Source of the DNA: Candidatus Roseilinea mizusawaensis
GTDB taxonomy: Bacteria; Chloroflexota; Anaerolineae; J036; Brachytrichaceae
Length of the DNA: 64,000 nt
Assembly: GCA_016841965.1 (NCBI GenBank)
Contig: JAEANN010000022.1
Coordinates: 62,001-126,000, forward strand
Reading direction: 5' to 3'
The notes under the pieces were generated by a model, which worked only from the letters and a program-made list of their open reading frames with translations, was not told the DNA's origin and ran no database searches. The position numbers and the translations under genes were made by a program. Below are positions 1-64,000 of the stretch, in pieces (positions within the stretch are counted from its first letter, which is position 1; each line of letters starts with the position of its first letter).

Positions 1-88
1 GCCACAACCAGCATCCCTTCCACAGTCAATCCAGTTATAGTTGATAGACCAGTGGCGTGAGCCAACAAAAATTGGAGAACAGAGCACC

Positions 89-895
89 ATGTATCTGCAA
101 AATCGAGTAGCGATTGTCACAGGCGCGAGCAAGGAGATTGGCGCAGCTATGGCTGTGGCGCTGGCGCGTGAAGGCGCAGCAGTTGTGGCGCACTATGCAA
201 CAGATTCGGCGCCGGCCCAGGCTGTTGTAAATCGCATTGTGGCAGAGGGGGGACGTGCGATTCTGTTTGGCTGCGATTGTAGCCGCGTGTCTGATAACAT
301 GGCTTTGGCCCAGGCTGCCATTGATGCTTTTGGCCGGCTGGATATCTTTGTCGCCAACGCCGGCATCACTCGCTTTGGCGCATTCCTCTCTTACACCGAG
401 GCAGACTACGATAGCGTGCTCGACTTGAACTTGAAGGGCAGCTTCTTCGGCGCGCAAGCTGCGGCCCGACACATGATCGCGCAGCGACGCCAACACCCAG
501 AAGACACTTACGGCGGACGGATCGTGTTCAGCTCTTCCGTCGCCGGGAGTGTGGCTATTCCGGGCCTGGCCGCTTATGGCGCGAGTAAAGCCGGCCTCAA
601 CCATCTGGCAAAAACACTGGCCGTCGAGCTGGGGCCTTATGGCATCACTGTGAATGCACTCGGCATTGGGCCAACCACCAATACCCGCAATCTGCGCGAC
701 GATCCTCAGTATGAGGAACATTGGGCCAGCTTGCTGCCGATTGGCCGGGCGATGCGCCCGGAGGATTCAGCAGCAGCACTGATGTACCTCGTCTCGCCGG
801 CTGCATCTGGCGTCACGGGCGCGACGCTGATGGTTGAAGGCGGCCAGTCGCTGCAATCGGTGTTGCCGGCAGCCGAGTTGGAGCGGGGCCGATAA
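89..895 (+). CDS. SDR family NAD(P)-dependent oxidoreductase
   Basis: A 268-residue classical short-chain dehydrogenase. The nucleotide-binding loop reads TGASKEIG at residues 11-18, with Glu where the family usually has the middle Gly of TGxxxGxG. ANAG follows the beta4 strand, the active-site Ser lies in FSSSVAGS, and the catalytic pair is in YGASK. The C-terminal VEGG motif is also typical. I chose ATG 89 because GGAGA lies about 11 bases upstream; an in-frame start at 41 has no such site. The stop is 8 bp before the FGGY kinase start, so the two probably form an operon for oxidising and phosphorylating a sugar or polyol. Substrate is not readable from sequence. Confidence 0.9.
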   Translation: MYLQNRVAIVTGASKEIGAAMAVALAREGAAVVAHYATDSAPAQAVVNRIVAEGGRAILFGCDCSRVSDNMALAQAAIDAFGRLDIFVANAGITRFGAFLSYTEADYDSVLDLNLKGSFFGAQAAARHMIAQRRQHPEDTYGGRIVFSSSVAGSVAIPGLAAYGASKAGLNHLAKTLAVELGPYGITVNALGIGPTTNTRNLRDDPQYEEHWASLLPIGRAMRPEDSAAALMYLVSPAASGVTGATLMVEGGQSLQSVLPAAELERGR

Positions 896-903
896 ACACG
901 ACG

Positions 904-2484
904 ATGGTTCTGGTGCTCGACCTGGGCAGTTCGGCGACCCGCGCCCTGCTCTACGATGAACAGGCGCAATTGCAAAGCAACACGATTGCTCGCCAACCCT
1001 TCGAGTTTCGCGCCGGGGCAGATGGCCGCAGCGAAGACGATCCAGATGCCGCCCTGACGCGCGTCGAAGCCGTCATCGACGGGGCGCTCTCCGGCGCACA
1101 GATTGGACAGTCACCCATCAGGGCGATCGGCATCTCGGCGTACGCATGCAGCTTGCTATGCCTGGATGAGCGCGGCAATCCACTCACCCCTGTGTTCACC
1201 TACGCAGACACGCGCGCCGCAGAGGATGCGCGGGCGCTGCGGCATGAGCTGGATGAGATCGCGGCGCTTCAACGCACCGGCTGCAGGATTCGCGCCAATT
1301 ACTGGCCGGCGCGCCTGGCCTGGCTCAAACGCACGCAGCCGGCTGTGTTCAGCCGGACGCGCTGGTTCGTCTCGCTAGCCGACTACCTTGGTCTGAAACT
1401 GTTCGGCCGATTGCGCGCCGGCATTTCAACCTCCTCGTGGAGCGGGATGCTCGACCGGCAGACCGGCGATTGGGACGAGACATGGCTCACGCACCTGGGC
1501 ATCGCGCGCGATCAATTGCCGCCTGTTGCGCAAGATGGCGAGACGTTGCGCGGGTTGGCCGGCCGGTATGCCAGGCGCTGGCCGGCCCTGCGCGAGGCAG
1601 CGTATTACCCGCCGTTGGGCGACGGCGCTGCAGCCAATCTCGGCAGCGGCTGCGTGGACGACTCGCGCATTGCGATCACCATTGGCAGCACCGCTGCGAT
1701 TCGCGTCGTTATCGGTCGTCGGTCGTCGGTTGCCAGTAGTCAGAACACAGAAGACAGAGCACAGAATACACAATACGCGACACGCAATCCAGCGCATGAG
1801 ATGCGGGGGGTGGAAATCCCCCCGGCGCTGTGGTTGTACCGCGTCGACCATACGCGCGACCTGATCGGCGGAGCGACCACCGAAGGCGGCAATGTGTTTG
1901 CCTGGCTGCACGCCACACTGAAGCTGCCGGATAGCAACGCGCTGGAAGCTGAGTTGAGCGCCATGCGCCCGGATGGTCATGGGCTGACGGTGTTGCCCAT
2001 GTTTGGCGGCGAGCGCAGTCCCGGCTTCTCAGACGACGCGCGCGCCACGCTGCACGGGCTGAGTTTCGACACCACGCCGGCTGCTATCGCGCGGGCGTGC
2101 ATGGAGAGCATTGCCTTCCGGCTCGCCCTAATTCACGACGCGCTGCGCGAGGTGCGCCAAACTACGGGCCAGAGCGCGCTCATCGCCAGCGGCGGCGCGC
2201 TGCTCGCGTCGCCGACATGGCGGCAGATCATCGCAGATGTCACCGGCGTCCCCGTGCAAGTGTGCGAGGAGCCAGAAGCCACCAGCCGGGGAGCTGCGCT
2301 GTTGGCATTGCATCAGTCGGGGGTGTTGCCCGATCTGGCTGCCCTGCCGGCGCGCCTGGGACGGCTACACGAGCCAGACACAACCCGCGACACCATTTAC
2401 CAAGCAGCCATGCAACGGCAAGTCGAGTTGTACCGGCTGCTTGTGGGCCACACCCCGTCGTGGGGGAGGCTGTCTTGGCGCTGA
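904..2484 (+). CDS. FGGY-family carbohydrate kinase with repeat insertion
   Basis: A 526-residue kinase of the FGGY (gluconokinase/xylulokinase) superfamily. It starts with the phosphate-binding strand LDLGSSATRALLYD, has the GDGAAANLGSG and TIGSTAAIR segments in the middle, and the C-terminal IASGGALLASPTWRQII motif. The family phosphorylates sugars or sugar acids with ATP. Between TIGSTAAIRVV and the conserved PPALWLYRVD there is a roughly 30-residue insert rich in R, S, N, Q and T, encoded by a 77-bp array of 7-bp repeats. It lengthens the protein beyond the usual 490-500 residues. The insert sits at the start of the second actin-like domain, so activity is uncertain. ATG 904 has only a weak ribosome site. 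Confidence 0.88.
   Translation: MVLVLDLGSSATRALLYDEQAQLQSNTIARQPFEFRAGADGRSEDDPDAALTRVEAVIDGALSGAQIGQSPIRAIGISAYACSLLCLDERGNPLTPVFTYADTRAAEDARALRHELDEIAALQRTGCRIRANYWPARLAWLKRTQPAVFSRTRWFVSLADYLGLKLFGRLRAGISTSSWSGMLDRQTGDWDETWLTHLGIARDQLPPVAQDGETLRGLAGRYARRWPALREAAYYPPLGDGAAANLGSGCVDDSRIAITIGSTAAIRVVIGRRSSVASSQNTEDRAQNTQYATRNPAHEMRGVEIPPALWLYRVDHTRDLIGGATTEGGNVFAWLHATLKLPDSNALEAELSAMRPDGHGLTVLPMFGGERSPGFSDDARATLHGLSFDTTPAAIARACMESIAFRLALIHDALREVRQTTGQSALIASGGALLASPTWRQIIADVTGVPVQVCEEPEATSRGAALLALHQSGVLPDLAALPARLGRLHEPDTTRDTIYQAAMQRQVELYRLLVGHTPSWGRLSWR
1711..1787. repeat. Heptamer tandem array inside FGGY kinase
   Basis: Eleven consecutive degenerate 7-bp units, including ATCGGTC, GTCGGTC, GTCAGAA, CACAGAA, GACAGAG, CACAGAA and TACACAA. 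The phase is unbroken over 77 bp. The units resemble those at 35582-35747 and 34695-34736. This is the only copy of the family lying in the middle of a coding region. Confidence 0.85.
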
Positions 2485-2493
2485 ATTGCACCT

Positions 2494-2520
2494 GTAGGGC
2501 AAGCCGGCGGTTTGCCCTAC
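2494..2520. terminator. Hairpin after kinase gene
   Basis: Perfect 9-bp inverted repeat GTAGGGCAA / TTGCCCTAC with a 9-nt loop, starting 10 bp after the kinase stop. No clear T-run follows, so termination may be weak or factor-assisted. Confidence 0.55.
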
Positions 2521-2644
2521 CTCTGCGCGCAGATTGCTTTGTACACGATTCACGCTGCAGCGGGTTTCTGGCCCAGCCCGGATACAATCACTACAACGAT
2601 GCGATGGCCCATGCTGTCGCAGAAGGTGAAACGGGATACCGGCA

Positions 2645-2881
2645 ATGCGAACAGTGATCTTGATCGTCGTGGCGCTCGGGCTGATCCTGGTGGCTATCGG
2701 ACTGATCGCAATCCTTCGTGCGCGCATCGCGCAAGCGATAGAGCAGCGGCGGGTCGAGCGAGGCGACCCGCAGATCATCGAAGGCCGGGCGCGCGTGGTG
2801 GAGAAAGACGAGCGCGGGCCGTCGTCGGGCCGGCCACAAGACAACACGAACCGGGCCGGTAATCGGCGTGACAGCGGATAA
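2645..2881 (+). CDS. Small single-pass membrane protein
   Basis: A 78-residue protein with one N-terminal hydrophobic helix (residues about 3-25, VILIVVALGLILVAIGLIAI). A charged cytoplasmic tail follows, rich in Arg, Glu and Asp. I recognise no family. It lies 24 bp upstream of another small membrane protein on the same strand and the two are probably co-transcribed. TACAAT about 60 bp upstream could be a -10 element, but no good -35 is visible. The plausible composition supports it as real. Confidence 0.6.
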   Translation: MRTVILIVVALGLILVAIGLIAILRARIAQAIEQRRVERGDPQIIEGRARVVEKDERGPSSGRPQDNTNRAGNRRDSG

Positions 2882-2905
2882 CCTGCGGCTTATCCTTTGC
2901 GTGCC

Positions 2906-3262
2906 ATGTCAACGCTTCTGGTCATCGCCATCTGGGCCTTATTTGTGGTGGCCCTGCCCTGCGTCCTGGGCGCGCTCGTGGCGCTGCCTTTCTGGCTGAA
3001 AGGGCGCACGACAGCGGGCAACATTGCCGGCTCGACTGCTATTGGTCTGACCATTGTGCTGCTGATCTGGCGGCAGCTAGGCGCCTATTTCGAGGCGCAA
3101 GGATTGTGCGCCGGCGCGAACTGTCCGTCTGCCGAAGGCACAGTGGTGGCCTTGCTGGTCATGGCCGGCCTGGGCTGGGTGGACACGCTGGTGCTGCTGA
3201 TGCTGGGGGGCGCTGTGGAAGACCGCCGCAAACGCAGACAGTTTGACCGCAGCCGGCTGTGA
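2906..3262 (+). CDS. Small multi-pass membrane protein
   Basis: About 118 residues with three predicted membrane helices (roughly residues 5-30, 38-58 and 82-105). The last loop carries two Cys (LCAGANC) and the C-terminus is basic. I do not recognise a family. ATG 2906 is preferred over the in-frame TTG at 2897. It directly follows the single-pass protein and precedes an efflux-adaptor relic on the opposite strand. Confidence 0.6.
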   Translation: MSTLLVIAIWALFVVALPCVLGALVALPFWLKGRTTAGNIAGSTAIGLTIVLLIWRQLGAYFEAQGLCAGANCPSAEGTVVALLVMAGLGWVDTLVLLMLGGAVEDRRKRRQFDRSRL

Positions 3263-3271
3263 CACCACGCG

Positions 3272-3555
3272 TCATTCGATCTGGATGTCCACCTGCCCGG
3301 TCATGCCGGACAACAACATCTTGTCCGTTGGGTCGAGCGCGATGAGCACGGTAAACGGCGCCGTGCTGCCTTGCACGTTGATAGCCGAACATGTGCAGAT
3401 AGGCCGGCTTGACCAGCCGATGCAGGGATGCGCGTGTTTGTCAGTGTGTTAAGCCGGCCCTGACCCAACAGCCCGTCGCCGGCGCTCAGCGCGACGATTA
3501 CAGCGCCGACAAACGCGCCGAGACCAACGAGGATTCACTTGATCCACTTTGCCAC
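3272..3555 (-). pseudogene. Relic of HlyD/MacA-type efflux adaptor
   Basis: On the minus strand, a GTG at 3555 opens a frame reading MAKWIK, then a stop (TGA where TGG is expected), then ILVGLGAFVGAVIVALSAG, a typical membrane anchor of an RND/ABC efflux adaptor. After a degraded stretch the frame resumes near 3375 as GSTAPFTVLIALDPTDKMLL and ends SGMTGQVDIQIE-stop. That is the characteristic C-terminal beta-domain of HlyD-family adaptors. Several hundred codons are missing between the two ends. The anchor-coding DNA now also encodes, in another frame, the C-terminus of the neighbouring SDR. Family assignment comes from motif recognition only. Confidence 0.6.
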
Positions 3556-4433
3556 GTGGTTGCCTGTTGTGAGAGACCGGTTTTCGCTTCGCTCCAGGCC
3601 CACAGACGCGCGGCAGCCTGATCGTCCTGCGCGGCAGCCGAGGGCGACACCGCGCGCCGATTGGTGAAATACTGCCCGTTCAGGCCGGCCACGTCCGGCG
3701 ATGTGGCCAGGTAGAGCGAAGTCTGGGCGCCCTGTTCGGGAGATATCGCGGCTACTTTTTGCAATGCCTTCATCATCGCCCCCATCAGCCCACCGTTGTT
3801 GTGGCCGAAGCGGGTCGCCACAAAGCCGGGATGCAGGGCATTGGTCGTCATGCCTGTGTCGCGCAGCCGGCGCGCCAGTTCACGGGTGAACAAAATGTTC
3901 GCCAGCTTGGATTGGCCGTACATGCGCCAGCCGCTATAGCGACGCTGAGCCTCGATGTCATCGAAATCGATCGTGGCTGTGCGGTGCGCGTCAGACGACA
4001 CGTTGACAATCCGCGCATGGTTGCCGGCTCTCAGCGCATCGGCCAGCAGATGGGTGAGCAGGAAATAGTTCAAGTGATTGAGCGCCATGGTCATCTCGAT
4101 GCCATCGGCGCTGACCTGGCGCGCGTTGAAGTACGCGCCGGCGTTGTTGACCAGCACATCTAACTGGTTGTATTTGCGCTTGAACGCATCGGCCAGACGA
4201 TGAATCTGCGCCTGAGAAGACAGATCGGCGACCAGGTATTCGACGTTGAGGTTGCCGGTCGCCTCTCGAATGCGGCGGGCCGAATCGGCGCAGCGCTCGG
4301 CATTGCGCCCCACACCGACAACGGCGGCGCCCATGCGGGCCAGCTCGCGCGCTGTTACTTCGCCAATGCCGGCTGTGGCGCCGGTCACCAGGCAAACTTT
4401 GCCCTGCATGGGCCGTTGTGTAGGTTGTGTCAT
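3498..4433 (-). CDS. SDR oxidoreductase, retinol-dehydrogenase-like
   Basis: A 311-residue short-chain dehydrogenase of the RDH/WWOX-like subgroup. It has TGATAGIG near residue 18, NNAG near residue 95, a serine segment IVNVSSDAHR, and YGQSK as the catalytic Tyr/Lys motif. The start is ATG 4433 (MTQPTQRPMQGKV). The conserved protein should end near WAWSEAKTGL. The last ~25 residues (Ser/Leu-rich) are encoded by DNA of an adjacent decayed adaptor gene read in a different frame, so the original stop seems to have been lost. It is divergently transcribed from the peroxiredoxin. Confidence 0.88.
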   Translation of the reverse strand: MTQPTQRPMQGKVCLVTGATAGIGEVTARELARMGAAVVGVGRNAERCADSARRIREATGNLNVEYLVADLSSQAQIHRLADAFKRKYNQLDVLVNNAGAYFNARQVSADGIEMTMALNHLNYFLLTHLLADALRAGNHARIVNVSSDAHRTATIDFDDIEAQRRYSGWRMYGQSKLANILFTRELARRLRDTGMTTNALHPGFVATRFGHNNGGLMGAMMKALQKVAAISPEQGAQTSLYLATSPDVAGLNGQYFTNRRAVSPSAAAQDDQAAARLWAWSEAKTGLSQQATTWQSGSSESSLVSARLSAL

Positions 4434-4675
4434 CGTTATCTGACTCCCGGTTTATTGCATGTCGCGTATAGGATTTTGTTTTGAGTGATTCGTTTGTGTA
4501 GGGTGGTATGGAGGGCTGAGAGCAACATGAGCCGGGAACGGAAACCGGCTGATAACGGGCGCCGTTCTCACAACCATCTCACCCGTATGGGGTGATGCGC
4601 TCAGGAAAGCATGTCACACTTGCATTCGTCAATAAGCGGCAGATCAAGCTTGCGCAAAAGGGGTGTGGAAGAGCA

Positions 4676-5155
4676 ATGACACAAATGATTCATGAAGGCA
4701 GCGCGCCGCGCGTGGGGCAAGTTGCGCCAGATTTCTCGCTGCCCGATCAGGCCAGCCGGCTTGTGCGACTGAGCGACTATCGCGGCGTCAAAAACGTCGT
4801 GCTGTATTTCTACCCCAAAGACTACACACCCGGCTGCACCGCAGAAGCGTGCGCCTTCCGCGATAGCTACGAGGTGTTCAAAGAGACCGACGCAGAGGTA
4901 ATCGGCGTGAGCATGGACACAGCCGAGTCGCACCGGCGTTTCGCTGTCGATCATCGTCTGCCATTTGTGCTGCTGGCCGACACCGACGGCACAGTGAGCA
5001 AACTGTATCAGGTCAACGGCCTGTTCGGGCTGTGGCGCAAGCGCATCACCTTTGTGATCGACAAAGCCGGCGTCATTCGTCACAGCTTTGAATCGCAACT
5101 GAACGCGACCAGACACATCGACGAAGCGCTGAAAGTGCTGCGCTCGCTTCAGTAG
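4676..5155 (+). CDS. bcp: Thioredoxin-dependent peroxiredoxin (Bcp/PrxQ type)
   Basis: A 159-residue AhpC/TSA-family peroxidase that reduces hydroperoxides in the cytoplasm. The peroxidatic Cys lies in YPKDYTPGCTAEACAFRD, with the resolving Cys five residues later as in PrxQ/Bcp. DFSLPDQ precedes it, and the C-terminal ITFVIDKAGVIRH strand is conserved. ATG 4676 is preferred because GGAAGAG lies just upstream; the frame stays open back to a GTG at 4592, which lacks support. It likely uses a thioredoxin such as the one at 22332-22658. Confidence 0.93.
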   Translation: MTQMIHEGSAPRVGQVAPDFSLPDQASRLVRLSDYRGVKNVVLYFYPKDYTPGCTAEACAFRDSYEVFKETDAEVIGVSMDTAESHRRFAVDHRLPFVLLADTDGTVSKLYQVNGLFGLWRKRITFVIDKAGVIRHSFESQLNATRHIDEALKVLRSLQ

Positions 5156-5172
5156 CGCGCCCCGGCGGTACG

Positions 5173-7782
5173 CTACAGTTTCAATGTCACACCTTCGCCG
5201 GCCTGTAGGATCAGCGGCGGATCGAACATCACCTTCACACCGGATCTCTCGCGGCGAGCAGTCGCGCCGGACGGCAAACTGGCCTTCTTACCAAGTTTGA
5301 GGCCGCCCAGGTTCAACTCGCGCAGGGTGAGCGTGCCATAGTCCACGCGCACAGTCGCGCTTGCGCCTGATGGCGTCACGCGCTGCTGATATGCGCCCCA
5401 GCCGGAGCCGGCCGTCCACACACAGCGGAAGTTGGCAGCGTTGACGCGCGGGGCGAAAGACATGGATTGCGCCGGCGCGCTGTACTGATACCCACTCAGC
5501 GCCAGAACCAGCGACCAGCTCGACATGGCACGCGCATAGTGGTTGCCACACTCGAACTCATTCCAGGGATTGCGACGGATGCCGTCGTGGCGCGCGCGGA
5601 CGCCCTCCACGATGCGCAGGCCGGCATCCACCTCGCCCTCATAGATCAGGCCAGCCGCCACCTGATACTCGATGCCGGTCCAGGCTTCGTCGCCATAGAC
5701 GGTGGGCAACTCGGGCCGGCCGCCTTTGGGCCACGTGCAAATCGCCAGGCCGGCTTCATCGTTCAGCGCATACACACGCTGCATGTTGGGCACACTGCGC
5801 ATGGCTGTGCGCCAGTTGTACTTGAAAATGCTGCGCATGGCCTTGCGCACCCGCTTTGGGTCCAGCACATAGCCGAGGCCGACCACATGGCTCAGCCACT
5901 GGCCGAGCAATTGATCGGACAAACAGCCCTTGCCATACTGATATTTGGGAAACGGATCATGAGGCGATTGCAGATCGGCCGGCACAAGCAACAGCGGCGA
6001 GACCTCAATCTTCTGCTGATAGTATTCGCCGTTCCACAGCCATTGTTCGATATTGCGGCGGCCGCTTTCGTAGAGCGATTGATATTCGGCCGCTTTGTCC
6101 GGCTCGCCCAGATAGGCGGCCATCTGCGCAGCGGCGCGCAACGCGCCCAGGTACAGCGCGCCCATCATCGTGTTCGGGCCAAAGTACTCGATGTCATAGG
6201 TATTGTGCTGCCGGCCCTCCATCACACCGTCCTTGTCACGGTCCCAGGCGTGCGGGTTGGCTTCGCTCCAGGCATATTCAACCGCGCGTTTGACCCCCGG
6301 CCAAATGGCGCGCAGGAAGTCGTCGTCGCCGCTAAGCTGCCACTCGCGATAAGCCTTGAGCACAGTGCCCATTTGTCCATCGGCGGCAGCGACAAAGTTC
6401 CAGAAGCGACCGGATGACAAGGGCAGCAAGGTGCGGAAGCTCATCTTGCCGTCGGCGTCTGTGTTGTGTGTGAAATCGGTCAGGCGCATGGTGCGTTCGA
6501 GAGCAGGAAACAGGAAAGCCAGCGCCTGCTCATAATTCCAAACGTGCGTGCAGTTCATCGGGCAGCAGCCGCCGCCGGCGTGGCAACCCTCGAAGGCGTG
6601 GACGCGCCCGTCCGCAAGCCGCAGCACGGTGGTGGTGCGCAGGATGCTGGCCTGACTGGAAGCGGCATCGAGCACTGCAGCCGGCAAAGTACTGGCAAAC
6701 AAGGTATTGCGCCACAAGCGTGTTTCGCGCTCCAGGCGCTCGAAGTTGCCGGCCACATATTCAGCCACATCCCAGGCGTCGCGCCAGCGCGCGCCGCTCC
6801 AGGTGCGCAACATGGCGTTCGACACACCCTCGCCCTCGCCAGGATTCCAGTAATTGCGCAGGTTCGGGAAATGCCAGGTCAGCACAAGCGTGAAGGCGCG
6901 CGATTCACCCGGCTTGAGCGTGAACGGCGCGCACAACGAACATTCGAGGAAACGGCCGGCTGCTGCGCTGAAAGGTTCCATCACCGGCTCGATGCGGCCA
7001 TCGGCGCTGAAGTCGTTCCACAACATTTGCAGGCCATCCCACCAGCCGCCCTGATACCAGTGCGTTTGCAGAGTATGCGACAGGCCGGCGGTCGCCCCCA
7101 CAAACGCCAACGCCGCCGAGCCGAAGAATTCGCTGGCCGGCTCGATGCTGGGATTGCTCATGTAGATGCCGGACAGGGCATCGCCAGTGCGCGCTTCATT
7201 CATACTGCCGCCAGGATCGTAGCCATGCACCTCGGCGTCCCAGCCATCGCGGCCCAGCTTGAGCCGGTTGACGGGATTGCAGAACGCAGACAGCAGAGAC
7301 GCCTCGATGGGCTGCCGGGTGGGATTGGTGAAGCGCCACACAAACACCGCGCAGGGAATGCTGGAGTCATCGGCGTTCAACGGAATGAACGGGTTGAAGA
7401 CTTCTAGCTCGACCTGCAAGGGGACATCCGGATCGCTCAGTTCAAGCGTGGCAAACGGGTACGCGCCACGAAAGACAGCTTCGCGCATACGGGGGGCGCC
7501 GGCGGCGCGGCCGTTGTCAAATCCGCCCCCCCCACGATCGGTGAAGGGCGGCAGATACTCGCGTTCGAGCAATCGGGTCACAGCCGGCTTGCCGCGTGAC
7601 TTGACCCACAACGCAAAAAAAGTGTTGCGCGGGGCATTACCTTTCCAGGGGCGGTTATAGATCTCGACGTCAGTCAGTTGGCCGCGCCCGCCAATCGAGA
7701 TTGTGCCGGTGCCAATACCGCCAATCGGCATAGCGACCTCGTGGAGGGACGGGCCGGTGAACGCGCGGATTGTGTTGGCCAT
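5173..7782 (-). CDS. GH116 (GBA2-like) glycosidase
   Basis: An 869-residue protein of the non-lysosomal glucosylceramidase/bacterial beta-glucosidase family GH116. The N-terminal beta-sandwich (about 1-340) starts with PIGGIGTGTISIGGRGQL. The C-terminal (alpha/alpha)6 domain carries NCTHVWNYEQALAFLFP, where the family nucleophile Glu is expected. HNTYDIEYFGPNTMMGALYL carries the expected acid/base Asp. There is no signal peptide, so it is probably cytoplasmic, hydrolysing beta-glucosides or beta-xylosides taken up from outside. Length matches bacterial members. It runs convergent with the peroxiredoxin, with only 17 bp between the stops. Catalytic residue assignment is by family analogy. Confidence 0.9.
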   Translation of the reverse strand: MANTIRAFTGPSLHEVAMPIGGIGTGTISIGGRGQLTDVEIYNRPWKGNAPRNTFFALWVKSRGKPAVTRLLEREYLPPFTDRGGGGFDNGRAAGAPRMREAVFRGAYPFATLELSDPDVPLQVELEVFNPFIPLNADDSSIPCAVFVWRFTNPTRQPIEASLLSAFCNPVNRLKLGRDGWDAEVHGYDPGGSMNEARTGDALSGIYMSNPSIEPASEFFGSAALAFVGATAGLSHTLQTHWYQGGWWDGLQMLWNDFSADGRIEPVMEPFSAAAGRFLECSLCAPFTLKPGESRAFTLVLTWHFPNLRNYWNPGEGEGVSNAMLRTWSGARWRDAWDVAEYVAGNFERLERETRLWRNTLFASTLPAAVLDAASSQASILRTTTVLRLADGRVHAFEGCHAGGGCCPMNCTHVWNYEQALAFLFPALERTMRLTDFTHNTDADGKMSFRTLLPLSSGRFWNFVAAADGQMGTVLKAYREWQLSGDDDFLRAIWPGVKRAVEYAWSEANPHAWDRDKDGVMEGRQHNTYDIEYFGPNTMMGALYLGALRAAAQMAAYLGEPDKAAEYQSLYESGRRNIEQWLWNGEYYQQKIEVSPLLLVPADLQSPHDPFPKYQYGKGCLSDQLLGQWLSHVVGLGYVLDPKRVRKAMRSIFKYNWRTAMRSVPNMQRVYALNDEAGLAICTWPKGGRPELPTVYGDEAWTGIEYQVAAGLIYEGEVDAGLRIVEGVRARHDGIRRNPWNEFECGNHYARAMSSWSLVLALSGYQYSAPAQSMSFAPRVNAANFRCVWTAGSGWGAYQQRVTPSGASATVRVDYGTLTLRELNLGGLKLGKKASLPSGATARRERSGVKVMFDPPLILQAGEGVTLKL

Positions 7783-7800
7783 ACGCCCATTGTAGCAATC

Positions 7801-7936
7801 GAATCATCGGGTCATCGGAGTATCGGGGTATGGAGCAGTCGAGCAAATCACTCACTCGCCCACTCACTCGCCCACTCACTCACTCATTCACTCGCCCACT
7901 CACTCACTCATTCACTCATTCACTCATTTACTCAAT
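7801..7936. repeat. Low-complexity tandem repeats between GH116 and histidine kinase
   Basis: Two repeat types. At 7801-7827 there are degenerate 8-mers (ATCATCGG, GTCATCGG, AGTATCGG). At about 7848-7936 there is a tetramer-based array built from CACT, CGCC and CATT units, with a higher-order CACTCACTCGCC 12-mer. The array occupies the divergent promoter space and ends about 25 bp before the kinase ATG, so it may affect expression. Its period differs from the 7-bp family elsewhere. Confidence 0.85.
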
Positions 7937-7960
7937 GGCTCAATCCACTACAATGTCGCC

Positions 7961-9508
7961 ATGCTTCCCGATTACCGTGTGCGACAGCGCGATTATCTGC
8001 TCCAGATCAGCCGGGCCATCACATCGCAGTTGGAGATCGACCAGGTGCTGCGGCTGATCTTGCAGTCGGCGGTGGACATGCTGAACGGCCAAGCCGGCAT
8101 TGTGGCGCTGGTGGAGCCAGAAGGCGCGTATCGCATTCGCCAGGCGTACGGCGTAGCCAAACCGATTCTGGATGAGCTGAAGCCGATCATGGAAAGCGCC
8201 AAGGACACGCGTGAAGCAGCGCAGGTGCTAGAGCATAGCCTGGTTTCGCTGGCAAACCGGTTCGGGATAGGTTTCTGGCAGGTGGTGTCACTGCCCTTGC
8301 AGGCCGGCGATGACTTTCTAGGCGCGATTTACATCTTCCGAATCGGGAGCGGTGGCTTTTCGGCCAATGACCGGCAAATCTTGCAAAGCTTTGCCGATCA
8401 GGCGGCGGTGGCGGTGAATAACGCCCGACTGTATCAGGCAGTGGCGCAAGAGAAACGCCGACTGGACGCCATTCTCGAATTCAGCGGCGATGGGGTGGCC
8501 ATCCTGGACGGCGCGCACAGCATCAACCGCTTCAATCGGGCATTGTCAAAAATGACAGGCATCGCGCCGGCATCTGCGATTGGGCGGCGGTTTGAAGACG
8601 TGGTGCGCGTCGTCGATCAACGGGCCGGCCGCACGCTGAGCGAGGCCGAAGCCAACGGCTGGCCGCTGGTCGGCTCTGGCGAACCCCTGTTCCTGGAAGG
8701 CGACCTGGTGCAGCCGAACGGGAAGCGCGTCAGCGTAGAGATCAACTTCTCGCCGTTATTCGATCGCGATAAGCGCCTGGTAAACATCATCGCCAACGTG
8801 CGCGACATCACGCGCTTCCGCGAAGCAGATGAGATGAAATCGACGTTCATTTCGATCGTGTCGCATGAGTTGAAGACGCCTGTGGCGTTGATCAAGGGCT
8901 ATGCCAGCACACTGCGCCGGCAAGACGCGCAATGGGACGAAGCCACCGTACGCGAGAGTCTTCAGGTGATCGAGGAAGAGAGCGACCGACTGGCGCGGTT
9001 GATCGACGACTTGCTCGACGCCACGCGAGTGCAGACAGGCAATTTCCGGCTGACGCCGGTAGAGGTAGATCTGGACGATTTGGTGCGCAACGTGACGCGC
9101 AAGTTTCAGTCACAGACCAGCCGGCACACTCTGATTGCCGACGTGCCAAGCAATTTGCCGATTGTGCACGCCGACGAGGCGCGCATCACGCAGGTGCTGA
9201 ACAACCTGCTGTCGAATGCAATCAAGTATTCACCAGAAGGCGGCGAAATCCGCGTGAGCAGCGCCGTGACGCCGAAAGAAGTCATCATCTCGGTTAGCGA
9301 CCAGGGGAATGGCATCTCGGCCGAAGACCAAAAACAACTGTTCACACGCTTCTTTCGCGCCAACAATGCGCTGACGCGCAAGACGCAGGGGGCCGGGCTG
9401 GGGCTGTATTTATCGAAGGCGATTATCGAGGCGCATGGCGGGCGCATCTGGGTGGAGAGCGATGGCAAGCACGGCGCGCGGTTCAGCTTCAGCTTGCCGC
9501 GCGCCTAG
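7961..9508 (+). CDS. Sensor histidine kinase (GAF-PAS-HisKA-HATPase)
   Basis: A 515-residue cytosolic two-component kinase without membrane segments. A GAF domain spans about residues 15-155, a PAS domain about 165-285, and the HisKA dimerisation helix has its phospho-acceptor His302 in SIVSHELKTP. The HATPase domain has QVLNNLLSNAIKYSPEGG (N box), VSDQGNGIS (G1) and GAGLGLYLSKAI (G2). The family senses an intracellular ligand or redox cue and phosphorylates a response regulator. No response regulator is adjacent, so it is an orphan here. ATG 7961 opens directly after the repeat array. Confidence 0.95.
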   Translation: MLPDYRVRQRDYLLQISRAITSQLEIDQVLRLILQSAVDMLNGQAGIVALVEPEGAYRIRQAYGVAKPILDELKPIMESAKDTREAAQVLEHSLVSLANRFGIGFWQVVSLPLQAGDDFLGAIYIFRIGSGGFSANDRQILQSFADQAAVAVNNARLYQAVAQEKRRLDAILEFSGDGVAILDGAHSINRFNRALSKMTGIAPASAIGRRFEDVVRVVDQRAGRTLSEAEANGWPLVGSGEPLFLEGDLVQPNGKRVSVEINFSPLFDRDKRLVNIIANVRDITRFREADEMKSTFISIVSHELKTPVALIKGYASTLRRQDAQWDEATVRESLQVIEEESDRLARLIDDLLDATRVQTGNFRLTPVEVDLDDLVRNVTRKFQSQTSRHTLIADVPSNLPIVHADEARITQVLNNLLSNAIKYSPEGGEIRVSSAVTPKEVIISVSDQGNGISAEDQKQLFTRFFRANNALTRKTQGAGLGLYLSKAIIEAHGGRIWVESDGKHGARFSFSLPRA

Positions 9509-9572
9509 CCCGCGTCTGGCCGTATAATTCGGCCTTGCGAATGCGATAGTCCGCAAATCCAAGGAGTTTTAC

Positions 9573-10955
9573 ATGCCTCAACTTGTCACGCCCGGCGGCG
9601 CACGCGGGGCGGCCCGCCAGCAACCACTGACCATTCAGGTGGTCGATGTGGGCCGCGACCCCGCGTTGAAGCCGGCGTTGTTGTCCGGCCGGCTGACTAA
9701 CCTCACCGCACCGTTCCTGTACCACGATCCCGACAAACAAATCGCCTTTGTGCTCATGCCGATGGAACTGGGCATGACCGATATGGAACAGCAGCGCATC
9801 ATCGGCCAGATGACCCAGTCTGTGATGCGCAGCCTGCCTCAAGATGCGCCGCGCGCCTATCTGTTGCAGCCGAGAACGTTCTTCACGTTTCAGTCGCTGG
9901 TCGAAGCTATTCTGGAAAAAGACGGCATCACTCCAGACATGATCAAGGAACAGCAGGCCAAGGCTGATCTGCTGCGCGACTTGATGCGCAGCACGAGCGA
10001 AGAAGAGCTGCGCAGCAAGGTGCGCGCCAACGACGCCCAGATCGACAGCCTGATGTTCGAATTGCTGAGCGCCAGTGTCGAGGCAAATCTAGAGGCCGGG
10101 CGAGAGCAGGCTGCACAACAACTGGCCGGCTTGCAGCAGGTGCTCATCGAAGAAACGACCTACGGCAAAAAGATCGGTGCAAGACTGGCCACATTGCAGG
10201 CATTCCAAAAGTCCCCCACGCGGGACACCTTGATCGAGCAGTTGATTGCCGCGCCCGATAGCGAGACCCGCGAAAGCCTGGTGGCGATCGGGCGCCAGCT
10301 CATCGATTACCTGTTCTTCCAGACCCTCACCGGCAGAATTGACAAAGCAAGTGGTGAAGAGAAGGATCACTTGATCGCCCTGCGCAAGGAGATTCAGGAC
10401 ATCCGCGACCGTCTGGACGCCGCCTCGCGCGCCGTCATGCAGCGCAAGGCCGAGCTGATCAACAAAATTCTGGGCAGCGACAAACCGCTTGAAGTGGCGC
10501 GCGAGAATGCAACCGAAATTGACGAAATGTTCATGAGCTTGCTGCAGGCCAATCTCGAACAGGCCCAACAGCGCAACGACCAGGAACTGAGCCGCGCGCT
10601 AAGCGCGGTTTATCAGATCGCGTTGCAAATCATGGCCGAACGCCAGCCCCCCGAAGTGCAGATCATCAATGCGCTGATGTCAATGAAGTATCCAGAAGAA
10701 ACTGCAAAGCTGCTCAACGACATCAAGGATCAGGTGGATGACCGATTGGTGCTGGTGATGGGTCAGTTCGCAGAGCAACTGGCCAAAGAAGACCGCACAG
10801 ACCTGGCAGCCAAACTGACCCAGATCATGGTGCAGGCGCGCAGCATCCTGCCGAAGTACGACCCCAGCAAAGATGTGCAGCGCGAATCAGCCGCTGGCGC
10901 CACGCCGCCACCGCCAGAACCGCCCAAGCCAAAGATCGAGATTGCGCGGCGTTGA
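9573..10955 (+). CDS. CpXC-family protein lacking the zinc cysteines
   Basis: A 460-residue soluble protein. Residues about 20-120 match the CpXC domain I know from Chloroflexi: VVDVGRDPALKPALLSGRL, then PFLYHDPDKQIAFVLMPME, then YLLQPRTFFTFQSLVEAIL. In that domain two CPxC pairs bind zinc. Here the first is replaced by LVTPGGARG and the second, with its flanking loop, is deleted (LTNLTAPFLYHDP); the protein has no Cys there. The rest is helical with repeating Glu/Gln/Leu patterns, ending in a Pro-rich basic tail. AGGAG sits 7 bases before ATG 9573, TATAAT lies at 9523, and a strong terminator follows. Function unknown. Confidence 0.75.
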   Translation: MPQLVTPGGARGAARQQPLTIQVVDVGRDPALKPALLSGRLTNLTAPFLYHDPDKQIAFVLMPMELGMTDMEQQRIIGQMTQSVMRSLPQDAPRAYLLQPRTFFTFQSLVEAILEKDGITPDMIKEQQAKADLLRDLMRSTSEEELRSKVRANDAQIDSLMFELLSASVEANLEAGREQAAQQLAGLQQVLIEETTYGKKIGARLATLQAFQKSPTRDTLIEQLIAAPDSETRESLVAIGRQLIDYLFFQTLTGRIDKASGEEKDHLIALRKEIQDIRDRLDAASRAVMQRKAELINKILGSDKPLEVARENATEIDEMFMSLLQANLEQAQQRNDQELSRALSAVYQIALQIMAERQPPEVQIINALMSMKYPEETAKLLNDIKDQVDDRLVLVMGQFAEQLAKEDRTDLAAKLTQIMVQARSILPKYDPSKDVQRESAAGATPPPPEPPKPKIEIARR

Positions 10956-10987
10956 GCGCAGACTACAAATCACAGATACCCAAATGC

Positions 10988-11022
10988 AGCGCGGAGGGGC
11001 AGTGATGTCCCTCCGCGCTTTT
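10988..11022 (+). terminator. Rho-independent terminator
   Basis: Perfect 11-bp stem AGCGCGGAGGG / CCCTCCGCGCT, 10-nt loop, followed by TTTT. It closes the CpXC gene and separates it from the convergent FKBP gene. Confidence 0.9.
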
Positions 11023-11059
11023 GGTATGAGTGATTTTGGTGTGAGTGAAAGGAAGTTGG

Positions 11060-11572
11060 TTACTTCACTTGCAGCAGCTCAACCTCGAAGGTGAGTCGCG
11101 CGTTGGGGGGGATTGGCCCCTGTCCCTGCGCACCATAGCCCAGCTCTGGGGGAATGATTAAGCGACGTTTGCCGCCAACCTTCATACCCAGGACACCCTC
11201 GCGAAAGCCGGGAATCACTTGATCAACCGGGAACTCGGCCGGCTGGCCGCGTTGTACCGAGCTATCGAAGATCGTGCCGTCATCCAGATAGCCGGTGTAG
11301 TGCACCACGACGTTTTGGCCGGGCTGAGGCTGCGCGCCAGTGCCAACCACTTCATCGATGTACTCCAGGCCAGAGGCAGTGCGAACGACAGCGCCGGCAG
11401 GCTGTTGGGGCATAGCCTGGTTGGGCTGGGCCGGCGGTGGCGCCTGTTGCTGTGGCGCGGCCACAACCGGGCTGCCGCCACGCCCTGGAATGGTGGCCAT
11501 GAGGATAAGTATCACTGTCACGCCGAGGAGGCCGGCGATAACAATCCACACGTTCTTTTCTGGTTTGGTCAT
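11060..11572 (-). CDS. FKBP-type peptidyl-prolyl isomerase, membrane-anchored
   Basis: A 170-residue protein. One transmembrane helix at about residues 8-28 (IVIAGLLGVTVILILMATI) is followed by a Pro/Gln-rich linker and a single FKBP domain at about 65-170. Conserved FKBP segments include VVVHYTGYLDDGTIFDSS, FPVDQVIPGFREGV, GGKRRLIIPPELGYG and LTFEVELL. It should catalyse cis-trans prolyl isomerisation on exported proteins outside the membrane. It begins 81 bp after the gcvPB stop on the same strand. Confidence 0.95.
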   Translation of the reverse strand: MTKPEKNVWIVIAGLLGVTVILILMATIPGRGGSPVVAAPQQQAPPPAQPNQAMPQQPAGAVVRTASGLEYIDEVVGTGAQPQPGQNVVVHYTGYLDDGTIFDSSVQRGQPAEFPVDQVIPGFREGVLGMKVGGKRRLIIPPELGYGAQGQGPIPPNARLTFEVELLQVK

Positions 11573-11653
11573 AGCTCAAGATCGAAATGTGGCCACAGCC
11601 AACTTGCAAGGGCACATCGCCGTGTGCAGCGCGCGTCGCTTTGCGATGACAGA

Positions 11654-13117
11654 TCAACCAACACGACAGCACAGGACGAGGTCCTTAGCTGCCTTGACTT
11701 CGTCGAGGCGCTTCAAGGGAGCCGAGTGCGGGGCGTTCTTCAGCAATTCGGGCGAACGCCTGGCTTCCTCGGCAATGGCCAACAGCGCATCAACAAACTG
11801 ATCCAGCGTCTGCTTGGACTCGGTCTCGGTTGGCTCGATCATCAATGCCTCAGGAACAATGAGCGGGAAGTAGTTAGTCGGTGGATGGAAGCCATAGTCC
11901 ATCAGCCGTTTGGCGATGTCTAGCGCGCGCACATCGGGGGCGCCGGCCAGTTTGCCTTGCGCGATCACCTCGTGCATGCAGTGCCGTTCGCCCTGAGGCA
12001 CGGGGTAGACATTCTTGATGCGCGCTTGCACGTAGTTGGCATTCAGCACGGCGTGCTGGCTGACAGCGCGCAGGCCATCTTCGCCGTGGACACGAATATA
12101 GGTGTACGCGCGCACCAACATGCCGAAGTTGCCCCAGAAGGCCCGCATGCGCCCGATACTCTTGGGCGGGGTAAACCATTCATACAAGGGAACACCCTCG
12201 GCATCCTTTTCACTGCCGGGCTTGGGGCGCACGATGGGGCCGGGCAAGAAATCAACCAGATGCCGAGCCACGGCCACCGGCCCGGACCCTGGCCCGCCCC
12301 CGCCATGGGGCGTGCTGAAAGTCTTGTGTAGGTTGTAGTGCATGACATCGAAGCCGATCTTGCCGGGCTTTGCAATTCCCAGCAGTGCGTTCATATTGGC
12401 GCCGTCGCCATACACCAGCCCGCCGGCTGCGTGCACGGCCTTGACAACTTCTTCGATGTGCTCCTCGAACATCCCCAGCGTATTAGGGTTGGTGATCATC
12501 AGCCCGCACACGGTGTCGTCGAGATTGGCCTTCAGCGCCTCGAGATCGACGTTGCCGCGTGGATCGGAAGGCAATTCCACCACCTTCAGGCCGGCCATCG
12601 CCGACGAGGCCGGATTGGTGCCGTGGGCGGAATCGGGGATGAGCATCTTGATGCGCTTGTGATCGCCGCGCTCGCGGTGATAGGCGCGCATGATGAGAAT
12701 ACCGGTAAATTCGCCCTGAGCGCCGGCAGCCGGTTGCAGCGACACGCCGGCAAAGCCGGCGATCTCTTTCAGAAACTCCTGCAACTGATACATCAGATAC
12801 AGCGCGCCCTGGGCGGTAACAGGGTCTTGTAGTGGATGAACCTGCGCAAAGCCGGCCATGCGCGCCACATCTTCATTGATGCGCGGGTTGTACTTCATGG
12901 TGCAACTGCCCAGCGGGTACATGGTCGTGTCGATAGCCATGTTGAGCCGCGACAACCGCGTAAAGTGGCGCGTCACATCGATCTGGCTGATTTCCGGCAG
13001 CGGCAGGTCATCACGCAACAGGTCAGTCGGAAAATCAAAGCGGGGAACATCAGATTCGGGCATCGTCACACCGGCGCGGCCGGGCGACGACAGCTCATAG
13101 ATGAGTGGTTCTAACAA
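11654..13117 (-). CDS. gcvPB: Glycine dehydrogenase (decarboxylating) subunit 2
   Basis: A 487-residue PLP enzyme, the beta subunit of the split P-protein of the glycine cleavage system. It decarboxylates glycine and passes the aminomethyl group to the H-protein lipoyl arm. PLP-binding Lys265 lies in YNLHKTFSTPHGGGGPGSGP, and PDSAHGTNPASSAMAGLKVV is also diagnostic. Translation seems to start at TTG 13117 (leading to LEPLIYELSSPGR), since the next ATG would remove conserved N-terminal residues. No gcvPA, gcvT or gcvH is beside it, so the rest of the system is encoded elsewhere. Confidence 0.95.
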   Translation of the reverse strand: MLEPLIYELSSPGRAGVTMPESDVPRFDFPTDLLRDDLPLPEISQIDVTRHFTRLSRLNMAIDTTMYPLGSCTMKYNPRINEDVARMAGFAQVHPLQDPVTAQGALYLMYQLQEFLKEIAGFAGVSLQPAAGAQGEFTGILIMRAYHRERGDHKRIKMLIPDSAHGTNPASSAMAGLKVVELPSDPRGNVDLEALKANLDDTVCGLMITNPNTLGMFEEHIEEVVKAVHAAGGLVYGDGANMNALLGIAKPGKIGFDVMHYNLHKTFSTPHGGGGPGSGPVAVARHLVDFLPGPIVRPKPGSEKDAEGVPLYEWFTPPKSIGRMRAFWGNFGMLVRAYTYIRVHGEDGLRAVSQHAVLNANYVQARIKNVYPVPQGERHCMHEVIAQGKLAGAPDVRALDIAKRLMDYGFHPPTNYFPLIVPEALMIEPTETESKQTLDQFVDALLAIAEEARRSPELLKNAPHSAPLKRLDEVKAAKDLVLCCRVG

Positions 13118-13179
13118 GGCTCTACCTCTACTATTATCGATGATTCTACCGTACTCGCCGAGGCTGGTAATATGGCGGG

Positions 13180-15306
13180 GTGATCGGCATTGTTCTAATC
13201 GTCTTCGGGGTGATGGTTATTGGGCTGGCCGGGCTAATTGCCTGGTGGCAACTCGCTGTGGCCGAAGGCGCGTATCTGGGACGCCGCGTTGTGGCGTTCC
13301 TGTACGATCGCTACGCGGGCCGCTACGATCAGGTCAAGCAATTCCATCCAGCCAACGATGCTGTGATGCTGGCCATGCCAATCCTGGAACATTTGGCCAC
13401 AATGGGCAACCGGCAGGCAGAGGTGCGCGTGCTGGATGTTGCCACCGGCACCGGCCGGCTGCCGGCGGTTCTGCTGGGCCAGTCGGCATTTCGCGGGCGC
13501 ATTGTGGCGCTGGACATCTCGCCGAAAATGCTAGAACAGGCGCAAGCCAAACTGAGCAGCTACGCAGGTCGCGTGGAATGGATGCGTCAGGACGCGCAAC
13601 ACTTGCCATTCCAAGATGCCAGCTTTGATGTGGTTACGTGCCTGGAAGCGATTGAGTTCTTCCCGCGTCCGTTCGAGGCTGTGGCGGAACTGGCGCGGGT
13701 GTTAAAGCCGGGCGGCTTGCTCATGGTCAGCAACCGGGTCGGTCCTGATGCGTGGAAACTGCCGGGCCGGGCGATGCCATCTGCCGAGTTTGCAGCGCTG
13801 CTCAGCCGGCTTGGACTGGTCGACATTACCATTCAGCACTGGTTGGTGGACTACGATCTGCTGCTTGCCAGACGACACAAAGATCAGCACCAGAATATCA
13901 AGATGAGGCGACTCATGACCCATATACTGCATGATGCACTCCAATACGCCGAAGCGCGCCGTGACCTGTTCGTGGCTCAGTTGTCAGAGTATTTGTCCAT
14001 TCCGAGCGTCAGCGCCCAGCCACAACACAGCCGGGATATCAAATACGCGGCGCTATGGTTGGCCGATCATCTGCGCGAGCTGGGACTGCGCGCCGAGATT
14101 TACGAGACCGGCAGCGAAGATGATCCCGGCCACCCGGTAGTGTTTGCCGAATGGCAACACACAGACCCCCATCGGCCCACCCTGCTGATCTATGGCCATT
14201 ACGACGTTCAACCGGCAGACCCGATCGAAGAATGGGAGAGCGGGCCGTTCGAGCCGGCAATCCGCGACGGCTATATCTACGCGCGCGGGGCCAGCGACAA
14301 CAAAGGCCAGCACATGGCACATATCAAAGCTGTCGAATCGCTGCTGAAGACAGCCGGCACTTTGCCGGTGAATGTTAAATTCCTGATCGAAGGCGAAGAG
14401 GAGATCGGCGGCACTCACCTTGGCCCATTCATCGCCGGCCACGCTGAGTTGCTGGCCTGCGACGCGATCGTGATCAGCGATTCGTCGCTCATCTCGCCGA
14501 CCCAGCCGGCGTTGGTGTATGGACTGCGCGGGCTGGTGTACTTCGAAGTTGAAGCGCGCTGCGCATCGCATGATCTGCACTCCGGGACCTACGGCGGCAA
14601 TGTGCAAAATCCGCTTATGGCGCTGGCACAGATTCTGGCGCGATTGAAGGATGCGCAGGGGCGCGTGCTGGTGCCGGGCTTTTACGACGACGTGCGCACA
14701 CTGGATGCCGCCGAGCGCGAGGCATTGGCCCGCGCGCCGTTGAGCGAGGCCGGCATCCTCGCCCAAACCGGGGCCAGCGCCATTTTCGGCGAGGCCGGCT
14801 TCTCAATCGCCGAGCGCATGGGCGCGCGCCCGACGCTGGAGATCAACGGGCTATGGGGCGGGTACACCAGGCCGGGGGCCAAGACGGTGCTGCCCGCAAC
14901 TGCCTACGCCAAGATCAGTTGCCGGCTGGTGCCATACCAGGAGCCGGAAAAGGTGGTAAGGGCTGTCACAGACTATATGCGGCAGGTTGCGCCGCCGGCA
15001 ACCACGCTGGCTTTTCGCGCGTTGCAGGGCGGCAGCCGTGCCACGCTCATCGCGCGCGATTCGCCATACATGCAGGCTGCCGCCCGCGCGGCAAAGGCCA
15101 CCTATGGCTACGAACCGGTGTGGATGTTGGAAGGCGGATCGCTGCCCGTGGTGAATGACTTCCAGTCTGTGCTGGGCAAGCCCGTGATCCTGCTTGGATT
15201 CGGATTGGAAGGGGATCGGCTGCACGCGCCAAATGAGCGATTTGCGCTGACGTGCTATCAGAAGGGGATCGAAGCCGGCATCCGGCTATTGTGCGAATGC
15301 CAGTAG
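13180..15306 (+). CDS. SAM methyltransferase fused to M20 dipeptidase
   Basis: One uninterrupted 708-residue frame covering two complete enzymes. Residues 1-~235 have an N-terminal membrane helix (about 4-28) and a class I methyltransferase fold, with SAM motif [12 protein letters not shown] near 84-95 and [13 protein letters not shown]. Residues from about 246 on form an M20 metallopeptidase (dipeptidase type) with [29 protein letters not shown] and the dimerisation domain. Both halves are near full length for their families. ATG 13915 (residue 246) has GAGG six bases upstream, so the peptidase could also be translated alone. The join looks like loss of the methyltransferase stop codon. Confidence 0.85.
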
Positions 15307-15318
15307 AACCAAACCAAC

Positions 15319-15347
15319 AAGGGGCGAGTTTCAGACTCGCCCCTTTT
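15319..15347. terminator. Bidirectional terminator hairpin
   Basis: Perfect 11-bp stem AAGGGGCGAGT / ACTCGCCCCTT with a 5-nt loop and a T-rich 3' flank. It lies between the convergent fusion gene and oppF. Confidence 0.88.
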
Positions 15348-15351
15348 GTTC

Positions 15352-15379
15352 TCTGCGATCTGTTGTCTGCCGTCTCCGC
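15352..15379. repeat. Short heptamer array at oppF 3' end
   Basis: Four 7-bp units TCTGCGA, TCTGTTG, TCTGCCG, TCTCCGC, abutting the oppF stop codon at 15380. Same family as the arrays in the dcw region. Confidence 0.6.
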
Positions 15380-16471
15380 CTACGCCATCAACCGCTTTTC
15401 TTCCTCGACCTGCTGTTTGGCGACATGGCAGGCCACCAGGTGGCCGGGCTTAAGCTCCTCGAACGGCGGATCGTCAACTTTGCAACGATCGATCGCCACC
15501 GGGCAGCGCGGGTGGAAGCGGCACCCACTGGGCGGGTTGATGGGGCTTGGCACCTCACCCTGCAAAATGATGCGCTCGCGCTTGATAGTTGGGTCGGGAA
15601 TCGGGATGGCCGACAAGAGCGCTTTGGTGTACGGGTGCAACGGGTCGCGGAACAATGTCTCGCGGTCGGTCAGCTCGACCATTTTGCCGAGATACATGAC
15701 GCCAACGCGGTCGCTGATGTGCTCGACGACACTGAGGTTATGAGCGATGAAGAGGTAGGTCAGGCCGAATTCGCGCTGCAAGTCCTTCAGCAGGTTGAGG
15801 ACCTGCGACTGAATGGACACATCGAGGGCTGACACCGGCTCGTCGCACACGATGAACTTGGGCCGCAAGGCGAGCGCGCGCGCAATGCCGATGCGCTGGC
15901 GCTGACCGCCGGAGAACTCGTGTGGGTAGCGCCGGGCATGATAGTCTTCGAGACCAACGCGCTTGAGCATCTCCATGACGATGTCATTGCGCTTCTTGCT
16001 GTCACGCATGCCGTGCACCAGCAGGCCTTCGCCGACGCTCTCGCCGATCGGCATACGAGGGTCGAGCGATGAATAGGGATCCTGAAAGATGATCTGCATG
16101 TCGCGACGGATGGCTTTCAGGTCTGGGCCGGTCAGACTGAAAACGTCACGGCCTTCAAAAATAACCTTGCCGCTGGTGGCCGGGATCAGCCGCAACAAGG
16201 TGCGGCCGACAGTGGTTTTGCCGCACCCCGACTCACCCACCAAACCCAGCGTCTCGCCGCGCTTGATATTGAATGACACGTCGTCGACCGCTTTGACCTG
16301 AGCAACAGTGCGCTGCAGAATGCCGCCGCGGATCGGGAAATACTTCACCAGGCTTTTCACCTGGACCATGTCTGGTTCACCGCCCAGCGCCTTGCCGTTC
16401 GCTGGCGTGGATACCGTCGATGGCGTCCGAGTGGTTGTTGATGAATTCATGCTACCTGACCAGTCGCACAC
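15380..16471 (-). CDS. oppF: Oligopeptide/dipeptide ABC transporter ATPase (OppF)
   Basis: A 363-residue ABC ATPase of the Opp/Dpp class. Walker A is [15 protein letters not shown], the signature is [15 protein letters not shown], and Walker B is [13 protein letters not shown]. The C-terminal oligopeptide/dipeptide extension has the Cys-containing [14 protein letters not shown] segment typical of an Fe-S-binding OppF/DppF tail. It pairs with OppD to drive peptide uptake through OppBC. It is last in the oppABCDF operon, 68 bp after oppD. Confidence 0.95.
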
Positions 16472-16539
16472 TAGAAAACTGGATGTGCGGAGTGAATGCC
16501 TGACGGATATTGCATGGATAAGTGTCTGGCGCGCTGGCG

Positions 16540-17589
16540 CTACTTTTCATACATCCAGCAGCGCACCCAGTGATTGGGCTCAACTTCACGCAACGGCGGC
16601 GTCTCGACTTTGCAGCGCTCGCGGGCTGCGCCCTGACACGCCTGGCAACGCGGCTCAAACCGGCAGCCCGGGGGGGGGTTGAGCAGGTTGGGCACTGTGC
16701 CCGGAATAACGTCAAGGTGCTCTCGCACCTTGCCCAGCACAGGAATTGAGCCGATGAGACCCTGTGTGTATGGGTGCAGCGGCCTGGCGAACAAGGTGTA
16801 CACGTCGGCCTCTTCAACGACCTGGCCGGCATACATCACCACCACGCGCTCGCACATTTCGGCGATCACACCGAGGTCGTGCGTGATCAGCATAATGGAC
16901 GTGCCGGTCTTATCGCGCAGATCGCGCATCAGGTCGAGAATTTGGGCCTGAATGGTCACATCGAGGGCGGTGGTTGGCTCGTCGGCGATCAGCAATTCTG
17001 GCGCGCAAGCCAACGCCATGGCAATCATGACGCGCTGGGCCTGGCCGCCTGAAATCTCGTGGGGATAAGCATGCACGCGCTTCTGCGGCTCTGGGATGCC
17101 AACCATGCGCAGCAGTTCGATCGCGCGCTTCCAGCCGGCCTCCTTGCCCAGGCTTTGGTGAATATTCAACACTTCGGCGATCTGATCGCCAATCTTGAAG
17201 ACCGGATTCAAACAGGTAGTAGGCTGTTGAAAGACCATCGAGATACGGTTGCCGCGGATCTGGGTCATTTCTTTCTCAGGCAACTCCAGCAAATTCGTGC
17301 CGTCGAAAATGATCCGGCCCTCGACAATTTTGCCGGGGGCGCCGACAAGTCGCATGATGGACAGCGAGGTCACGCTCTTGCCACAGCCCGATTCACCAAC
17401 AATCCCGACAGTCTCGCCGCGTTTGACCTTCAGATCAACACCATCGACAGCCTTGACGACGCCGTCTTCGGTATAGAAATAGGTCTTGAGACCCTGAACG
17501 TCTAACATCAGGTCGCTGCGGTCCGAGCCGGCGTTGGCCTTGCCGGCTACCCGCGCGCCTTTAGCAGCGGCAGGTGCTACAGAACTCAT
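16540..17589 (-). CDS. oppD: Oligopeptide/dipeptide ABC transporter ATPase (OppD)
   Basis: A 349-residue ABC ATPase. Walker A is [15 protein letters not shown], the signature is [15 protein letters not shown], and Walker B is [13 protein letters not shown]. The C-terminal extension carries [10 protein letters not shown] and a further Cys, as in OppD/DppD. Heterodimer partner of OppF. The first 27 residues are an Ala-rich unconserved lead. It follows oppC on the same strand, with a 77-bp gap. Confidence 0.95.
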
Positions 17590-17666
17590 GTATCCTCCGA
17601 TCGCTCCTTATCTTCACAAAATAAGTGGGTGAGAGTTTACCCGGAAAAGAGTTTGCCGGTCTTGGA

Positions 17667-18674
17667 TTACATCTTAAGCCGCGGGTCCAGCGCGTCGCGC
17701 AGCCCGTCGCCAATGAAGTTGAAACCGAGCGAGCACAGGACGACCGGGATGCCGGGGATGAGCGGAACCCAGGGATTGGTCAACATGAAGTTGGTGGCGA
17801 ACTGGAGCATGTTGCCCCAGGTCGGGGTCGGATCGGTGATGCCGACGCCGAGGAAGCTCAACGCCGTTTCGGCAGTCAGCGCGCCGGCCAGGCTGAGCGT
17901 GTACGCTACGACGAGCGGGGGAAATGCATTCGGCACCACGTGTCGCAGAATGATTCTTACATTGTTTGCGCCCAGGGATCGCGCAGACTCGATGAAGTCG
18001 CGCTCACGCACCGAGAGCACCATGCCGCGCATCAAACGCGCTGCGCCGGTCCAACCAAACAGGGTGAGCACAACGATCATGGTCAACACTTGCGCGCGTT
18101 CGGTGCCCACCGAGTTGAGCAGCATCAGGTTGCCGATCAAATCCAGCACGAACGGCGGATAGGGCAACAGCTTGGGGTCGGTGATGAGAATAGAGGCGAT
18201 GATGAGCAGAATGGGGAAGTCGGGAATAGAGGCCATGAATTCGAGGACGCGCATGACGATGCTGTCCACGATACCCCGAAAGTAGCCGGCCAACGCGCCA
18301 AGGGTCATACCGATCAACGTGGCCGCAGTGGCCACAGAGAAGGCTACACTGAGCGTGATGCGTGCAGCATAGAGCAGGCGGGTGAAGAAGTCGCGCCCGA
18401 CATGGTCGGTGCCCAGGATGTGAAGCGTGCCGGTCTGTGGATTAGTGGTTAGTGGCGGAGAAAAGCGCGGCGCCAGACCGGTCGCATCGCGAGGGAATGG
18501 CGCTAGAATCGGCGCCATCAGGGAAGCAACGAAGATCAGCACCAGAACGAACAACGAAATCATCGCCAAACGGTGCCGGCGGAAACGGCGCAGGACTATC
18601 GTCCACTGTCCTTCGGATTTGCGCAAAGCGATGCCGCGCGAGGCGGCGGGCAGGTCTGCTGTGGTGCTAGCCAT
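17667..18674 (-). CDS. oppC: Oligopeptide ABC transporter permease (OppC)
   Basis: A 335-residue inner-membrane permease of the DppC/OppC type. The N-terminal OppC_N helix is at about 33-55, with HILGTDHVGRDFFTRLLYA before the core helices. The ABC-coupling EAA loop is at RERDFIESARSLGANNVRI. Five to six membrane helices in total. It forms the channel with OppB. Length and order are normal. Confidence 0.95.
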   Translation of the reverse strand: MASTTADLPAASRGIALRKSEGQWTIVLRRFRRHRLAMISLFVLVLIFVASLMAPILAPFPRDATGLAPRFSPPLTTNPQTGTLHILGTDHVGRDFFTRLLYAARITLSVAFSVATAATLIGMTLGALAGYFRGIVDSIVMRVLEFMASIPDFPILLIIASILITDPKLLPYPPFVLDLIGNLMLLNSVGTERAQVLTMIVVLTLFGWTGAARLMRGMVLSVRERDFIESARSLGANNVRIILRHVVPNAFPPLVVAYTLSLAGALTAETALSFLGVGITDPTPTWGNMLQFATNFMLTNPWVPLIPGIPVVLCSLGFNFIGDGLRDALDPRLKM

Positions 18675-18714
18675 TGAGCTTTCTCACCTTGTCACTCGAA
18701 TTACACCGCCGGCG

Positions 18715-19905
18715 CTAACTCATCCGAATGCGTGGATCGACGATTGTGTACAGCACGTCGGACACCAGGAAGCCGACCAGTGTCAAAAAGGTCGAAATCA
18801 ACAGATACGCAATCGCAACTGGATAGTCGCTTGCGGTGAGCGAGTTGATAAACAGCTTGCCGATGCCCGGCCAACTAAAGACGCTTTCGGTAATAATGGC
18901 ACCGCCGAACAGGGTGGGCAACACGCCGGCCAGCAGGGTGACAAAGGGGATCAGCGCATTGCGCAAGGCATGTTTCATGATCACCACGCGCTCGATCAAC
19001 CCTTTGGCGCGCGCTGTGCGCACGTAATCCTGGCGCAGGACTTCCAGCATAGACGAGCGGATGAAGCGCGTCCAGCCGGCCAGGCTGAAAAAGGTCAATA
19101 CACCCACCGGCAAGATCAGATGCCAGATACGGTCAGCCACAGAGCCGGATTCTATCTGGCCAAACAACGGAATCACAACGTCCCGGTTCGATGTGGCTAA
19201 CCCGGCCGGCAAATAAGGCAGCCCAAGGTCTTTAAAGATCAGTGCGAAGATGAGGATGCCCATCACCCCTGTAAACAAGGTGGGCATGCCAGAGCCAAAG
19301 AAAGCCAGGGTGGTAAAGAAATAGTCAAATCGAGAATACTGCCTCACTGCGGAGTAGACGCCAATGGGGATCGCAATGGCGATAGCCAGGAAGGTAGATA
19401 CCCCCATCAACAGCAGGGTTGGACCCAAGCGCGTGTTGATAAGTTGTGATACGGGCCGCTCGCGCGCCAGTTGCTGCGAACGCCCAAAATCCAGCGCGAT
19501 CACGCCGTTACTCACCGGACGTCCGTCCAGATCGCGCAAATAGACCGGTTTGGCACAATTGATCTCTTCGACCCGCCCATCTGGATAGACCAGTTGTGCT
19601 TTGCCGGGCTTAAGACATCCGACTTGAAAATTTTGTGCAATCTCCTGGCCGTTGATCATGATCGCCCCACGCGGATGGCCGATCAGCCAGCGCAAAAAGC
19701 GAACGCCAATATCCAGGTCGAGGTCATAACGCTTCATGATGCGCTCGACTTCGTCGGGGTCGGGTCTGCGTGTGGTGCTCTGTAGGGAGGCCAATTGTTC
19801 AAGCGGGCCGCCGGGAGCTGAATACAGCAGCACGAACGAGGCAAAAGAGATGATGAACGCCATGATGACGATCACCACAAACCGGCGGATCAAATAGTTG
19901 AGCAT
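18715..19905 (-). CDS. oppB: Oligopeptide ABC transporter permease (OppB)
   Basis: A 396-residue permease. The N-terminal helix (about 5-30) is followed by a long external loop (about 35-160) containing two Cys and a region with DFGRSQQ. Five core helices follow, with the EAA-type loop VLRQDYVRTARAKGLIERVV. The extended first loop is longer than in E. coli OppB but usual for environmental Chloroflexi-like transporters. It is translated 88 bp after oppA, with a strong hairpin in between, which would allow less permease than binding protein. Confidence 0.94.
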   Translation of the reverse strand: MLNYLIRRFVVIVIMAFIISFASFVLLYSAPGGPLEQLASLQSTTRRPDPDEVERIMKRYDLDLDIGVRFLRWLIGHPRGAIMINGQEIAQNFQVGCLKPGKAQLVYPDGRVEEINCAKPVYLRDLDGRPVSNGVIALDFGRSQQLARERPVSQLINTRLGPTLLLMGVSTFLAIAIAIPIGVYSAVRQYSRFDYFFTTLAFFGSGMPTLFTGVMGILIFALIFKDLGLPYLPAGLATSNRDVVIPLFGQIESGSVADRIWHLILPVGVLTFFSLAGWTRFIRSSMLEVLRQDYVRTARAKGLIERVVIMKHALRNALIPFVTLLAGVLPTLFGGAIITESVFSWPGIGKLFINSLTASDYPVAIAYLLISTFLTLVGFLVSDVLYTIVDPRIRMS

Positions 19906-19926
19906 ACGACTCTCTGCTTATAGCGG

Positions 19927-19960
19927 GGCGAGTAGCTCGCGCTGGCACGAGCTACTCGCC
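19927..19960 (-). promoter_or_regulatory. oppA-oppB intergenic hairpin
   Basis: Perfect 13-bp inverted repeat GGCGAGTAGCTCG / CGAGCTACTCGCC with an 8-nt loop, between the oppA stop and the oppB start. Without a T-run it fits an mRNA-stabilising or partial-terminator element that raises binding-protein output relative to permease. Confidence 0.7.
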
Positions 19961-19993
19961 TGGATGCTCAGGAAGGCATGTCGCGTGTCTGAA

Positions 19994-21988
19994 CTAGCGG
20001 ATGTTCAGGTTGAAATCGGCGTGCTCCCAAGTCTGGCTACCGACAGGCTCAGCGACGATGTTGCCTTTGGCGTTCTCTTCGATCACGGTCTGGAGCTCCT
20101 GACCAGCGCCCAGAGTTTCCTTACCGACCACGTCGACGGTGCCCTGCAACAGAGCAGCCACTGCGCCGGCCGGGTTAGCGTCGAAGATTTGAACGACGAT
20201 GTTCTTGACCTTCGGCTCACCCTTCCAGTAGTTGGGGTTGGCTTCCAGGGTGATTTTCTGGCCGCGCTCCCAGCTCTTGATCACATAGGGGCCGGTGCCG
20301 AGCGGGGTATCGGTCACTTCTGGCAGATCCTTGAACTCCTTCGGTTCAACTTCGCCCAGCGTGCGGCCATCGGCCAGCTTCTGGTGAGACGGATAGTAGC
20401 CAAACGGGGCGAGATAGTAGGTGGGCGGCTGGTAGCCGGCTGCATAGACGACCTTGTAGCTGTTGTCATCCAACACCTCAAACGAGATTACACGGTCGCA
20501 GGTCAAGAAGTTGACTGCGCCGGACTCGCGGTCGCAGGCCACTTTGTGACCCAACTCCCAGTCAGCTTTCTTGACCGGCTCGCCATCGCTCCATTTGTGT
20601 GGCTTGAACTTGTAGGTGACGGTCAACTGGGGCAACTTGGCGCCGGCCTTGATTTCAACATCGTTGCCGTTAACGTCTTTGCCGGTCAGAGCCAGCTCTT
20701 TGCCTTCCATGTCGACGAGCTTGCCGTCTTTCAGCGTACCAACGTCGCCATCGCCGTTCACGACCGTATCCCCATCTTTGATCTCAACTTCTGCATTGAC
20801 TGCACCGCCATTCTCGATGGTAGGGAACTGATCGCCTTCATACATCACCGGCTGGAAACCGTAGCTGTATTGGGTGCTGAACGTGCCAAAGACCAGTTGA
20901 CCCACTACGACGGCCACCGCCGCGCTTTCTTGCAGCAGGAACAGCGAGGCCGGTTCCTGACCCAGCGCAATCACCACTGTATCTTTGCCGGGCAACTCCC
21001 AGTCGGCTGCGCTGGCAGAGAAATATTCCGTTGGGTCAGCAATCAGACCCTTCAGCTCTTTGTTGTGGCCGGTGGCCTCGAGGCGCTGGAAGAGCGGGAG
21101 CGAGATCATGTCCTTGCTGAACTCTTCCTGAACGATGGTGTACAGGCGCTTGCGTTCAGCATCGTTGAGGGTGTTGTTGGCCTGCTTGATGGCCTGGCTG
21201 GCCTTCTCGTTGCACCAGCCCATGTAGTTCTGGCCGTTCCAATTGTTGGCCGGCGTCGGGATCTGGTCGCAGGCGTACAGGGTCACACCGGGCGGTTCTG
21301 TCTCGCCAACCCAGGCAAACGCGCCGATGTCAAAGTCGCGCCGGCGCAAACCAGAGTTGCCGCCGAACCAGATCGAGCCGGGGATGTACGACGGCAGGAG
21401 CTGGATACCGCACTTCTGCAGCGAGCTGACAAACACGGCGCCCCATGTCTGGCGGAACGGCGCGTTGGTCGTGGTGAAGCGCAAGGCCAAGGGTTCGCGA
21501 TTGGCATTCACACGAATGGCCGCGCCTTCGGGCAGCGTCCAGCCGGCTTCATCCAGCAACTGGCCACCCTTCTCCGGATCATATGGATAGTCCACGATAT
21601 TGGCGTTTGGATCGACGTTCTTGGCATACCACACAGAATCCTTCGGGATGAAGGTATCCATGAACAGCTTGCTGCGTTGTTCATCCGGCAGATATCCGTA
21701 TACCGAGCCGATCAGGGCGCTGCGGTCTGTGCAGTGCGCAATCGCCTGGCGCACACGAATATCGCTCAGAATCGGATGCGGGGTCGTCCACTCAGCAGGG
21801 GCGGCTGCCGTGACTTCAACAACCTTTTCGACAACCTTTTCCACTTCCTTCGTCTCGACGACGACGGCTGTCTCTTTGACAACGACGGTCTGCACAATGG
21901 GCGTGCCTGCAGGGGCAGCGCAAGCGGCCAGGATCATGCTGGTCGCAGCAGTCAAGCCCAAAACAGCAGGCAGTTTTCGGGTGATCAT
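19994..21988 (-). CDS. oppA: Oligopeptide-binding lipoprotein, circularly permuted
   Basis: A 664-residue solute-binding protein (SBP_bac_5 family), exported as a lipoprotein: signal ending LAAC with Cys23, then a Val/Glu/Lys linker (about 31-60). The domain order is swapped. Residues ~71-325 correspond to the normal C-terminal half: PILSDIRVRQAIAHCTDR, YDPEKGGQLLDEAGW, then SLPLFQRLEATGHN. Residues ~333-664 correspond to the normal N-terminal half: DTVVIALGQEPASL first, then KWSDGEPV, TGPYVIKSWERGQ, NPNYW, DVVG, and finally TWEHADFNLN at the very end. In ordinary family members WEHADF-N directly precedes the ILSD-RVRQAI segment. No residues seem lost, so folding may be preserved. The start ATG has AGGAGGAG upstream. 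Confidence 0.92.
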   Translation of the reverse strand: MITRKLPAVLGLTAATSMILAACAAPAGTPIVQTVVVKETAVVVETKEVEKVVEKVVEVTAAAPAEWTTPHPILSDIRVRQAIAHCTDRSALIGSVYGYLPDEQRSKLFMDTFIPKDSVWYAKNVDPNANIVDYPYDPEKGGQLLDEAGWTLPEGAAIRVNANREPLALRFTTTNAPFRQTWGAVFVSSLQKCGIQLLPSYIPGSIWFGGNSGLRRRDFDIGAFAWVGETEPPGVTLYACDQIPTPANNWNGQNYMGWCNEKASQAIKQANNTLNDAERKRLYTIVQEEFSKDMISLPLFQRLEATGHNKELKGLIADPTEYFSASAADWELPGKDTVVIALGQEPASLFLLQESAAVAVVVGQLVFGTFSTQYSYGFQPVMYEGDQFPTIENGGAVNAEVEIKDGDTVVNGDGDVGTLKDGKLVDMEGKELALTGKDVNGNDVEIKAGAKLPQLTVTYKFKPHKWSDGEPVKKADWELGHKVACDRESGAVNFLTCDRVISFEVLDDNSYKVVYAAGYQPPTYYLAPFGYYPSHQKLADGRTLGEVEPKEFKDLPEVTDTPLGTGPYVIKSWERGQKITLEANPNYWKGEPKVKNIVVQIFDANPAGAVAALLQGTVDVVGKETLGAGQELQTVIEENAKGNIVAEPVGSQTWEHADFNLNIR

Positions 21989-22102
21989 GTAAATCTCTCC
22001 TCCTTGAATAGTGAGTGATTGTGTAACGTTCGACTAAAACTTAGATAACCTGGAGAATCATGGGACAACGATTCAATTTGTGGAGCGCGGCATCACCTCC
22101 TT

Positions 22103-22137
22103 AGACAAAAGACAGTAGACAAAAGACAATCACGAAA
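22103..22137. repeat. Heptamer array upstream of oppA
   Basis: Five 7-bp units: AGACAAA, AGACAGT, AGACAAA, AGACAAT, CACGAAA. It lies in the untranslated leader between the predicted oppA promoter and its start codon. Confidence 0.7.
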
Positions 22138-22226
22138 AGACGGGCAGTGAAGCCGAGACATCCTTGAACTTGGGATACCGCTGCTCACAGCCCGCCACAC
22201 GTAGATTCAAGAGCACTATTACCGCA

Positions 22227-22254
22227 ATTATCGTTAACCAGGGCATATTGTCAA
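22227..22254 (-). promoter_or_regulatory. Predicted sigma-70 promoter of opp operon
   Basis: On the minus strand: TTGACA (22249-22254), 16-bp spacer, GATAAT (22227-22232). It would start an mRNA with a leader of about 230 nt before oppA. Confidence 0.55.
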
Positions 22255-22287
22255 GGATAGCGCCTGGCGGGCTTGGCGAGGACAATA

Positions 22288-22317
22288 GCCCAGCGGCTGG
22301 GTATGCAGCCGCTGGGC
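22288..22317 (-). terminator. Thioredoxin gene terminator
   Basis: Perfect 12-bp stem GCCCAGCGGCTG / CAGCCGCTGGGC with a 6-nt loop, 14 bp past the trx stop. The following minus-strand bases are TATTGTCC, a weak T-tract. Confidence 0.75.
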
Positions 22318-22331
22318 ATCGTAGGGCTGCG

Positions 22332-22658
22332 TCAGTTCAGATGTGGCTTGATCTTTGCCAACAGGCGCTCTTTGGGCATATAGCCGACCAGGCGCTCGAC
22401 CGGCTGGCCGTCCTTGAACAAGATAAGCGTGGGAATGCTCATGACCCCATACTTCATCGCCGTGTGCGTGTTGGAATCAACATCCAGCTTGCCGACCGTC
22501 AGCTTGCCACTGTGCTCGGCGGCAATCTGCTCCACGATTGGAGCGATCATTTTGCAGGGGCCGCACCACTCAGCCCAAAAATCAATCAGTATGACACCCT
22601 GCGCCTTTTCCACCTTGGCCTCGAAGTCGCCATCCGTCACTACCATTGTGTTAGCCAT
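22332..22658 (-). CDS. trxA: Thioredoxin
   Basis: A 108-residue thioredoxin with the redox motif WCGPC at residues 31-35, inside [15 protein letters not shown]. The cis-Pro lies in [11 protein letters not shown] and the C-terminus is conserved. It is a cytoplasmic disulfide reductase that can serve the peroxiredoxin at 4676-5155. Class II ribonucleotide reductases also use thioredoxin, so it may serve NrdJ nearby. ATG 22658 has AGGAGAG about 10 bases upstream, so the longer open frame above it is not translated. Confidence 0.96.
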
Positions 22659-22822
22659 GCTGTGTGTTCTCTCCTTAGTTTGTGCAATAGCTTGTGCAAT
22701 CTGCTTACAGAATCTCAACCCACCGGCACATGCCTGGCTCTCGGCGCACATCGCGCCCAGACAGAATGCAGGAGGATAACGGCACCGTAGTATTTCGTCA
22801 AGATTGAGGCCGCGCGGGTAGG

Positions 22823-24703
22823 TCACGCCTGCGGCGCGGCCTGCGCGCGCGTCGCGGTCGCCAGTCGCTCTGCTTCCTCCATCAAGCGCTGTAGTTCGTC
22901 GAAGCCGACTTGCCAGAATCCGGCGTCGTGGATATCCACGCCCACCAAGGCCAGTTGCTCGGCCGGCGACAAACTGCCCCCCGATTCCAACAGCGCGGTG
23001 TAGCGCGGCACGAACGAAGCGCCTTCGCGGCGGTATTTGCCGTACAGCGCCAGCACCAACAACTCGCCAAATGAGTAGGCGTAACAGTAGAACGGGGTAT
23101 TGATGAAGTGTGAAATGTACGACCATCCCCATTCATATCCTCTGGTTAACGAAACTACATCGCCGTAGTAGGGCGCATTGGCCTGCAACCACAGGGCGCC
23201 GATCTGAGCGCCGCTCAGCCGGCCTTTTGCCCGCGCGGCATACACCAGTTGCTCGAAGCGAGTCAATACTGTCTGCCGGAACAGCGTGGCAAAGCTGTCT
23301 TCCAGCTTGCTGGCAATCAGCGCCAGGCGCTTGTGCGGATCGCTCAGCCCGGCCAGCAACTCCTCGAACACCAGCATCTCGGCGAAGACGCTGGCCGTTT
23401 CGGCCACCGGCAGGCTCATGTAGTAGTTGAACAGCGTCTGCTTGCGGCTGAGGTAGAAGTGAATGCCGTGGCCAAGCTCATGCGCCACCGTCATCACGTC
23501 GCGCAGGTCGTCGGTGTAATTGCACAAGATGTAGGGGTGCGCCGAGGGGGACACGCCGGCGCAGAACGCTCCGCCGCGTTTGCCGTTGCGCGGGTCGGCG
23601 TCAATCCAGCGCGCTTCGAAGAACTGCTGGGCGATGTCTGCAAAGGCCGGCGCAAAGCGCCCTAGCGCCCTCAGGATAACTTCGCGCGCCTCGCCGAACG
23701 TCACCCGTTCTTTGACGCTCAGCAACGGCGCATACTGGTCATATAGCTCCAGCTTCGGCAGGCCCAGCAGTCCGGCCTTCAGCGCAAAGTAGCGGTGCGC
23801 CAGGGGGTAATTGCGCTCCACCACGTCCATCATTGTCTGAACCGCGCCGGCGTCGATCTCGTTCGCCAGGTGTCGCGGCGCCATGGGGTCGTCATACTTG
23901 CGCAGCCGGTTGGTCACCAGGTGATCCTGAAAACGCGTGTCGTATACAAAAGCCAGCACTTGCCCTTGTGATTCCAACGTGCTGTAGAACGACTCGAAGG
24001 CGGCCTGTCGCACGCCGCGATCTGGGTCGCGCAACAGCGTCAGCACCTCGCTCTGGTTCAACTCGCGCGTCTGGCCGTTGGTCTGCACCTTGAAGCGCTG
24101 TGCGGCGTTGAACTCAGTGAAGAAGCGCCGCCAGGCGTTGATGCCCGTCAAGTCCTTGTCGTTCATCAAGCGCTCTTCCGGCTCGCTGAGGGTGTGGGGC
24201 TTGAAGCGGCGCTCGCTGCTCAGATAGTGGCGGTATGGCGCCAGGACGGGATCATCGATCAGTCCACGGGCATGTTCCTCCGGCACATCCAGCCATTCCA
24301 GGTCGAAAAACAGAAGCTGGTTGCGCAGGGCGGTCATGTGCTCTTCGACCCGCTGCATCAATGTGCGGTGCGCTTCCTGGCTGGTGTCGGCGGCAAACAA
24401 CAATGACGCATAGGCGCTGATTTTGACCATCTCTTCTTGCAGGGCTTCGGCTTCCTGCAGGGCTGTCAAGAGATGGCCGGCGGTCGCGCCGCCGGGCGCG
24501 TTGATCGTGCCGCGATATCGGGCTGCAAAAGCCTCAGCCTGCGCTGCCACCTGCTGCAAGGCGCGCTCAATCGCCGGGTCATCCGGCCTGCTGAAAAACG
24601 CGCTCAGGTCCCATGCTACGCCGGCCGCGCTTTTCTCTGCAAGCGCGCCGACCGGCGCGGCTGCGGCTTCCACAAATCGATCTATCCACTTGTCGAATCT
24701 CAT
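22823..24703 (-). CDS. pepF: Oligoendopeptidase F (M3 family)
   Basis: A 626-residue zinc metallopeptidase of family M3B. The active-site HELGH is at residues 408-412 in [17 protein letters not shown]. The third ligand Glu is expected in the downstream [13 protein letters not shown] helix. It has no signal peptide and probably hydrolyses oligopeptides of 7-20 residues in the cytoplasm, a natural partner for the nearby oligopeptide importer. The start is ATG 24703 ([10 protein letters not shown]). An upstream in-frame start at 24748 adds only unconserved residues. Confidence 0.93.
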
Positions 24704-24788
24704 AGTTGCATATTCTACCGTCCAGCCATGGGCTGGATGGCCTGTCACTTAGATGCGGCAGGGTCTTTTTGGTTGCGCCCGCTGGGAA

Positions 24789-25166
24789 TTACGCGGGTGT
24801 CGCCAGCACGCCCAGCGCATACAACACGCCGATGATCGCCCCCCACACCGCATACCCCGCCAGCAAGGCAGCGGGCAATGTCCACCCAGCGCGCAGCGCC
24901 ACATATACCACGCCCAGCCAGATCAACCCCGGAATCAAGCTGATAAAGAACAGCCGGGCGTACTCAGCCAGCGCTGTGCTGGTCGCATCAGAACTGCTGG
25001 CCAGTACCCACAATGCCAACGGCATATTGATGGGCATGGTGGCGAACAGGGTTGCCAGCAGCTTGGAGCGGTCGCGCAACACGGCGACCGCCAGAATGAT
25101 GAGAATCGACGCAACAACAGGGAGTGTTCTATGCCAGTTCATCCGCCCGATCATACCGGCATGCAC
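24789..25166 (-). CDS. Small four-helix membrane protein, possibly GlpM/DUF3147-like
   Basis: About 117-125 residues with four membrane helices: LPVVASILIILAVAVL, LLATLFATMPINMPLALWVL, FFISLIPGLIWLGVVYVAL, and a C-terminal Ala/Gly-rich helix. The pattern, with two charged residues after helix one (LRDRSKLLATL), recalls the GlpM/DUF3147 family, but I am not certain. The start could be 25166, 25154 or 25142; none has a good ribosome site. Confidence 0.6.
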   Translation of the reverse strand: MHAGMIGRMNWHRTLPVVASILIILAVAVLRDRSKLLATLFATMPINMPLALWVLASSSDATSTALAEYARLFFISLIPGLIWLGVVYVALRAGWTLPAALLAGYAVWGAIIGVLYALGVLATPA

Positions 25167-25178
25167 ACATGTGCGCCA

Positions 25179-25290
25179 TCAGCGTTCGATTTGCCCGGCG
25201 CAAACGGCTAAGCCGACTGCCATGCTGGGGCAGCGGTCGGCCTCGGCCACCTTGTCGCGCCCGAACCTGTCGGCCAGCATGCCAAATCCG
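25179..25290 (-). pseudogene. Possible C-terminal relic of an Hsp70-like protein
   Basis: The minus-strand frame ending at the TGA at 25181 reads ADRFGRDKVAEADRCPSMAV then GLAVCAGQIER-stop. The spacing of FG-(K/R)-V, a D, and SxAxGLA resembles the ATPase-domain end of Hsp70-family proteins. No start codon or upstream coding sequence is recognisable. Only a hint, given at low confidence. Confidence 0.25.
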
Positions 25291-25348
25291 GACGATTGCG
25301 TGGCGGCAATCAACGATGGGTGGAACAATCTCGAGAGAAGGCCACCTA

Positions 25349-25443
25349 TGGCAGGAGCAGGAGTCGAACCTGCTCAGACGCTTTCCGCGCCATATTGACG
25401 CCCAGGCTCGCGCCGGGCCGCTCTACCGATGAGCTATCCTGCC
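25349..25443 (-). tRNA. tRNA-like gene with aberrant anticodon region
   Basis: Minus strand, 95 nt including the discriminator A. Acceptor GGCAGGA pairs perfectly with TCCTGCC. T8 and A9 are followed by a D arm GCTC-ATCGGTA-GAGC, and the T arm is GCAGG-TTCGACT-CCTGC. These parts are canonical. The 46 nt between D and T arms do not form a normal anticodon arm. The best stem (GCCCGG/CTGGGC) encloses the 7-nt loop CGCGAGC with no U33, leaving about 26 nt before the T arm. The length suits neither class I nor ordinary class II tRNAs, and no CCA is encoded. It could be a disrupted tRNA or a tRNA-like RNA; no amino acid is assigned. Confidence 0.6.
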
Positions 25444-25680
25444 TGTCCGAGAGGCTGTCCGAGAGGCTGCCGCCTAAGCTGTGTATGGCATCAGACCAAT
25501 CGTTGCTCAGATGCTACAGACCCTTGCGCCACAGCCGAAGAGATCAGACATATTCACGGGAAAAGGCGCTGTTTGGACGGCGCCCCCCCGACCAGGCCGG
25601 CGGGCAGGCAAATACCCTTTGCGCCGGCCTGGCAGTTTGCAACGCGCAGTGGTGTACGGGGCAAGTTGACTCGCTGCGGG
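25443..25680. other. Intergenic spacer between tRNA-like locus and nrdJ
   Basis: No gene seen. A perfect 12-bp tandem duplication CTGTCCGAGAGG (25443-25454 and 25455-25466) starts exactly at the 5' end of the tRNA-like locus. The remainder is unremarkable GC-rich sequence. Confidence 0.5.
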
Positions 25681-28600
25681 CTATGAGCAACCGGTCGTTG
25701 CGCCGCAGGTGTCGCACTTCAAGCACGTGCCGTTGCGCACCAGGGTGAACGAGCCACATTCAGGGCAAGGGTCTCCCGTGTATCCCTTCAAACGCGCCTG
25801 CCGGCGCTTCTCGCCGGCTGTGTCGTTGGCCACTTTCACCGTTCGAACATCCAGCGAGGCGCTGACGTGCGGATGAGAGCCGTTGCCATTGCGCAGCGCA
25901 GACGGCACAGGCGACGACATGTTATCCGTAGCGGGATGGGTTGTCGACAGGGCTGCCGGCGGCTCGTTGAACTCGCGGGCCGGCAGGCGCAACTGCGCCG
26001 CGCTGACTGACTGCTCCGACACGACTTCCTCACTGCTAAAATCTGGCTCGGCGTCCGGCTGGGGCGCAGGTAATTCGTGGGCCAGATCGGTGCGCCCGAG
26101 ATAGGTAATGGCCAGCTCGCGGAAGATGTAATCGATCACGCTAGAGGCAAAGCGAATGTGGTCGTTGCCGGTCACCGGGCCGCTGGGTTCGAACTTGGTG
26201 AACACAAACGAGTCGACAAATTCCTCCAGCGGCACGCCATATTGCAGCCCCAGCGAGACAGCAATGGCGAAACAGTTGAGCAGGCTGCGGAAGCCGGCCC
26301 CCTCGCGATGCATATCGATGAAGATCTCGCCCAGCGAGCCGTCGGTGTACTCACCGGTGCGCAGAAAGACGGTGTGGCCGGCGATCTTGGCTTTCTGCGT
26401 ATAGCCGCCGCGCCGATTGGGGAGCCGGCGCTGGCGGGCCAGATAGCGCACCACCACCCGCTCTAGCACCTGTTGTTGGGCGGCATTCAGGCCGCTCAGC
26501 GCGCCGGCTGGTGACGCTGCGGTAGCAGCCGGCGCGCCGGCCGGCTCCTCGCGCCCGTCATCCTCGGCAGTGGTGTTAAGTGGCTGGCTGAGCTTGCTGC
26601 CATCTCGATACAGCGCATTGGCCTTGGCGCCGACCTTCCAGCTCAGCATATAGGCGTCGGCAATATCTTGCACGGTTGCTTCGTTGGGCAGGTTGATGGT
26701 CTTGCTGATTGCGCCGCTGATGAAAGGCTGGACGGCGGCCATCATCAGAATGTGCCCCTGCGGCGAGATAAAGCGCCGGCCGTACTTGCCGCACTTGTTA
26801 GCACAGTCGAACACGGCGTAATGCTCTGGCTTGAGATGGGGCGCGCCTTCCACCGTCATCGTACCGCACACATAGTCATTCGCCTGCTGAATCTGCTCAC
26901 CGGTGAAGCCCAACGCCTTCAGCATATTGAACTGGTAGTCGTTCAACTGCGCATCGCTGAATCCCAGCGTGACACGACAAAACTCCTCACCGAGTGTCCA
27001 TTTGTTGAAAGCGAATTGAATCTCGAACGCTGTCGGCAGGGCGGCTTCTATTTTGGCGATAAGTTCATCGGTGAAGCCTTTGGCTTTCAACGATTCGGGG
27101 TTAATGTGCGGACAGCCCACCAGTGTGGCGCGGCCAACGGCGTACTTGATGATGTCGTCAATCTGCGCATCGGTATAGCCAAGCTGTTTGAGCGCCGGCG
27201 GCACACTCTGGTTGACAATCTTGAAATAGCCGCCGCCGGCCAGTTTCTTGAACTTGACCAGGGCGAAATCCGGCTCCACGCCGGTAGTGTCGCAGTCCAT
27301 CACCAGGCCGATGGTGCCGGTGGGTGCAATCACCGTGACCTGCGCATTGCGATAACCATACTGCTCGCCCAGGGCCAACATGCGGTCGGCATCCGCGCGC
27401 GCCGCGCTCAGCAGATCAGGCGGGCACTGTGCTGGGTCAATGCCCATCGGCACGATGCTCAAGCCCTCGTATTGGGAAGCCGGCGCGTTGTAAGCTGCGC
27501 GGCGATGATTGCGAATCACACGCAGCATGTGCGCGCGGTTGCGCGCATAGCCGGGGAACGGCCCTTTCTCAGCAGCCATTTCTGCGCTGGTGGCATAAGC
27601 ATGAGCGTGCATGATGGCAGTCAAGGCGCCGGCGATAGCGCGGCCGCGTTCGCTGTCATAGGGCACGCCCATCACCATCAACAGCGCGCCCAGGTTTGCG
27701 TAGCCCAGCCCCAACGTGCGAAACTCATAGCTCAGTTCGGCCACCCGCCGGCTGGGGAATTGCGCCATCAGCACGCTGATCTCTAGCACGATTGTCCACA
27801 GTCGCACAGCATGGCGATACGCCTCGACCTGGAACGCTGCGCGCTGCATATCATAGAATCGCAACAGGTTCAGCGAGGCCAGGTTGCACGCGGTGTCGTC
27901 CAGGAAAAGATACTCACTGCAAGGATTGCTGGCGCGAATCTCACCGTCGGCGGGACAGGTGTGCCATTCGTTGATGGTGGTGTGATATTGCAAGCCCGGA
28001 TCGGCGGACTGCCAGGCTGCCTCGGCGATCTTTTGCCACAGCGCGCGCGCCTTGATCATGCGCTTGGGTTTGGGCGTCCGGCCTTCCCGTTTGGCTTTCT
28101 CGATCTCCGTGCGCCAGATCAGCCCCCAATCCTTATCCTCGATCACAGCCTGCATGAAGTCGTTTGTGACACGCACGCTATTGTTGCTATTCTGGCCGCT
28201 GACGGTGGCATAGGCTTCGCTGTTCCAGTCTGCGGTGTACTCTGCAAAATCGATGTGCGTGAAGCCCTGTTGAGCAAACTGAATGACGCGCTGGATGTAA
28301 TTTTCTGGGATAAATGCGCTGCGCGCAACGGCAATTGCGGCGGCCAGTTTGGCGTTGCGCCGGCGGTCGAAGCGGGTGGCCGCATCTTCCCACTCATGAC
28401 AGGCGCGCATGATCGCGTTGAGGTGTTGGTTGTTCAACTTGCTGCCAGCCACCAGCGCGGCCACCTTCTGCTCTTCGTTGACCTTCCAATCGACAAACTG
28501 TTCAATGTCGGGATGATCGGCGTCGAGGATGACCATCTTGGCGGCGCGGCGCGTGGTGCCGCCGCTCTTGATCGCGCCGGCGGCGCGGTCGCCGATCTTG

Positions 28601-29349
28601 AGAAAGCTCATCAGGCCCGACGATTTGCCCCCCCCGCTCAACGGCTCGTTCTCGGCGCGCAGGCGCGAAAAGTTGGTGCCGGTGCCGCTGCCGTACTTAA
28701 AGATGCGCGCTTCGCGCACCCACAGGTCCATGATGCCGCCGTCATTCACCAGATCGTCTTCGATGGACTGGATGAAACACGCATGCGGCTGTGGGTGTGT
28801 GTAGGCATCTTCCGAGCGTTTGACTTCGCCGGTGTGCGCATCGACGTAATAGTGCCCCTGCGCCGGCCCGGTAATCCCATACGCCCAGTTCAGACCAGTG
28901 TTGAACCATTGTGGGCTGTTGGGCGCGGCCATCTGCATGGCAAGCATGTAGCACATCTCATCATAAAAAGTGTGCGCGTCTGCTTCTGTGTCGAAGTAAC
29001 CATATTTCCAACCCCAGTAGGTCCACGTGCCGGCCAGACGATGGAACACCTGCCGTGCGTCTTGTTCGCTGCCGCACGTCGCGCCTTCTGCCGGCACACA
29101 GGCCTGTAACCACTCTGGGACGCCGGCTTCGACCACGCGCCGTGTCTGGTTTGGCACGCCGGCCTTGCGGAAATACTTCTGCGCCAGAATGTCCACCGCC
29201 ACTTGTGACCAGTGCGCCGGCGCGTCAATGTCCTGCATCTCGAATACCGTCGAACCGTCGGGATTGCGAATCACCGAGCTGCGTTTCTCGAACGGAATCG
29301 AGGCATAGGGACTCTGATCGGGCTGAGTAAACAGTCTATTGATTTTCAT
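25681..29349 (-). CDS. nrdJ: Vitamin B12-dependent (class II) ribonucleotide reductase
   Basis: A 1222-residue adenosylcobalamin-dependent reductase that makes dNTPs with or without oxygen. Recognisable parts are [20 protein letters not shown] (substrate-site Cys and loop), [28 protein letters not shown], and the C-terminal TSCPD-like module near 1040-1110. A zinc-ribbon tail with CPECG and [13 protein letters not shown] supplies the redox cysteines regenerated by thioredoxin. ATG 29349 is preferred (AGGAG upstream). It is the second gene of an nrdR-nrdJ operon, starting 34 bp after nrdR. Confidence 0.96.
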
Positions 29350-29383
29350 GGTCTCCTCTATCAAACCTGCCGGCCCAGCGCAA

Positions 29384-29836
29384 CTACTTCTCGGCCAACA
29401 GCTTCTCGATCTCTTTCTTCACGCTCTCCAGGTCTTTCAAGTTGAGATAAACGATCGCATAGCGGATGTAGGCTACTTCATCCAACTTGCGCAACCCATT
29501 CAGCACCATGTCCCCGATATCACGCGCAGCAACCTCAGATTTGTTGAGCGCCACCACCTGGGCCTCGACCTGATCGACCAGCCTATCGATGGCTTCAGCC
29601 GACACCGGTCGCTTGGCGCATGAAATCCGGATGCCTTCCAGAATCTTGTCGCGATTAAACGCTTCACGGCGTCCCCCGCGTTTCACCACCAAGGGCGTGG
29701 ATTCCACCACGCGTTCGACCGTGCTGAACCGCCTGTTGCAGTTTTTACACTCGCGCCGCCGACGGATTCCGCCGCTTGGCTCTCGGATCGTGTCGATCAC
29801 ATGGGTGCTGCTCGATCCGCATGTCGGACACTTCAT
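29384..29836 (-). CDS. nrdR: Transcriptional repressor NrdR
   Basis: A 150-residue regulator. The N-terminal zinc ribbon has MKCPTCG and CKNCNRRF (residues 1-36). An ATP-cone follows (about 49-139), with [16 protein letters not shown]. It binds ATP/dATP and represses ribonucleotide reductase genes when dATP is abundant. It lies directly upstream of nrdJ, behind two palindromic NrdR boxes, which implies it regulates its own operon. Confidence 0.97.
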
Positions 29837-29867
29837 TCAGCACAGCATCCTTCCCCCAGACAGAAAT

Positions 29868-29910
29868 CGCCATATATGGCGTAGAGCTTTTCGCATAGCC
29901 CCATATATGG
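29868..29910 (-). promoter_or_regulatory. Pair of NrdR boxes
   Basis: Two palindromes sharing CCATATATGG: the 14-bp perfect CGCCATATATGGCG at 29868-29881 and CCATATATGG at 29901-29910. Their centres are 31 bp apart, matching the three-helical-turn spacing known for NrdR box pairs. They lie between the predicted promoter and nrdR. Confidence 0.8.
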
Positions 29911-29926
29911 CGCCTGTGGGAGCCTG

Positions 29927-29956
29927 ATTGTATGCTGTTCAGTCGCGCTTTGTCAA
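29927..29956 (-). promoter_or_regulatory. Predicted promoter of nrdR-nrdJ
   Basis: Minus strand: TTGACA (29951-29956), 18-bp spacer, TACAAT (29927-29932). The first NrdR box starts about 16 bp downstream of the -10, so bound NrdR would block initiation. Confidence 0.65.
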
Positions 29957-30116
29957 CGACTGAACCTTAAAAATCTGCCAACTACCATTGCTATCGCTTG
30001 AGGGAAGCGATTACGCGGACAACAGGCGCAATGCGCAAAACGCCTGCCTGGCAGAGAAGAAACTGCCGTGTCTCTGTCCAGTTAGAGCCGTATGCGACGT
30101 GTCAGAATAGCAACGA

Positions 30117-30150
30117 GGACAGGGCAACAACACGCCCTGCCGCCCTGTCC
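30117..30150 (-). terminator. Hairpin downstream of ftsZ
   Basis: Perfect 9-bp inverted repeat GGACAGGGC / GCCCTGTCC with a 16-nt loop, 20 bp after the ftsZ stop. No T-run. It probably marks the end of the dcw transcripts. The remaining bases between 29957 and 30116 show nothing recognisable. Confidence 0.55.
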
Positions 30151-30170
30151 AATTGCCGCTTCATGCCGCT

Positions 30171-31325
30171 TCAGCGCCGGCGCAGGAACGACGGCAGTTC
30201 CAGATTATCGGGGTCGATCGGCATCTGGCGCGTCGCCCGATCCACCGGCTCGCCGGGTACCGTTGACGTCGGCAACGAGGCGGTCATCGTGCGGATTGGG
30301 TTGCGCGCGGTGGATGTCTGCGCGTTGGTTGGTCGCGGCAGCCGGCGCGAGGATGCGCCGGTCTGGTCAAAACCTGTCGCGATGACTGTGATGCGAATCT
30401 GTTCTTTCATCGACTCGTCGATCACCGCGCCGAAGATGACATTGCAATCCGGGTGAGCGGCCGCTTTGATCAGCGAAGCTGCCTCGTTGACCTCGAACAG
30501 GCTCATATCTGGTCCGCCGGTGATATTGAACAGAATGCCGCGCGCGCCGTCTATGGTGACATCCAGCAGGCTGGAGGTAATGGCCTGTTCGGCTGCCGTA
30601 CGCGCGCGCCCTTCGCCGGATGAGGTGCCAACAGCCATCAGAGCCGCTCCGCCTTCGGACATGATCGCCCGCACGTCGGCGAAGTCGAGGTTGATCAGGC
30701 CGGGCACGGTAATCACCTCGCTGATGCCCTGAATGCCCTGGCGCAGCACGTCGTCGGCCGTGCGGAACGACTGTTGCAAGCTGGCCCGCTTATCCACAAT
30801 GTCGAGCAACCGGTCGTTCGGGATAACGATCAGCGTGTCAACGTGCTCTTTGAGTTTTTCGATGCCGGCTTCTGCGGCGCGCATACGCGGCGTGCCCTCA
30901 AATGAGAACGGGCGGGTCACTACGCCGATGGTCAACGCCCCCAGCTCCTTCGAGATGCGGGCGATTACGGGCGCGGCACCCGTGCCGGTGCCGCCACCCA
31001 TGCCGCAGGTGATGAACACCATGTCGGCGCCCCTCAAAATGCTGTACAACTCGTCCGACGATTCCTCGGCTGCCTTTTCGCCGGCTTCCGGGTTTCCGCC
31101 CGCACCCAGGCCTCGTGTGACTTTGTCGCCGATGCGCACCCGCACCGGCGCATGACTCAACATCAAGGCCTGTTGATCTGTGTTCACAGCAATGAATTCG
31201 ACGCCGGCCAAGCCTTCCGCAATCATTCGGTTGACTGCATTCTGGCCGCCACCGCCAACACCCACGACCTTAATTTGAGCCGGGGACTCAGCATGAACTG
31301 ATTGTGTTGCCAAATATGTATCCAT
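30171..31325 (-). CDS. ftsZ: Cell division GTPase FtsZ
   Basis: A 384-residue tubulin homologue that polymerises into the Z ring. It has [18 protein letters not shown] at the N-terminus and the tubulin signature [14 protein letters not shown] Pro/Thr/Arg linker and a conserved C-terminal peptide ending [11 protein letters not shown] bind FtsA and other partners. ATG 31325 (MDTYLATQ) is chosen because GGAAGGGGG lies upstream; the longer open frame above it is not conserved. It is separated from ftsA by a glycosidase-like gene and has its own promoter. Confidence 0.97.
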
Positions 31326-31443
31326 TTTGATTTGGCCCCCTTCCTGTTTGCCAAACCTTTTGCTTGCAGTGGCCTGTGCCTCATCCCAAAGAGCAAGCCA
31401 GCCGGATCGCCCAGGCAGGCAACCCCACCCAGGATGTGCACGG

Positions 31444-31485
31444 ATTCTAGCCTGATAATCCACAAAGTCAAGCCACTTATCCACA
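31444..31485 (-). promoter_or_regulatory. ftsZ promoter with DnaA-box-like sites
   Basis: Minus-strand promoter: TTGACT (31466-31471), 16-bp spacer, TAGAAT (31444-31449). A perfect DnaA-box consensus TTATCCACA lies at 31477-31485 (read on the plus strand) just upstream of the -35. A one-mismatch copy TAATCCACA lies at 31455-31463, inside the spacer. Their starts are 22 bp apart, two helical turns. Confidence 0.5.
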
Positions 31486-31527
31486 ACTTCTACACAGGCA
31501 TCTGAATTTTAAGTTTACGATTAGAAT

Positions 31528-33426
31528 TCACATAGATTCCACCTCGATCATCTCGCACGGCACATTGGCCTCCTGCGCCTGCATGACCAGCGCATGTGAC
31601 CCGTGTGGCAAATCACACGACCAAATCAGGCCCGAACGCCGGCGCACTGGAGACGCGAAATCCAGTGTGGCAGCCCATTGGCCGTTGATGCGCACCTCAC
31701 ACCGGCCAAAGCCCGGCGCTTTGGGTGCATACAGCGAAACCCGGCTGCCGATGAAATTCCACTTGGCGCGCGCACCCGGCCGCGCACTCAAATGCCCAAT
31801 CCCAAATCGAAAGTGTTCATCCTCGACCAGCGTCCATGCCTCCGGCTCCTCTGCCGCGCCGGCCAGCGCCTCGGTAGACAACCAGCATTGCCGGTCCGCC
31901 TGCGCCTCCGCAGACAGCTCAAGCTGCTCGACGTTCAGCGTTGTGCCGGCCTCGGCCAGCAACTCGATCCGGCCTGCTTGAGCGGGCGCGACACCTTGCC
32001 AGATCAGCCTGCCCTCCAGCGCGATGTGCACCAGGTCGCCGGTTCGCTCGATCTCAATCTGCTCTGTTCGCCCCGGCGCCCAGTCCGTCATCGTGTTCGC
32101 AAGCAAGTGCGCGCCGCCATACTCGTCCAGCGCAACCAATGAAGCCGACGCTGCCGGCCCGCGCCGCCACTCTAGTCGCCGGCTGTGGGTCAAGGGATGC
32201 AGCGACGCATCGGCAAAGGGATGACTTGGCCCCAGCGGCTCGTGGCAGCCCCAACAGAACGCCCATCCGCCATTGGCTCGCGCCACAATACGCGCTTGAA
32301 AGTCGCCCACGGTGCGTTTCAGGATCGCCAGCGCCGGCCCGTTGGGTGCGGCCAGCACAAATCCGTCTCGATACGCCTCTGACCAGGGTCGCCGAGCCAT
32401 ATGTATCGTGCCGACATCGTCGCGTGTTTTGCACGGATAGAACGCCCTCAGCCAGCCATCCGAGCCGATCTGTCCCGAAAATGTCTGGCCCCACAGGCCT
32501 TGTCCCTCGGCCGGCTCGCTGTGCCAAACCGAGCCATACTGGTCGATCTCCCACACATCGGGCAGGTGCGCTTGCTCGACCGGCGCCCAATACATCACCT
32601 GAAACGACCGGTTCAATGCCACCGAGGTCGCCGGCGCGTACACATATCCGTCATGAACGAATTGCGGATAAAACTCGGCCAGCGGCGGATGGAAACGATC
32701 CGACTGCGGCATCAACAGCAAACGTGGCGCACTGTACGGCCCTTCAGGGCGAGCGGCTGTCATGCACGCCAGCGCCCACGTCCCGCCGGCGTTGCGCGGT
32801 GTGCTCATCATGTGCAGGATCATCCAGTCGCACTCGCGGCGGACCAGCGTGGACGCATAGGCCCGCACGTAACGCCCCAGCAAAGCCGGCTGATGCGCGT
32901 CGTCGTGCAACGGGGTCGGAGCGCGGTGAAATGGCCCTTCTGGCGACTCAGCCCAGGCATACGCCAGACCGCCGCGCCGGTTGTCTGGATCGCACCAACC
33001 ATACACCATGTGATATCGCCCGGCCTCATACACCAGCGACACATCAACTGTGCCGCCGCAACGCCGCCCGTCACTCTCGAACGAGTTTGCATCGGGAGCA
33101 AGCACGATCCCCGCTGCCTGCCACCGTCCGGTTTCCTCACGCAGCGCCAGTACGCCGCCGGGCGGCCAGTAACCCCTCGGATACAGACTGATGTAGGCAT
33201 ACCAGCGTCCTGAGACCGGATCGTGAAACAGAAAGCCATTCACCGGCCACTCGTGCGGCGCAGCGCCGAAATAGATCGGGTTGTCCGGCTCGCGCTCGAA
33301 CGCATCCCACGAAGGATCGCCCAGCACAGGATGATGCAGCCACCAGTCCCGGTAGCGCGCCTGGGCTAGGTCAACCACCTTGCTGGAGCCAATCTCCACT
33401 TGCGATATTTCCATGCTGCCGCTCAT
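31528..33426 (-). CDS. Beta-propeller glycosidase-like protein inserted in dcw cluster
   Basis: A 632-residue protein. Residues ~40-400 show repeated propeller-type segments: NGFLFHDPVSGRWYAYISLY, VDVSLVYEAGRYHMVYGWCD, SPEGPFHRA, and EFYPQFVHDGYVYAPAT. These resemble the five-bladed GH32/43/68-type superfamily. A beta-sandwich tail (~440-632) contains VRINGQWAATLDF, like the GH32 C-terminal module. No signal peptide, so probably cytoplasmic. I cannot name a family or substrate. It lies 24 bp after the ftsA stop and 202 bp before ftsZ, an unusual place for a sugar enzyme. Confidence 0.7.
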   Translation of the reverse strand: MSGSMEISQVEIGSSKVVDLAQARYRDWWLHHPVLGDPSWDAFEREPDNPIYFGAAPHEWPVNGFLFHDPVSGRWYAYISLYPRGYWPPGGVLALREETGRWQAAGIVLAPDANSFESDGRRCGGTVDVSLVYEAGRYHMVYGWCDPDNRRGGLAYAWAESPEGPFHRAPTPLHDDAHQPALLGRYVRAYASTLVRRECDWMILHMMSTPRNAGGTWALACMTAARPEGPYSAPRLLLMPQSDRFHPPLAEFYPQFVHDGYVYAPATSVALNRSFQVMYWAPVEQAHLPDVWEIDQYGSVWHSEPAEGQGLWGQTFSGQIGSDGWLRAFYPCKTRDDVGTIHMARRPWSEAYRDGFVLAAPNGPALAILKRTVGDFQARIVARANGGWAFCWGCHEPLGPSHPFADASLHPLTHSRRLEWRRGPAASASLVALDEYGGAHLLANTMTDWAPGRTEQIEIERTGDLVHIALEGRLIWQGVAPAQAGRIELLAEAGTTLNVEQLELSAEAQADRQCWLSTEALAGAAEEPEAWTLVEDEHFRFGIGHLSARPGARAKWNFIGSRVSLYAPKAPGFGRCEVRINGQWAATLDFASPVRRRSGLIWSCDLPHGSHALVMQAQEANVPCEMIEVESM

Positions 33427-33450
33427 CGGTCAACCTTCAAGTCAATGTCC

Positions 33451-34686
33451 CTACTCGCCTTTCGGCAGCAGGTTGCCCCACCAGGCTTTCATGTTCAAAT
33501 TGAGGGTGGGTCGGCGGCGCTTGCTGGGCCGGGCCACAATGTCGTGCATTCCCCACCTCAGTAACCCGATAACGGTCGAGTAGGCGGGCGAGTGCAGCGT
33601 ATCCACCAGCCCTTGTAAACCGGTCGGTTGCGCGATGCGCACGGGCAGGTTTGTCACGTCGCGAGCCACGTCGCGCAGCCCCGGCAACAACGCCCCTCCA
33701 CCCGTGATCACCAAGCCGGCCGGCAACAAACCGTCATAGCCACTCCGCTTGACCTCCTGCACGATCATGCCGAACAACTCCTCGGCGCGCGCGTGCAGAA
33801 TTTCGGCCACCTCGTGCCGATGCACACTCACGCGCTCTTCATCGCCAAAGCCGGCCACAATAAGCGGGTTGTCCAGTGGCAAGCCGTTCGGGTTACAGTG
33901 GCCGTTGGCGAGTTTGATCTGCTCGGCCGTCTCCAGCGGCAGCCGCAGGCACAGCGCCAGATCGCTGGTGAAGTGTGCGCCGCCTACATCCAGCACACAG
34001 GTGTGCCACACCGCGCCGTCGATGAAAATGGCAATATCGGTCGTGCCGCTGCCAATATCCACTAGCACCACCCCCATCTCCCGCTCGGTGGGGGTAAGCA
34101 CTGCCTCTGCAGAGGCCAGCGCCGTCAGCACCAACTCACTCACGTCGATTTGGGCTGCGTTGGCGCATTTGATCAGATTCTGGATCGATGTTGTGGAACC
34201 GGTGACAATATGCGCCTGCACCTCCAGCCTGAAGCCCAGCATGCCAATCGGATTGCGCACGCCGTCCTGTTCGTCAACCTTAAAATGGCGTGGGATTACG
34301 TGGATGATTTCACGGTTATTTGGCGCGCTGATGGCCTGGGCCGACTCCAGGCTGTGATTGATGTCGTTCAGGTTGACCCCCTGCTCGCCTCGACTGATGG
34401 CAACAGCCCCATGGCTGTTCTGCGAGCTAATATGGCTACCGGAGATGCCGACGATGGCGCTGTTGATCTTAAGCGCCGATGATCGCTCGGCGCCGTCCAG
34501 CGACTCGCGGATTGCCGCTGTGGCCTCGGCCACATTGATGATCTGCCCGCGCTTCATGCCGCGCGCCGGCGCCATGCCCACGCCAATCACGCTGAACTCG
34601 CCCGGCGCAGCCGTCGCTTCGCCCACCAGGCTGATCACCTTTGAGCTGCCTACATCAACCGCAGTGATTATCCTGGGTTCTGCCAT
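33451..34686 (-). CDS. ftsA: Cell division protein FtsA
   Basis: A 411-residue actin-like ATPase that links FtsZ filaments to the membrane. It begins with the phosphate-1 motif AVDVGSSKVISLVGE and has the SHV/1C domain (about 85-165), VVLVDIGSGTTDIAIF as phosphate-2 and GLVITGGGALLPGLRD as the adenosine motif. The C-terminus NLNMKAWWGNLLPKGE is a plausible amphipathic membrane anchor. Start at ATG 34686, 39 bp after the ftsQ stop. Confidence 0.95.
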   Translation of the reverse strand: MAEPRIITAVDVGSSKVISLVGEATAAPGEFSVIGVGMAPARGMKRGQIINVAEATAAIRESLDGAERSSALKINSAIVGISGSHISSQNSHGAVAISRGEQGVNLNDINHSLESAQAISAPNNREIIHVIPRHFKVDEQDGVRNPIGMLGFRLEVQAHIVTGSTTSIQNLIKCANAAQIDVSELVLTALASAEAVLTPTEREMGVVLVDIGSGTTDIAIFIDGAVWHTCVLDVGGAHFTSDLALCLRLPLETAEQIKLANGHCNPNGLPLDNPLIVAGFGDEERVSVHRHEVAEILHARAEELFGMIVQEVKRSGYDGLLPAGLVITGGGALLPGLRDVARDVTNLPVRIAQPTGLQGLVDTLHSPAYSTVIGLLRWGMHDIVARPSKRRRPTLNLNMKAWWGNLLPKGE

Positions 34687-34694
34687 TGCTTCCT

Positions 34695-34736
34695 TGCCGT
34701 CTGCCGTCTGTCGTCTGTTGTCTGACTACTGACCGC
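34695..34736. repeat. Heptamer array between ftsQ and ftsA
   Basis: Six units: TGCCGTC, TGCCGTC, TGTCGTC, TGTTGTC, TGACTAC, TGACCGC. They fill the whole ftsQ-ftsA gap and encode the last residues and stop codon (TAG at 34726-34728) of ftsQ. Confidence 0.85.
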
Positions 34737-35571
34737 CGACATAGTACGGTGCTTCTGGATATCGAACGTCAATCACGCCGGGCAACAGGTTGTCGCCGGC
34801 CAATTGTGCACGCAAGAGCCGCGCCAGTGTCACCTTTTCGCTCATGTCACCTTCGTGCTCAGACCATCCCAGCCGCACGCGCCACCCATCCGCGTCGGTA
34901 TAGGCGATGCCATAGCGGGCGCTGTACACATACAGGCGAGCGTCTGCCTCGAGGGCGGCCAGCTCGCTCAAGGTTCGCAGCAAGGCCGGCTCGATTGTCT
35001 GACCAATCTGCGGGCTGGCTGCATCCTGCGTCTCGCTGCGCAGCCGCAGCGAGGCCGGCATATCTCCCAGCGCCTGTTGCACCTTGCCACTGCGATCGAT
35101 CCACACAAGCCCTTGCGGCGTCTCCCACAGCGCCAGCGCCTGCGACGCCTGCACCACGATGGTGCAGGCAACAGTCCATTCCCATGTGCACGTCACTTCG
35201 GCTGCATCGACCCCTGGCAAATCATCGATGCGCTTTGCTGCCGCGTTCAGATCGACAAAAGCGAAGTGCTCGCCGGCCAGACCGCTGGCCCCGATGATCT
35301 GGGCCGGCGCCACGCCCTGGTTGTGATAGACGCGAATAGAGTCGGTTGCAATCGTGAATGCATCGCCGGTGAACCAGCGCACACCAAGCGCCAACCCTGC
35401 AATCAGCGCCACTGCAACAGCAATCCGCAGCCGCATTGCCCGGCTGAGACGGGGTGTTGCAGGCGCCTGCTGCCGGCTGAGGCGCCCAGCCGACCGCGCC
35501 ACATCAAAGCGTGTGCGCGCATCTGTGCGCGCATGCTTGCGCCGGGGTCGGTAATAATGCATGTCGGACAT
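34726..35571 (-). CDS. ftsQ: Cell division protein FtsQ
   Basis: About 281 residues: a basic cytoplasmic N-terminus, one membrane helix (LRIAVAVALIAGLALGVRWF, around residue 55), a POTRA domain beginning IATDSIRVYHNQGVAPAQII, and a C-terminal FtsQ domain. It scaffolds the FtsB/FtsL complex at the septum. The start may be ATG 35571 or 35562. The 167-bp interval to ddl upstream is filled by a long heptamer array, and the stop codon lies in another. Confidence 0.85.
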   Translation of the reverse strand: MSDMHYYRPRRKHARTDARTRFDVARSAGRLSRQQAPATPRLSRAMRLRIAVAVALIAGLALGVRWFTGDAFTIATDSIRVYHNQGVAPAQIIGASGLAGEHFAFVDLNAAAKRIDDLPGVDAAEVTCTWEWTVACTIVVQASQALALWETPQGLVWIDRSGKVQQALGDMPASLRLRSETQDAASPQIGQTIEPALLRTLSELAALEADARLYVYSARYGIAYTDADGWRVRLGWSEHEGDMSEKVTLARLLRAQLAGDNLLPGVIDVRYPEAPYYVGGQ

Positions 35572-35581
35572 GGCAATAGTC

Positions 35582-35747
35582 GTCAATAGTCAGTCGCCAG
35601 AACACAAAGCACAGAGTGCATCACCTGACACTCATTACTCTCCACTCTCCACTCTGCACTCTCCACTCTGCACTCTGCACTCTGCACTCTCCACTCTGCA
35701 CTCTCCACTCTGCACTCTCCACTCTGCACTCTGCACTCTCAACTCTC
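35582..35747. repeat. Long heptamer tandem array between ddl and ftsQ
   Basis: About 24 units in continuous 7-bp phase. The left part is degenerate (GTCAATA, GTCAGTC, GCCAGAA, CACAAAG, CACAGAG). From 35643 there are fourteen near-identical CACTCTC or CACTCTG units. The left part matches the array inside the FGGY kinase. The right end encodes the final codons and stop of ddl on the minus strand. Confidence 0.95.
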
Positions 35748-36737
35748 CACCCTATCCCGTTCCAGCGCCAACTGAATCAGATAGTCCAGGAGCGCCGGAT
35801 ACGACATGCCGGTTGCCATCCACAACTTGGGGTACATACTGATCGATGTAAAGCCGGGGATGGTATTGACTTCATTGACAAACAGTTCTCCTGTCTGGCC
35901 ATTCATCAAAAAATCAACGCGCGTCATGCCCTGAATATCGACCGCGCGCGCGACTTCGACGGCCATATCGCGCACACGGCGCGCCAGCGCGTCCGACAGG
36001 GGCGCAGGGATGATCAGTTCTGATTGTTCTTCACCCGTGGCCAGATACTTGGCTGCATAGTCATAGAACTCACGGCGCGGCTTGATCTCGCCGACAACTG
36101 AAGCGCGCAAGTCGTCATTGCCCAGCACGCTCACTTCGAGTTCGCGGGCATGTGGCACGGCTGCTTCGATCAACACTTTGCGATCCCACTTGAGCGCCTC
36201 AAGCACCCCGGCTGCAATCTCTTCGACCGATTTGCACTTGCTGATGCCCACGCTGCTGCCCATGTTGGCCGGCTTGACAAACACCGGCAGGCCCAGCGCC
36301 ATCACGGCCTGCGTCACAATCGACTCGGCTCGCGCACGCCACTCATGCCCCAGCACAACCATTGCGCGGGCCACCGGCAGGCCATGTGCACGCATGACAT
36401 CTTTGAAAATCGCCTTGTCCATGCCGACCGCCGAGCCGACCACGCCGGCCCCGACAAACGGCACGCCGAGCAAGCGCAACAATCCCTGCACCGTGCCATC
36501 CTCGCCGTTTGGCCCATGCAGCAGTGGAAACACCACATCGAATTCGCGCAGTGATTCGAGCGGCACAGGCCAGCGTCCGTCCTTGCCGATCAACACCGGC
36601 GTCACGTCATAGCGATCTGTATCCAACTCTTCCATGACCGATGCCGCCGACATCAGGCTTACCTCGTGCTCGCCGCTCTGCCCGCCGTACAAGACGGCCA
36701 CTTTGATCTTCGAATGTGATGTTGCAGTCTGTCCCAT
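35739..36737 (-). CDS. ddl: D-alanine--D-alanine ligase
   Basis: A 332-residue ATP-grasp ligase that makes D-Ala-D-Ala for MurF. Conserved parts: VLYGGQSGEHEVSL at the N-terminus, FPLLHGPNGEDGTVQGLL, VKPANMGSSVGISKC for ATP binding, and FVNEVNTIPGFTSISMYPK with the Mg-binding Asn/Glu. Its last four codons and stop come from the adjacent heptamer array. It starts 13 bp after the murB stop. Gram-type Ddl size. Confidence 0.96.
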   Translation of the reverse strand: MGQTATSHSKIKVAVLYGGQSGEHEVSLMSAASVMEELDTDRYDVTPVLIGKDGRWPVPLESLREFDVVFPLLHGPNGEDGTVQGLLRLLGVPFVGAGVVGSAVGMDKAIFKDVMRAHGLPVARAMVVLGHEWRARAESIVTQAVMALGLPVFVKPANMGSSVGISKCKSVEEIAAGVLEALKWDRKVLIEAAVPHARELEVSVLGNDDLRASVVGEIKPRREFYDYAAKYLATGEEQSELIIPAPLSDALARRVRDMAVEVARAVDIQGMTRVDFLMNGQTGELFVNEVNTIPGFTSISMYPKLWMATGMSYPALLDYLIQLALERDRVES

Positions 36738-36742
36738 GAATT

Positions 36743-36770
36743 GTCAGCACTCAGCACCCAGCACCCAGCT
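36743..36770. repeat. Short heptamer array at murB 3' end
   Basis: Four units: GTCAGCA, CTCAGCA, CCCAGCA, CCCAGCT. They encode the terminal LGAGC residues and the stop of murB and fill the murB-ddl gap. Confidence 0.75.
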
Positions 36771-37686
36771 CTGCCCGCTCCCACTCACCGATCAGTTCGA
36801 TCTCCAGTTCCAGCCAGATATCAAAGCGCTCGAGCACAGCCCGGCGCGCGAGATCAATGAGCGCCTTGACATCGGCTGCCGTGGCCTGGCCGGTGGCATT
36901 CACAAAGAAGTTGGCATGCACCGGCGAGATCATTGCGCCGCCGCGCTGCGCGCCTTTGAGGCCACAAGCATCGATAAGCCGGCCGGCGTAGTCGCCAGGA
37001 GGATTCTTGAACATACTGCCAATCGTCGCGCCCGGTGGTTGAGAGGCCCGCCGTCGCGCCTGAAACTCGGCTGCCCGGCGCTCCAGATTCACGCGATGGT
37101 CGCGCTTGAGATCAAACAAGGCGCTGAGCACAACCGGCCGCTCCTCGGGCTGATATTGCTTTAACGCGCTCTGGCGATACGCAAAGGCAAGCTGGCGCGG
37201 CGTCCAGTATTCGGGTTGCCCACCCCGGCGCATGATGCGCGCCAAATGCAAATTGCTGCCAACTTCCGTGCCGTGCGCCCCGGCATTGCCGACGACCGCT
37301 CCGCCGACCGTTCCGGGCACGCCAACCGCCCACTCCATGCCGGCCAGACCCCGCTCGATGCAATCTCGCGCCAGGGTTGCCAGCACAGCACCCGAATCGG
37401 CTTCCACCCGCGCAGAAATATCTTTTACTGTGAACTTGACCTCGCGCGTGCGATTCAGAACAACCAATCCCCGCACGCCGGCGTCGCTCACCAGAATGTT
37501 GGCGCCGCCGCCAATCACGACACACCGTAATCCCAGCGCATCGGCGCGATCGACCAGCGCGACCAGCTCATCGGTGGTGCGCGCATCCACCAGCAAATCG
37601 GCCGGCCCGCCGATACGTGCGGTGGTGTAGCGAGCCATCGGCTCGTTGCGTTTTGCGCGTGTCTTCAACACCTCCAGAATATCCAT
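36751..37686 (-). CDS. murB: UDP-N-acetylmuramate dehydrogenase (MurB)
   Basis: A 311-residue FAD enzyme reducing UDP-GlcNAc-enolpyruvate to UDP-MurNAc. FAD-binding parts are ARIGGPADLLVDARTTDEL and VVIGGGANILVSDAGVRGL. GVPGTVGGAVVGNAGAHG and GSMFKNPPGDYAGRLID place it in the type II (Gram-positive-like) group. ATG 37686 (MDILEVLKTRAKRNEPMARY) is the natural start; the frame above it lacks conservation. The last residues arise from a heptamer array. Confidence 0.96.
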   Translation of the reverse strand: MDILEVLKTRAKRNEPMARYTTARIGGPADLLVDARTTDELVALVDRADALGLRCVVIGGGANILVSDAGVRGLVVLNRTREVKFTVKDISARVEADSGAVLATLARDCIERGLAGMEWAVGVPGTVGGAVVGNAGAHGTEVGSNLHLARIMRRGGQPEYWTPRQLAFAYRQSALKQYQPEERPVVLSALFDLKRDHRVNLERRAAEFQARRRASQPPGATIGSMFKNPPGDYAGRLIDACGLKGAQRGGAMISPVHANFFVNATGQATAADVKALIDLARRAVLERFDIWLELEIELIGEWERAELGAGC

Positions 37687-37732
37687 GACTGCCCGTTGGG
37701 GCGACCAACCGGTCGCTGGGGCTGGGTCGCCC

Positions 37733-39175
37733 CTACCGCAACATCTCCAGCAATCGCTCGCCGACCAAATTGCCATCGCCGGCGCTCAACGTGATCACCA
37801 CGTCGCCGCCGCGCGCCTGCGATAACAGAATCCCCAGCGCGTCGCCAAACGACGCCGCATTGTGCGCGCGCGGGTGGATCAGCCGGCGTGAAATCTCAAT
37901 CGGGTTCAACGCATTGGCTGCAAAGCCAAAATCCTCGGGCCGCTCGCGCGCGGCGTAGATGGGTAACACAATCACCTGATCAGCGTCGCTGAAAGATTCG
38001 GCAAACGCATCCATGAGCGCAATGGTGCGGCTGTACGTGTGCGGCTGCCAAACCGCCCAGATGCGCGCCACCGGGAAACGCTGACGCGCTGCGCGCAACG
38101 TTGCGCGAATCTCGGTTGGATGATGTGCATAGTCATCGAAAACGCGAATGCCGCGCTGCTCGCCGCGCAATTCAAACCGGCGGCCCGAACCCAGAAAGCC
38201 GCCCAGCGATTTCACCGCCTCCTGTACCGGCACACCAACCGCCTCGGCCACGGCCAGAGCGGCCAACGCATTCAACACATTGTGCTCGCCCGGCAGGCGC
38301 AGCGACATCTGGCCGACGTGTCCAGCCGGCCCGCTATAGGCAAAGTCCACGCCGCCCAGGGGATTGGCTCGCGCGTTCGAGGCGCGCCACATGCCGCGCT
38401 GAAACCCATAGTCGATCACCGTCGGCCGGTCTGCCTCATCTGCTGGCAGTGGCCGCGCTTGACTCAGTCCGGCTCGCTTCAGCGCCTGCGCCACGCCCGG
38501 ATCGTCGGCGCAGGCGATGATGGCTCCGTTGGCCGGCACATTGGCCGCAAACGCCGCAAACGCAGCGATGGTGTCGTCCAGATCGTGATAGGTGTCGGGA
38601 TGGTCAAACTCGATGTTGGTGATCACCGCGATGCGCGGATGCAGACGCAGAAAGGTGCGATCATATTCATCTGCCTCCACCACAAATGCGTCGCCGTTGC
38701 CGGCGCGGGCATTGACGCCGAGCGGCACGGGCGTCGCGCCGATGATGAACGATGGGTCATACCCGGCATCATTCAAAATCGTGGCAATCATGCCGGTCGT
38801 GGTGCTCTTGCCATGCGTGCCTGCCACCGCGATCCCAATCGACGCCGCGTTGCCAGATGGGCCGCTGCGCGCGCTATCCCCCTGCATGAGCATGTTCAGC
38901 ACGTCGCCGCGATGCCACACTGGAATGCCCCGCGCGCGGGCCGCGACAAGCTCCGGCTCATCGCGGGCAATCGCCGACGAGGGCGCCAGCGCGTCGACGC
39001 CATCCAGATGCGCTGGATCGTGGCCGACGAAGGTGGAAATACCTTCCGCGTTCAGGGCATCGAGCAGCGGGGAATGGGCGCGATCGTCACCGGACACGGC
39101 AAAGCCGCGCGCCTTCATCACGCGCGCAATGGCGCTCATACCTGCGCCGCCGATGCCCATGATATGCACCCTCAT
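37733..39175 (-). CDS. murC: UDP-N-acetylmuramate--L-alanine ligase (MurC)
   Basis: A 480-residue Mur ligase that adds L-Ala to UDP-MurNAc. It has MRVHIMGIGGAGMSAIARVM, the P-loop AVAGTHGKSTTTGMIATIL, VEADEYDRTFLRL, the NIEFDHPD segment and FDDYAHHPTEI before the C-terminal domain. ATG 39175 overlaps the cvpA stop as ATGA, implying translational coupling. The same frame stays open far upstream through murG, but that portion is not conserved. Confidence 0.97.
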   Translation of the reverse strand: MRVHIMGIGGAGMSAIARVMKARGFAVSGDDRAHSPLLDALNAEGISTFVGHDPAHLDGVDALAPSSAIARDEPELVAARARGIPVWHRGDVLNMLMQGDSARSGPSGNAASIGIAVAGTHGKSTTTGMIATILNDAGYDPSFIIGATPVPLGVNARAGNGDAFVVEADEYDRTFLRLHPRIAVITNIEFDHPDTYHDLDDTIAAFAAFAANVPANGAIIACADDPGVAQALKRAGLSQARPLPADEADRPTVIDYGFQRGMWRASNARANPLGGVDFAYSGPAGHVGQMSLRLPGEHNVLNALAALAVAEAVGVPVQEAVKSLGGFLGSGRRFELRGEQRGIRVFDDYAHHPTEIRATLRAARQRFPVARIWAVWQPHTYSRTIALMDAFAESFSDADQVIVLPIYAARERPEDFGFAANALNPIEISRRLIHPRAHNAASFGDALGILLSQARGGDVVITLSAGDGNLVGERLLEMLR

Positions 39176-39726
39176 ATGATCACCACAATCAGGAATAAAA
39201 AGATGAATACAAGCACGATGATGAGTGTTGTGCCCGAGAAGAACAGAAAAGCCGAGTTCTTGATCCAGAAGAAGTTCTCCCACCCTTCTGTCGGCGGTGT
39301 GAACAGAGGCGGATTGGCATTGGGTGGAAAGGGCCCGGCGCCCAGAATCTTCGCATCCCAGGCCAGGTACGCCAGGGTGCTGAATATCAGAAAGCCGTTC
39401 AGGCTGCCACACAGGAAAGAGATCAGGCCCTCCTCGACTCGCCCACGCGCAGTATTGGAGAAGCGACTGCGCACAACCGCCGGCCCAAGATAGCCGAAAA
39501 ACGCAATCACCAAGAAAGGAACAGCTTTCACTGCGAACCGGGCCGTCGCGCCGGCCGGCGACGAATCCGGCGCAAAACTGTCCAGAATGGCGCCAAACTG
39601 ATTCAGCACGAAGATCGCCAGGATCAGGCTGGCCGTGGCAATGATCTCGCGCACCCAGCCGCGCATGGCCCCAATGAAGCCAAAGATCACGGTGAAGAAA
39701 GCAAACACGACATCTGCATTGACCAT
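39172..39726 (-). CDS. CvpA-family membrane protein
   Basis: A 184-residue protein with four or five membrane helices. The start MVNADVVFAFFTVIFGFIGA, GWVREI after helix one, and VIAFFGYLGPAVV match CvpA (colicin V production) family architecture. An extra C-terminal helix follows a Pro/Asn-rich loop. It sits between murG (9 bp gap) and murC (ATGA overlap), unusual for this family. Its role in envelope biogenesis is inferred from context only. Confidence 0.65.
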   Translation of the reverse strand: MVNADVVFAFFTVIFGFIGAMRGWVREIIATASLILAIFVLNQFGAILDSFAPDSSPAGATARFAVKAVPFLVIAFFGYLGPAVVRSRFSNTARGRVEEGLISFLCGSLNGFLIFSTLAYLAWDAKILGAGPFPPNANPPLFTPPTEGWENFFWIKNSAFLFFSGTTLIIVLVFIFLFLIVVII

Positions 39727-39735
39727 GCTGCCACC

Positions 39736-41055
39736 TCAGTGCGGGCGGATCGAATCCGGACGCAAAGGCGGCGCATTGCCTGCGCTGCGCCGGCCGGCTT
39801 GGGCAGACCCAATCTGCCAGATGACTTCCGCAATTCGGCGCGCCCCATCTTTTGCGCCGGCGGCCAGTCTGCCCGACGCCTCGCGCATGGCAGACAGTCG
39901 CGCGGGATCGCCGAGCAGCGACGCCACCGTTCGCACCAGCCCCTGTTCGGGGTGATTCAACTGGCTGTCTTCGAGCAGCACTGCCGCGCCATGATCGACG
40001 AGATACTGCGCGTTGACGCGCTGATATCTCCAAGCGTGCGGATAGGGCACCAACACCGCCGGCAAGCCCAGCGCCGGCAGCTCGCCCAGCGCCGACGCGC
40101 CCGACCGGCACACCACCAGATCCGCCGCCGCCATGGCATCGGCCATCTCCTCGTGCAGATACGGGAGCGCCAAATAGCGTTCGCGAACATCGGGAGCAAA
40201 GGCTTCGCGCGCCGCCTGTATCTCTGGCCAGTCTCGGTTGCCCGTCACATGCAAGATGTGGGTCGCATTGGGGTTGGGGGCCACAGACAACAGCGCGTCG
40301 ATATTCGAGATAACTGCCCGGTTGATGCTGCGCGCGCCGGTGCTGCCCCCCACCACCAGCAACACGGTCGCGCCTGCCGGCAGGCCAAAGCGCGCCCGGC
40401 CTGCTTCGCGCGTGGCGCGCACAAACACCTCGCGCACCGGATAGCCGGTGACCACCATTTTGGCGCGCGGAATGAATGCGCCCGACGCCTCTGTGGTTGT
40501 AGCCACCCTGGTTGCCAGGCGAGCCATGGCTTTGAGGGCCAGCCCCGGCTCGATATCTGGCAGATAGACAATGCTCGGCACGCGCCGCAGCCAAGCCGCC
40601 ATACTCACCGGCACGCCGACAAACCCGCCTGTGAGCAACACTACATCTGGCTTATACGCGCCGAGGATTCGGTGCGCGCTGAACGCGCCGTGCGCAATGC
40701 GCAACGCGCCGCGCGCCGCCCGAAGCAGCCCCACACCATGCATGGCGCCGGCCTGAATTGCGGCGAATGCAATCCCTTCACGCTGCACCAGTTGCCTTTC
40801 CATACCCTCAGATTCGCCAACGAACAACGCCTGCACGTCGCAGATTCGCTCGGTGCAGTTGCCTGTTCGTGGATCGTCGCGCATCGCGGCCCAGGTTGAC
40901 TCTTGAGATGGCCTCTGCGCCGGCTTGTTCTTCAAACCGGTCGGCGAAATCTCGGCCGATTCGATCTGCGCTGCCATCTCCCGCAGACTTTTCAGAACGG
41001 TAAGCGCCGGCAGCACGTGGCCGGCTGTCCCACCGGCGGAAATCAGTAGTCGCAC
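39736..41055 (-). CDS. murG: Lipid II synthase MurG with N-terminal insertion
   Basis: A 439-residue GT28 glycosyltransferase that adds GlcNAc to lipid I. It has LLISAGGTAGHVLPAL at the N-terminus, LLTGGFVGVPVSMAAW, VVGGSTGARSINRAV, and the UDP-GlcNAc site VCRSGASALGELPALGLPAVLVPYPH. GTG 41055 with GGAG six bases upstream is the likely start. Between the first helix (VLKSL) and the second strand (VQALFVGESEGMERQLV) there is an extra stretch of about 40 residues not usual for MurG. That stretch lies within the 248-bp overlap with ftsW. Confidence 0.93.
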   Translation of the reverse strand: MRLLISAGGTAGHVLPALTVLKSLREMAAQIESAEISPTGLKNKPAQRPSQESTWAAMRDDPRTGNCTERICDVQALFVGESEGMERQLVQREGIAFAAIQAGAMHGVGLLRAARGALRIAHGAFSAHRILGAYKPDVVLLTGGFVGVPVSMAAWLRRVPSIVYLPDIEPGLALKAMARLATRVATTTEASGAFIPRAKMVVTGYPVREVFVRATREAGRARFGLPAGATVLLVVGGSTGARSINRAVISNIDALLSVAPNPNATHILHVTGNRDWPEIQAAREAFAPDVRERYLALPYLHEEMADAMAAADLVVCRSGASALGELPALGLPAVLVPYPHAWRYQRVNAQYLVDHGAAVLLEDSQLNHPEQGLVRTVASLLGDPARLSAMREASGRLAAGAKDGARRIAEVIWQIGSAQAGRRSAGNAPPLRPDSIRPH

Positions 41056-42283
41056 GGTAGCTCCTCGTCCCTCCGGCGCCGCCCAAGGTTGCATCCTCGC
41101 TAGCGCCAGTAGACAATTGTGTTCCACGCGATATGCTCATCAGGATTCCACAGGCTGCCATCACCGACACCAGCGATGACCCGCCCAGGCTGAGAAACGG
41201 CACCGGCACGCCGGGCAACGGAAACAATGCAGTCATCGCCAACACATTGATCATCGTCTGCCCGATGATCCAGGTGATGATGCCAATCCCCAGGAACGCC
41301 CCGAACGCCGTGTCGGCCCTGTACGCAATGCGAGTTGCTCGCCATGCCAGCAGGACAAACAGGCCAAGCGTCACGATTACGCCCAGCCAGCCCATCTCCT
41401 CGGCCAGCACGGCAAACACACTGTCGGTGTGCGGCGTCGGCAACAAACCAAATTTCTGATAGCCGGCGCCAATGCCGCGCCCCAGCACGCCGCCCTCGGC
41501 AAACGCAATCAAGGCTTGCTGGATGTGATAATGGGCCTGACTGTCTGGATCGCCCAGCGACAACAGAAAACTATCCAGGCGGGCCGCCGAATGTGGGAAT
41601 AGACGCACCAACCCAAGCAAAATCACTGCGGCCACCGTGCCGACCAGCGCTACCTGCGACAGACTCGCCCCAGCGACAAAGAACATGGCCGCAGCCGCCA
41701 GCACGATCACCAGCGTGGTGCTCAGGTCGGGCTGAATGACGATCAACCCCGCCCCAATGCCGATGATGACGCCGAACGGCACCAGCCCATTTGCAATGCT
41801 CCGCACCTGATCACGCCGCGACGCCAGCCACGACGCGGCATAGACCAAGATGACAATTTTGGCTGCTTCGCTGGGCTGGATCGACCCGCCGATGAACGAA
41901 CGGCGCGCATTGAACTTGTCTGCGCCGACCAGGGCCACCAGCAACAGCATGAGCAGGCACAGGCCCATCAACACCACCGACCAGCGTCTGAGGTGCCCGT
42001 AGTCCAGCCGGCTGAGCGCCACAAACAACACCAAGCCTAGCCCGGCAAACAGGACCTGCCGCCCGAATATAGCCAACGGGCTGCCCTCTACGACATACGA
42101 CCAGTAGTACGTGGTGCTGTAGGTCATGATCAAACCCAGCACCACCAGCGCCAGCATGACCATGACGAACACGCCGTCAACGCCGGGCGAGCCGGCCACG
42201 GCCACTGTTGATCGCCGGGCCAGGGTTGCCGTGCGCCGGGTTGTGCGCCGGGAAGTAGGCGGTGTTGAGACAACCGATGCCAT
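40808..42283 (-). CDS. ftsW: Lipid II polymerase FtsW with C-terminal extension
   Basis: A 491-residue SEDS-family protein, the septal peptidoglycan polymerase. About ten helices are visible, with RRSFIGGSIQPSEAAKIVIL, QPDLSTTLVIVLAAAAMFFV, AEEMGWLGVIVTLGLFVLL and FPLPGVPVPFLSLGGSSLVS. Family members stop soon after the last helix (here GILMSISRGTQ). This frame runs on for about 105 hydrophilic residues and overlaps murG out of frame by 248 bp. The start is ATG 42283 with AGGAG 12 bases upstream. Confidence 0.92.
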   Translation of the reverse strand: MASVVSTPPTSRRTTRRTATLARRSTVAVAGSPGVDGVFVMVMLALVVLGLIMTYSTTYYWSYVVEGSPLAIFGRQVLFAGLGLVLFVALSRLDYGHLRRWSVVLMGLCLLMLLLVALVGADKFNARRSFIGGSIQPSEAAKIVILVYAASWLASRRDQVRSIANGLVPFGVIIGIGAGLIVIQPDLSTTLVIVLAAAAMFFVAGASLSQVALVGTVAAVILLGLVRLFPHSAARLDSFLLSLGDPDSQAHYHIQQALIAFAEGGVLGRGIGAGYQKFGLLPTPHTDSVFAVLAEEMGWLGVIVTLGLFVLLAWRATRIAYRADTAFGAFLGIGIITWIIGQTMINVLAMTALFPLPGVPVPFLSLGGSSLVSVMAACGILMSISRGTQLSTGASEDATLGGAGGTRSYRATTDFRRWDSRPRAAGAYRSEKSAGDGSADRIGRDFADRFEEQAGAEAISRVNLGRDARRSTNRQLHRANLRRAGVVRWRI

Positions 42284-42290
42284 GCCTGTG

Positions 42291-43763
<1,473 letters not shown>

Positions 43764-43860
43764 CTATCTATTTGCCCGTGCTATTTGCCCGTGCTATTTG
43801 CCCGTGATCCGGGATGACGCGCATTCAATCTGCAATCATCAATCCCGCAATCGTCAGCGG

Positions 43861-44895
43861 CTACGGGTTGCCCGCCACCGCCAGACCAACGCCCAGCATA
43901 GCCGCGAAAATGCCGATCAGCCAGAAGCGTTGCACGATCTGCGACTCGCTCCAGCCCAGCAACTCGAAGTGATGGTGCAACGGCGCCATCTTGAACAGTC
44001 GTCGGCCTTCGCCATACCGCCGCCGCGTGTACTTGAAATAGCCTGATTGAAAGATGACGCTGAGCGCCTCGGCAACCGGGATAATGGCGATCACGGGCAA
44101 CAGCAGCCACTGGCCGGTCATGAGCGCCACCACGCCGAGGGCGGCTCCCAAGGCCTCGCTGCCCAAGTCGCCCATGAACAAGGCCGCCGGATGCACGTTG
44201 AACCAGAGAAAGCCCAACAGCGCGCCGGCTACCAACATACAAAACATGGTCAGAAAAACCTGTCCCTGGATATAGGCGATCACGCCATATGCCACATACG
44301 CCACCAGGCTGATCAGAGCCGCCAACCCATCTAGACCGTCGGTGAAATTGACTGCGTTGGCCGAGCCGTGAATGATAAAGATGGCGATGGGGATCCATAG
44401 CGCGCCCAGCTCGATTGGCTGCGCGACAAATGGGATACCGAGCCGGCCAATATCGAACACCAGATTCATCACCAACGCCGCCGTCGCAGCGATGACGAGC
44501 TGAATGAGCGCTTTGCTGCGCCCCCGCATCCCTTCGCCGCGTCGCACGCCGCGCACGCCCATGTAGTCGTCGATGGCCCCCAGAATGGCGAATCCGATCA
44601 TGACGGCCATAGGGATGGCCAGCGAGCGGCCCACCAGCACGACGCCGGCAAAATCCAGGCCGATGCGCGGCGGAATACGCGAATACAGGTACATGACGGT
44701 CAACAGCACGATGACCGGCGCAACAATCAGGATGCCGCCCATCGTGGGTGTGCCGGTCTTGACCTGGTGCGCAGCCGGCCCTTCGATCCGAATCTGCTTG
44801 CCGATTCGGTGTTGCTTCAGGAAATGAATCAACGGGCGTCCACATAGAATTGCAATCAGGCAACACAGGCTGCCCATGATCAACGATATGCCCAT
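43861..44895 (-). CDS. mraY: Phospho-N-acetylmuramoyl-pentapeptide transferase (MraY)
   Basis: A 344-residue integral membrane enzyme making lipid I from UDP-MurNAc-pentapeptide and undecaprenyl phosphate. It has about ten helices, HQVKTGTPTMGGI, the Mg/substrate loop GAIDDYMGVR, NAVNFTDGLDGLA, FMGDLGSEALGAALG and PLHHHFELLGWSE. All signature motifs are present. It starts 6 bp after the murF stop. Confidence 0.97.
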   Translation of the reverse strand: MGISLIMGSLCCLIAILCGRPLIHFLKQHRIGKQIRIEGPAAHQVKTGTPTMGGILIVAPVIVLLTVMYLYSRIPPRIGLDFAGVVLVGRSLAIPMAVMIGFAILGAIDDYMGVRGVRRGEGMRGRSKALIQLVIAATAALVMNLVFDIGRLGIPFVAQPIELGALWIPIAIFIIHGSANAVNFTDGLDGLAALISLVAYVAYGVIAYIQGQVFLTMFCMLVAGALLGFLWFNVHPAALFMGDLGSEALGAALGVVALMTGQWLLLPVIAIIPVAEALSVIFQSGYFKYTRRRYGEGRRLFKMAPLHHHFELLGWSESQIVQRFWLIGIFAAMLGVGLAVAGNP

Positions 44896-44901
44896 GGTTG
44901 G

Positions 44902-46389
44902 TCACGCAGATTTGGCCTGCTGCGTCACGCCGGCGCTCAGACCTGCCACGATTTCCTCCATTTTCACGCCGCGCGATCCTTTGATCAAGATCACGCATTT
45001 CTGGCGCACAATCTCGCGCAGCGCATGCAGCGCCTCGGCGTTGGTGTCGCAGGTGCGTATGTCGCATGGCCCTTCCGCGCATCGCGCAGCCTCCTCCGCG
45101 ATCCAGCGCGCGCGCCGGCCCACACACACCACATACTGCGCGACCACTGCCGCCCGACACCCGACATTGCGATGGGCCTGTTCTTCCATGTCGCCCAATT
45201 CCAGCATATCGCCGAGCACTGCGACACGCGGGCTGCCATTAATCTCTGCGAGCAAATTCAACGCCGCAAGAGTCGATTCCTCGCTAGCGTTGTAGGTGTC
45301 ATCGAGAATGAGCGACCCGTGCGGCCCTTCAAGCACTGTCAGGCGCAACTGGGCCGAAGAGCGCCGCAAGCCTTCCACGATCTCGTCCCAGGCCATGCCT
45401 TCGACCAATCCTACGGCAGCCGCGCGCAACACGGTGTGCGCACTGTGCCGGCCCAGCAACGGGACGCGCGCCAAGTGTTGCGCTGCGCCGTGGTGCAACA
45501 CCAGTGAAATGCCATCCAAACCGCGACTTTCGATCTGGTCGGCCCACACATCCGCCGTGGGCGCCAGGCCATAGGTCACCACCCGCGCGCGGGTCATCGA
45601 GGCCATCGCGCGTACCCGCTCATCGTCATCGTTCAACACCGCCACGCCGCCCTCGCCGGCAGCCGGCAGCGCCTGAACCAGCTCTGCCTTGGCAAGCTGG
45701 ATGTTTTCGATCGTGCCCAGCCGTTCCAGGTGCACCGGCGCAACCATGGTGACCACGCCTGTGTGGGGCTGCGCCCATTCGCAATATGCGGCGATCTCGC
45801 CGCGCTGGTACATGCCCATTTCCAGCACGGCGCGCTCATGTTCGGGCCTCAACTTCAGCAAAGTCAGCGGCACGCCAATCTCGTTGTTGTAGTTGCCTTC
45901 GGATTTGAGCGTGCGGTAGCGTACAGACAGCACCTGCGCCACCACTTCCTTGGTGGTCGTTTTGCCCACGCTGCCGGTGATGCCGATCACGCGCAGGCCG
46001 GGGGCGCGGGCGCCGATCTTCCTGCGCCACCAGGCCGCCAGGCGCTGCAAACCCTTCAGCGTGTCATCAACGCGAATGAGCAAGGGCAATTGGTCGCCGC
46101 CGGCCGGCTTCGGCGCCGGGTTTGCGGGTGACGCGCTGACATCGATCCAGCCATGCGCCCACTCGCCGGCAACGTCCAGAGGACGATCGACCAGCGCGGC
46201 GATCGCGCCCCGCTCCAGCGCATGGCGGACAAAATCGTGGCCGTCCACGCGCTCGCCGCGCAGCGCAATGAACAAATCACCGCGCGATGCTTGTCGCGAG
46301 TCAATCGAGACTTCTGGCACCGGCACGTGCTCGAGCGCCTCAAGGCGCAGCCCGCCCAGGCCTTCAACGACATCTGCTAATGTCAACAT
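44902..46389 (-). CDS. murF: UDP-MurNAc-tripeptide--D-Ala-D-Ala ligase (MurF)
   Basis: A 495-residue Mur ligase completing the pentapeptide precursor. It has VSIDSRQASRGDLFIALRGE at the N-terminus, P-loop GITGSVGKTTTKEVVAQVL, EGNYNNEIGVPLTLL (the MurF-specific SxxNxNNxxG-type segment), DDTYNASEES and GDMLELG. It is preceded directly by ftsI; the murE gene expected between them is missing. Confidence 0.96.
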   Translation of the reverse strand: MLTLADVVEGLGGLRLEALEHVPVPEVSIDSRQASRGDLFIALRGERVDGHDFVRHALERGAIAALVDRPLDVAGEWAHGWIDVSASPANPAPKPAGGDQLPLLIRVDDTLKGLQRLAAWWRRKIGARAPGLRVIGITGSVGKTTTKEVVAQVLSVRYRTLKSEGNYNNEIGVPLTLLKLRPEHERAVLEMGMYQRGEIAAYCEWAQPHTGVVTMVAPVHLERLGTIENIQLAKAELVQALPAAGEGGVAVLNDDDERVRAMASMTRARVVTYGLAPTADVWADQIESRGLDGISLVLHHGAAQHLARVPLLGRHSAHTVLRAAAVGLVEGMAWDEIVEGLRRSSAQLRLTVLEGPHGSLILDDTYNASEESTLAALNLLAEINGSPRVAVLGDMLELGDMEEQAHRNVGCRAAVVAQYVVCVGRRARWIAEEAARCAEGPCDIRTCDTNAEALHALREIVRQKCVILIKGSRGVKMEEIVAGLSAGVTQQAKSA

Positions 46390-46436
46390 ATCAATTCACA
46401 CGTCTCATACGTCAATGCACACATCTGCTCTCGCAA

Positions 46437-48140
46437 TCACTGCTTGACGTCGGGCGGCACACCCAACAGATAAGCCGCATACGCTGCAACACGCCTAAAA
46501 ACCGGCACGGTAGTATATGCAGCCCAACGGTTCTTTTTCGGTTGGTCGAGCTTCACCAGGATTGTCAGCCGGGGCTGTTGGGCCGGCAGAAACCCCACGA
46601 AGGTCACGATGGTGGTGTCCTGCTTTACACCGCGCAAGTACCAGTCTGCTGTGCCGGTTTTGCCGGCCACCGTGTAGCCCTTAGGCAGCGCATCGGGCGT
46701 GCTTTTACGGGTGGCAATCTGCATCAGCTCACGCATCAGGCGCGCCGTTTGCTCAGAGACCACCCGCGCCATCGGCGTGGGCTGTTTGCTGACCACAGCG
46801 CCGTCGGGCTTGCGCCACTGGCGCACGACATAGGGCTGCATCAACACACCGTCATTGGCGATGGCATTGAGCGCGTTGATCACCTGATAAGGCGACGCTG
46901 TCATGCCTTGTCCAAAGCTATTGGTGGCCAGGTCGACTTTGGACCATTGCACATCATTGGGCGTGCGCAGCAGGCCGGCCGGCTCGTTCGCCAGATCGAT
47001 GCCGGTCTTGCGCCCAAAACCAAACAGATTGAAGTAGTGATAGAACTTCTCCGGCCCCAGGTCAAAGGCGATCTGCGCCGCCACCACGTTGAGCGAACGC
47101 GCCAGCGTGTCTTCGATGTCAACCTTGCCGTGCGCAGCGCGGTCGCTGTTGCGGATTGTCTTGCCGGCCACCACGAACCGGCCATCATCCTGATACAACG
47201 TGGCGGTTGTAGTGGCGCCGGCATCCAGCGCGGCTGCAATCGTCACCACTTTGACGACCGATCCCGGCTCATAGAGTCGACTTACCGCCGGGTCAATCAG
47301 CCGGTTGGCATCAGGGGAATTGGCGATGTCGATGGCAAAGTTGGGGTCATAGCCCGGCGCCGAAGCCGCCGCCAGCACCGCGCCGGTGCGCGTGTCCATG
47401 ACAATGATCGTGCCGCCTGCAGCCTCGTATTCGGTCAGCGCTGCCGTCAGTTGTTTCTCCACGTATGATTGCAGGGCCATGTCGAGCGTCAAGACCAGGT
47501 CAGCGCCGGAGTGGGTAGGCGTAATCACCATCAGGTCAAGCCGGGCGCGCTCTTTGCGCATGCCACCCTGCGCGCTCAATTCGCGGTCATAGAACCCTTC
47601 GACCCCGGCATAGCCGGCCGGCTGCAGGCTAACAAAACCCAACAACGGGCCGGCGATCAAACCCTGCGGATAGACGCGCGCCCAGGTAGGTTGAACCACG
47701 ATGCCGGCTCGCCCCAGACTGTCCAGCGTGCTGGTCAGCAAATAAGCTGCCTGGGGGGGCACGTTGTAATACAGAATTGTGGAAGTCGGCGTTGGGGTCT
47801 TGCTGCCGGCAATGATGCTGGTGATGCGTTGGCGTGTCTCCTCAACCGGCCGGGCCATCGCCTGCGCCACAACAAACGCGCATGTCTCGGTGTCGGTGAT
47901 ATAACGCGGATCGACGCGCACCAGATAAGCAGCCTTGCTGGCTGCCAGAATGTTGCCGTGCCGGTCATAGATCGCGCCGCGCGCCGATTGGCTGTAGTAA
48001 GTTGCCGTTTGCTGAAACTGGCCGCGTGACGAAAGCGTGGACGACTCCAGAATCTGAATCTGGGCCGTCCGCACCACAACGGCCAACACCGCCACAGCAA
48101 ACGCCACAGCCAAAACGGCGACACGCCGGGGAGAGATCAT
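46437..48140 (-). CDS. ftsI: Septal transpeptidase (FtsI/PBP2-type)
   Basis: A 567-residue class B penicillin-binding protein. The N-terminal membrane helix (about 4-26) is followed by a PBP-dimer domain (about 45-210) and a transpeptidase domain. Active-site motifs: SVVK in LYEPGSVVKVVTIAAAL (nucleophile Ser), SLN in LARSLNVVAAQIA, and KTG in VAGKTGTADW. It cross-links septal peptidoglycan with FtsW. There are no C-terminal PASTA repeats. Its start overlaps the ftsL stop as ATGA. Confidence 0.95.
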   Translation of the reverse strand: MISPRRVAVLAVAFAVAVLAVVVRTAQIQILESSTLSSRGQFQQTATYYSQSARGAIYDRHGNILAASKAAYLVRVDPRYITDTETCAFVVAQAMARPVEETRQRITSIIAGSKTPTPTSTILYYNVPPQAAYLLTSTLDSLGRAGIVVQPTWARVYPQGLIAGPLLGFVSLQPAGYAGVEGFYDRELSAQGGMRKERARLDLMVITPTHSGADLVLTLDMALQSYVEKQLTAALTEYEAAGGTIIVMDTRTGAVLAAASAPGYDPNFAIDIANSPDANRLIDPAVSRLYEPGSVVKVVTIAAALDAGATTTATLYQDDGRFVVAGKTIRNSDRAAHGKVDIEDTLARSLNVVAAQIAFDLGPEKFYHYFNLFGFGRKTGIDLANEPAGLLRTPNDVQWSKVDLATNSFGQGMTASPYQVINALNAIANDGVLMQPYVVRQWRKPDGAVVSKQPTPMARVVSEQTARLMRELMQIATRKSTPDALPKGYTVAGKTGTADWYLRGVKQDTTIVTFVGFLPAQQPRLTILVKLDQPKKNRWAAYTTVPVFRRVAAYAAYLLGVPPDVKQ

Positions 48141-48538
48141 CGCCCCCCTCCTGCGGCCGCACCTGGCCCTGGCTCTGTCTGTGGCGTGGTTTGCGGCGTA
48201 GTTGTTGTCGTGGTCATCGTCGCCGCTTGCGTCGGTGCAAGCAAGAAGCGCACGTCTGCCGGCTCCTCAAAACCGGCTGCGCGCATGCGCTGCTCGATGA
48301 CCTGGGGCGATGTCGCGTCGCCAATGTGTTCTTGGATCTCGGTGATCTCGCCTTCCAGGGCGGCACGTTGGGCTTCGAGTGCGTCGAGCTGCTGGTTCAG
48401 AATCGCCGCGCGCGTTGAGACAGACAGCCACAAGACCACCAAGACTGTGAACAGGCCGGCGCTGGCCAGTGTCAATGCCAGCGTGCGCCGCCATGCGCGT
48501 GGCCCGCCATCCAGCATGCCAATGCGCTTAATCCACAT
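48137..48538 (-). CDS. ftsL: FtsL-like cell division protein
   Basis: A 133-residue bitopic protein: a short basic N-terminus, a membrane helix (LALTLASAGLFTVLVVLWLSV, about residues 19-40), then a coiled coil (ILNQQLDALEAQRAALEGEI). A DivIC/FtsL-like segment and a Thr/Gln/Pro-rich tail follow. Sequence identity in this family is low. The assignment rests on topology and position between rsmH (11-bp overlap) and ftsI (4-bp overlap). Confidence 0.82.
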   Translation of the reverse strand: MWIKRIGMLDGGPRAWRRTLALTLASAGLFTVLVVLWLSVSTRAAILNQQLDALEAQRAALEGEITEIQEHIGDATSPQVIEQRMRAAGFEEPADVRFLLAPTQAATMTTTTTTPQTTPQTEPGPGAAAGGGR

Positions 48539-49481
48539 CGATACGCTCCACCACTCTCAACCTGGCGCTGCGGGCGCGCGGATTTCGCCCCACCTCGTCA
48601 TCGCCCGGTGCAATCGGCTTCTTGTTCACGAGCCGCACCTGCGCCAGTTGAGGCACATGGCAACGCTGGGGGGCGCCTAACCCCGGCCCGCCAGGATCGC
48701 CTGTCTCCGTAGACGTGGCCGCAGCCCGGAAAGTGGTTTTGACGATGCGATCTTCCAACGAGTGGAAAGTGATCACTGCCAGCCGGCCACCTGGGGCAAG
48801 GATGTCGATCAAGCGAGGCAATGCGGCAGAGAGCCGACGCAACTCATCGTTGACAGCAATACGCAGCGCCTGAAAAACCTGTGTGGCCGGATGGATGGCG
48901 CGCCGCGCGCGCCCGCGATAGCCGACCACGCCTGCCACTACATCCCTGAGTTGGGCAGTCGTTGTCACCGGCCGGGCTGCCCAAATTGCCTCTGCGACTC
49001 GCCAGGCGCGGGGAACCTCGCCATATTCTTTGAGGATACGCGCCAACTCTGCCACGTCACACTCACTGATCCACTGCGCCGCTGTGACGCCCTGCGTCTG
49101 ATCAAAACGCATGTCCAGCGGCCCTTCACGCATAAAAGATAAACCACGCTGGGGATCGTCTAGCTGATTAGACGACAGTCCCAAATCAATCACAATTCCG
49201 TCCAGTGGCGCGAATCCTTCACGCCGGGCCACATCGGCAGCCTGGTCGAGCCAGCACCGGCGCAGCACCACACGGTCTCCAAAAGGAGCAAGCCGAGCTG
49301 CAGCAGTCTGAATGGCGCTCGGATCGGCATCAGTACCCAGCAGCCGGCCATCTGGCCCACTGGCTGCAAGAATCGCTTCACTGTGCCCGCCGCCGCCAAC
49401 GGTGCCGTCCAGATAGCGGCCTGCCGGGCGTGGGCGAAGCGCCTGCACGACCCTCTGTACCATTACCGGTATGTGAGCCAT
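48528..49481 (-). CDS. rsmH: 16S rRNA (cytosine1402-N4)-methyltransferase
   Basis: A 317-residue SAM-dependent methyltransferase (MraW/RsmH). It starts HIPVMVQRVVQALRPRPAG, has the SAM loop DGTVGGGGHSEAIL, the segment DGIVIDLGLSSNQLD, GLSFMREGPLDMRFD and AVITFHSLEDRIVK. It methylates C1402 in the decoding centre. It is the second dcw gene, 7 bp after mraZ. Confidence 0.97.
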   Translation of the reverse strand: MAHIPVMVQRVVQALRPRPAGRYLDGTVGGGGHSEAILAASGPDGRLLGTDADPSAIQTAAARLAPFGDRVVLRRCWLDQAADVARREGFAPLDGIVIDLGLSSNQLDDPQRGLSFMREGPLDMRFDQTQGVTAAQWISECDVAELARILKEYGEVPRAWRVAEAIWAARPVTTTAQLRDVVAGVVGYRGRARRAIHPATQVFQALRIAVNDELRRLSAALPRLIDILAPGGRLAVITFHSLEDRIVKTTFRAAATSTETGDPGGPGLGAPQRCHVPQLAQVRLVNKKPIAPGDDEVGRNPRARSARLRVVERIDVD

Positions 49482-49488
49482 GGCTGCC

Positions 49489-49917
49489 CTAAATTCCCAA
49501 TTCAGCCCACACCCGCTCCGGCGCGCCGCGGGCCTGGATTGCCTCTTGCGCCCGCTCCCATTCGATCGGGCTCCAGACTTCTACGAACCGGCCGACACCT
49601 GTCACAACAACCTCATCTTGAATACTGGCGTGCCGGCGCAGCTTTTCGGGCACAACCACCCGGCCCTGCTTATCCAGGCTGGCATCGTAGGCGTTGCCGT
49701 AGATCAGCCGGCGAAAGGCAGCCGCTTCCTGGCCGGTGAGCGGCAGCGCACTGATTCGTTCGGCCAGCTTGGCGAACTCGTCGGCCGGATACACCCAGAT
49801 GCAGCGCTCTATTCCGGCAGTCATGACCAGGCCCTCGGCAAACTGCGGGCGAAATTTCGCCGGCAGCGTGACGCGCGCCTTGTCGTCGAGCAAATGTCTG
49901 TACTGTCCTAAAAACAT
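49489..49917 (-). CDS. mraZ: Transcriptional regulator MraZ
   Basis: A 142-residue protein with two tandem AbrB-like MraZ domains: FLGQYRHLLDDKARVTLPAK and DASLDKQGRVVVPEKLRRH. MraZ proteins form ring oligomers that bind direct repeats upstream of mraZ and control the dcw operon. Three suitable 10-bp-spaced boxes lie about 50 bp upstream. It is the first gene of the cluster. Confidence 0.97.
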   Translation of the reverse strand: MFLGQYRHLLDDKARVTLPAKFRPQFAEGLVMTAGIERCIWVYPADEFAKLAERISALPLTGQEAAAFRRLIYGNAYDASLDKQGRVVVPEKLRRHASIQDEVVVTGVGRFVEVWSPIEWERAQEAIQARGAPERVWAELGI

Positions 49918-49964
49918 CGTGCCGTGACCTTATCTCTGACTACCGGGGGCCTGTGTCGCCAAAA

Positions 49965-49990
49965 CTCCACAACGACCCACTTTCCCCCAC
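49965..49990 (-). promoter_or_regulatory. MraZ operator (three direct repeats)
   Basis: On the minus strand TGGGG, TGGGT and TGGAG are each separated by 5 nt, giving 10-bp spacing. This is the known MraZ-box arrangement (TGGGN repeats with 5-nt spacers). It lies immediately downstream of the predicted -10 element. Confidence 0.8.
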
Positions 49991-50000
49991 TGTGGTGCAG

Positions 50001-50029
50001 ATACTACTACTTTCTGTCTCATATCGCAA
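50001..50029 (-). promoter_or_regulatory. Predicted promoter of mraZ/dcw cluster
   Basis: Minus strand: TTGCGA (50024-50029), 17-bp spacer, TAGTAT (50001-50006). Transcription would start about 5-10 bp before the first MraZ box. Confidence 0.6.
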
Positions 50030-50240
50030 GCCTTATCAGGGCCTATTTCCTTAACTTTGGAAAAGTACTTGCCGATCTGCGAAATCGTGCAGACTCTAAG
50101 CGGGCAGATACTTGTGGGACAGGCTTTCAGGCTGGCTGGACAGCCTCAAAAGGCTGTTTTACCCAAGACAAGCCCGGCTGTTTCTCAGCAACCGCCACGT
50201 GAAGGCCGGCCAGGATATGAGTCCTGCGCGCGCAACGCGA
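50030..50240. other. Spacer between dcw promoter and DUF6174-like genes
   Basis: No gene recognised. On the plus strand there is a small terminator-like hairpin, ACAGCCT / AGGCTGT with loop CAAA and a TTTT tail (50140-50160). No plus-strand gene precedes it. It may be a vestige or the end of an unseen small transcript. Confidence 0.4.
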
Positions 50241-50813
50241 TCAGGGCGAGGGGCGTCGCGGCGTGATGTCCAGAATCGTCACCGGGCTGGTGGCAAAGAC
50301 CATGGCGGCTGTGCACTCCAGCGGCGCAAGACCCAGTATCTGGCGTTGCCAGAAATCGTCGCTGTCTGGGTTAATCTCGTAGCTGTCTGGCACGAGCTGG
50401 ATTGCGCGTGGGTAGTCGCCGCCCGGCGCGTAGGTCATATCTACCCGATAGACCACGCCACACTTGCATTCGGTGTCAGAACACCGCGAGCCGAGTATCT
50501 GCTGACGGATGTGATCGAAATAGCCCGGCACCGTCATGGGCGCTGCCTCGCACTCATTGCGGAGAATAGCGCTGATCTCGCCGGCCGTCACATCAATCTC
50601 TTGCAAGCAACGACCGGTGACGTGCGCCCATTGCACCAACACACGATAATCGTTGATGCCGGCCTGATCCCAGCGCGCCCGCGCTGCCGACCAGTTGCGC
50701 AGCGAGCGATCCACAGGCGCTTCGTAGTCCCTCTGCGCCAGCGCCGCTGCCCCCCAAGCCAGCGCAAGGGTAAGCGCGACCAGGGCCACACCTTGACACA
50801 AAGGTCTGCGCAT
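50241..50813 (-). CDS. Secreted DUF6174-like protein, copy A
   Basis: A 190-residue protein with an N-terminal signal segment (LCQGVALVALTLALAWGAAALA). Then NWSAARARWDQAGINDYRVL, C-containing HVTGRCLQEIDV, and CSDTECKCGVVYRVDMTYAP. The W..agi.DYr and spaced Cys pattern recalls DUF6174. It shares its plan with the gene just upstream (50835-51461): conserved C..I.DV, C.CxxxY.V, NPDS..W and the C-terminal C..A.VVAA segment. So the two are tandem paralogues 21 bp apart. Function unknown. Confidence 0.75.
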   Translation of the reverse strand: MRRPLCQGVALVALTLALAWGAAALAQRDYEAPVDRSLRNWSAARARWDQAGINDYRVLVQWAHVTGRCLQEIDVTAGEISAILRNECEAAPMTVPGYFDHIRQQILGSRCSDTECKCGVVYRVDMTYAPGGDYPRAIQLVPDSYEINPDSDDFWQRQILGLAPLECTAAMVFATSPVTILDITPRRPSP

Positions 50814-50834
50814 CGAGGTTCGCCCTCCTGATCC

Positions 50835-51461
50835 CTAGCGGGCGCCAACGTCCTGCGCCCTCACCTGCGAGAGGGGCCTGACCCCGATCAAGGCCAGGGT
50901 GCGCCCCGAGGCGGCGACAACGAGCGAGCGGGCGCAGCGCGTCGGCGGTTCACCGACGACCAGGCTTTCCCAGTAGAGCGGCGAATCCGGGTTCATCGTC
51001 GGACTCAGCGGCGACAACCCAATCCGCTCTGGCAGCCCAGAGGCTGCATCGAACCGCGCGACCACCGTGTAGGGCATGATGCACTCGCACGATGCACCCA
51101 GACATGTGTCGATCTGAACTCTGGCGCGCAACTTCTCCAGAAACTGCGTGACTGTCATCAGCGAGATGCCGCAACCGTTCTCAATAACGCTGACGATCTG
51201 CTCGCGCAGCACATCCACGATCTGCCGGCAACGACCGGAGATGTGGTCGCTCTCGAAGGTGGCCCGGTAATAGTCCAGGCCTAGGGTGCGCCAGGTTGCT
51301 TCGATGTGGTCGAGGTCTGCCAGCGCCTGGCCGGTTGGATTTAGCAGCCGGTCGCGCAGGTCGATGGCAGCGCCGACCAGCGCCGCCAGGAGGGCGCAAA
51401 GAATTGCCGTTCCTACTGCGCACGCGCCGGCCAGTTTCACGCAGCACATTTTAGCGGACAT
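50835..51461 (-). CDS. Secreted DUF6174-like protein, copy B
   Basis: About 208 residues from ATG 51461 (MSAKMCCVKLAGACAV), an in-frame start at 51527 being possible. The hydrophobic N-terminus (AGACAVGTAILCALLAALVGAAI) is followed by TWRTLGLDYYRATFESDHIS, GRCRQIVDVLREQIVSVI, then CLGASCECIMPYTVVARF and NPDSPLYWESLVVGEPP. It is a diverged paralogue of the downstream gene, probably co-transcribed. The six conserved Cys suggest disulfides outside the membrane. Confidence 0.72.
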   Translation of the reverse strand: MSAKMCCVKLAGACAVGTAILCALLAALVGAAIDLRDRLLNPTGQALADLDHIEATWRTLGLDYYRATFESDHISGRCRQIVDVLREQIVSVIENGCGISLMTVTQFLEKLRARVQIDTCLGASCECIMPYTVVARFDAASGLPERIGLSPLSPTMNPDSPLYWESLVVGEPPTRCARSLVVAASGRTLALIGVRPLSQVRAQDVGAR

Positions 51462-51665
51462 GGGCCGGCAGATCGCCAGACGCAGACCCGGCATGCGCCC
51501 AGATCCATTTCTCGAATAGCCAAACACTCCATTGACCTGGAGTCAACTCCAGGCGCCAGGCTGGGTTTCAACCTTGTGCCTGACTCCTCAACCCTTTGGC
51601 ACTCTACTTTGGCGATTTATATGGCAAGCAGCGCGCAATCGGGCGTGCGATAATGCCGGACTTAC

Positions 51666-52592
51666 ATGGACCTCCTCGGCATCCTCGCGCTGGCCCTACT
51701 CTGGGGCTCATCGTTTTTGTTCATCAAGATCGGCCTGAACGGCGGCATGTCGCCGGTGCTGGTGGCCGGCGGGCGGTTGGCAGTTGGGGCTGCGCTGTTG
51801 TGGGGCGTGGTGCTGGCGCGCCGGCTGTTCGCGCCGGCCTCGTTCAAAAAACCCATCCCGCGCGAGCGCGCCCAGTGGATCAAAATCGCCCTCATCGGCC
51901 TGGTGAACAACGCCATACCTTTCCTGCTCATCGCGTGGGGCGAGCAGCGCATCAGCTCTGGCCTGGCGTCGGTGCTCAATTCATCGATGCCACTGTTCAC
52001 CGTCCTGTTCGCCCATTTGCTGACCCATGATGACCGCATCACGCCGGCCAAAGCAATCGGCGTGCTGATCGGCTTCGCCGGCGTCGCCGTCGTCATCACG
52101 CCGGGCGCAGCAGATCTGTCCGGCGAATTGCCGGGCAGCCTGGCCATCGTGGCCGCTTCTGCAGCCTATGCTATTGCCACCGTGTTTGTGCGGAAGACAC
52201 TGACCGGCGCCACAGACCCTATCGCCACCGGCGCAGCACAGTTGGTCACAGCTTGTGTCTGGCTGGCGCCGCTGGTATTGGCCACCGGCGCGACGGCGCA
52301 TCTCGACGCCGTTCCGCTCGACGCCATTCTCGCCGTCATCGCACTTGGCCTGCTGGGCACCGGCCTGGCTTACATCATCTACTATCTGCTCATCCAGCGC
52401 GCCAAAGCCTCGCAGATGTCGCTGGTCACGTATTTGCTGCCGGTCACCGCATTGGTGTATGGCGCTATCTTTCTGGGCGAAGAAGTCACAGGCTACGCAG
52501 TGGCCGGCTTTGGATTGATCGTGTCGGGCATTTTGTTGGTCAATGTGGACGTAGTCCGCCGCGCCAACCACGCCGCGCCGGCAAAAATGTAA
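51666..52592 (+). CDS. DMT-superfamily (EamA) transporter
   Basis: A 308-residue membrane protein with ten predicted helices in two EamA repeats (about 3-135 and 145-285). It begins LLGILALALLWGSSFLFIK and the second repeat begins PGSLAIVAASAAYAIATV, ending FLGEEVTGYAVAGFGLIVSG. Family members export amino acids or other metabolites; the substrate is not predictable. It is encoded opposite the DUF6174 pair. Confidence 0.92.
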   Translation: MDLLGILALALLWGSSFLFIKIGLNGGMSPVLVAGGRLAVGAALLWGVVLARRLFAPASFKKPIPRERAQWIKIALIGLVNNAIPFLLIAWGEQRISSGLASVLNSSMPLFTVLFAHLLTHDDRITPAKAIGVLIGFAGVAVVITPGAADLSGELPGSLAIVAASAAYAIATVFVRKTLTGATDPIATGAAQLVTACVWLAPLVLATGATAHLDAVPLDAILAVIALGLLGTGLAYIIYYLLIQRAKASQMSLVTYLLPVTALVYGAIFLGEEVTGYAVAGFGLIVSGILLVNVDVVRRANHAAPAKM

Positions 52593-52651
52593 GGCAAGCC
52601 GGCGTACCTGCCTGGTGTGCTATGGCAGGGTGCGCGTGTTAGACTTACAGC

Positions 52652-54280
52652 ATGGATGAGTTGAACGCCCTGGTGCGCGCATGGGCCGTGCGCGCCCGCG
52701 CGCAGTGGAGCTTGCGCTGGCTGTTCATCGGCATCGCCATTGGCCTGGCAGTTGCCATCATCCCTGCCCTCATCGCCCGCGTGGCACCGCTAGCAAGCCA
52801 GGCCACCCTGCTGGGAATCGGCGGGCTGTGCGCCGGCGCCGGCCTGCTGGCGACGCTTGTGTGGCCATGGATTCGCACACGTGGCCAAAGCAAACTGGTT
52901 TGGGCGCGCCAATTCGACACACAATTCCAGCTCGACGAGCGGCTCAGCACTGCATTCGAGTTGCAACAAGGCATCATTCAGACGCGCGATGACCACCTGC
53001 GCCAACTTCAACAGACCGACGCGCTGAACGCCGCCCACAGCATCAACATCGACACCGCCCTGCCCTGGCAGCTCCCCTGGCGACAAGCGCTGATTGCTCT
53101 GCTTGCACTGGCCATTTTGCTACTGGTAATCCTGCTGCCCAATCCACAGGAAGAGATGCTGGCAGCGCGCGAAGCAGCGCGCCAGACCCTTGCCCAGCAG
53201 GCGCAGTCGCTCGAAGCAGCCAAGCAAGCCATTCGCGATTCCAATCTGACCGACGAACAGAAACAGCAAGCACTAGAGGCGCTGGACGAGGCGCAAAACC
53301 GGCTCAATGACCCAAACACATCACCCGAAGAAGCCATGGCCGCCCTCAACGACGCACAAGCCCGGCTCGAAGCGCTGCGCGATGAAGCTTGGCAACAGCA
53401 GCGCGAAGACCTACAGCGGGCCGGCCAATCGATGCAGCCCGATGAGTTGACCAATGCGCTGGCCGACGCGCTGTCCAGAGGCGATGTCGCCCAGGCCGCC
53501 GAGCAACTGAGCACTCTCACCCAGACTCCCGACGGCCAGCCGCTTGACGAGGCGCAGCAGCAACAATTGGCTGATCAACTCGATCAGATGGCGCGCGAAA
53601 TTCAAAAGTCCGACCCTGCCTCGGCCCAACATCTGCGCCAGGCCGCCCAAAGCCTACGCGAGCAAAACAGCGAGGGAGCGCGCGAGCAGCTCGAACAGGT
53701 AGCCCAATCGCTCAGTGAGGCGAACCAGGCGGCAGAGGCGTCGCGCAGCCTCGATGCCACCCAGGCGCAAGTCGACGCAGCCCGCCAGGCCATCGCGCAA
53801 GCCAGCCGGCAGGAACCACAACAAGCCCAGGGAAACCAATCGGGCAGTCAGGCTCCGCCATCCAAGGCCGGGCCGGCCAACCAGACCGCCGACAGTGAAC
53901 AGGGTAATCAGCCCGCCGAGGGTGAACAGGCCGGTCAGCCGGGGTCCAGCGAGAGCAGCCGGCCTGTGCCTCAACCACAGACCAGCCCCGGCCACAGCGA
54001 AGATACCGGCTCAGACAACAGCGTGTGGGCGCCTGGCCCACGCCTCGGAAACGAGGGCGCGCAGGTGCAACTGCCCCAGGCCGGCGGCGACAGCGCCCCC
54101 AACCCATCAGGCCGTCCCAATCCCGGCGTGGGCGGCGCCGCCACCGTGCCCTATCAGCAGGTGTATCGCGAATACGCGCAGGCTGCCGACGAAGCCATGC
54201 AGCGCGGCGCAGTGCCGCCCGGTCTGCGAGACTATGTGCGCGATTACTTCAGCTCGCTCGACCCGGCCGCGCGCCGCTGA
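52652..54280 (+). CDS. Two-helix membrane protein with coiled coil, DUF4175-like
   Basis: A 542-residue protein. Two N-terminal helices (about 22-45 and 50-72), a third at about 145-165, then a long Ala/Gln/Glu-rich coiled coil (165-385). A Gln/Ser/Pro/Gly disordered stretch and a conserved end YQQVYREYAQAADEAMQRG then PPGLRDYVRDYFSSL follow. Such proteins usually accompany MoxR/DUF58 genes. None is seen here, so its partner system is missing from the window. Function unknown. Confidence 0.75.
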   Translation: MDELNALVRAWAVRARAQWSLRWLFIGIAIGLAVAIIPALIARVAPLASQATLLGIGGLCAGAGLLATLVWPWIRTRGQSKLVWARQFDTQFQLDERLSTAFELQQGIIQTRDDHLRQLQQTDALNAAHSINIDTALPWQLPWRQALIALLALAILLLVILLPNPQEEMLAAREAARQTLAQQAQSLEAAKQAIRDSNLTDEQKQQALEALDEAQNRLNDPNTSPEEAMAALNDAQARLEALRDEAWQQQREDLQRAGQSMQPDELTNALADALSRGDVAQAAEQLSTLTQTPDGQPLDEAQQQQLADQLDQMAREIQKSDPASAQHLRQAAQSLREQNSEGAREQLEQVAQSLSEANQAAEASRSLDATQAQVDAARQAIAQASRQEPQQAQGNQSGSQAPPSKAGPANQTADSEQGNQPAEGEQAGQPGSSESSRPVPQPQTSPGHSEDTGSDNSVWAPGPRLGNEGAQVQLPQAGGDSAPNPSGRPNPGVGGAATVPYQQVYREYAQAADEAMQRGAVPPGLRDYVRDYFSSLDPAARR

Positions 54281-54305
54281 GCGCAGCGATTGCGGAACAT
54301 CCCCG

Positions 54306-55163
54306 ATGCATGCCCTAAAGAAAGTGCTGCTTTTCCTGCCGGCGCTGCTTGCAGGGGTGTGGATGGCCCTCACGCCGGGGCAAACCGCCTCCCACACGAC
54401 GCCCCATACACCAGCCGGCGCGTCATCCATCACCCTGACGCCGATATACACATGGCGCGTCATCGCCACCTATCCACACGACACAAACGCTTTCACGCAG
54501 GGACTAGTGTTCACCAATGGCGTGTTGTACGAAGGCACCGGCTGGTACGGCGCATCATCCCTGCGCCGGGTTGAGCTGGACAGCGGAAGCGTGCTACAGC
54601 AACACAACCTTGGCAACGCATACTTTGGCGAAGGGATCGCCATCGTCAGCGACACGATCTATCAGCTCACGTGGCAGAATGGCGTCGCATTCACCTACGA
54701 CAAAACGAGCTTTACGCCGCTCGGCGTTTTCAGCTACACCACAGAGGGCTGGGGCCTGACTTATGACGGCCAGCGCCTCATCATGAGCGACGGCAGCGCA
54801 ACGCTGTTGTTCCGTGACCCGACCACATTCGCTGTGCTCGGCCAGGTGCAGGTCATGGATGGCAGCCTGCCGGTTAACCGGCTTAACGAGCTGGAATACA
54901 TCAACGGCGAGGTGTGGGCCAACGTGTGGATGACGGATTGGATCGCGCGCATCGACCCGGCCACCGGGCGCGTGACAGGCTGGATCGACCTGAGGGGCAT
55001 CATCACGCCGCACCCGCGCCTGAGCGACCCCAACGCTGTGCTCAACGGCATCGCCTACGACGCGGTTGGGGGCCGGCTGTTCGTGAGCGGCAAACGCTGG
55101 CCGGCGCTCTTCGAGATCGAAGTGTACCGGCTGCTCTACATGCCTCTGGTCAGCCGGCCATAG
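54306..55163 (+). CDS. Glutaminyl-peptide cyclotransferase (plant/bacterial type)
   Basis: A 285-residue protein. The N-terminal signal sequence (VLLFLPALLAGVWMALTPG) is followed by a five-bladed propeller. Family motifs are YPHDTNAFTQGLVF, LYEGTGWYGASSLRRVEL, LTWQNGVAFTYDKTSF, GWGLTYDGQRLIMSDGSATL and LNGIAYDAVGGRLFVSGKRW. The enzyme converts N-terminal Gln to pyroglutamate on exported proteins. Start ATG 54306; the frame is open far upstream but only as a shadow of the coiled-coil gene. The C-terminus is normal. Confidence 0.93.
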   Translation: MHALKKVLLFLPALLAGVWMALTPGQTASHTTPHTPAGASSITLTPIYTWRVIATYPHDTNAFTQGLVFTNGVLYEGTGWYGASSLRRVELDSGSVLQQHNLGNAYFGEGIAIVSDTIYQLTWQNGVAFTYDKTSFTPLGVFSYTTEGWGLTYDGQRLIMSDGSATLLFRDPTTFAVLGQVQVMDGSLPVNRLNELEYINGEVWANVWMTDWIARIDPATGRVTGWIDLRGIITPHPRLSDPNAVLNGIAYDAVGGRLFVSGKRWPALFEIEVYRLLYMPLVSRP

Positions 55164-55202
55164 CTGCCCGTCTCCCTAGCCCTCTCAGCCTGATCTCAGC
55201 AC

Positions 55203-55229
55203 GAAGCAATAGAAGCAATAGAAGCAATA
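55203..55229. repeat. Three copies of a 9-mer
   Basis: GAAGCAATA repeated three times, between the convergent glutaminyl cyclase and cysE genes. Different unit from the heptamer family. Confidence 0.85.
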
Positions 55230-55310
55230 AAGGTCATCAAGACCCACACATCTTGTCTTTGTGTGCTTCGTTGCTTTGTGGTTCGTTTCCTGAAAAGATA
55301 TGCCGGGCAC

Positions 55311-56012
55311 TCAGATCGAGAAGTCCTCGCCGCGCCACACACCCTCTTCGGGGCGATGAGGCAGGGGGTGCCGCTCGTGGCCGGCCACGCGCTGCTCCAG
55401 CAATTCCACCCGCTCGATCAGCGCCGTCAGCGTGGCGCCAATCGTATCGGGCAGTCGGCTGTGATCAAGGTCGGGGGCGTCAGTGGGCCGGTGCGGTTTG
55501 CTGCGCGTCACGATCTGGCCGGGGACGCCCACCACCACCGAGTTTGGCGGCACGGGTTTGACAACCACGGCATTCGCGCCGATGCGGCTGTCGCTGCCGA
55601 TCTCGATCGCGCCCAGAATCTTGGCGCCGGCCCCCACCACCACGCGGTCGCCCAACGTAGGGTGGCGCTTACCTTTGGCCAGGCTCACGCCACCCAGCGT
55701 CACACCGTGGTACAGAGTGACATCCGCACCAACCTCGGCCGTCTCTCCGATCACCACACCCATACCGTGATCGATGAAGAACCCCGGTCCAATCGTCGCG
55801 CCGGGGTGAATCTCGATACCGGTCAGCGCGCGCATGATGTGCGACACCCAGCGGCCTAGAAAGCGCAGCCGGCGCATCCAAAGCCAGTGCGCTATCCGAT
55901 AACCCCACAGCGCATGCAAGCCGGGATAGCACAGCAAGACTTCGAGCGTACTGCGCGCAGCCGGATCGCGGTCAAATACGGACTGAATGTCGCGCCGGAG
56001 AGTGCTAAACAT
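55311..56012 (-). CDS. cysE: Serine O-acetyltransferase
   Basis: A 233-residue left-handed beta-helix acetyltransferase making O-acetylserine. [20 protein letters not shown] is the usual start of the short CysE type. The hexapeptide region has [31 protein letters not shown] and [14 protein letters not shown]-like repeats, and catalytic His lies in IDHG. ATG 56012 is chosen; the open frame above it is repeat DNA. It follows cysK on the same strand, giving a two-gene cysteine operon. Confidence 0.95.
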
Positions 56013-56015
56013 GTC

Positions 56016-56146
56016 GATTGACAATTGCGGATTGACGAGATTAACGAGTATTGACGAGATTAACGAAATTGACGATTGACAAGCTGCAGTCTGTGATCTG
56101 TCGTCTGTGATCTGTCGTCTGCACTGTGCCGTCCGTCGTCTGTCAT
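56016..56146. repeat. Heptamer arrays between cysK and cysE
   Basis: GATTGAC-type units near 56016-56036 and 56075, then eight units at 56091-56146: CTGTGAT, CTGTCGT, CTGTGAT, CTGTCGT, CTGCACT, GTGCCGT, CCGTCGT, CTGTCAT. The last unit contains the cysK stop codon. GATTGAC is also the unit at murD. Confidence 0.88.
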
Positions 56147-57078
56147 GCATCAGCCAGATTGGCGTACAGCGCCGTGCTGAGATAGCGCTCGCCGAAAGAC
56201 GGGATGATAACGACGATGAGCTTGCCGGCGTTTTCGGGCCGGCGCGCTACTTGCAGCGCCGCCCACAACGCCGCGCCCGACGAGATGCCGACCAACAGTC
56301 CCTCTTCGCGCGCCGCACGCCGGGCCGTCTCGAAGGCATCCTCACTCTTCACGCGCACCACTTCGTCATAGATGGCCGTGTTGAGCACCTGCGGCACGAA
56401 TCCCGCGCCGATGCCCTGAATGGGATGCGGCCCTTTCTGACCACCCGACAGCACCGGCGACGCATCCGGTTCCACCGCGATGACTTTGAAGGACGGTTTG
56501 CGCGACTTGATGACTTCGCCCACGCCGGTAATCGTGCCGCCCGTACCGACGCCGGCTACCAGAATATCAGCCTGGCCATCGGTGTCGCGCCAGATCTCCT
56601 CGGCAGTGGTGCGGCGGTGAATCTCTGGGTTGGCCGGATTCTGAAACTGCTGGGGGATGAAATAGCGCGGGTCAGAACGGGCCAGTTCTTCGGCTTTACG
56701 AATGGCGCCGGCCATACCCTCGGCCGCCGGCGTCAGGATCAGCTCTGCGCCATAGGCGCGCAGGAGGATGCGCCGCTCTTTGCTCATCGATTCTGGCATG
56801 GTCAGCGCGCACTTGTAGCCGCGCGCCGCGCACACCATAGCCAGCGCGATGCCGGTGTTGCCGCTGGTCGGTTCTAGGATGATCGTGTCGGGCTTGATCA
56901 GCCCTGCTCGCTCCGCTGCGTCAATCATGGCGGCGCCGATGCGGTCTTTGACACTATGCGCCGGGTTGAAAAACTCCAGCTTGGCCACAACTTGCGCAAC
57001 ACTGCCTTGGGCCAGGCGCTGGATGCGCACCAGCGGCGTGTTGCCAATCAGTTCGGTCACATTCTGCGCGATCTTCAT
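56143..57078 (-). CDS. cysK: Cysteine synthase (O-acetylserine sulfhydrylase)
   Basis: A 311-residue PLP enzyme. The PLP Lys is in [16 protein letters not shown], the substrate loop is [13 protein letters not shown], and the phosphate-binding loop is [16 protein letters not shown]. It forms cysteine from O-acetylserine and sulfide. Start ATG 57078 ([19 protein letters not shown]) with GGAGG close upstream. Its stop falls in a heptamer array. A roughly 330-bp structured leader lies upstream. Confidence 0.97.
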
Positions 57079-57406
57079 GTGTGTAACCTCCAAAAAATTC
57101 CAACATACCCGATGCATGCAAATCTGTGGCAGGTCTTGCTTGCGCCACGCGAAGGCACGAATAGAGAATTCGCGTCGCAGTTCCGCCCCCTGGGAGCGCA
57201 CAGCCCAGGTGATTGGGCTGCGCTATTTCAACAAGCGCCGGGGCGATAGAGTTGTAGAGCGGACGGCCGGCTTGAGGCCGCCCGCTAACTACAGAGGCAG
57301 GTCAGGCTAATCTGCGGCGCATGTCGCAGGCCGGCGCAGCCCGACTGAGCGGGGCCGGCTGGGCGACCGATAGGACTGTTGAAGCGCCGCAACATCATGG
57401 GCGGCA
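57079..57406 (-). promoter_or_regulatory. Structured leader upstream of cysK
   Basis: No gene. Three strong inverted repeats: 57259-57285 (GCGGACGGCC / GGCCGCCCGC), 57195-57224 (CAGCCC / GGGCTG core) and 57148-57174 (CGCGAA / TTCGCG). Between the last two the minus strand reads GGGCGGAACTGCGA (57175-57188). This resembles the T-box core GGGUGGNACCGCG, but the key UGGN is changed to CGGA. It could be a diverged tRNA-sensing leader of the cysteine operon or simply a terminator plus 5' UTR. Confidence 0.3.
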
Positions 57407-58366
57407 TTATAGCGCGGCCGAATCGGCCACAGGCAATGTTTGCAGCGCAGCTTCGACTTCAGGCCGGTAAGGCAGCGAGCTTTGCGCCCCCATGCGCGTC
57501 ACCGACAACGCAGCGACGACATTGGCCTTGCCGATCGCTTCATGCAGTGTGGCGCCTTCACCCAGGAACACCGCCAGCGCGCCGATAAACGCATCGCCGG
57601 CTGCCGTGGGATCGACCGGCTCAACGCGCCTGGCCGGTATATGCTCGGCGGCATCCCCGGTGACGCACAGCGCGCCGCGCGCGCCCAGCGTGACGATGAC
57701 CGCCTGTGGGCCGCGCAAAAGCAACTTGCGGGCGGCAGCCTCGGCCTGTGAAATCGTGCTCACCGGCATACCGGTTAGCGACTCCGCTTCTGTCTCATTC
57801 GGCACACACAGGTCTGTCAGAGCCAGCAGCGCATCGGGCAGCGGCTGCGCAGGCGCCGGCGCAGGGTTCAAAATGGTACGCACTCCTGCGCCGCGCGCCA
57901 GGCGAAACGCCTCCAGCACAGAGTCCAGCGGGATCTCTAACTGGCATACCACAGCACTGGCCGACTCGATCGCGCTGCGCGCCGCGCGCACATCGTCGGG
58001 CGAGACCCTACCATTTGCCCCCGGCGTCACTACCAGATAGTTGTTGGCCTCGTCATCAACCAGAACGATTGCCACCCCCGTGAATGCAGCATCGTCAAAC
58101 AAGACATGGGCAACATCGATACCTTGCGCGCGATAGTTGCGCAGAATCTCCTCGCCAAACGCATCGCGGCCAAGTTTGGTCACGAGTGTGACATTCGCTC
58201 CAAGCCGGGCGGCCGTCACAGCCTGATTGGCGCCCTTGCCGCCGTAGAAGGTGCTGAAAGAATGGCCGATGATGGTCTCACCGCGCCGGGGCGCCCTGGG
58301 CACGCGAGAAACCAGGTCTATGTTCGAGCTGCCAACGACACAAATTGAAGGGGGATGTTCAGTCAT
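57407..58366 (-). CDS. rbsK: Ribokinase (PfkB family)
   Basis: A 319-residue sugar kinase. It has VVGSSNIDLVSRVPRAPRRG and FYGGKGANQAVTAARLGANV at the N-terminus, NPAPAPAQPLPDALL in the middle, and the PfkB signature DPTAAGDAFIGALAVFL with the catalytic Asp in GDAF. It phosphorylates D-ribose at C5. ATG 58366 has a perfect AGGAG five bases upstream. Divergent from spoVS and one gene away from uridine phosphorylase, so it fits ribose salvage from nucleosides. Confidence 0.94.
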   Translation of the reverse strand: MTEHPPSICVVGSSNIDLVSRVPRAPRRGETIIGHSFSTFYGGKGANQAVTAARLGANVTLVTKLGRDAFGEEILRNYRAQGIDVAHVLFDDAAFTGVAIVLVDDEANNYLVVTPGANGRVSPDDVRAARSAIESASAVVCQLEIPLDSVLEAFRLARGAGVRTILNPAPAPAQPLPDALLALTDLCVPNETEAESLTGMPVSTISQAEAAARKLLLRGPQAVIVTLGARGALCVTGDAAEHIPARRVEPVDPTAAGDAFIGALAVFLGEGATLHEAIGKANVVAALSVTRMGAQSSLPYRPEVEAALQTLPVADSAAL

Positions 58367-58448
58367 TTCAACTCCTGCTAAGATATGGTAACAAATCAGC
58401 ATCCAGACTGCTTGTGGTGGACACAGAGGTTGACAACAGAGGTTGACA

Positions 58449-58709
58449 ATGGAGCTAATCAAGGTATCGGCCAACTCTCGCTCAACCGCCGTGGCAGGCG
58501 CCATCGCGGGAGTTGTGCGCGAGCATGGGCGCGCTGAGATACAGGCAATCGGCGCCGGCGCAGTCAATCAAGCGGTCAAGGCCGCCACAATCGCGCGCGG
58601 TTATCTGTTACTGGACGGGATCAATATCATTGTGATTCCTTCGTTCGGGGAGATCACCATCGATGGCGCACAGCGCACCACCATCAAGCTGATCATCGAA
58701 CCGCGATGA
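58449..58709 (+). CDS. spoVS: Stage V sporulation protein S homologue
   Basis: An 86-residue Alba-like protein covering the whole SpoVS family: MELIKVSANSRSTAVAGAIA, then AIGAGAVNQAVKAATIARGY and IVIPSFGEITIDGAQRT. In Bacillus it affects sporulation and septation. Homologues occur in many bacteria that do not sporulate, including Thermus and Chloroflexi, where the role is probably nucleic-acid binding. ATG 58449 has GAGG just upstream, in a 14-bp direct duplication (ACAGAGGTTGACAA, twice). Confidence 0.95.
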   Translation: MELIKVSANSRSTAVAGAIAGVVREHGRAEIQAIGAGAVNQAVKAATIARGYLLLDGINIIVIPSFGEITIDGAQRTTIKLIIEPR

Positions 58710-58794
58710 TGCCGGGGCATGAAAAGTCGGCTGGCCCGCCCGTTCACAAGCGCTCACTCGGCGCTGGGTGTGCCACGTATTGCAGCGAGAGCGA

Positions 58795-59565
58795 CTAGCC
58801 GGGATGTATGCTTGCTGCAAGCAGTGCAACACGAATTGCATTGTCCACCGCAATGGCCTTCTGCTCCAACACCACCGATTCGCCAGTTGTGCGTTGCGCA
58901 ATGACACCGCACACACACCCCGCCGCAAAACCATAGACACCGGCCATCTTGAAGAGCGTGCCACACTCCATCTCGTAGTTCAGCACGTTGAGGCGGCGGT
59001 ATTCCTCAGTAATGCCCTGCAGCCGGCGCAACAGGTTCGGGTTGGCCGACGATTCGGTGCGCTCCTGGCCTTCATAGAACGTGTCTACCGAAGCGGTGAT
59101 GCCTACATAGTGCTCCACGCCAAGGGTCTGCGCTGCCTGCGCCAGCGCCACCGTCAGAAATGGGTCGGCTGCCGCCGGATATTCAAGCGGCGCAATGTCA
59201 TTGGCCGCGCCCTGCCGGCACAACGCCGCACTCGAAATGACCACACTGCCCGGCAGCACATGCGGCTGGATCGAGCCGGTGGTGCCAATGCGGATGATCT
59301 GCCGGATGCCTACCTGTCTTAACTCGTTCACCACGATGCTGAGCGAGGGCGCCCCCATGCCGCTGGTGGCCGATAGGACTGGCATGCCGTTTGGCAGCAA
59401 ACCAACATAGCTGTTCAGCCCTCGATGTTGAGACAACAGGCGCGCCGCTTGCAGATGCCTTTCAGCGATCACCTGCGCCCGCTCCGGGTCGCCGGAAAGG
59501 AGCGCCGTTGTCGGTGGATTGGGGCCTAAGTCCTCGCGGCCAAAACCGATATGGTAGTAACGCAT
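58795..59565 (-). CDS. udp: Uridine phosphorylase-like nucleoside phosphorylase
   Basis: A 256-residue PNP/UDP-family 1 enzyme. It has LLSGDPERAQVIAE near residue 22, SATSGMGAPSLSIVVNEL, IIRIGTTGSIQPHVLPGS (phosphate site), and NYEMECGTLFKMAGVYG (the EME ribose-binding motif). It cleaves nucleosides to base and ribose-1-phosphate. Similarity favours uridine phosphorylase over purine phosphorylase, not certain. The nearby ribokinase suggests a salvage role. Confidence 0.9.
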   Translation of the reverse strand: MRYYHIGFGREDLGPNPPTTALLSGDPERAQVIAERHLQAARLLSQHRGLNSYVGLLPNGMPVLSATSGMGAPSLSIVVNELRQVGIRQIIRIGTTGSIQPHVLPGSVVISSAALCRQGAANDIAPLEYPAAADPFLTVALAQAAQTLGVEHYVGITASVDTFYEGQERTESSANPNLLRRLQGITEEYRRLNVLNYEMECGTLFKMAGVYGFAAGCVCGVIAQRTTGESVVLEQKAIAVDNAIRVALLAASIHPG

Positions 59566-59597
59566 ACTGCCTATTATCGGTTATCGGTGAGGCTGGG

Positions 59598-60098
59598 TCA
59601 GTAGATGAATGGCAGCAGTTTCTTCACGCGGCGTTGATAGGCGCGATAGCCGGCGTAGCGCTCGACCAGCCAAGCTTCCTCGCGCCGCGATTTGCGGTCA
59701 AAGAAGATGAAGACACCCACCGATAGCGCCAGCCCAATCAGACTGCCGCACAACAGCGCCCAGGCCAGCGCGCCTAAAATAATGCCGGCATAGATGGGAT
59801 GCCGCACCACACGATACAGGCCGGATGCCACCATCTCGCCGTTGTCAATCGGCTTGGGCAACGCAGTCAGGTTGCGGCCCAGGCTGATGACGCCACCCAG
59901 CACAAACACTCCCGCTACACCGGCCAGCGCCAACCCAACCCCTATGCCGACACCGGACGTGACACCGCCCTGGCCACCAGTCAACCAAGTCGCCAACGCC
60001 ACCAACGGCCCCAACGTGAATTGTGCGATGACCCACCACTCGCCCCGTGAACCAAAGCGATCTGTGGCAGCCTGCGTAACGCTCTGAGCATTCACCAT
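59598..60098 (-). CDS. ICMT-like membrane methyltransferase
   Basis: A 166-residue membrane protein with about four helices and the isoprenylcysteine/phospholipid methyltransferase signature: LVASGLYRVVRHP-type segment (MVASGLYRVVRHPIYAGIIL) and the C-terminal REEAWLVERYAGYRAYQRRV. The family methylates lipids or isoprenoid-linked thiols using SAM; the bacterial substrate is usually unknown. ATG 60098 has AAGGTGAAG upstream and is preferred over 60143. Confidence 0.85.
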   Translation of the reverse strand: MVNAQSVTQAATDRFGSRGEWWVIAQFTLGPLVALATWLTGGQGGVTSGVGIGVGLALAGVAGVFVLGGVISLGRNLTALPKPIDNGEMVASGLYRVVRHPIYAGIILGALAWALLCGSLIGLALSVGVFIFFDRKSRREEAWLVERYAGYRAYQRRVKKLLPFIY

Positions 60099-60290
60099 GT
60101 CTTCACCTTGCTCTAACACAGCGCACACCTCCCTCTCACACAATTCCTATGCAGTAAACTTACGATACAGCCGTATCGTTAGAAATATCTTGATCGACGG
60201 TGAGACGAGTGAGGCAGCGCAAGCTGCACCAAAGGCGCGCGTGTGAACGAACGCGCATTGCCAAACAACCAGACAAAAGAGGAAAGACCC

Positions 60291-60986
60291 ATGCCATTCC
60301 TGTTTGATCCGCTTTATCTTGTTTTTGCCTTGCCCGGCCTGTTGCTGGCCATGTGGGCGCAGCTTAAAGTACGCGGGGCATTTTCGCGCTACGCGCAGGT
60401 GCCCACCTCGCGCGGCGTGAGCGGCCTGGACGCGGCCAAGCTGCTGATTCGTCACAACAATCTTGGGCATGTTGGTATTCAGGGCACACCCGGCGAGTTG
60501 ACCGACCACTACGACCCACGCACGCGCTCGATCTATCTATCGGACAGCTCGGTGCACAACTCGGTAGCATCTGTAGCCATTGTAGCCCACGAACTGGGCC
60601 ACGCCGAGCAAGACGCCCAGGGTTATGCGCCGCTTAAACTGCGCGGGGCGATCGTCCCGGCTGTTACTGTCGGCGCGTGGGTAGGGCCGGTGCTCTTCAT
60701 GGTTGGCCTGCTGTTTCAAAGCATGCAACTGGCCTGGCTGGGCGTGATCGCGTTTGCATTGACAGCAGCGTTCACGCTGGTGACGTTGCCGGTGGAGTTC
60801 GACGCCAGCCGGCGGGCGCTGCGCATGTTGCAGAGCAGCTACATCCTCGTGGGCGAGGAACTGAACGGCGCCAAGAAAGTGCTCGATGCGGCGGCATGGA
60901 CTTATGTGGCGGCAGCCCTACAGTCAATCCTGACCCTGCTGTATTACGTGACATTGCTCACCGGCATGCGACGTAGCGAAGAGTGA
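60291..60986 (+). CDS. Neutral zinc metallopeptidase, YugP-like
   Basis: A 231-residue membrane metalloprotease. The N-terminal helix (FDPLYLVFALPGLLLAMWAQ), zinc motif HELGHAEQ in VAHELGHAEQDAQGYA, and two or three C-terminal helices are typical of the YugP/DUF2268-type family. The conserved VEFDASRRAL lies between helices. GAGGAAAG precedes ATG 60291. A strong terminator follows. The substrate is unknown; probably membrane-protein quality control. Confidence 0.92.
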   Translation: MPFLFDPLYLVFALPGLLLAMWAQLKVRGAFSRYAQVPTSRGVSGLDAAKLLIRHNNLGHVGIQGTPGELTDHYDPRTRSIYLSDSSVHNSVASVAIVAHELGHAEQDAQGYAPLKLRGAIVPAVTVGAWVGPVLFMVGLLFQSMQLAWLGVIAFALTAAFTLVTLPVEFDASRRALRMLQSSYILVGEELNGAKKVLDAAAWTYVAAALQSILTLLYYVTLLTGMRRSEE

Positions 60987-61016
60987 ATCGCCTGACGGTT
61001 GACCCTTTTTGCTATG

Positions 61017-61047
61017 AAACCCGCTCGATATAAGTCGGGCGGGTTTT
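61017..61047 (+). terminator. Rho-independent terminator after YugP-like gene
   Basis: AAACCCGC / GCGGGTTT stem extended by CGA/TCG, ending in TTTTATT. It lies 30 bp after the stop. Confidence 0.9.
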
Positions 61048-61100
61048 ATTGCGCGTTCTGGCTGCTCCCTCTGCTATAATCTTCCAAGACGTTCCCAGCC

Positions 61101-61640
61101 ATGAACACAAGCACAACCCCACAGCAAACGCCGGCCAGTCCATCGAGCACACTGGGCCCCGCCTTGCCCGAAGAGACCAAGCCGAACACGAAGCTACTCA
61201 TTGGCATGATCGTGGGCGGAATCGTGTTCATCGCCGTCACCATCTTCGTCATCTGGTTTCTGGCCGTCGACCCGCAGCGCACTGCAAACATCCGCGACAT
61301 GTTTATCATTGCGCTCGCGCTTGTAAGTGTTGTCATCGGGGCGTTGTTGGCTGTGCTGGTATGGCAACTACAATCGCTCATCGCACTGCTGCGCAACGAG
61401 ATCAAGCCGATGCTGACCAACGCAAATCAAACCGTGAACACTGTGCGTGGCACGGCTGTATTCATGAGCGACAACCTGGCGAGGCCGGCTATCAAGGCAT
61501 TCAGTTTCCTATCGGGCTTAAAAGGTGTGGCCGACGCTGTTGGCGCGCGAGCCGGCACAACATCACGTCGGCGTCGCGGATCATCGAACGGCTCAGGCGC
61601 AGCCGGTGGAACAAGTGATGGCACTGATGCTGCGAACTGA
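61101..61640 (+). CDS. Two-helix membrane protein of unknown function
   Basis: A 179-residue protein. A Pro/Thr/Ser-rich N-terminus, helices at about 32-55 and 67-96, then a helical stretch (LLRNEIKPMLTNANQTVNTV) and a basic Arg/Ser/Gly tail. The arrangement and the YtxH gene 136 bp downstream resemble DUF948/YtxH pairs seen in many bacteria. Not assigned to a family with certainty. Confidence 0.75.
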   Translation: MNTSTTPQQTPASPSSTLGPALPEETKPNTKLLIGMIVGGIVFIAVTIFVIWFLAVDPQRTANIRDMFIIALALVSVVIGALLAVLVWQLQSLIALLRNEIKPMLTNANQTVNTVRGTAVFMSDNLARPAIKAFSFLSGLKGVADAVGARAGTTSRRRRGSSNGSGAAGGTSDGTDAAN

Positions 61641-61776
61641 GCAGTCTCGATGATGTAAAGCCGGGACATCGGGCACACTAACAAACCACTGCCTGCTTGG
61701 ACAGGCGCATCAAGATTAGGTCGCGGGGTCAGGTTCACAGCCAGTTCCTGCACGCGCGACGAAGGAGTTTAATCAA

Positions 61777-62124
61777 ATGACACAACAAGATTCAGGCGCT
61801 GAGATTGGAGCATTCTTTGCCGGCGTGTTGATCGGCGCACTGGTCGGCGCAGCATCGGCTTTGCTGGTGGCCCCACAGTCCGGCGAGGAGACCCGCAAGC
61901 AAATCAGCCGCACGAGTGAAGAGCTTCGTGACCGCGCTCAGGACATTCTGGAAGACGCGCGCGAGCGCGCGGATGCAACCATCGCCGACGCGCGCCGCCG
62001 GGCTGAGCGCATTATCGAGGAAGCCCGCGAGCGCGCGGCAGAAATAGCAAACGAAGCGCGCGAACGGGTCGAAATCGCGATCGAAGAAGCGAAGGATAGG
62101 CCGGCTGCCGGCACTCAAAGCTGA
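61777..62124 (+). CDS. YtxH-domain protein
   Basis: A 115-residue protein. The YtxH segment IGAFFAGVLIGALVGAASAL, then LLVAPQSGEETRKQI, forms a Gly-rich membrane helix followed by the conserved AP-SGxxTR motif. A long amphipathic helix rich in Glu, Arg and Ala follows (about 45-110). Such proteins are associated with stress. AAGGAG is 10 bases before ATG 61777. Confidence 0.93.
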   Translation: MTQQDSGAEIGAFFAGVLIGALVGAASALLVAPQSGEETRKQISRTSEELRDRAQDILEDARERADATIADARRRAERIIEEARERAAEIANEARERVEIAIEEAKDRPAAGTQS

Positions 62125-62284
62125 GCATCGGCGCATATCCCCCCTCAGAGCGCGCAGAAGAGCGCACAGAGCGTTATCCACGCCCGTTTTCCGTACTGCC
62201 TCCTGTCACACAGGCGCAGCGCAGGGTCGTCACGTCGCACAGGCGTGATCTGTAACATCCCGCGCAACCTATTTCCACAATAGA

Positions 62285-62320
62285 AAGCGCCACCGGGTCA
62301 AATGATCCGGTGGCGCTTCT
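62285..62320 (+). terminator. Strong hairpin terminator
   Basis: Perfect 12-bp stem AAGCGCCACCGG / CCGGTGGCGCTT with a 10-nt loop. The tail is CTTCTGCG, so the T-tract is poor. It follows the YtxH gene by 160 bp. The bases from 62125 to 62284 show nothing else. Confidence 0.7.
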
Positions 62321-62442
62321 GCGTAACAGTGTCAGGCCGGCTCGCGCGCCGGCTCAGAATGTCGCTGCTTGCGCACTCCTGCTTGTGCGCGACACTTTTC
62401 CACAGCGACATCGCGCAAGCTCCCCGATACAGCACCGGCCAC

Positions 62443-62480
62443 TTTTGCGCATTTGCGCATTTGCACATTTGCACATTTGC
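62443..62480. repeat. Octamer tandem array upstream of dtxR promoter
   Basis: TTTGCGCA (two copies) and TTTGCACA (two copies), preceded and followed by partial units. It ends 8 bp before the -35 element of the dtxR promoter. Confidence 0.85.
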
Positions 62481-62487
62481 CGTGCGC

Positions 62488-62545
62488 TTGACAAATTTCT
62501 CATGAAAAACTAAAATTCAATACCTGTCAAATTAAAAATTTGACA
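62488..62545 (+). promoter_or_regulatory. dtxR promoter with overlapping palindromic operator
   Basis: TTGACA (62488-62493), 17-bp spacer, TAAAAT (62511-62516): close to the sigma-70 consensus. An inverted repeat TGTCAAATT / AATTTGACA with a 3-bp centre covers 62525-62545, at about the start site. The position suits autorepression by the DtxR-family protein encoded 30 bp downstream. Confidence 0.75.
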
Positions 62546-62574
62546 ATACAAATAAGGCACACACAGGGCAGACC

Positions 62575-63336
62575 ATGGACACAGAAATTCAGTCGCTGAA
62601 CGACGCGACATTACACTACCTGGACGCCATTTACCGATTGTCGCAAGATGGTCAGCCGGCCACGACCAACACCATCGCCGGGAAGCTGGGCGTGACGCCC
62701 TCTGGCGCAAGCATCATGCTTAAACGCCTGGCCGATCGCAAGCTCGTCCAACTGACGCCGTACAAAGGCGCCACGCTCACGCCACAGGGTGTCAGAATCG
62801 CATTGCGCACCATTCGTCGGCACCGCCTGCTAGAGGTCTTTCTCATTCAGGTGATGGGCTTCCAGTGGCATGAAGTGGACAAACATGCACACGCGCTGGA
62901 AACGGTGATCGACCAGGAGTTCGAGGATCGCATCGCAGAGATCACCGGTAACCCGACGCGCTGCCCGCACGGACATGTGATTCCCACGCGCGACGGGGTG
63001 CTGCCACGCGTGCCGGATGTCAAACTGGTCTCCTGCCCGGTCGGCGCGTCGGGGGTGATCCGCTGCATCGACACCGACAATGCCGAATGGCTCGAATACT
63101 TCGGCCAGCTCGGGTTGATGCCCGATGCGCGCGTGACGCTGAAGTCTATTGCGCCTTATGGCGGCGCTGTAACCATATCAACGCCCCATGACAGCATAAC
63201 ACTCGGCTTTGAGTTGGCCGAGGTGATTTTGATCGAGCCAGACAAACCCGCCGACGCGTGGGTTAGCCCGGCAGGCCGGCCACACGCACGGCATGCACGA
63301 ACACGGCGGGCAGGTTTTAGACACAAGGGGTCATGA
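62575..63336 (+). CDS. DtxR-family metal-dependent repressor
   Basis: A 253-residue regulator. The N-terminal winged helix-turn-helix (about 8-70) has LNDATLHYLDAIYRL and TIAGKLGVTPSGASIMLKRL. The metal-binding dimerisation domain (about 75-145) has RRHRLLEVFLIQVMGF and CPHGHVIP. The C-terminal FeoA/SH3-like domain is at about 155-225. It should sense Fe or Mn. The stop is 4 bp before the P-type ATPase gene, so regulator and pump form one operon. The His-rich tail PHARHARTRR is unusual. Confidence 0.93.
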   Translation: MDTEIQSLNDATLHYLDAIYRLSQDGQPATTNTIAGKLGVTPSGASIMLKRLADRKLVQLTPYKGATLTPQGVRIALRTIRRHRLLEVFLIQVMGFQWHEVDKHAHALETVIDQEFEDRIAEITGNPTRCPHGHVIPTRDGVLPRVPDVKLVSCPVGASGVIRCIDTDNAEWLEYFGQLGLMPDARVTLKSIAPYGGAVTISTPHDSITLGFELAEVILIEPDKPADAWVSPAGRPHARHARTRRAGFRHKGS

Positions 63337-63340
63337 GACG

Positions 63341-64000
63341 ATGAATCAACATTTGACTGTGACTGTTGACAGACAACCCAATGCGCCCGACGGCGCTGAT
63401 GTGCGCGCCGGCTGCGCCGGCGTCCTGGCAGCGACCATCCAACAGCCCGGCATTCTGCGTGTCAGTCTAGAGCCATCCCAACAGACCGTCACACTAGACT
63501 ACGATCCAGCGCGGTTGAAAGAGGGCGACGTGGACGAGTTGCTCAGCCGCATAGCACCTATCATCCAAAAAACCATGAACGAGTGCAGCGCCAGGTCCAG
63601 TCGTGCTTGTGCAGCCTGCGCCGCCGCAATCAACCATCCCATGCAGCCTGCTCAGGCAATTCGGCGCGCCACAATTGCCATCGACGGCGCAGCCCACGAT
63701 ATTTGCTTCGACCGGCCAGACATGCCTGCCACAAGCAGCGACACGGCGCCCAGTTTAGGCTGGCTTCAGCGCGCGCGGGCATGGCTGACTGAACAAAGAA
63801 TCGAGGCGCTCTTTGTTCCCATCACACTGATTGCTATGTTGCTTGGGTTGCTTGCGGAGCGCGCACTGTTGGCGCCGCAAATGGCCGGCGCACTCTACCT
63901 GCTGGCCTACATCACCGGCGGCGCATTCGGCTTGAAGGGCGGCATCGAAGCGCTGCGCGAGCGCGTCATCGACGTGGACCTGCTCATGGTGCTGGCCGCC
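63341..64000 (+). CDS. Heavy-metal P1B-type ATPase, N-terminal part (cut by window end)
   Basis: 220 residues in an open frame running off the window. Residues ~1-65 resemble an HMA-like fold (ILRVSLEPSQQTVTLDYDP) but lack the metal-binding CxxC. A Cys-rich linker (ACAACAAAI and two further Cys) follows. Membrane helices start at about 150 (ALFVPITLIAMLLGLLAERA), and GGIEALRERVIDVDLLMVLA matches the conserved region before helix three of Zn/Cd/Co/Fe-exporting ATPases. Co-transcription with DtxR points to iron or manganese export. The phosphorylation domain is outside the window. Confidence 0.85.
   Translation, partial: MNQHLTVTVDRQPNAPDGADVRAGCAGVLAATIQQPGILRVSLEPSQQTVTLDYDPARLKEGDVDELLSRIAPIIQKTMNECSARSSRACAACAAAINHPMQPAQAIRRATIAIDGAAHDICFDRPDMPATSSDTAPSLGWLQRARAWLTEQRIEALFVPITLIAMLLGLLAERALLAPQMAGALYLLAYITGGAFGLKGGIEALRERVIDVDLLMVLAA

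Follow-up and report, generated by a model that had tools for sequence, protein, structure and literature searches.

The gene and its operon

On the minus strand of the window (the whole 64,000-nucleotide stretch of DNA that was analysed) lies a gene for a lipoprotein of the SBP_bac_5 family, which heads a complete oppABCDF operon (Table 1). Besides a sequence match, assignment to SBP_bac_5 carries expectations of export with a lipid anchor, an OppBCDF-type transporter, and a canonical N-to-C domain order. The first is met by the signal sequence, MITRKLPAVLGLTAATSMILAAC23, in which the signal and the lipobox Cys are invariant among the aligned permuted proteins, and the second by the operon; the third is not met, as the two halves of the protein are swapped. 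An earlier note, made from the sequence alone, had given the coordinates of the open reading frame, the positions of its landmarks (PILSDIRVRQAI at residue 72, DTVVIALGQEP at 336-346, and TWEHADFNLN at 653-662), and a lipoprotein signal ahead of the permuted order, and all of these held.

Table 1. Features of the permuted SBP gene and its operon, in window positions.
Feature	Positions	Strand	Evidence or remarks
Permuted SBP_bac_5 lipoprotein gene	19994-21988	minus (21988 to 19994)	ATG start, 664 aa
Lipoprotein signal peptide and lipobox Cys23	21920-21988	minus	M1, A22, and C23 invariant in 45 aligned permuted proteins
Val/Glu/Lys-rich low-complexity linker, residues 24-70	21779-21919	minus	Sequence; predicted disordered up to residue 61
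Lobe II module (native C-terminal half), residues 71-330, begins PILSDIRVRQAI	20999-21778	minus	PF00496 210-358; 2d5w 311-569, Z 24.8
Join, native C-terminus to native N-terminus	20981-20998	minus	Linker of only 3-5 residues between two profile matches
Lobe I module (native N-terminal half), residues 337-651	20036-20980	minus	PF00496 17-179; PDB profile matches 6i3g 46-226, 2d5w 79-311
C-terminal TWEHADFNLNIR, end of predicted hinge strand 644-659	19997-20032	minus	Model; WEH-to-stop spacing
OppB/DppB-type permease, 396 aa	18715-19905	minus	PF00528 and PF19300; 8j5q_B Z 27.4, 8z1y_A Z 26.6
Permease periplasmic insertion, about residues 77-140	19486-19677	minus	Predicted beta-hairpin 94-106/112-122; invariant Cys97 and Cys117
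OppC/DppC-type permease	17667-18674	minus	PF00528 and PF12911
OppD/DppD-type ATPase	16540-17589	minus	PF00005 and PF08352
OppF/DppF-type ATPase	15380-16471	minus	PF00005 and PF08352
M3-family oligoendopeptidase F, upstream of SBP gene	22823-24748	minus	PF01432, PF08439

This gene order is repeated among relatives: where the flanking sequence is long enough, the permuted SBP gene almost always stands at the head of an ABCDF operon, and mainstream permuted SBPs are often the only SBP of their operon. L005 and L014 likewise have the oligoendopeptidase F gene upstream, and the window and L067 both have an M20 peptidase downstream; these genes suggest, by inference, peptides as the substrate. The M20 peptidase of the window (residues 336-704) shares a single open reading frame on the plus strand (13180-15306) with a SAM methyltransferase domain (residues 85-182), and a true fusion, a missed start, or a sequence error are all possible. 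Another locus of the window's family, L193 (G009:C174), has OppD and OppF ATPases that closely resemble their counterparts in permuted operons, together with a native-order SBP and different OppB and OppC permeases with shorter loops, as if SBP and permeases had been swapped as a unit.

Domain order, fold, and new termini

Sequence matches place the two halves of the protein in the reverse of the family order. The Pfam profile PF00496 aligned with residues 71-238 at model positions 210-358 (E 2.1e-19) and with residues 455-626 (123-294 of the C-terminal half) at model positions 17-179 (E 1.6e-28), giving a score of 167 bits against a curated cut-off of 32.4 that either half alone also exceeds. 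NCBIfam Opp4A matched residues 72-321 at model positions 312-547, and the 2d5w chain of the PDB was matched by residues 78-310 at 326-558 and by residues 564-660 at 209-309. Residues 334-664 are homologous to the N-terminal half of family-5 SBPs, and a profile built from 32 lobe I segments matched the N-terminal halves of the solved family-5 proteins 6i3g and 2d5w. Scans of Pfam and NCBIfam returned profiles of family 5 (PF00496, Opp4A, NikA, DppA, and others) and none of a cluster B family. Because its halves match in swapped order, the protein is filed as a circularly permuted variant rather than as an ordinary member of SBP_bac_5 (cluster C), to which it belongs by sequence and not by domain order. 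The earlier note had claimed this circular permutation, had proposed matching each half to SBP_bac_5 as a check, and had named a normal-order HMM alignment as refuting; the claim held, the C- and N-terminal parts of the model were matched in swapped order, and a normal-order alignment was looked for and not found.

The predicted structure is in keeping with these matches for lobe II. An AlphaFold2 run with 45 permuted relatives gave a model with a pLDDT of 86.4 and a pTM of 0.80, in which only residues 1-61 were disordered (pLDDT < 50). Residues 67-321 of the model superposed on the C-terminal half of 2d5w (311-569) with Z 24.8 and rmsd 2.1, and lobe II matched OppA of M. tuberculosis (8j5t) with Z 22.4. 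Whole-protein structure searches aligned lobe II only because the aligners respect chain order, and the geometry between the lobes was judged from pTM only, with the fold of lobe I, and the contact that the C-terminal strand would make with lobe II, taken from sequence and secondary structure and not from coordinates. The window protein may be inferred to fold as the usual two-lobed flytrap, an inference made without an experimental structure and supported for lobe I by sequence only.

The last predicted strand of the model, residues 644-659, is best equated with hinge strand two of the family, the point at which OppA passes from domain I into domain III. The last strand of the window protein (TWEHxDxN) would cross the hinge back into lobe II and, since it would end there, both new termini are inferred to lie on lobe II beside the hinge, which refines the claim of the earlier note that they fall near the inter-lobe hinge. 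Independent support for placing the strand with lobe II comes from derived secreted proteins lacking lobe I, which keep WEHxDxN directly after lobe II (L065, L066, L155/L122, and twice in L174). With the termini so placed, the lipid tether would shift from lobe I to lobe II.

Conservation and origin of the permutation

Relatives were gathered from a scan of approximately 85,000 species genomes and from searches within the phylum Chloroflexota, and many full-length relatives share the swapped order. Classified by half order, 65 distinct open reading frames are permuted versus 32 in native order. Permuted SBPs are present in 43 of 400 genomes drawn across Chloroflexota, with members in Thermoflexales, Roseilinea, other Anaerolineae, and Chloroflexus- and Roseiflexus-type genomes. 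The best matches among plasmids were in two pieces with 24-30% identity, no plasmid record covering 80% of the query.

The boundaries of the permutation are nearly constant. WEH precedes the stop by 11 residues in 58 of the 61 proteins, the module starts with PHPIL[SG] in most of them, and the join between the native C-terminus and the native N-terminus is kept at 3-5 residues. The cut falls in the native loop between WEHxDFN and LxDxRVRQA, a variable surface loop that in native relatives leads from the hinge strand to the first helix of lobe II and spans 26-36 residues from WEH to RVRQA; as the chain is cut inside this loop, only loop residues were lost, which bears out the claim of the earlier note that the cut ends meet. 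The gene is under strong purifying selection, with dN/dS of 0.044-0.101 between the window gene and the four closest relatives compared (L005, L014, L006, and L007), and values are low in lobe II, lobe I, and across the join alike. Selection rather than chance, as had been proposed from the signal peptide, is upheld by this result and by the 65 distinct permuted frames.

One objection is that the swapped halves stem from misassembly or misbinning of a contig with an otherwise ordinary gene. The window genome is a 59-contig draft, and individual artefacts of metagenome-assembled genomes do occur in the set, such as unrelated sequence at a contig edge in L013/L047. Against this, 65 distinct proteins, drawn from many families and from assemblies made independently, show the same order and cut points, the permuted gene is intact in single-contig genomes (G021, G053, G056, G190, G174, G221, and G380), and purifying selection extends across the join. 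An assembly artefact is rejected because the swapped order is conserved among species, and it can be regarded as all but excluded. Such a rearrangement had been set beforehand as refuting the permutation; none was found, and the suggested search of related Chloroflexota genomes returned the same order in dozens of species.

A few permuted SBP genes are split into two open reading frames by frameshift-like changes, namely L022 1663-3862/L055 (one species in two records) and the gene of G290 (L158 5303-7343), for which error and decay could not be distinguished. Apparent split half-genes in G052 and G057 were rejected as such and are contig ends instead. It could be argued from split frames that the polypeptide is processed into two half-proteins, or that formerly split half-genes were re-joined in the other order, and the frames in G011/L022 (8-324 and 324-664, 82% identity) and G290 would be in favor of this. 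Such frames look like isolated frameshifts, however, in a set of close relatives whose genes are intact; native half-genes were not found, and the join is conserved at 3-5 residues, leaving this explanation very unlikely.

The permutation arose once in Chloroflexota. In a tree of full SBPs, for which the permuted sequences were first put back into native order, all 63 of them formed one clade (SH-aLRT 99) with the native-order L069 as sister, and trees of each lobe alone also recovered one permuted clade (SH-aLRT 100 for lobe I and 99 for lobe II); single origin is concluded from these clades. The nearest relatives by lobe II are the native-order L069, L163, and L164. The latter two, which are full length, are sister to the permuted clade by lobe II (99) and only weakly grouped with it by lobe I (49), and the permuted stem branch measures 0.89 in lobe I versus 0.40 in lobe II.

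This asymmetry bears on a rival origin, in which the C-terminal half of one SBP paralog was fused to the N-terminal half of a neighboring paralog. In favor of such a chimera, permuted lobe II is closest to native L163/L164/L069 (41-48% identity versus 29-36% for others), whereas permuted lobe I is hardly nearer to L163 (33%) than to L063 (32%) or L061 (31%), and a 54-residue beta segment of lobe I is common to other native SBPs and short in L163/L164. Native SBP genes of another clade also adjoin permuted operons in five genomes (G053, G137, G407, G360, and G380), and a first lobe I tree placed L163/L164 elsewhere with a support of 100. The chimeric origin suggested by that tree was not upheld once the length-variable segment was removed, as the permuted proteins and L163/L164 then grouped together, though weakly (49), and rate acceleration on the long permuted stem can explain the difference between lobes. 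A chimera is therefore considered unlikely but is not excluded. The adjoining native SBPs were rejected as direct parents, as they belong to another native clade in the tree.

Tandem duplication of a native gene is inferred to be the likely and simplest route to the permutation, although no intermediate has been found. After duplication, the N-terminal half of the first copy, the second signal peptide, and the C-terminal half of the second copy would have been lost. Apart from the main clade, a second permuted-order SBP with both lobes of another type is encoded by a contig-edge gene in one genome only (G020; L072 94-1611, minus strand). Its signal, linker, and lobe II start are nearly identical to those of mainstream permuted genes, and whether it is an independent permutation, a recombinant, or an assembly chimera is unresolved.

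The partner permease, lobe II modules, and known systems

The OppB-type permease of the operon carries an insertion of approximately 60 residues in its periplasmic segment, with invariant P78, G80, G96, C97, C117, and G134. From the PGGP motif to TM2, all full-length permeases of permuted operons have 115-131 residues. Of the 23 native operons, 21 have 59-84 residues here, and the other two (L153 and L175) have long permeases with sequence unrelated to the insertion. A profile of the insertion matches only loci with permuted SBPs, and no homologous insertion was found in native-order operons. Across the 400 genomes, the permuted SBP occurs in 43, the insertion in 43, and both in 42, so that the insertion accompanies the permuted SBP in all but one of its 43 genomes. 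In G345, a contig end cuts just upstream of the permease, and in G443 a divergent permuted SBP lies beside a permease without the insertion. Permeases of permuted operons formed one clade (99) in a tree made without the insertion columns, and their sister (88) was the L163-operon permease (L176), in parallel with the tree of lobe II.

In the AlphaFold2 model of the permease (pLDDT 81.8), the scoop helices 32-42 and 50-59 are kept and the insertion forms a long beta-hairpin. The corresponding TM1-TM2 segment of E. coli DppB contains the scoop, which fills the cleft separating the DppA lobes (PMC12136057), and because the insertion is predicted to sit near the scoop, a docking role is proposed for it here. 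In this view, the OppB partner would have gained a periplasmic hairpin by the scoop motif on the same tree branch as the permutation, and the hairpin may help dock the permuted, re-tethered SBP. A docking adaptation is the simplest reading, but it is inferred; as permutation and insertion fall on one branch, they represent a single event and offer no proof of co-adaptation, and their association may possibly be hitch-hiking.

Lobe II also occurs in related secreted proteins, singly or in two copies, and the WEHxDxN strand accompanies it in every case. Proteins encoded in three genomes of two families (L065 3852-5198; L066 5652-7247, minus; and L155 6431-7675, minus) consist of lobe II, then WEHIDFN, then an unassigned C-terminal segment that ends in [YF]LP[VM]VxR, and they lack lobe I. 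A 769-aa open reading frame in L174 (5248-7554) has two tandem copies of lobe II with WEHIDxNL after each, followed by a C-terminal segment of the same type ending in HLPLAIR. An 822-aa protein of G259 (L191 11035-13500, minus) combines a full permuted SBP with a C-terminal segment ending in YLPIINR, and resembles an intermediate toward the lobe-II-only proteins; no transporter genes were found within 19 kb of it. It is inferred, from sequence, that the permutation made lobe II a separable module that was reused alone or in tandem.

These proteins raise the alternative that the permuted protein is a repurposed secreted binding or sensory protein that is no longer a transport receptor, for which the G259 protein, with its extra segment and no transporter genes nearby, and the existence of lobe-II-only and tandem lobe II proteins may be cited. 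Mainstream members, including that of the window, nevertheless head a complete oppABCDF operon, often as its only SBP, and the permeases share the history of the SBP, making repurposing very unlikely for them. The preferred reading is that the window protein is the receptor of an Opp/Dpp-type ABC importer and a circular permutant of a cluster C SBP, which is very likely in the absence of structural, binding, or transport data. As such a receptor, it would capture peptides or similar oligomers and dock on OppB/OppC as usual, although this is inferred without binding data. A bolder reading joins all of these observations: one ancient re-siting of the anchor and termini, a co-adapted OppB hairpin that contacts the SBP near the hinge, a distinct importer subclass ("cluster Cc") across Chloroflexota, and a lobe II freed for reuse in non-transport surface proteins. 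Taken as a whole, this is somewhat less likely than not.

Compared with OppA/DppA/AppA SBPs of cluster C (2d5w, 1xoc, and M. tuberculosis OppA 8j5q), the window SBP shares the family profile for both halves, the fold of lobe II, its lipoprotein nature, and its ABCDF operon partners, but its halves are swapped, its anchor is inferred to be at lobe II rather than lobe I, and its permease partner has an extra predicted periplasmic hairpin. The transporter has the same subunit composition as E. coli DppABCDF and M. tuberculosis OppABCD (PMC12136057; 8z1y and 8j5q), and the permease model matches DppB/OppB (Z 26-27) with scoop helices kept; it differs in the insertion after the scoop region and in the permuted SBP. 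The only described natural SBP permutant found in the open-access literature is TpMglB-2 (Tp0684), a circularly permuted glucose-binding lipoprotein proposed as "Type Ic/Cluster Bc" (PMC4990184). Both are natural, clade-wide circular permutations of a lipid-anchored ABC SBP, and the authors of that work also suggest a link between permutation and tethering (PMC4990184). TpMglB-2 belongs to cluster B, binds sugar, and has three strands moved inside its N lobe with a hinge crossing added (PMC4990184), whereas the window SBP is cut at the hinge between whole lobes and its halves still match the family by sequence. No described permutant of family 5/cluster C was found in the open-access literature searched, with subscription papers not covered; the statement of the earlier note that none was known held to this extent.

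Searches that depend on chain order, whether by fold or by family (Foldseek, VIA realignment), register such proteins as half matches only, which matters for annotation. It is rare to find a natural circular permutation of a large receptor alongside native-order sisters, clear evidence of a single origin, and a partner complex that is intact, and this system makes it possible to ask what drives the permutation of a flytrap, be it folding, anchoring, hinge motion, or docking. The system is also a candidate example of co-adaptation between receptor and permease, and it suggests how one half of a receptor may become an independent domain.

Follow-up and report, generated by a model that had tools for sequence, protein, structure and literature searches.

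A propeller gene between ftsA and ftsZ in a Thermoflexales genus: a probable passenger glycan enzyme of an unnamed family

What does a gene for a glycosidase-like propeller protein do between the cell division genes ftsA and ftsZ? We have analysed a window of 64,000 nt from Candidatus Roseilinea mizusawaensis (62001–126000 of a 160,733-base contig) in which such a gene, here called PROP, stands in the minus-strand order ftsW-murG-...-murC-murB-ddl-ftsQ-ftsA-PROP-ftsZ-nrdR-nrdJ (apart from ftsA and ftsZ, the genes were named by reading of their proteins; Table 1). An earlier note on this DNA had described a 632-residue gene on the strand of its two neighbours, 24 nt after ftsA, and this description is confirmed: translation gives 632 residues with no internal stop, the ftsA stop and the PROP ATG are separated by 24 nt (33427–33450), and the neighbours match TIGR01174 and TIGR00065. 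The note had offered two readings, cargo in a highly expressed operon or an enzyme for a division-linked cytoplasmic glycan. We consider it probable that PROP is a relocated passenger glycan enzyme, carried on the ftsA transcript and working outside the division machinery, with ftsZ served by a promoter of its own.

Table 1. Features of the PROP locus in window coordinates
Feature	Position	Strand	Basis or remark
PROP gene	31528..33426	minus	ATG start, 632 codons and stop
ftsA, upstream neighbour of PROP	33451..34686	minus	TIGR01174, 399 bits (cutoff 175.85)
ftsZ, downstream neighbour of PROP	30171..31325	minus	TIGR00065, 443.4 bits (cutoff 295.2); ATG at 31325
Five-bladed beta-propeller domain, residues 37–357	32356..33318	minus	DSSP of AlphaFold model
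Beta-rich domain, residues 365–508	31903..32334	minus	Strand pattern; Foldseek alignments of ~500–600 columns to GH32 and GH43
C-terminal beta-rich domain, residues 511–632	31531..31896	minus	Strands in model; profile matches
Asn63, first strand of blade I	33238..33240	minus	Asn in 48/49 (one His); at GH43 catalytic Asp position, register inferred
Asp128, first strand of blade II	33043..33045	minus	49/49; candidate catalytic acid, putative role
Ala191, first strand of blade III	32854..32856	minus	Ala in 48/49 (one Gly); at GH43 second Asp position, register inferred
Glu251, first strand of blade IV	32674..32676	minus	49/49; candidate catalytic base, putative role
Candidate sigma-70-like ftsZ promoter TTGACT-16-TAGAAT, between PROP and ftsZ	31444..31471	minus	Conserved in G001 and G002
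DnaA box TTATCCACA	31477..31485	plus	Just upstream of the ftsZ −35

The ftsA–ftsZ slot among relatives

A gap of 202 nt separates PROP from the ATG of ftsZ, a start that was chosen from relatives and the sequence (the ORF list has a GTG at 31484). The base composition of PROP (GC 0.639, GC3 0.726) is similar to that of its neighbours; a plasmid search with the gene gave no match, and neither did an Rfam search of 29000–37000.

Three species of the genus were compared: the window genome (G000), G001 and G002, the last being Thermoflexales bacterium SKYG113 (a MAG, Chloroflexota). In SKYG113 an orthologue with 65% identity occupies the same slot, with its ATG 4 nt after the ftsA stop. Across 60 relatives, the own genome counted, PROP was matched at E 1e-5 in six (in one of these the gene is divided between two contigs) and had no match in 54; at the cutoffs used, FtsA was matched in 57 and FtsZ in 58. 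The ftsA and ftsZ genes share contig and strand in 52 of the 57 genomes with ftsA, the other five having them on different contigs. The spacing between the matched parts is 58–557 nt in 50 of these 52; the sole exceptions are the window genome (2,125 nt) and SKYG113 (2,098 nt). PROP is thus found between ftsA and ftsZ in two of the 60 relatives, which are two of the three species of a single genus.

A restriction to one genus is what one would see if PROP were an assembly chimera or a recent unrelated insertion without function. The assembly break at the gene borders that the earlier note had considered is not there: the contig has no edge near PROP, and the fact that the same arrangement recurs in SKYG113 argues strongly against a chimera. 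In addition, the frames are open, and dN/dS between the PROP genes of the window genome and SKYG113 is 0.138 (at a dS of 1.8, near saturation), a value indicative of purifying selection. We regard a chimera or a functionless insert as extremely unlikely.

In the third species, G001, PROP had no match (the assembly is 93% complete, and a copy elsewhere is possible), and ftsA and ftsZ are adjacent and both intact. The G001 spacer carries CGAGGTGGAATCTATGTGA, which is the final 19 nt of the window PROP ORF (EVESM and the stop), and past this sequence it aligns with the region downstream of PROP in the window genome and SKYG113. The EV of EVESM belongs to the homologous protein end, as most aligned relatives have LEV or similar there. 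A tree of ftsA and ftsZ nucleotides from seven genomes groups the window genome with G001, apart from SKYG113 (SH-aLRT/bootstrap 99.3/98); the grouping is kept at codon positions 1 and 2 (92.5/86), and the FtsA protein tree agrees more weakly (bootstrap/SH-aLRT 82/77; 11 of 25 rows, in which the start motif was not found, were dropped). Since G001 is sister to the window genome and its spacer retains CGAGGTGGAATCTATGTGA, loss after gain is indicated. Parsimony plus the scar suggests that PROP was gained before the split and then deleted in G001, leaving the 19 nt behind; two independent gains at one site would be the costlier alternative.

Promoters around the insert

How could a 632-codon insert be tolerated here? 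A scan of 31100–35800 revealed no promoter-like site between ftsA and PROP. Over the whole scanned region one promoter-like site was found, which is the chance level (mean of 1.0 in shuffles), and it is conservation, not the scan count, that argues for the candidate ftsZ promoter: the TTGACT-16-TAGAAT site is kept upstream of ftsZ in both G001 and SKYG113. In the family, TTGAC(A/T)-N15-19-TANNNT is present upstream of ftsZ in 18 of 24 genomes, a count made without a shuffle control (the 24-spacer set excludes G018 and others without an ftsZ locus). The same DnaA 9-mer as in the window is seen in 15 of these 24 upstream regions; DnaA boxes number two in the 64 kb, against a mean of 0.18 in shuffles.

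This layout fits the idea of cargo placed in an operon on two counts, namely that PROP starts 24 nt (in SKYG113, 4 nt) behind ftsA with no promoter-like site between, and that the ftsZ promoter-like site lies downstream of the insert. Within this Thermoflexales genus PROP would fill the stretch that separates ftsA from the ftsZ promoter, and it could ride on the ftsA transcript, most likely as a 3′ extension of it; ftsZ need not do so. Because ftsZ would be driven by its own promoter downstream of PROP, the insertion would cost division little.

Fold and candidate active site

The AlphaFold model made with 12 alignment rows has pLDDT 77.1 and pTM 0.78 (67.2 and 0.65 with six rows); pLDDT is below 50 at residues 1–12, 14–17, 27–41, 242–248, 270–272, 300–315 and 400–413, the stretch 242–248 standing shortly before Glu251. 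The model contains a five-bladed propeller fold, as GH43 does, by both DSSP and VIA-align, with blades at about 60–109, 125–173, 188–238, 250–298 and 317–360. Residues 365–508 are placed, in the model, as a putative beta-sandwich after the propeller, as in GH32 and GH43 enzymes. The profile of the C-terminal domain (~positions 510–620) matches proteins of varied length in many genomes of the class.

The earlier note had called the protein GH32-like. As a description of layout this stands, in that the predicted fold has a propeller followed by a beta-sandwich and GH32 levanases head the Foldseek list (with low whole-chain TM-scores of ~0.3–0.4). As a family assignment it does not: none of 49 family members matches the Pfam GH32 model at E 0.001, and the PROP protein itself has no such match even at E 1. 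The GH32 signature motifs are WMNDPNG, RDP and EC, and none of them is seen in the PROP sequence. Both sequence and aligned fold lie closer to GH117 and GH43. VIA-align of residues 37–357 against 987 chains gave the GH117 chain 3r4y_B as best (Z 24.9, rmsd 3.1, 275 aligned), followed by GH43 (23.2) and GH130 (22.6), with GH159 at 21.0. A profile of 49 relatives matched, over the stretch of blades I–II, GH117 3p2n (E 1.3e-7) and GH43 4qqs (E 2.4e-6). Sequence searches of PDB were of little use beyond this, as they matched just the blade I–II stretch or shifted repeats of it.

Against Pfam and NCBIfam the PROP protein passed no cutoff (GH43, 16 bits against 32.2 required). Among the 49 members searched at E 0.001, 33 matched Pfam GH43 (best 8.3e-11, so other members score higher than PROP), four DUF4185 and one CE2_N; GH130 was matched by none of the 49, and no NCBIfam model matched any of them. 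To Pfam the family thus looks mostly like a weak GH43, and none of the libraries searched seems to offer a curated model for it.

The catalytic register was taken from strand order and hairpin motifs, not from model coordinates; profile-profile alignment was set aside because it shifted the blades (with a GH32 single sequence, with GH43, with GH130 and in global mode). Residue counts refer to 49 aligned members that, by record title, represent nine bacterial phyla. In GH43 proteins of related genomes, the strands presumed to open blades I, III and IV carry RDPFV, LDGTL and DGPFL; canonical GH43 enzymes have Glu in the blade IV position. PROP has VNGFL, YASTL and EFYPQF at the corresponding strands. 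In this register Asn63 and Ala191 appear to take the place of two acids of the GH43/GH32 trio, the blade IV acid, Glu251, being kept, so that the three-acid site for which the earlier note suggested a check seems incomplete. Besides Asp128 and Glu251, the residues Asn272, Arg273, His302, Gln314 and Tyr190 are invariant in all 49 rows; so is Asp69, probably a turn residue, in the hairpin that joins strands 1 and 2 of blade I.

Each known family shares some of these features. The best aligned fold and the best profile match are those of GH117 (3,6-anhydro-alpha-L-galactosidases; 3r4y, 5ta7, 4ak5, 3p2n), whose entire propeller aligns with residues 37–354 of the model; however, identity in the aligned rows is 8–13%, PROP has two further domains after the propeller, and no Asp is seen on the first strand of its blade I in the inferred register. 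PMC11574756 names Asp90, His302 and Asp320, with Glu303 near, for GH117 catalysis. GH43 (clan GH-F) likewise has the five-bladed propeller and the blade IV acid that PROP keeps, but differs at both Asp positions if our register is right. GH159 is also a five-bladed propeller outside GH43; its D19, D142, E190 set matches that of GH43 (PMC9278983), and in keeping this set GH159 would differ from PROP.

Like GH130 sequences, PROP has an N-terminal RxPxNPI, a blade I Asn and a first-strand Asp of blade II, whereas its motifs in blades III and IV differ and the protein is longer. In GH130 proteins of related genomes the blade I motif is VFNCAVV and that of blade II is VEDPRVT, and by eye Asn63 and Asp128 lie at like strand starts, although profile alignment did not reproduce this register. 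According to PMC4599007, this blade II Asp of GH130 (Asp142 of BT3780) is the sole candidate acid, perhaps acting via the sugar O3, while the base may be Glu227 or Glu268.

The apparent replacement of two acids raises the possibility that PROP is a pseudoenzyme, in which the propeller still binds glycans, has lost catalysis and serves as a lectin or regulator. Against this, Asp128, Glu251, Asn272, Arg273, His302 and Gln314 do not vary across the nine phyla; GH130 enzymes are active with Asn and one candidate acid Asp (PMC4599007), and a GH43-like endo-xylanase is active with its third GH43 residue replaced by Asn190 (PMC11022575). We think such a loss of catalysis unlikely. The reading of PROP as an active glycan enzyme leads us to propose, as a hypothesis, an inverting glycosidase that would use Asp128 and Glu251, because of the GH130 likeness and the kept blade IV acid. 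Cleavage of a terminal sugar would take place by single displacement in the propeller funnel; Asp128 would be the (relayed) acid, Glu251 would be the base, and Asn63 would bind the −1 sugar as in GH130.

The family and its neighbours across bacteria

A contig scan with nine relatives returned 59 loci, and among them are two genes that are each divided between a pair of contigs (L163/L213 and L210/L214); about nine of the loci are contigs of genomes already in the set of relatives. Unlike this alignment-based scan, a scan with the single PROP protein gave no match. By record titles the loci belong to Chloroflexota, Hydrogenedentota, Verrucomicrobiota, Armatimonadota, Acidobacteriota, Planctomycetota, Omnitrophota, Bacteroidota, Hinthialibacterota, Bacillota (Cohnella) and some unclassified bacteria, ten bacterial phyla overall. 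One locus is titled Sigynarchaeota and may be a misbinned contig. Within the class, 92 of 396 genomes match at E 0.001; the full protein is present in 11 (two split over contigs), and in the remaining 81 just a part of it is matched, in most cases the C-terminal domain. Of 400 genomes drawn across the phylum, three had a match: the own genome, G062 and one that matched in the C-terminal domain.

In a wider protein tree the PROP proteins of the window genome and SKYG113 are sister to those of HR16 and SKYG83 (bootstrap/SH-aLRT 99/90), with genus g8 next (96/77). The 55-row tree drops nine loci equal to included genomes, four loci without a called gene, the short L211, both halves of G068 and L204 (reduced to a C-terminal part). 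The sister relationship to HR16 and SKYG83 weakens the idea that PROP came down vertically from an ancestor of g1 and g8, and makes transfer between lineages likely. The gene lies behind an alpha/beta hydrolase gene in HR16, and its neighbour in SKYG83 is 88% identical to that hydrolase; the PROP lineage has thus moved between genomes and neighbourhoods.

In genus g8 PROP lies elsewhere than between ftsA and ftsZ, in a cluster seen in those g8 genomes whose contig is long enough, namely G009, G022 and, split, G014: prfB (by reading), metallophosphoesterase, GH4, aldose epimerase, class V aminotransferase, xylose-isomerase-like barrel, DUF2071, PROP, a second class V aminotransferase and Gfo/Idh/MocA (DUF2071 and Gfo/Idh/MocA are unseen in G014). 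The f36 genomes, which also have Gfo/Idh/MocA in their PROP clusters, show GH29 directly adjoining PROP in G119 and G062, with GH32 and enolase superfamily genes near in G062, and GH127, enolase superfamily and sulfatase genes near PROP in G258. In Bacteroidota, a TonB-dependent receptor (SusC-type)/SusD pair stands directly upstream of PROP in L203, PROP follows directly after a rhamnosidase gene in L202, and rhamnosidase genes are near in both. L203 and Cohnella L197 both have PhyH as the next gene downstream.

Genes for Gfo/Idh/MocA, GH4, isomerase-like proteins and 3-keto-disaccharide hydrolase mark 3-keto-sugar or elimination routes. Their presence (Gfo/Idh/MocA in the g8 and f36 clusters, GH4 with the xylose-isomerase-like barrel in g8, a 3-keto-disaccharide hydrolase beside PROP in L182) would agree with a non-hydrolytic, redox-type sugar cleavage in which PROP works with Gfo/Idh/MocA and isomerase-like partners. 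This we judge very improbable, given that no Pfam NAD-binding domain was found in the PROP members scanned, that BLAST labels put Gfo in 4 and GH4 in 4 of the 55 loci with a called gene (59 minus four), and that a search of the window genome for two genes of the g8 sugar cluster gave paralogues only (GH4 45%, aminotransferase 51%).

The mixed neighbours leave PROP looking like a loner, and its neighbourhood says little on the substrate. We searched 50 hand-picked same-strand neighbours, from 162 neighbour ORFs at 47 loci, against Pfam. Among the 25 of 69 families listed, none has more than three matches, AcrB-type pumps equal any other, and glycan-related families are a minority; SusD was matched by two of the 50 (L203, plus L207 by reading). 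Still, the neighbours elsewhere give a hint of rhamnose-, fucose- or arabinose-containing oligosaccharides as substrate.

The same survey bears on the remaining role suggested in the earlier note, that of a division-linked enzyme, which would trim a cytoplasmic glycan or cell-wall precursor at a level tied to FtsA by co-transcription. The position of PROP directly behind ftsA in two diverged species would suit such a role, as would the signs of purifying selection (the dN/dS of 0.138) and the lack of a hydrophobic N-terminus in all nine Chloroflexota rows. On the other side, G001 deleted PROP and kept ftsA and ftsZ intact and adjacent, and 54 of the 60 relatives are without a PROP match. A hydrophobic N-terminus is present, by a rough hydropathy test, in 29 of 49 members, which may be exported. 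Synteny, moreover, shows no conserved association with division genes beyond the two of 60 relatives: such genes lie beside PROP at one of 55 loci (BLAST 1e-10, flanks of up to 10 kb, often less), and this one, L156, is the SKYG113 locus itself. We hold a division-linked role to be highly unlikely. Retention in two diverged species could nevertheless reflect a use tied to growth or division.

The reading that accommodates these results best is the passenger enzyme. No signal peptide was seen on reading the PROP sequence, and the protein would be a soluble enzyme of the cytoplasm that degrades glycans and belongs to an unnamed family with a five-bladed propeller. Literature searches and PMC8871954 brought up neither the PROP family nor any gene described between ftsA and ftsZ; as one of these searches returned mostly unrelated papers, this is weak evidence of absence.

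The placement itself is of modest interest: a glycan enzyme gene would have entered a spacer in which it leaves ftsZ joined to its candidate promoter, and a close relative later deleted it. The division-operon address is a caution against inferring function from location alone. The family is worth more than the placement, having a changed acid set that is yet rigidly conserved. Tentatively, and at slightly less than an even chance, we see in it a new carbohydrate-active family of about ten phyla, with an Asp128/Glu251 dyad on blades II and IV instead of the GH43/GH32 trio and with exported and cytoplasmic forms; in one lineage the ftsA–ftsZ spacer, upstream of an ftsZ promoter with a DnaA box, may have been re-used as a free slot for expression.

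Unusual relatives of the propeller gene and their neighbours

Two relatives of PROP, the five-bladed-propeller gene between ftsA and ftsZ, stood out among the 59 loci that the scan yielded. One, in a Bacteroidota locus (L204), is called as an ORF of 1,263 aa, twice the usual length, and is possibly a fusion or the result of a wrong start. The other (L161, 48% identity) lies on a contig binned as Sigynarchaeota, that is, as archaeal, and may reflect contamination or transfer. In three Hydrogenedentota records (L186, L189 and L200) a gene of 1,026 aa is located directly upstream of the PROP relative. The Pfam scan of 50 hand-picked same-strand neighbours of PROP relatives produced matches to the AcrB family for three proteins which, judged by length and reading, are the products of these 1,026-aa genes.

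Linkage of ftsA and ftsZ and repeats in the window

Separate contigs carry ftsA and ftsZ in all four examined genomes of genus g2 (G003, G010, G015 and G019), as well as in related genome G016; thus, the pair may be split in this genus.

The 64 kb window has just two perfect copies of TTATCCACA, one upstream of ftsZ and the second within the ftsZ coding region; two copies likewise appeared in 2 of 100 shuffles.

Features located in the window and in locus L204
Feature	Sequence	Position
DnaA box and promoter match upstream of ftsZ	window	31444-31485
Second perfect TTATCCACA	window	30790-30798
Tandem repeats in the ftsQ–ddl interval (8.1 copies of the 14-base unit ACTCTGCACTCTCC, 93% matches)	window	35637-35750
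PROP relative, 1,263-aa ORF	L204	8117-11908

DnaA boxes upstream of ftsZ

Control of ftsZ by DnaA is known in Caulobacter. Within the family, 15 of the 24 inspected ftsZ upstream regions contain a perfect DnaA box, TGTGGATAA, situated next to or within the match to the promoter pattern TTGAC..TA...T. Seven of the 24 regions have two boxes with a spacing of 21-22 nt, one of them sitting between −35 and −10. These arrangements suggest that ftsZ is under DnaA control.
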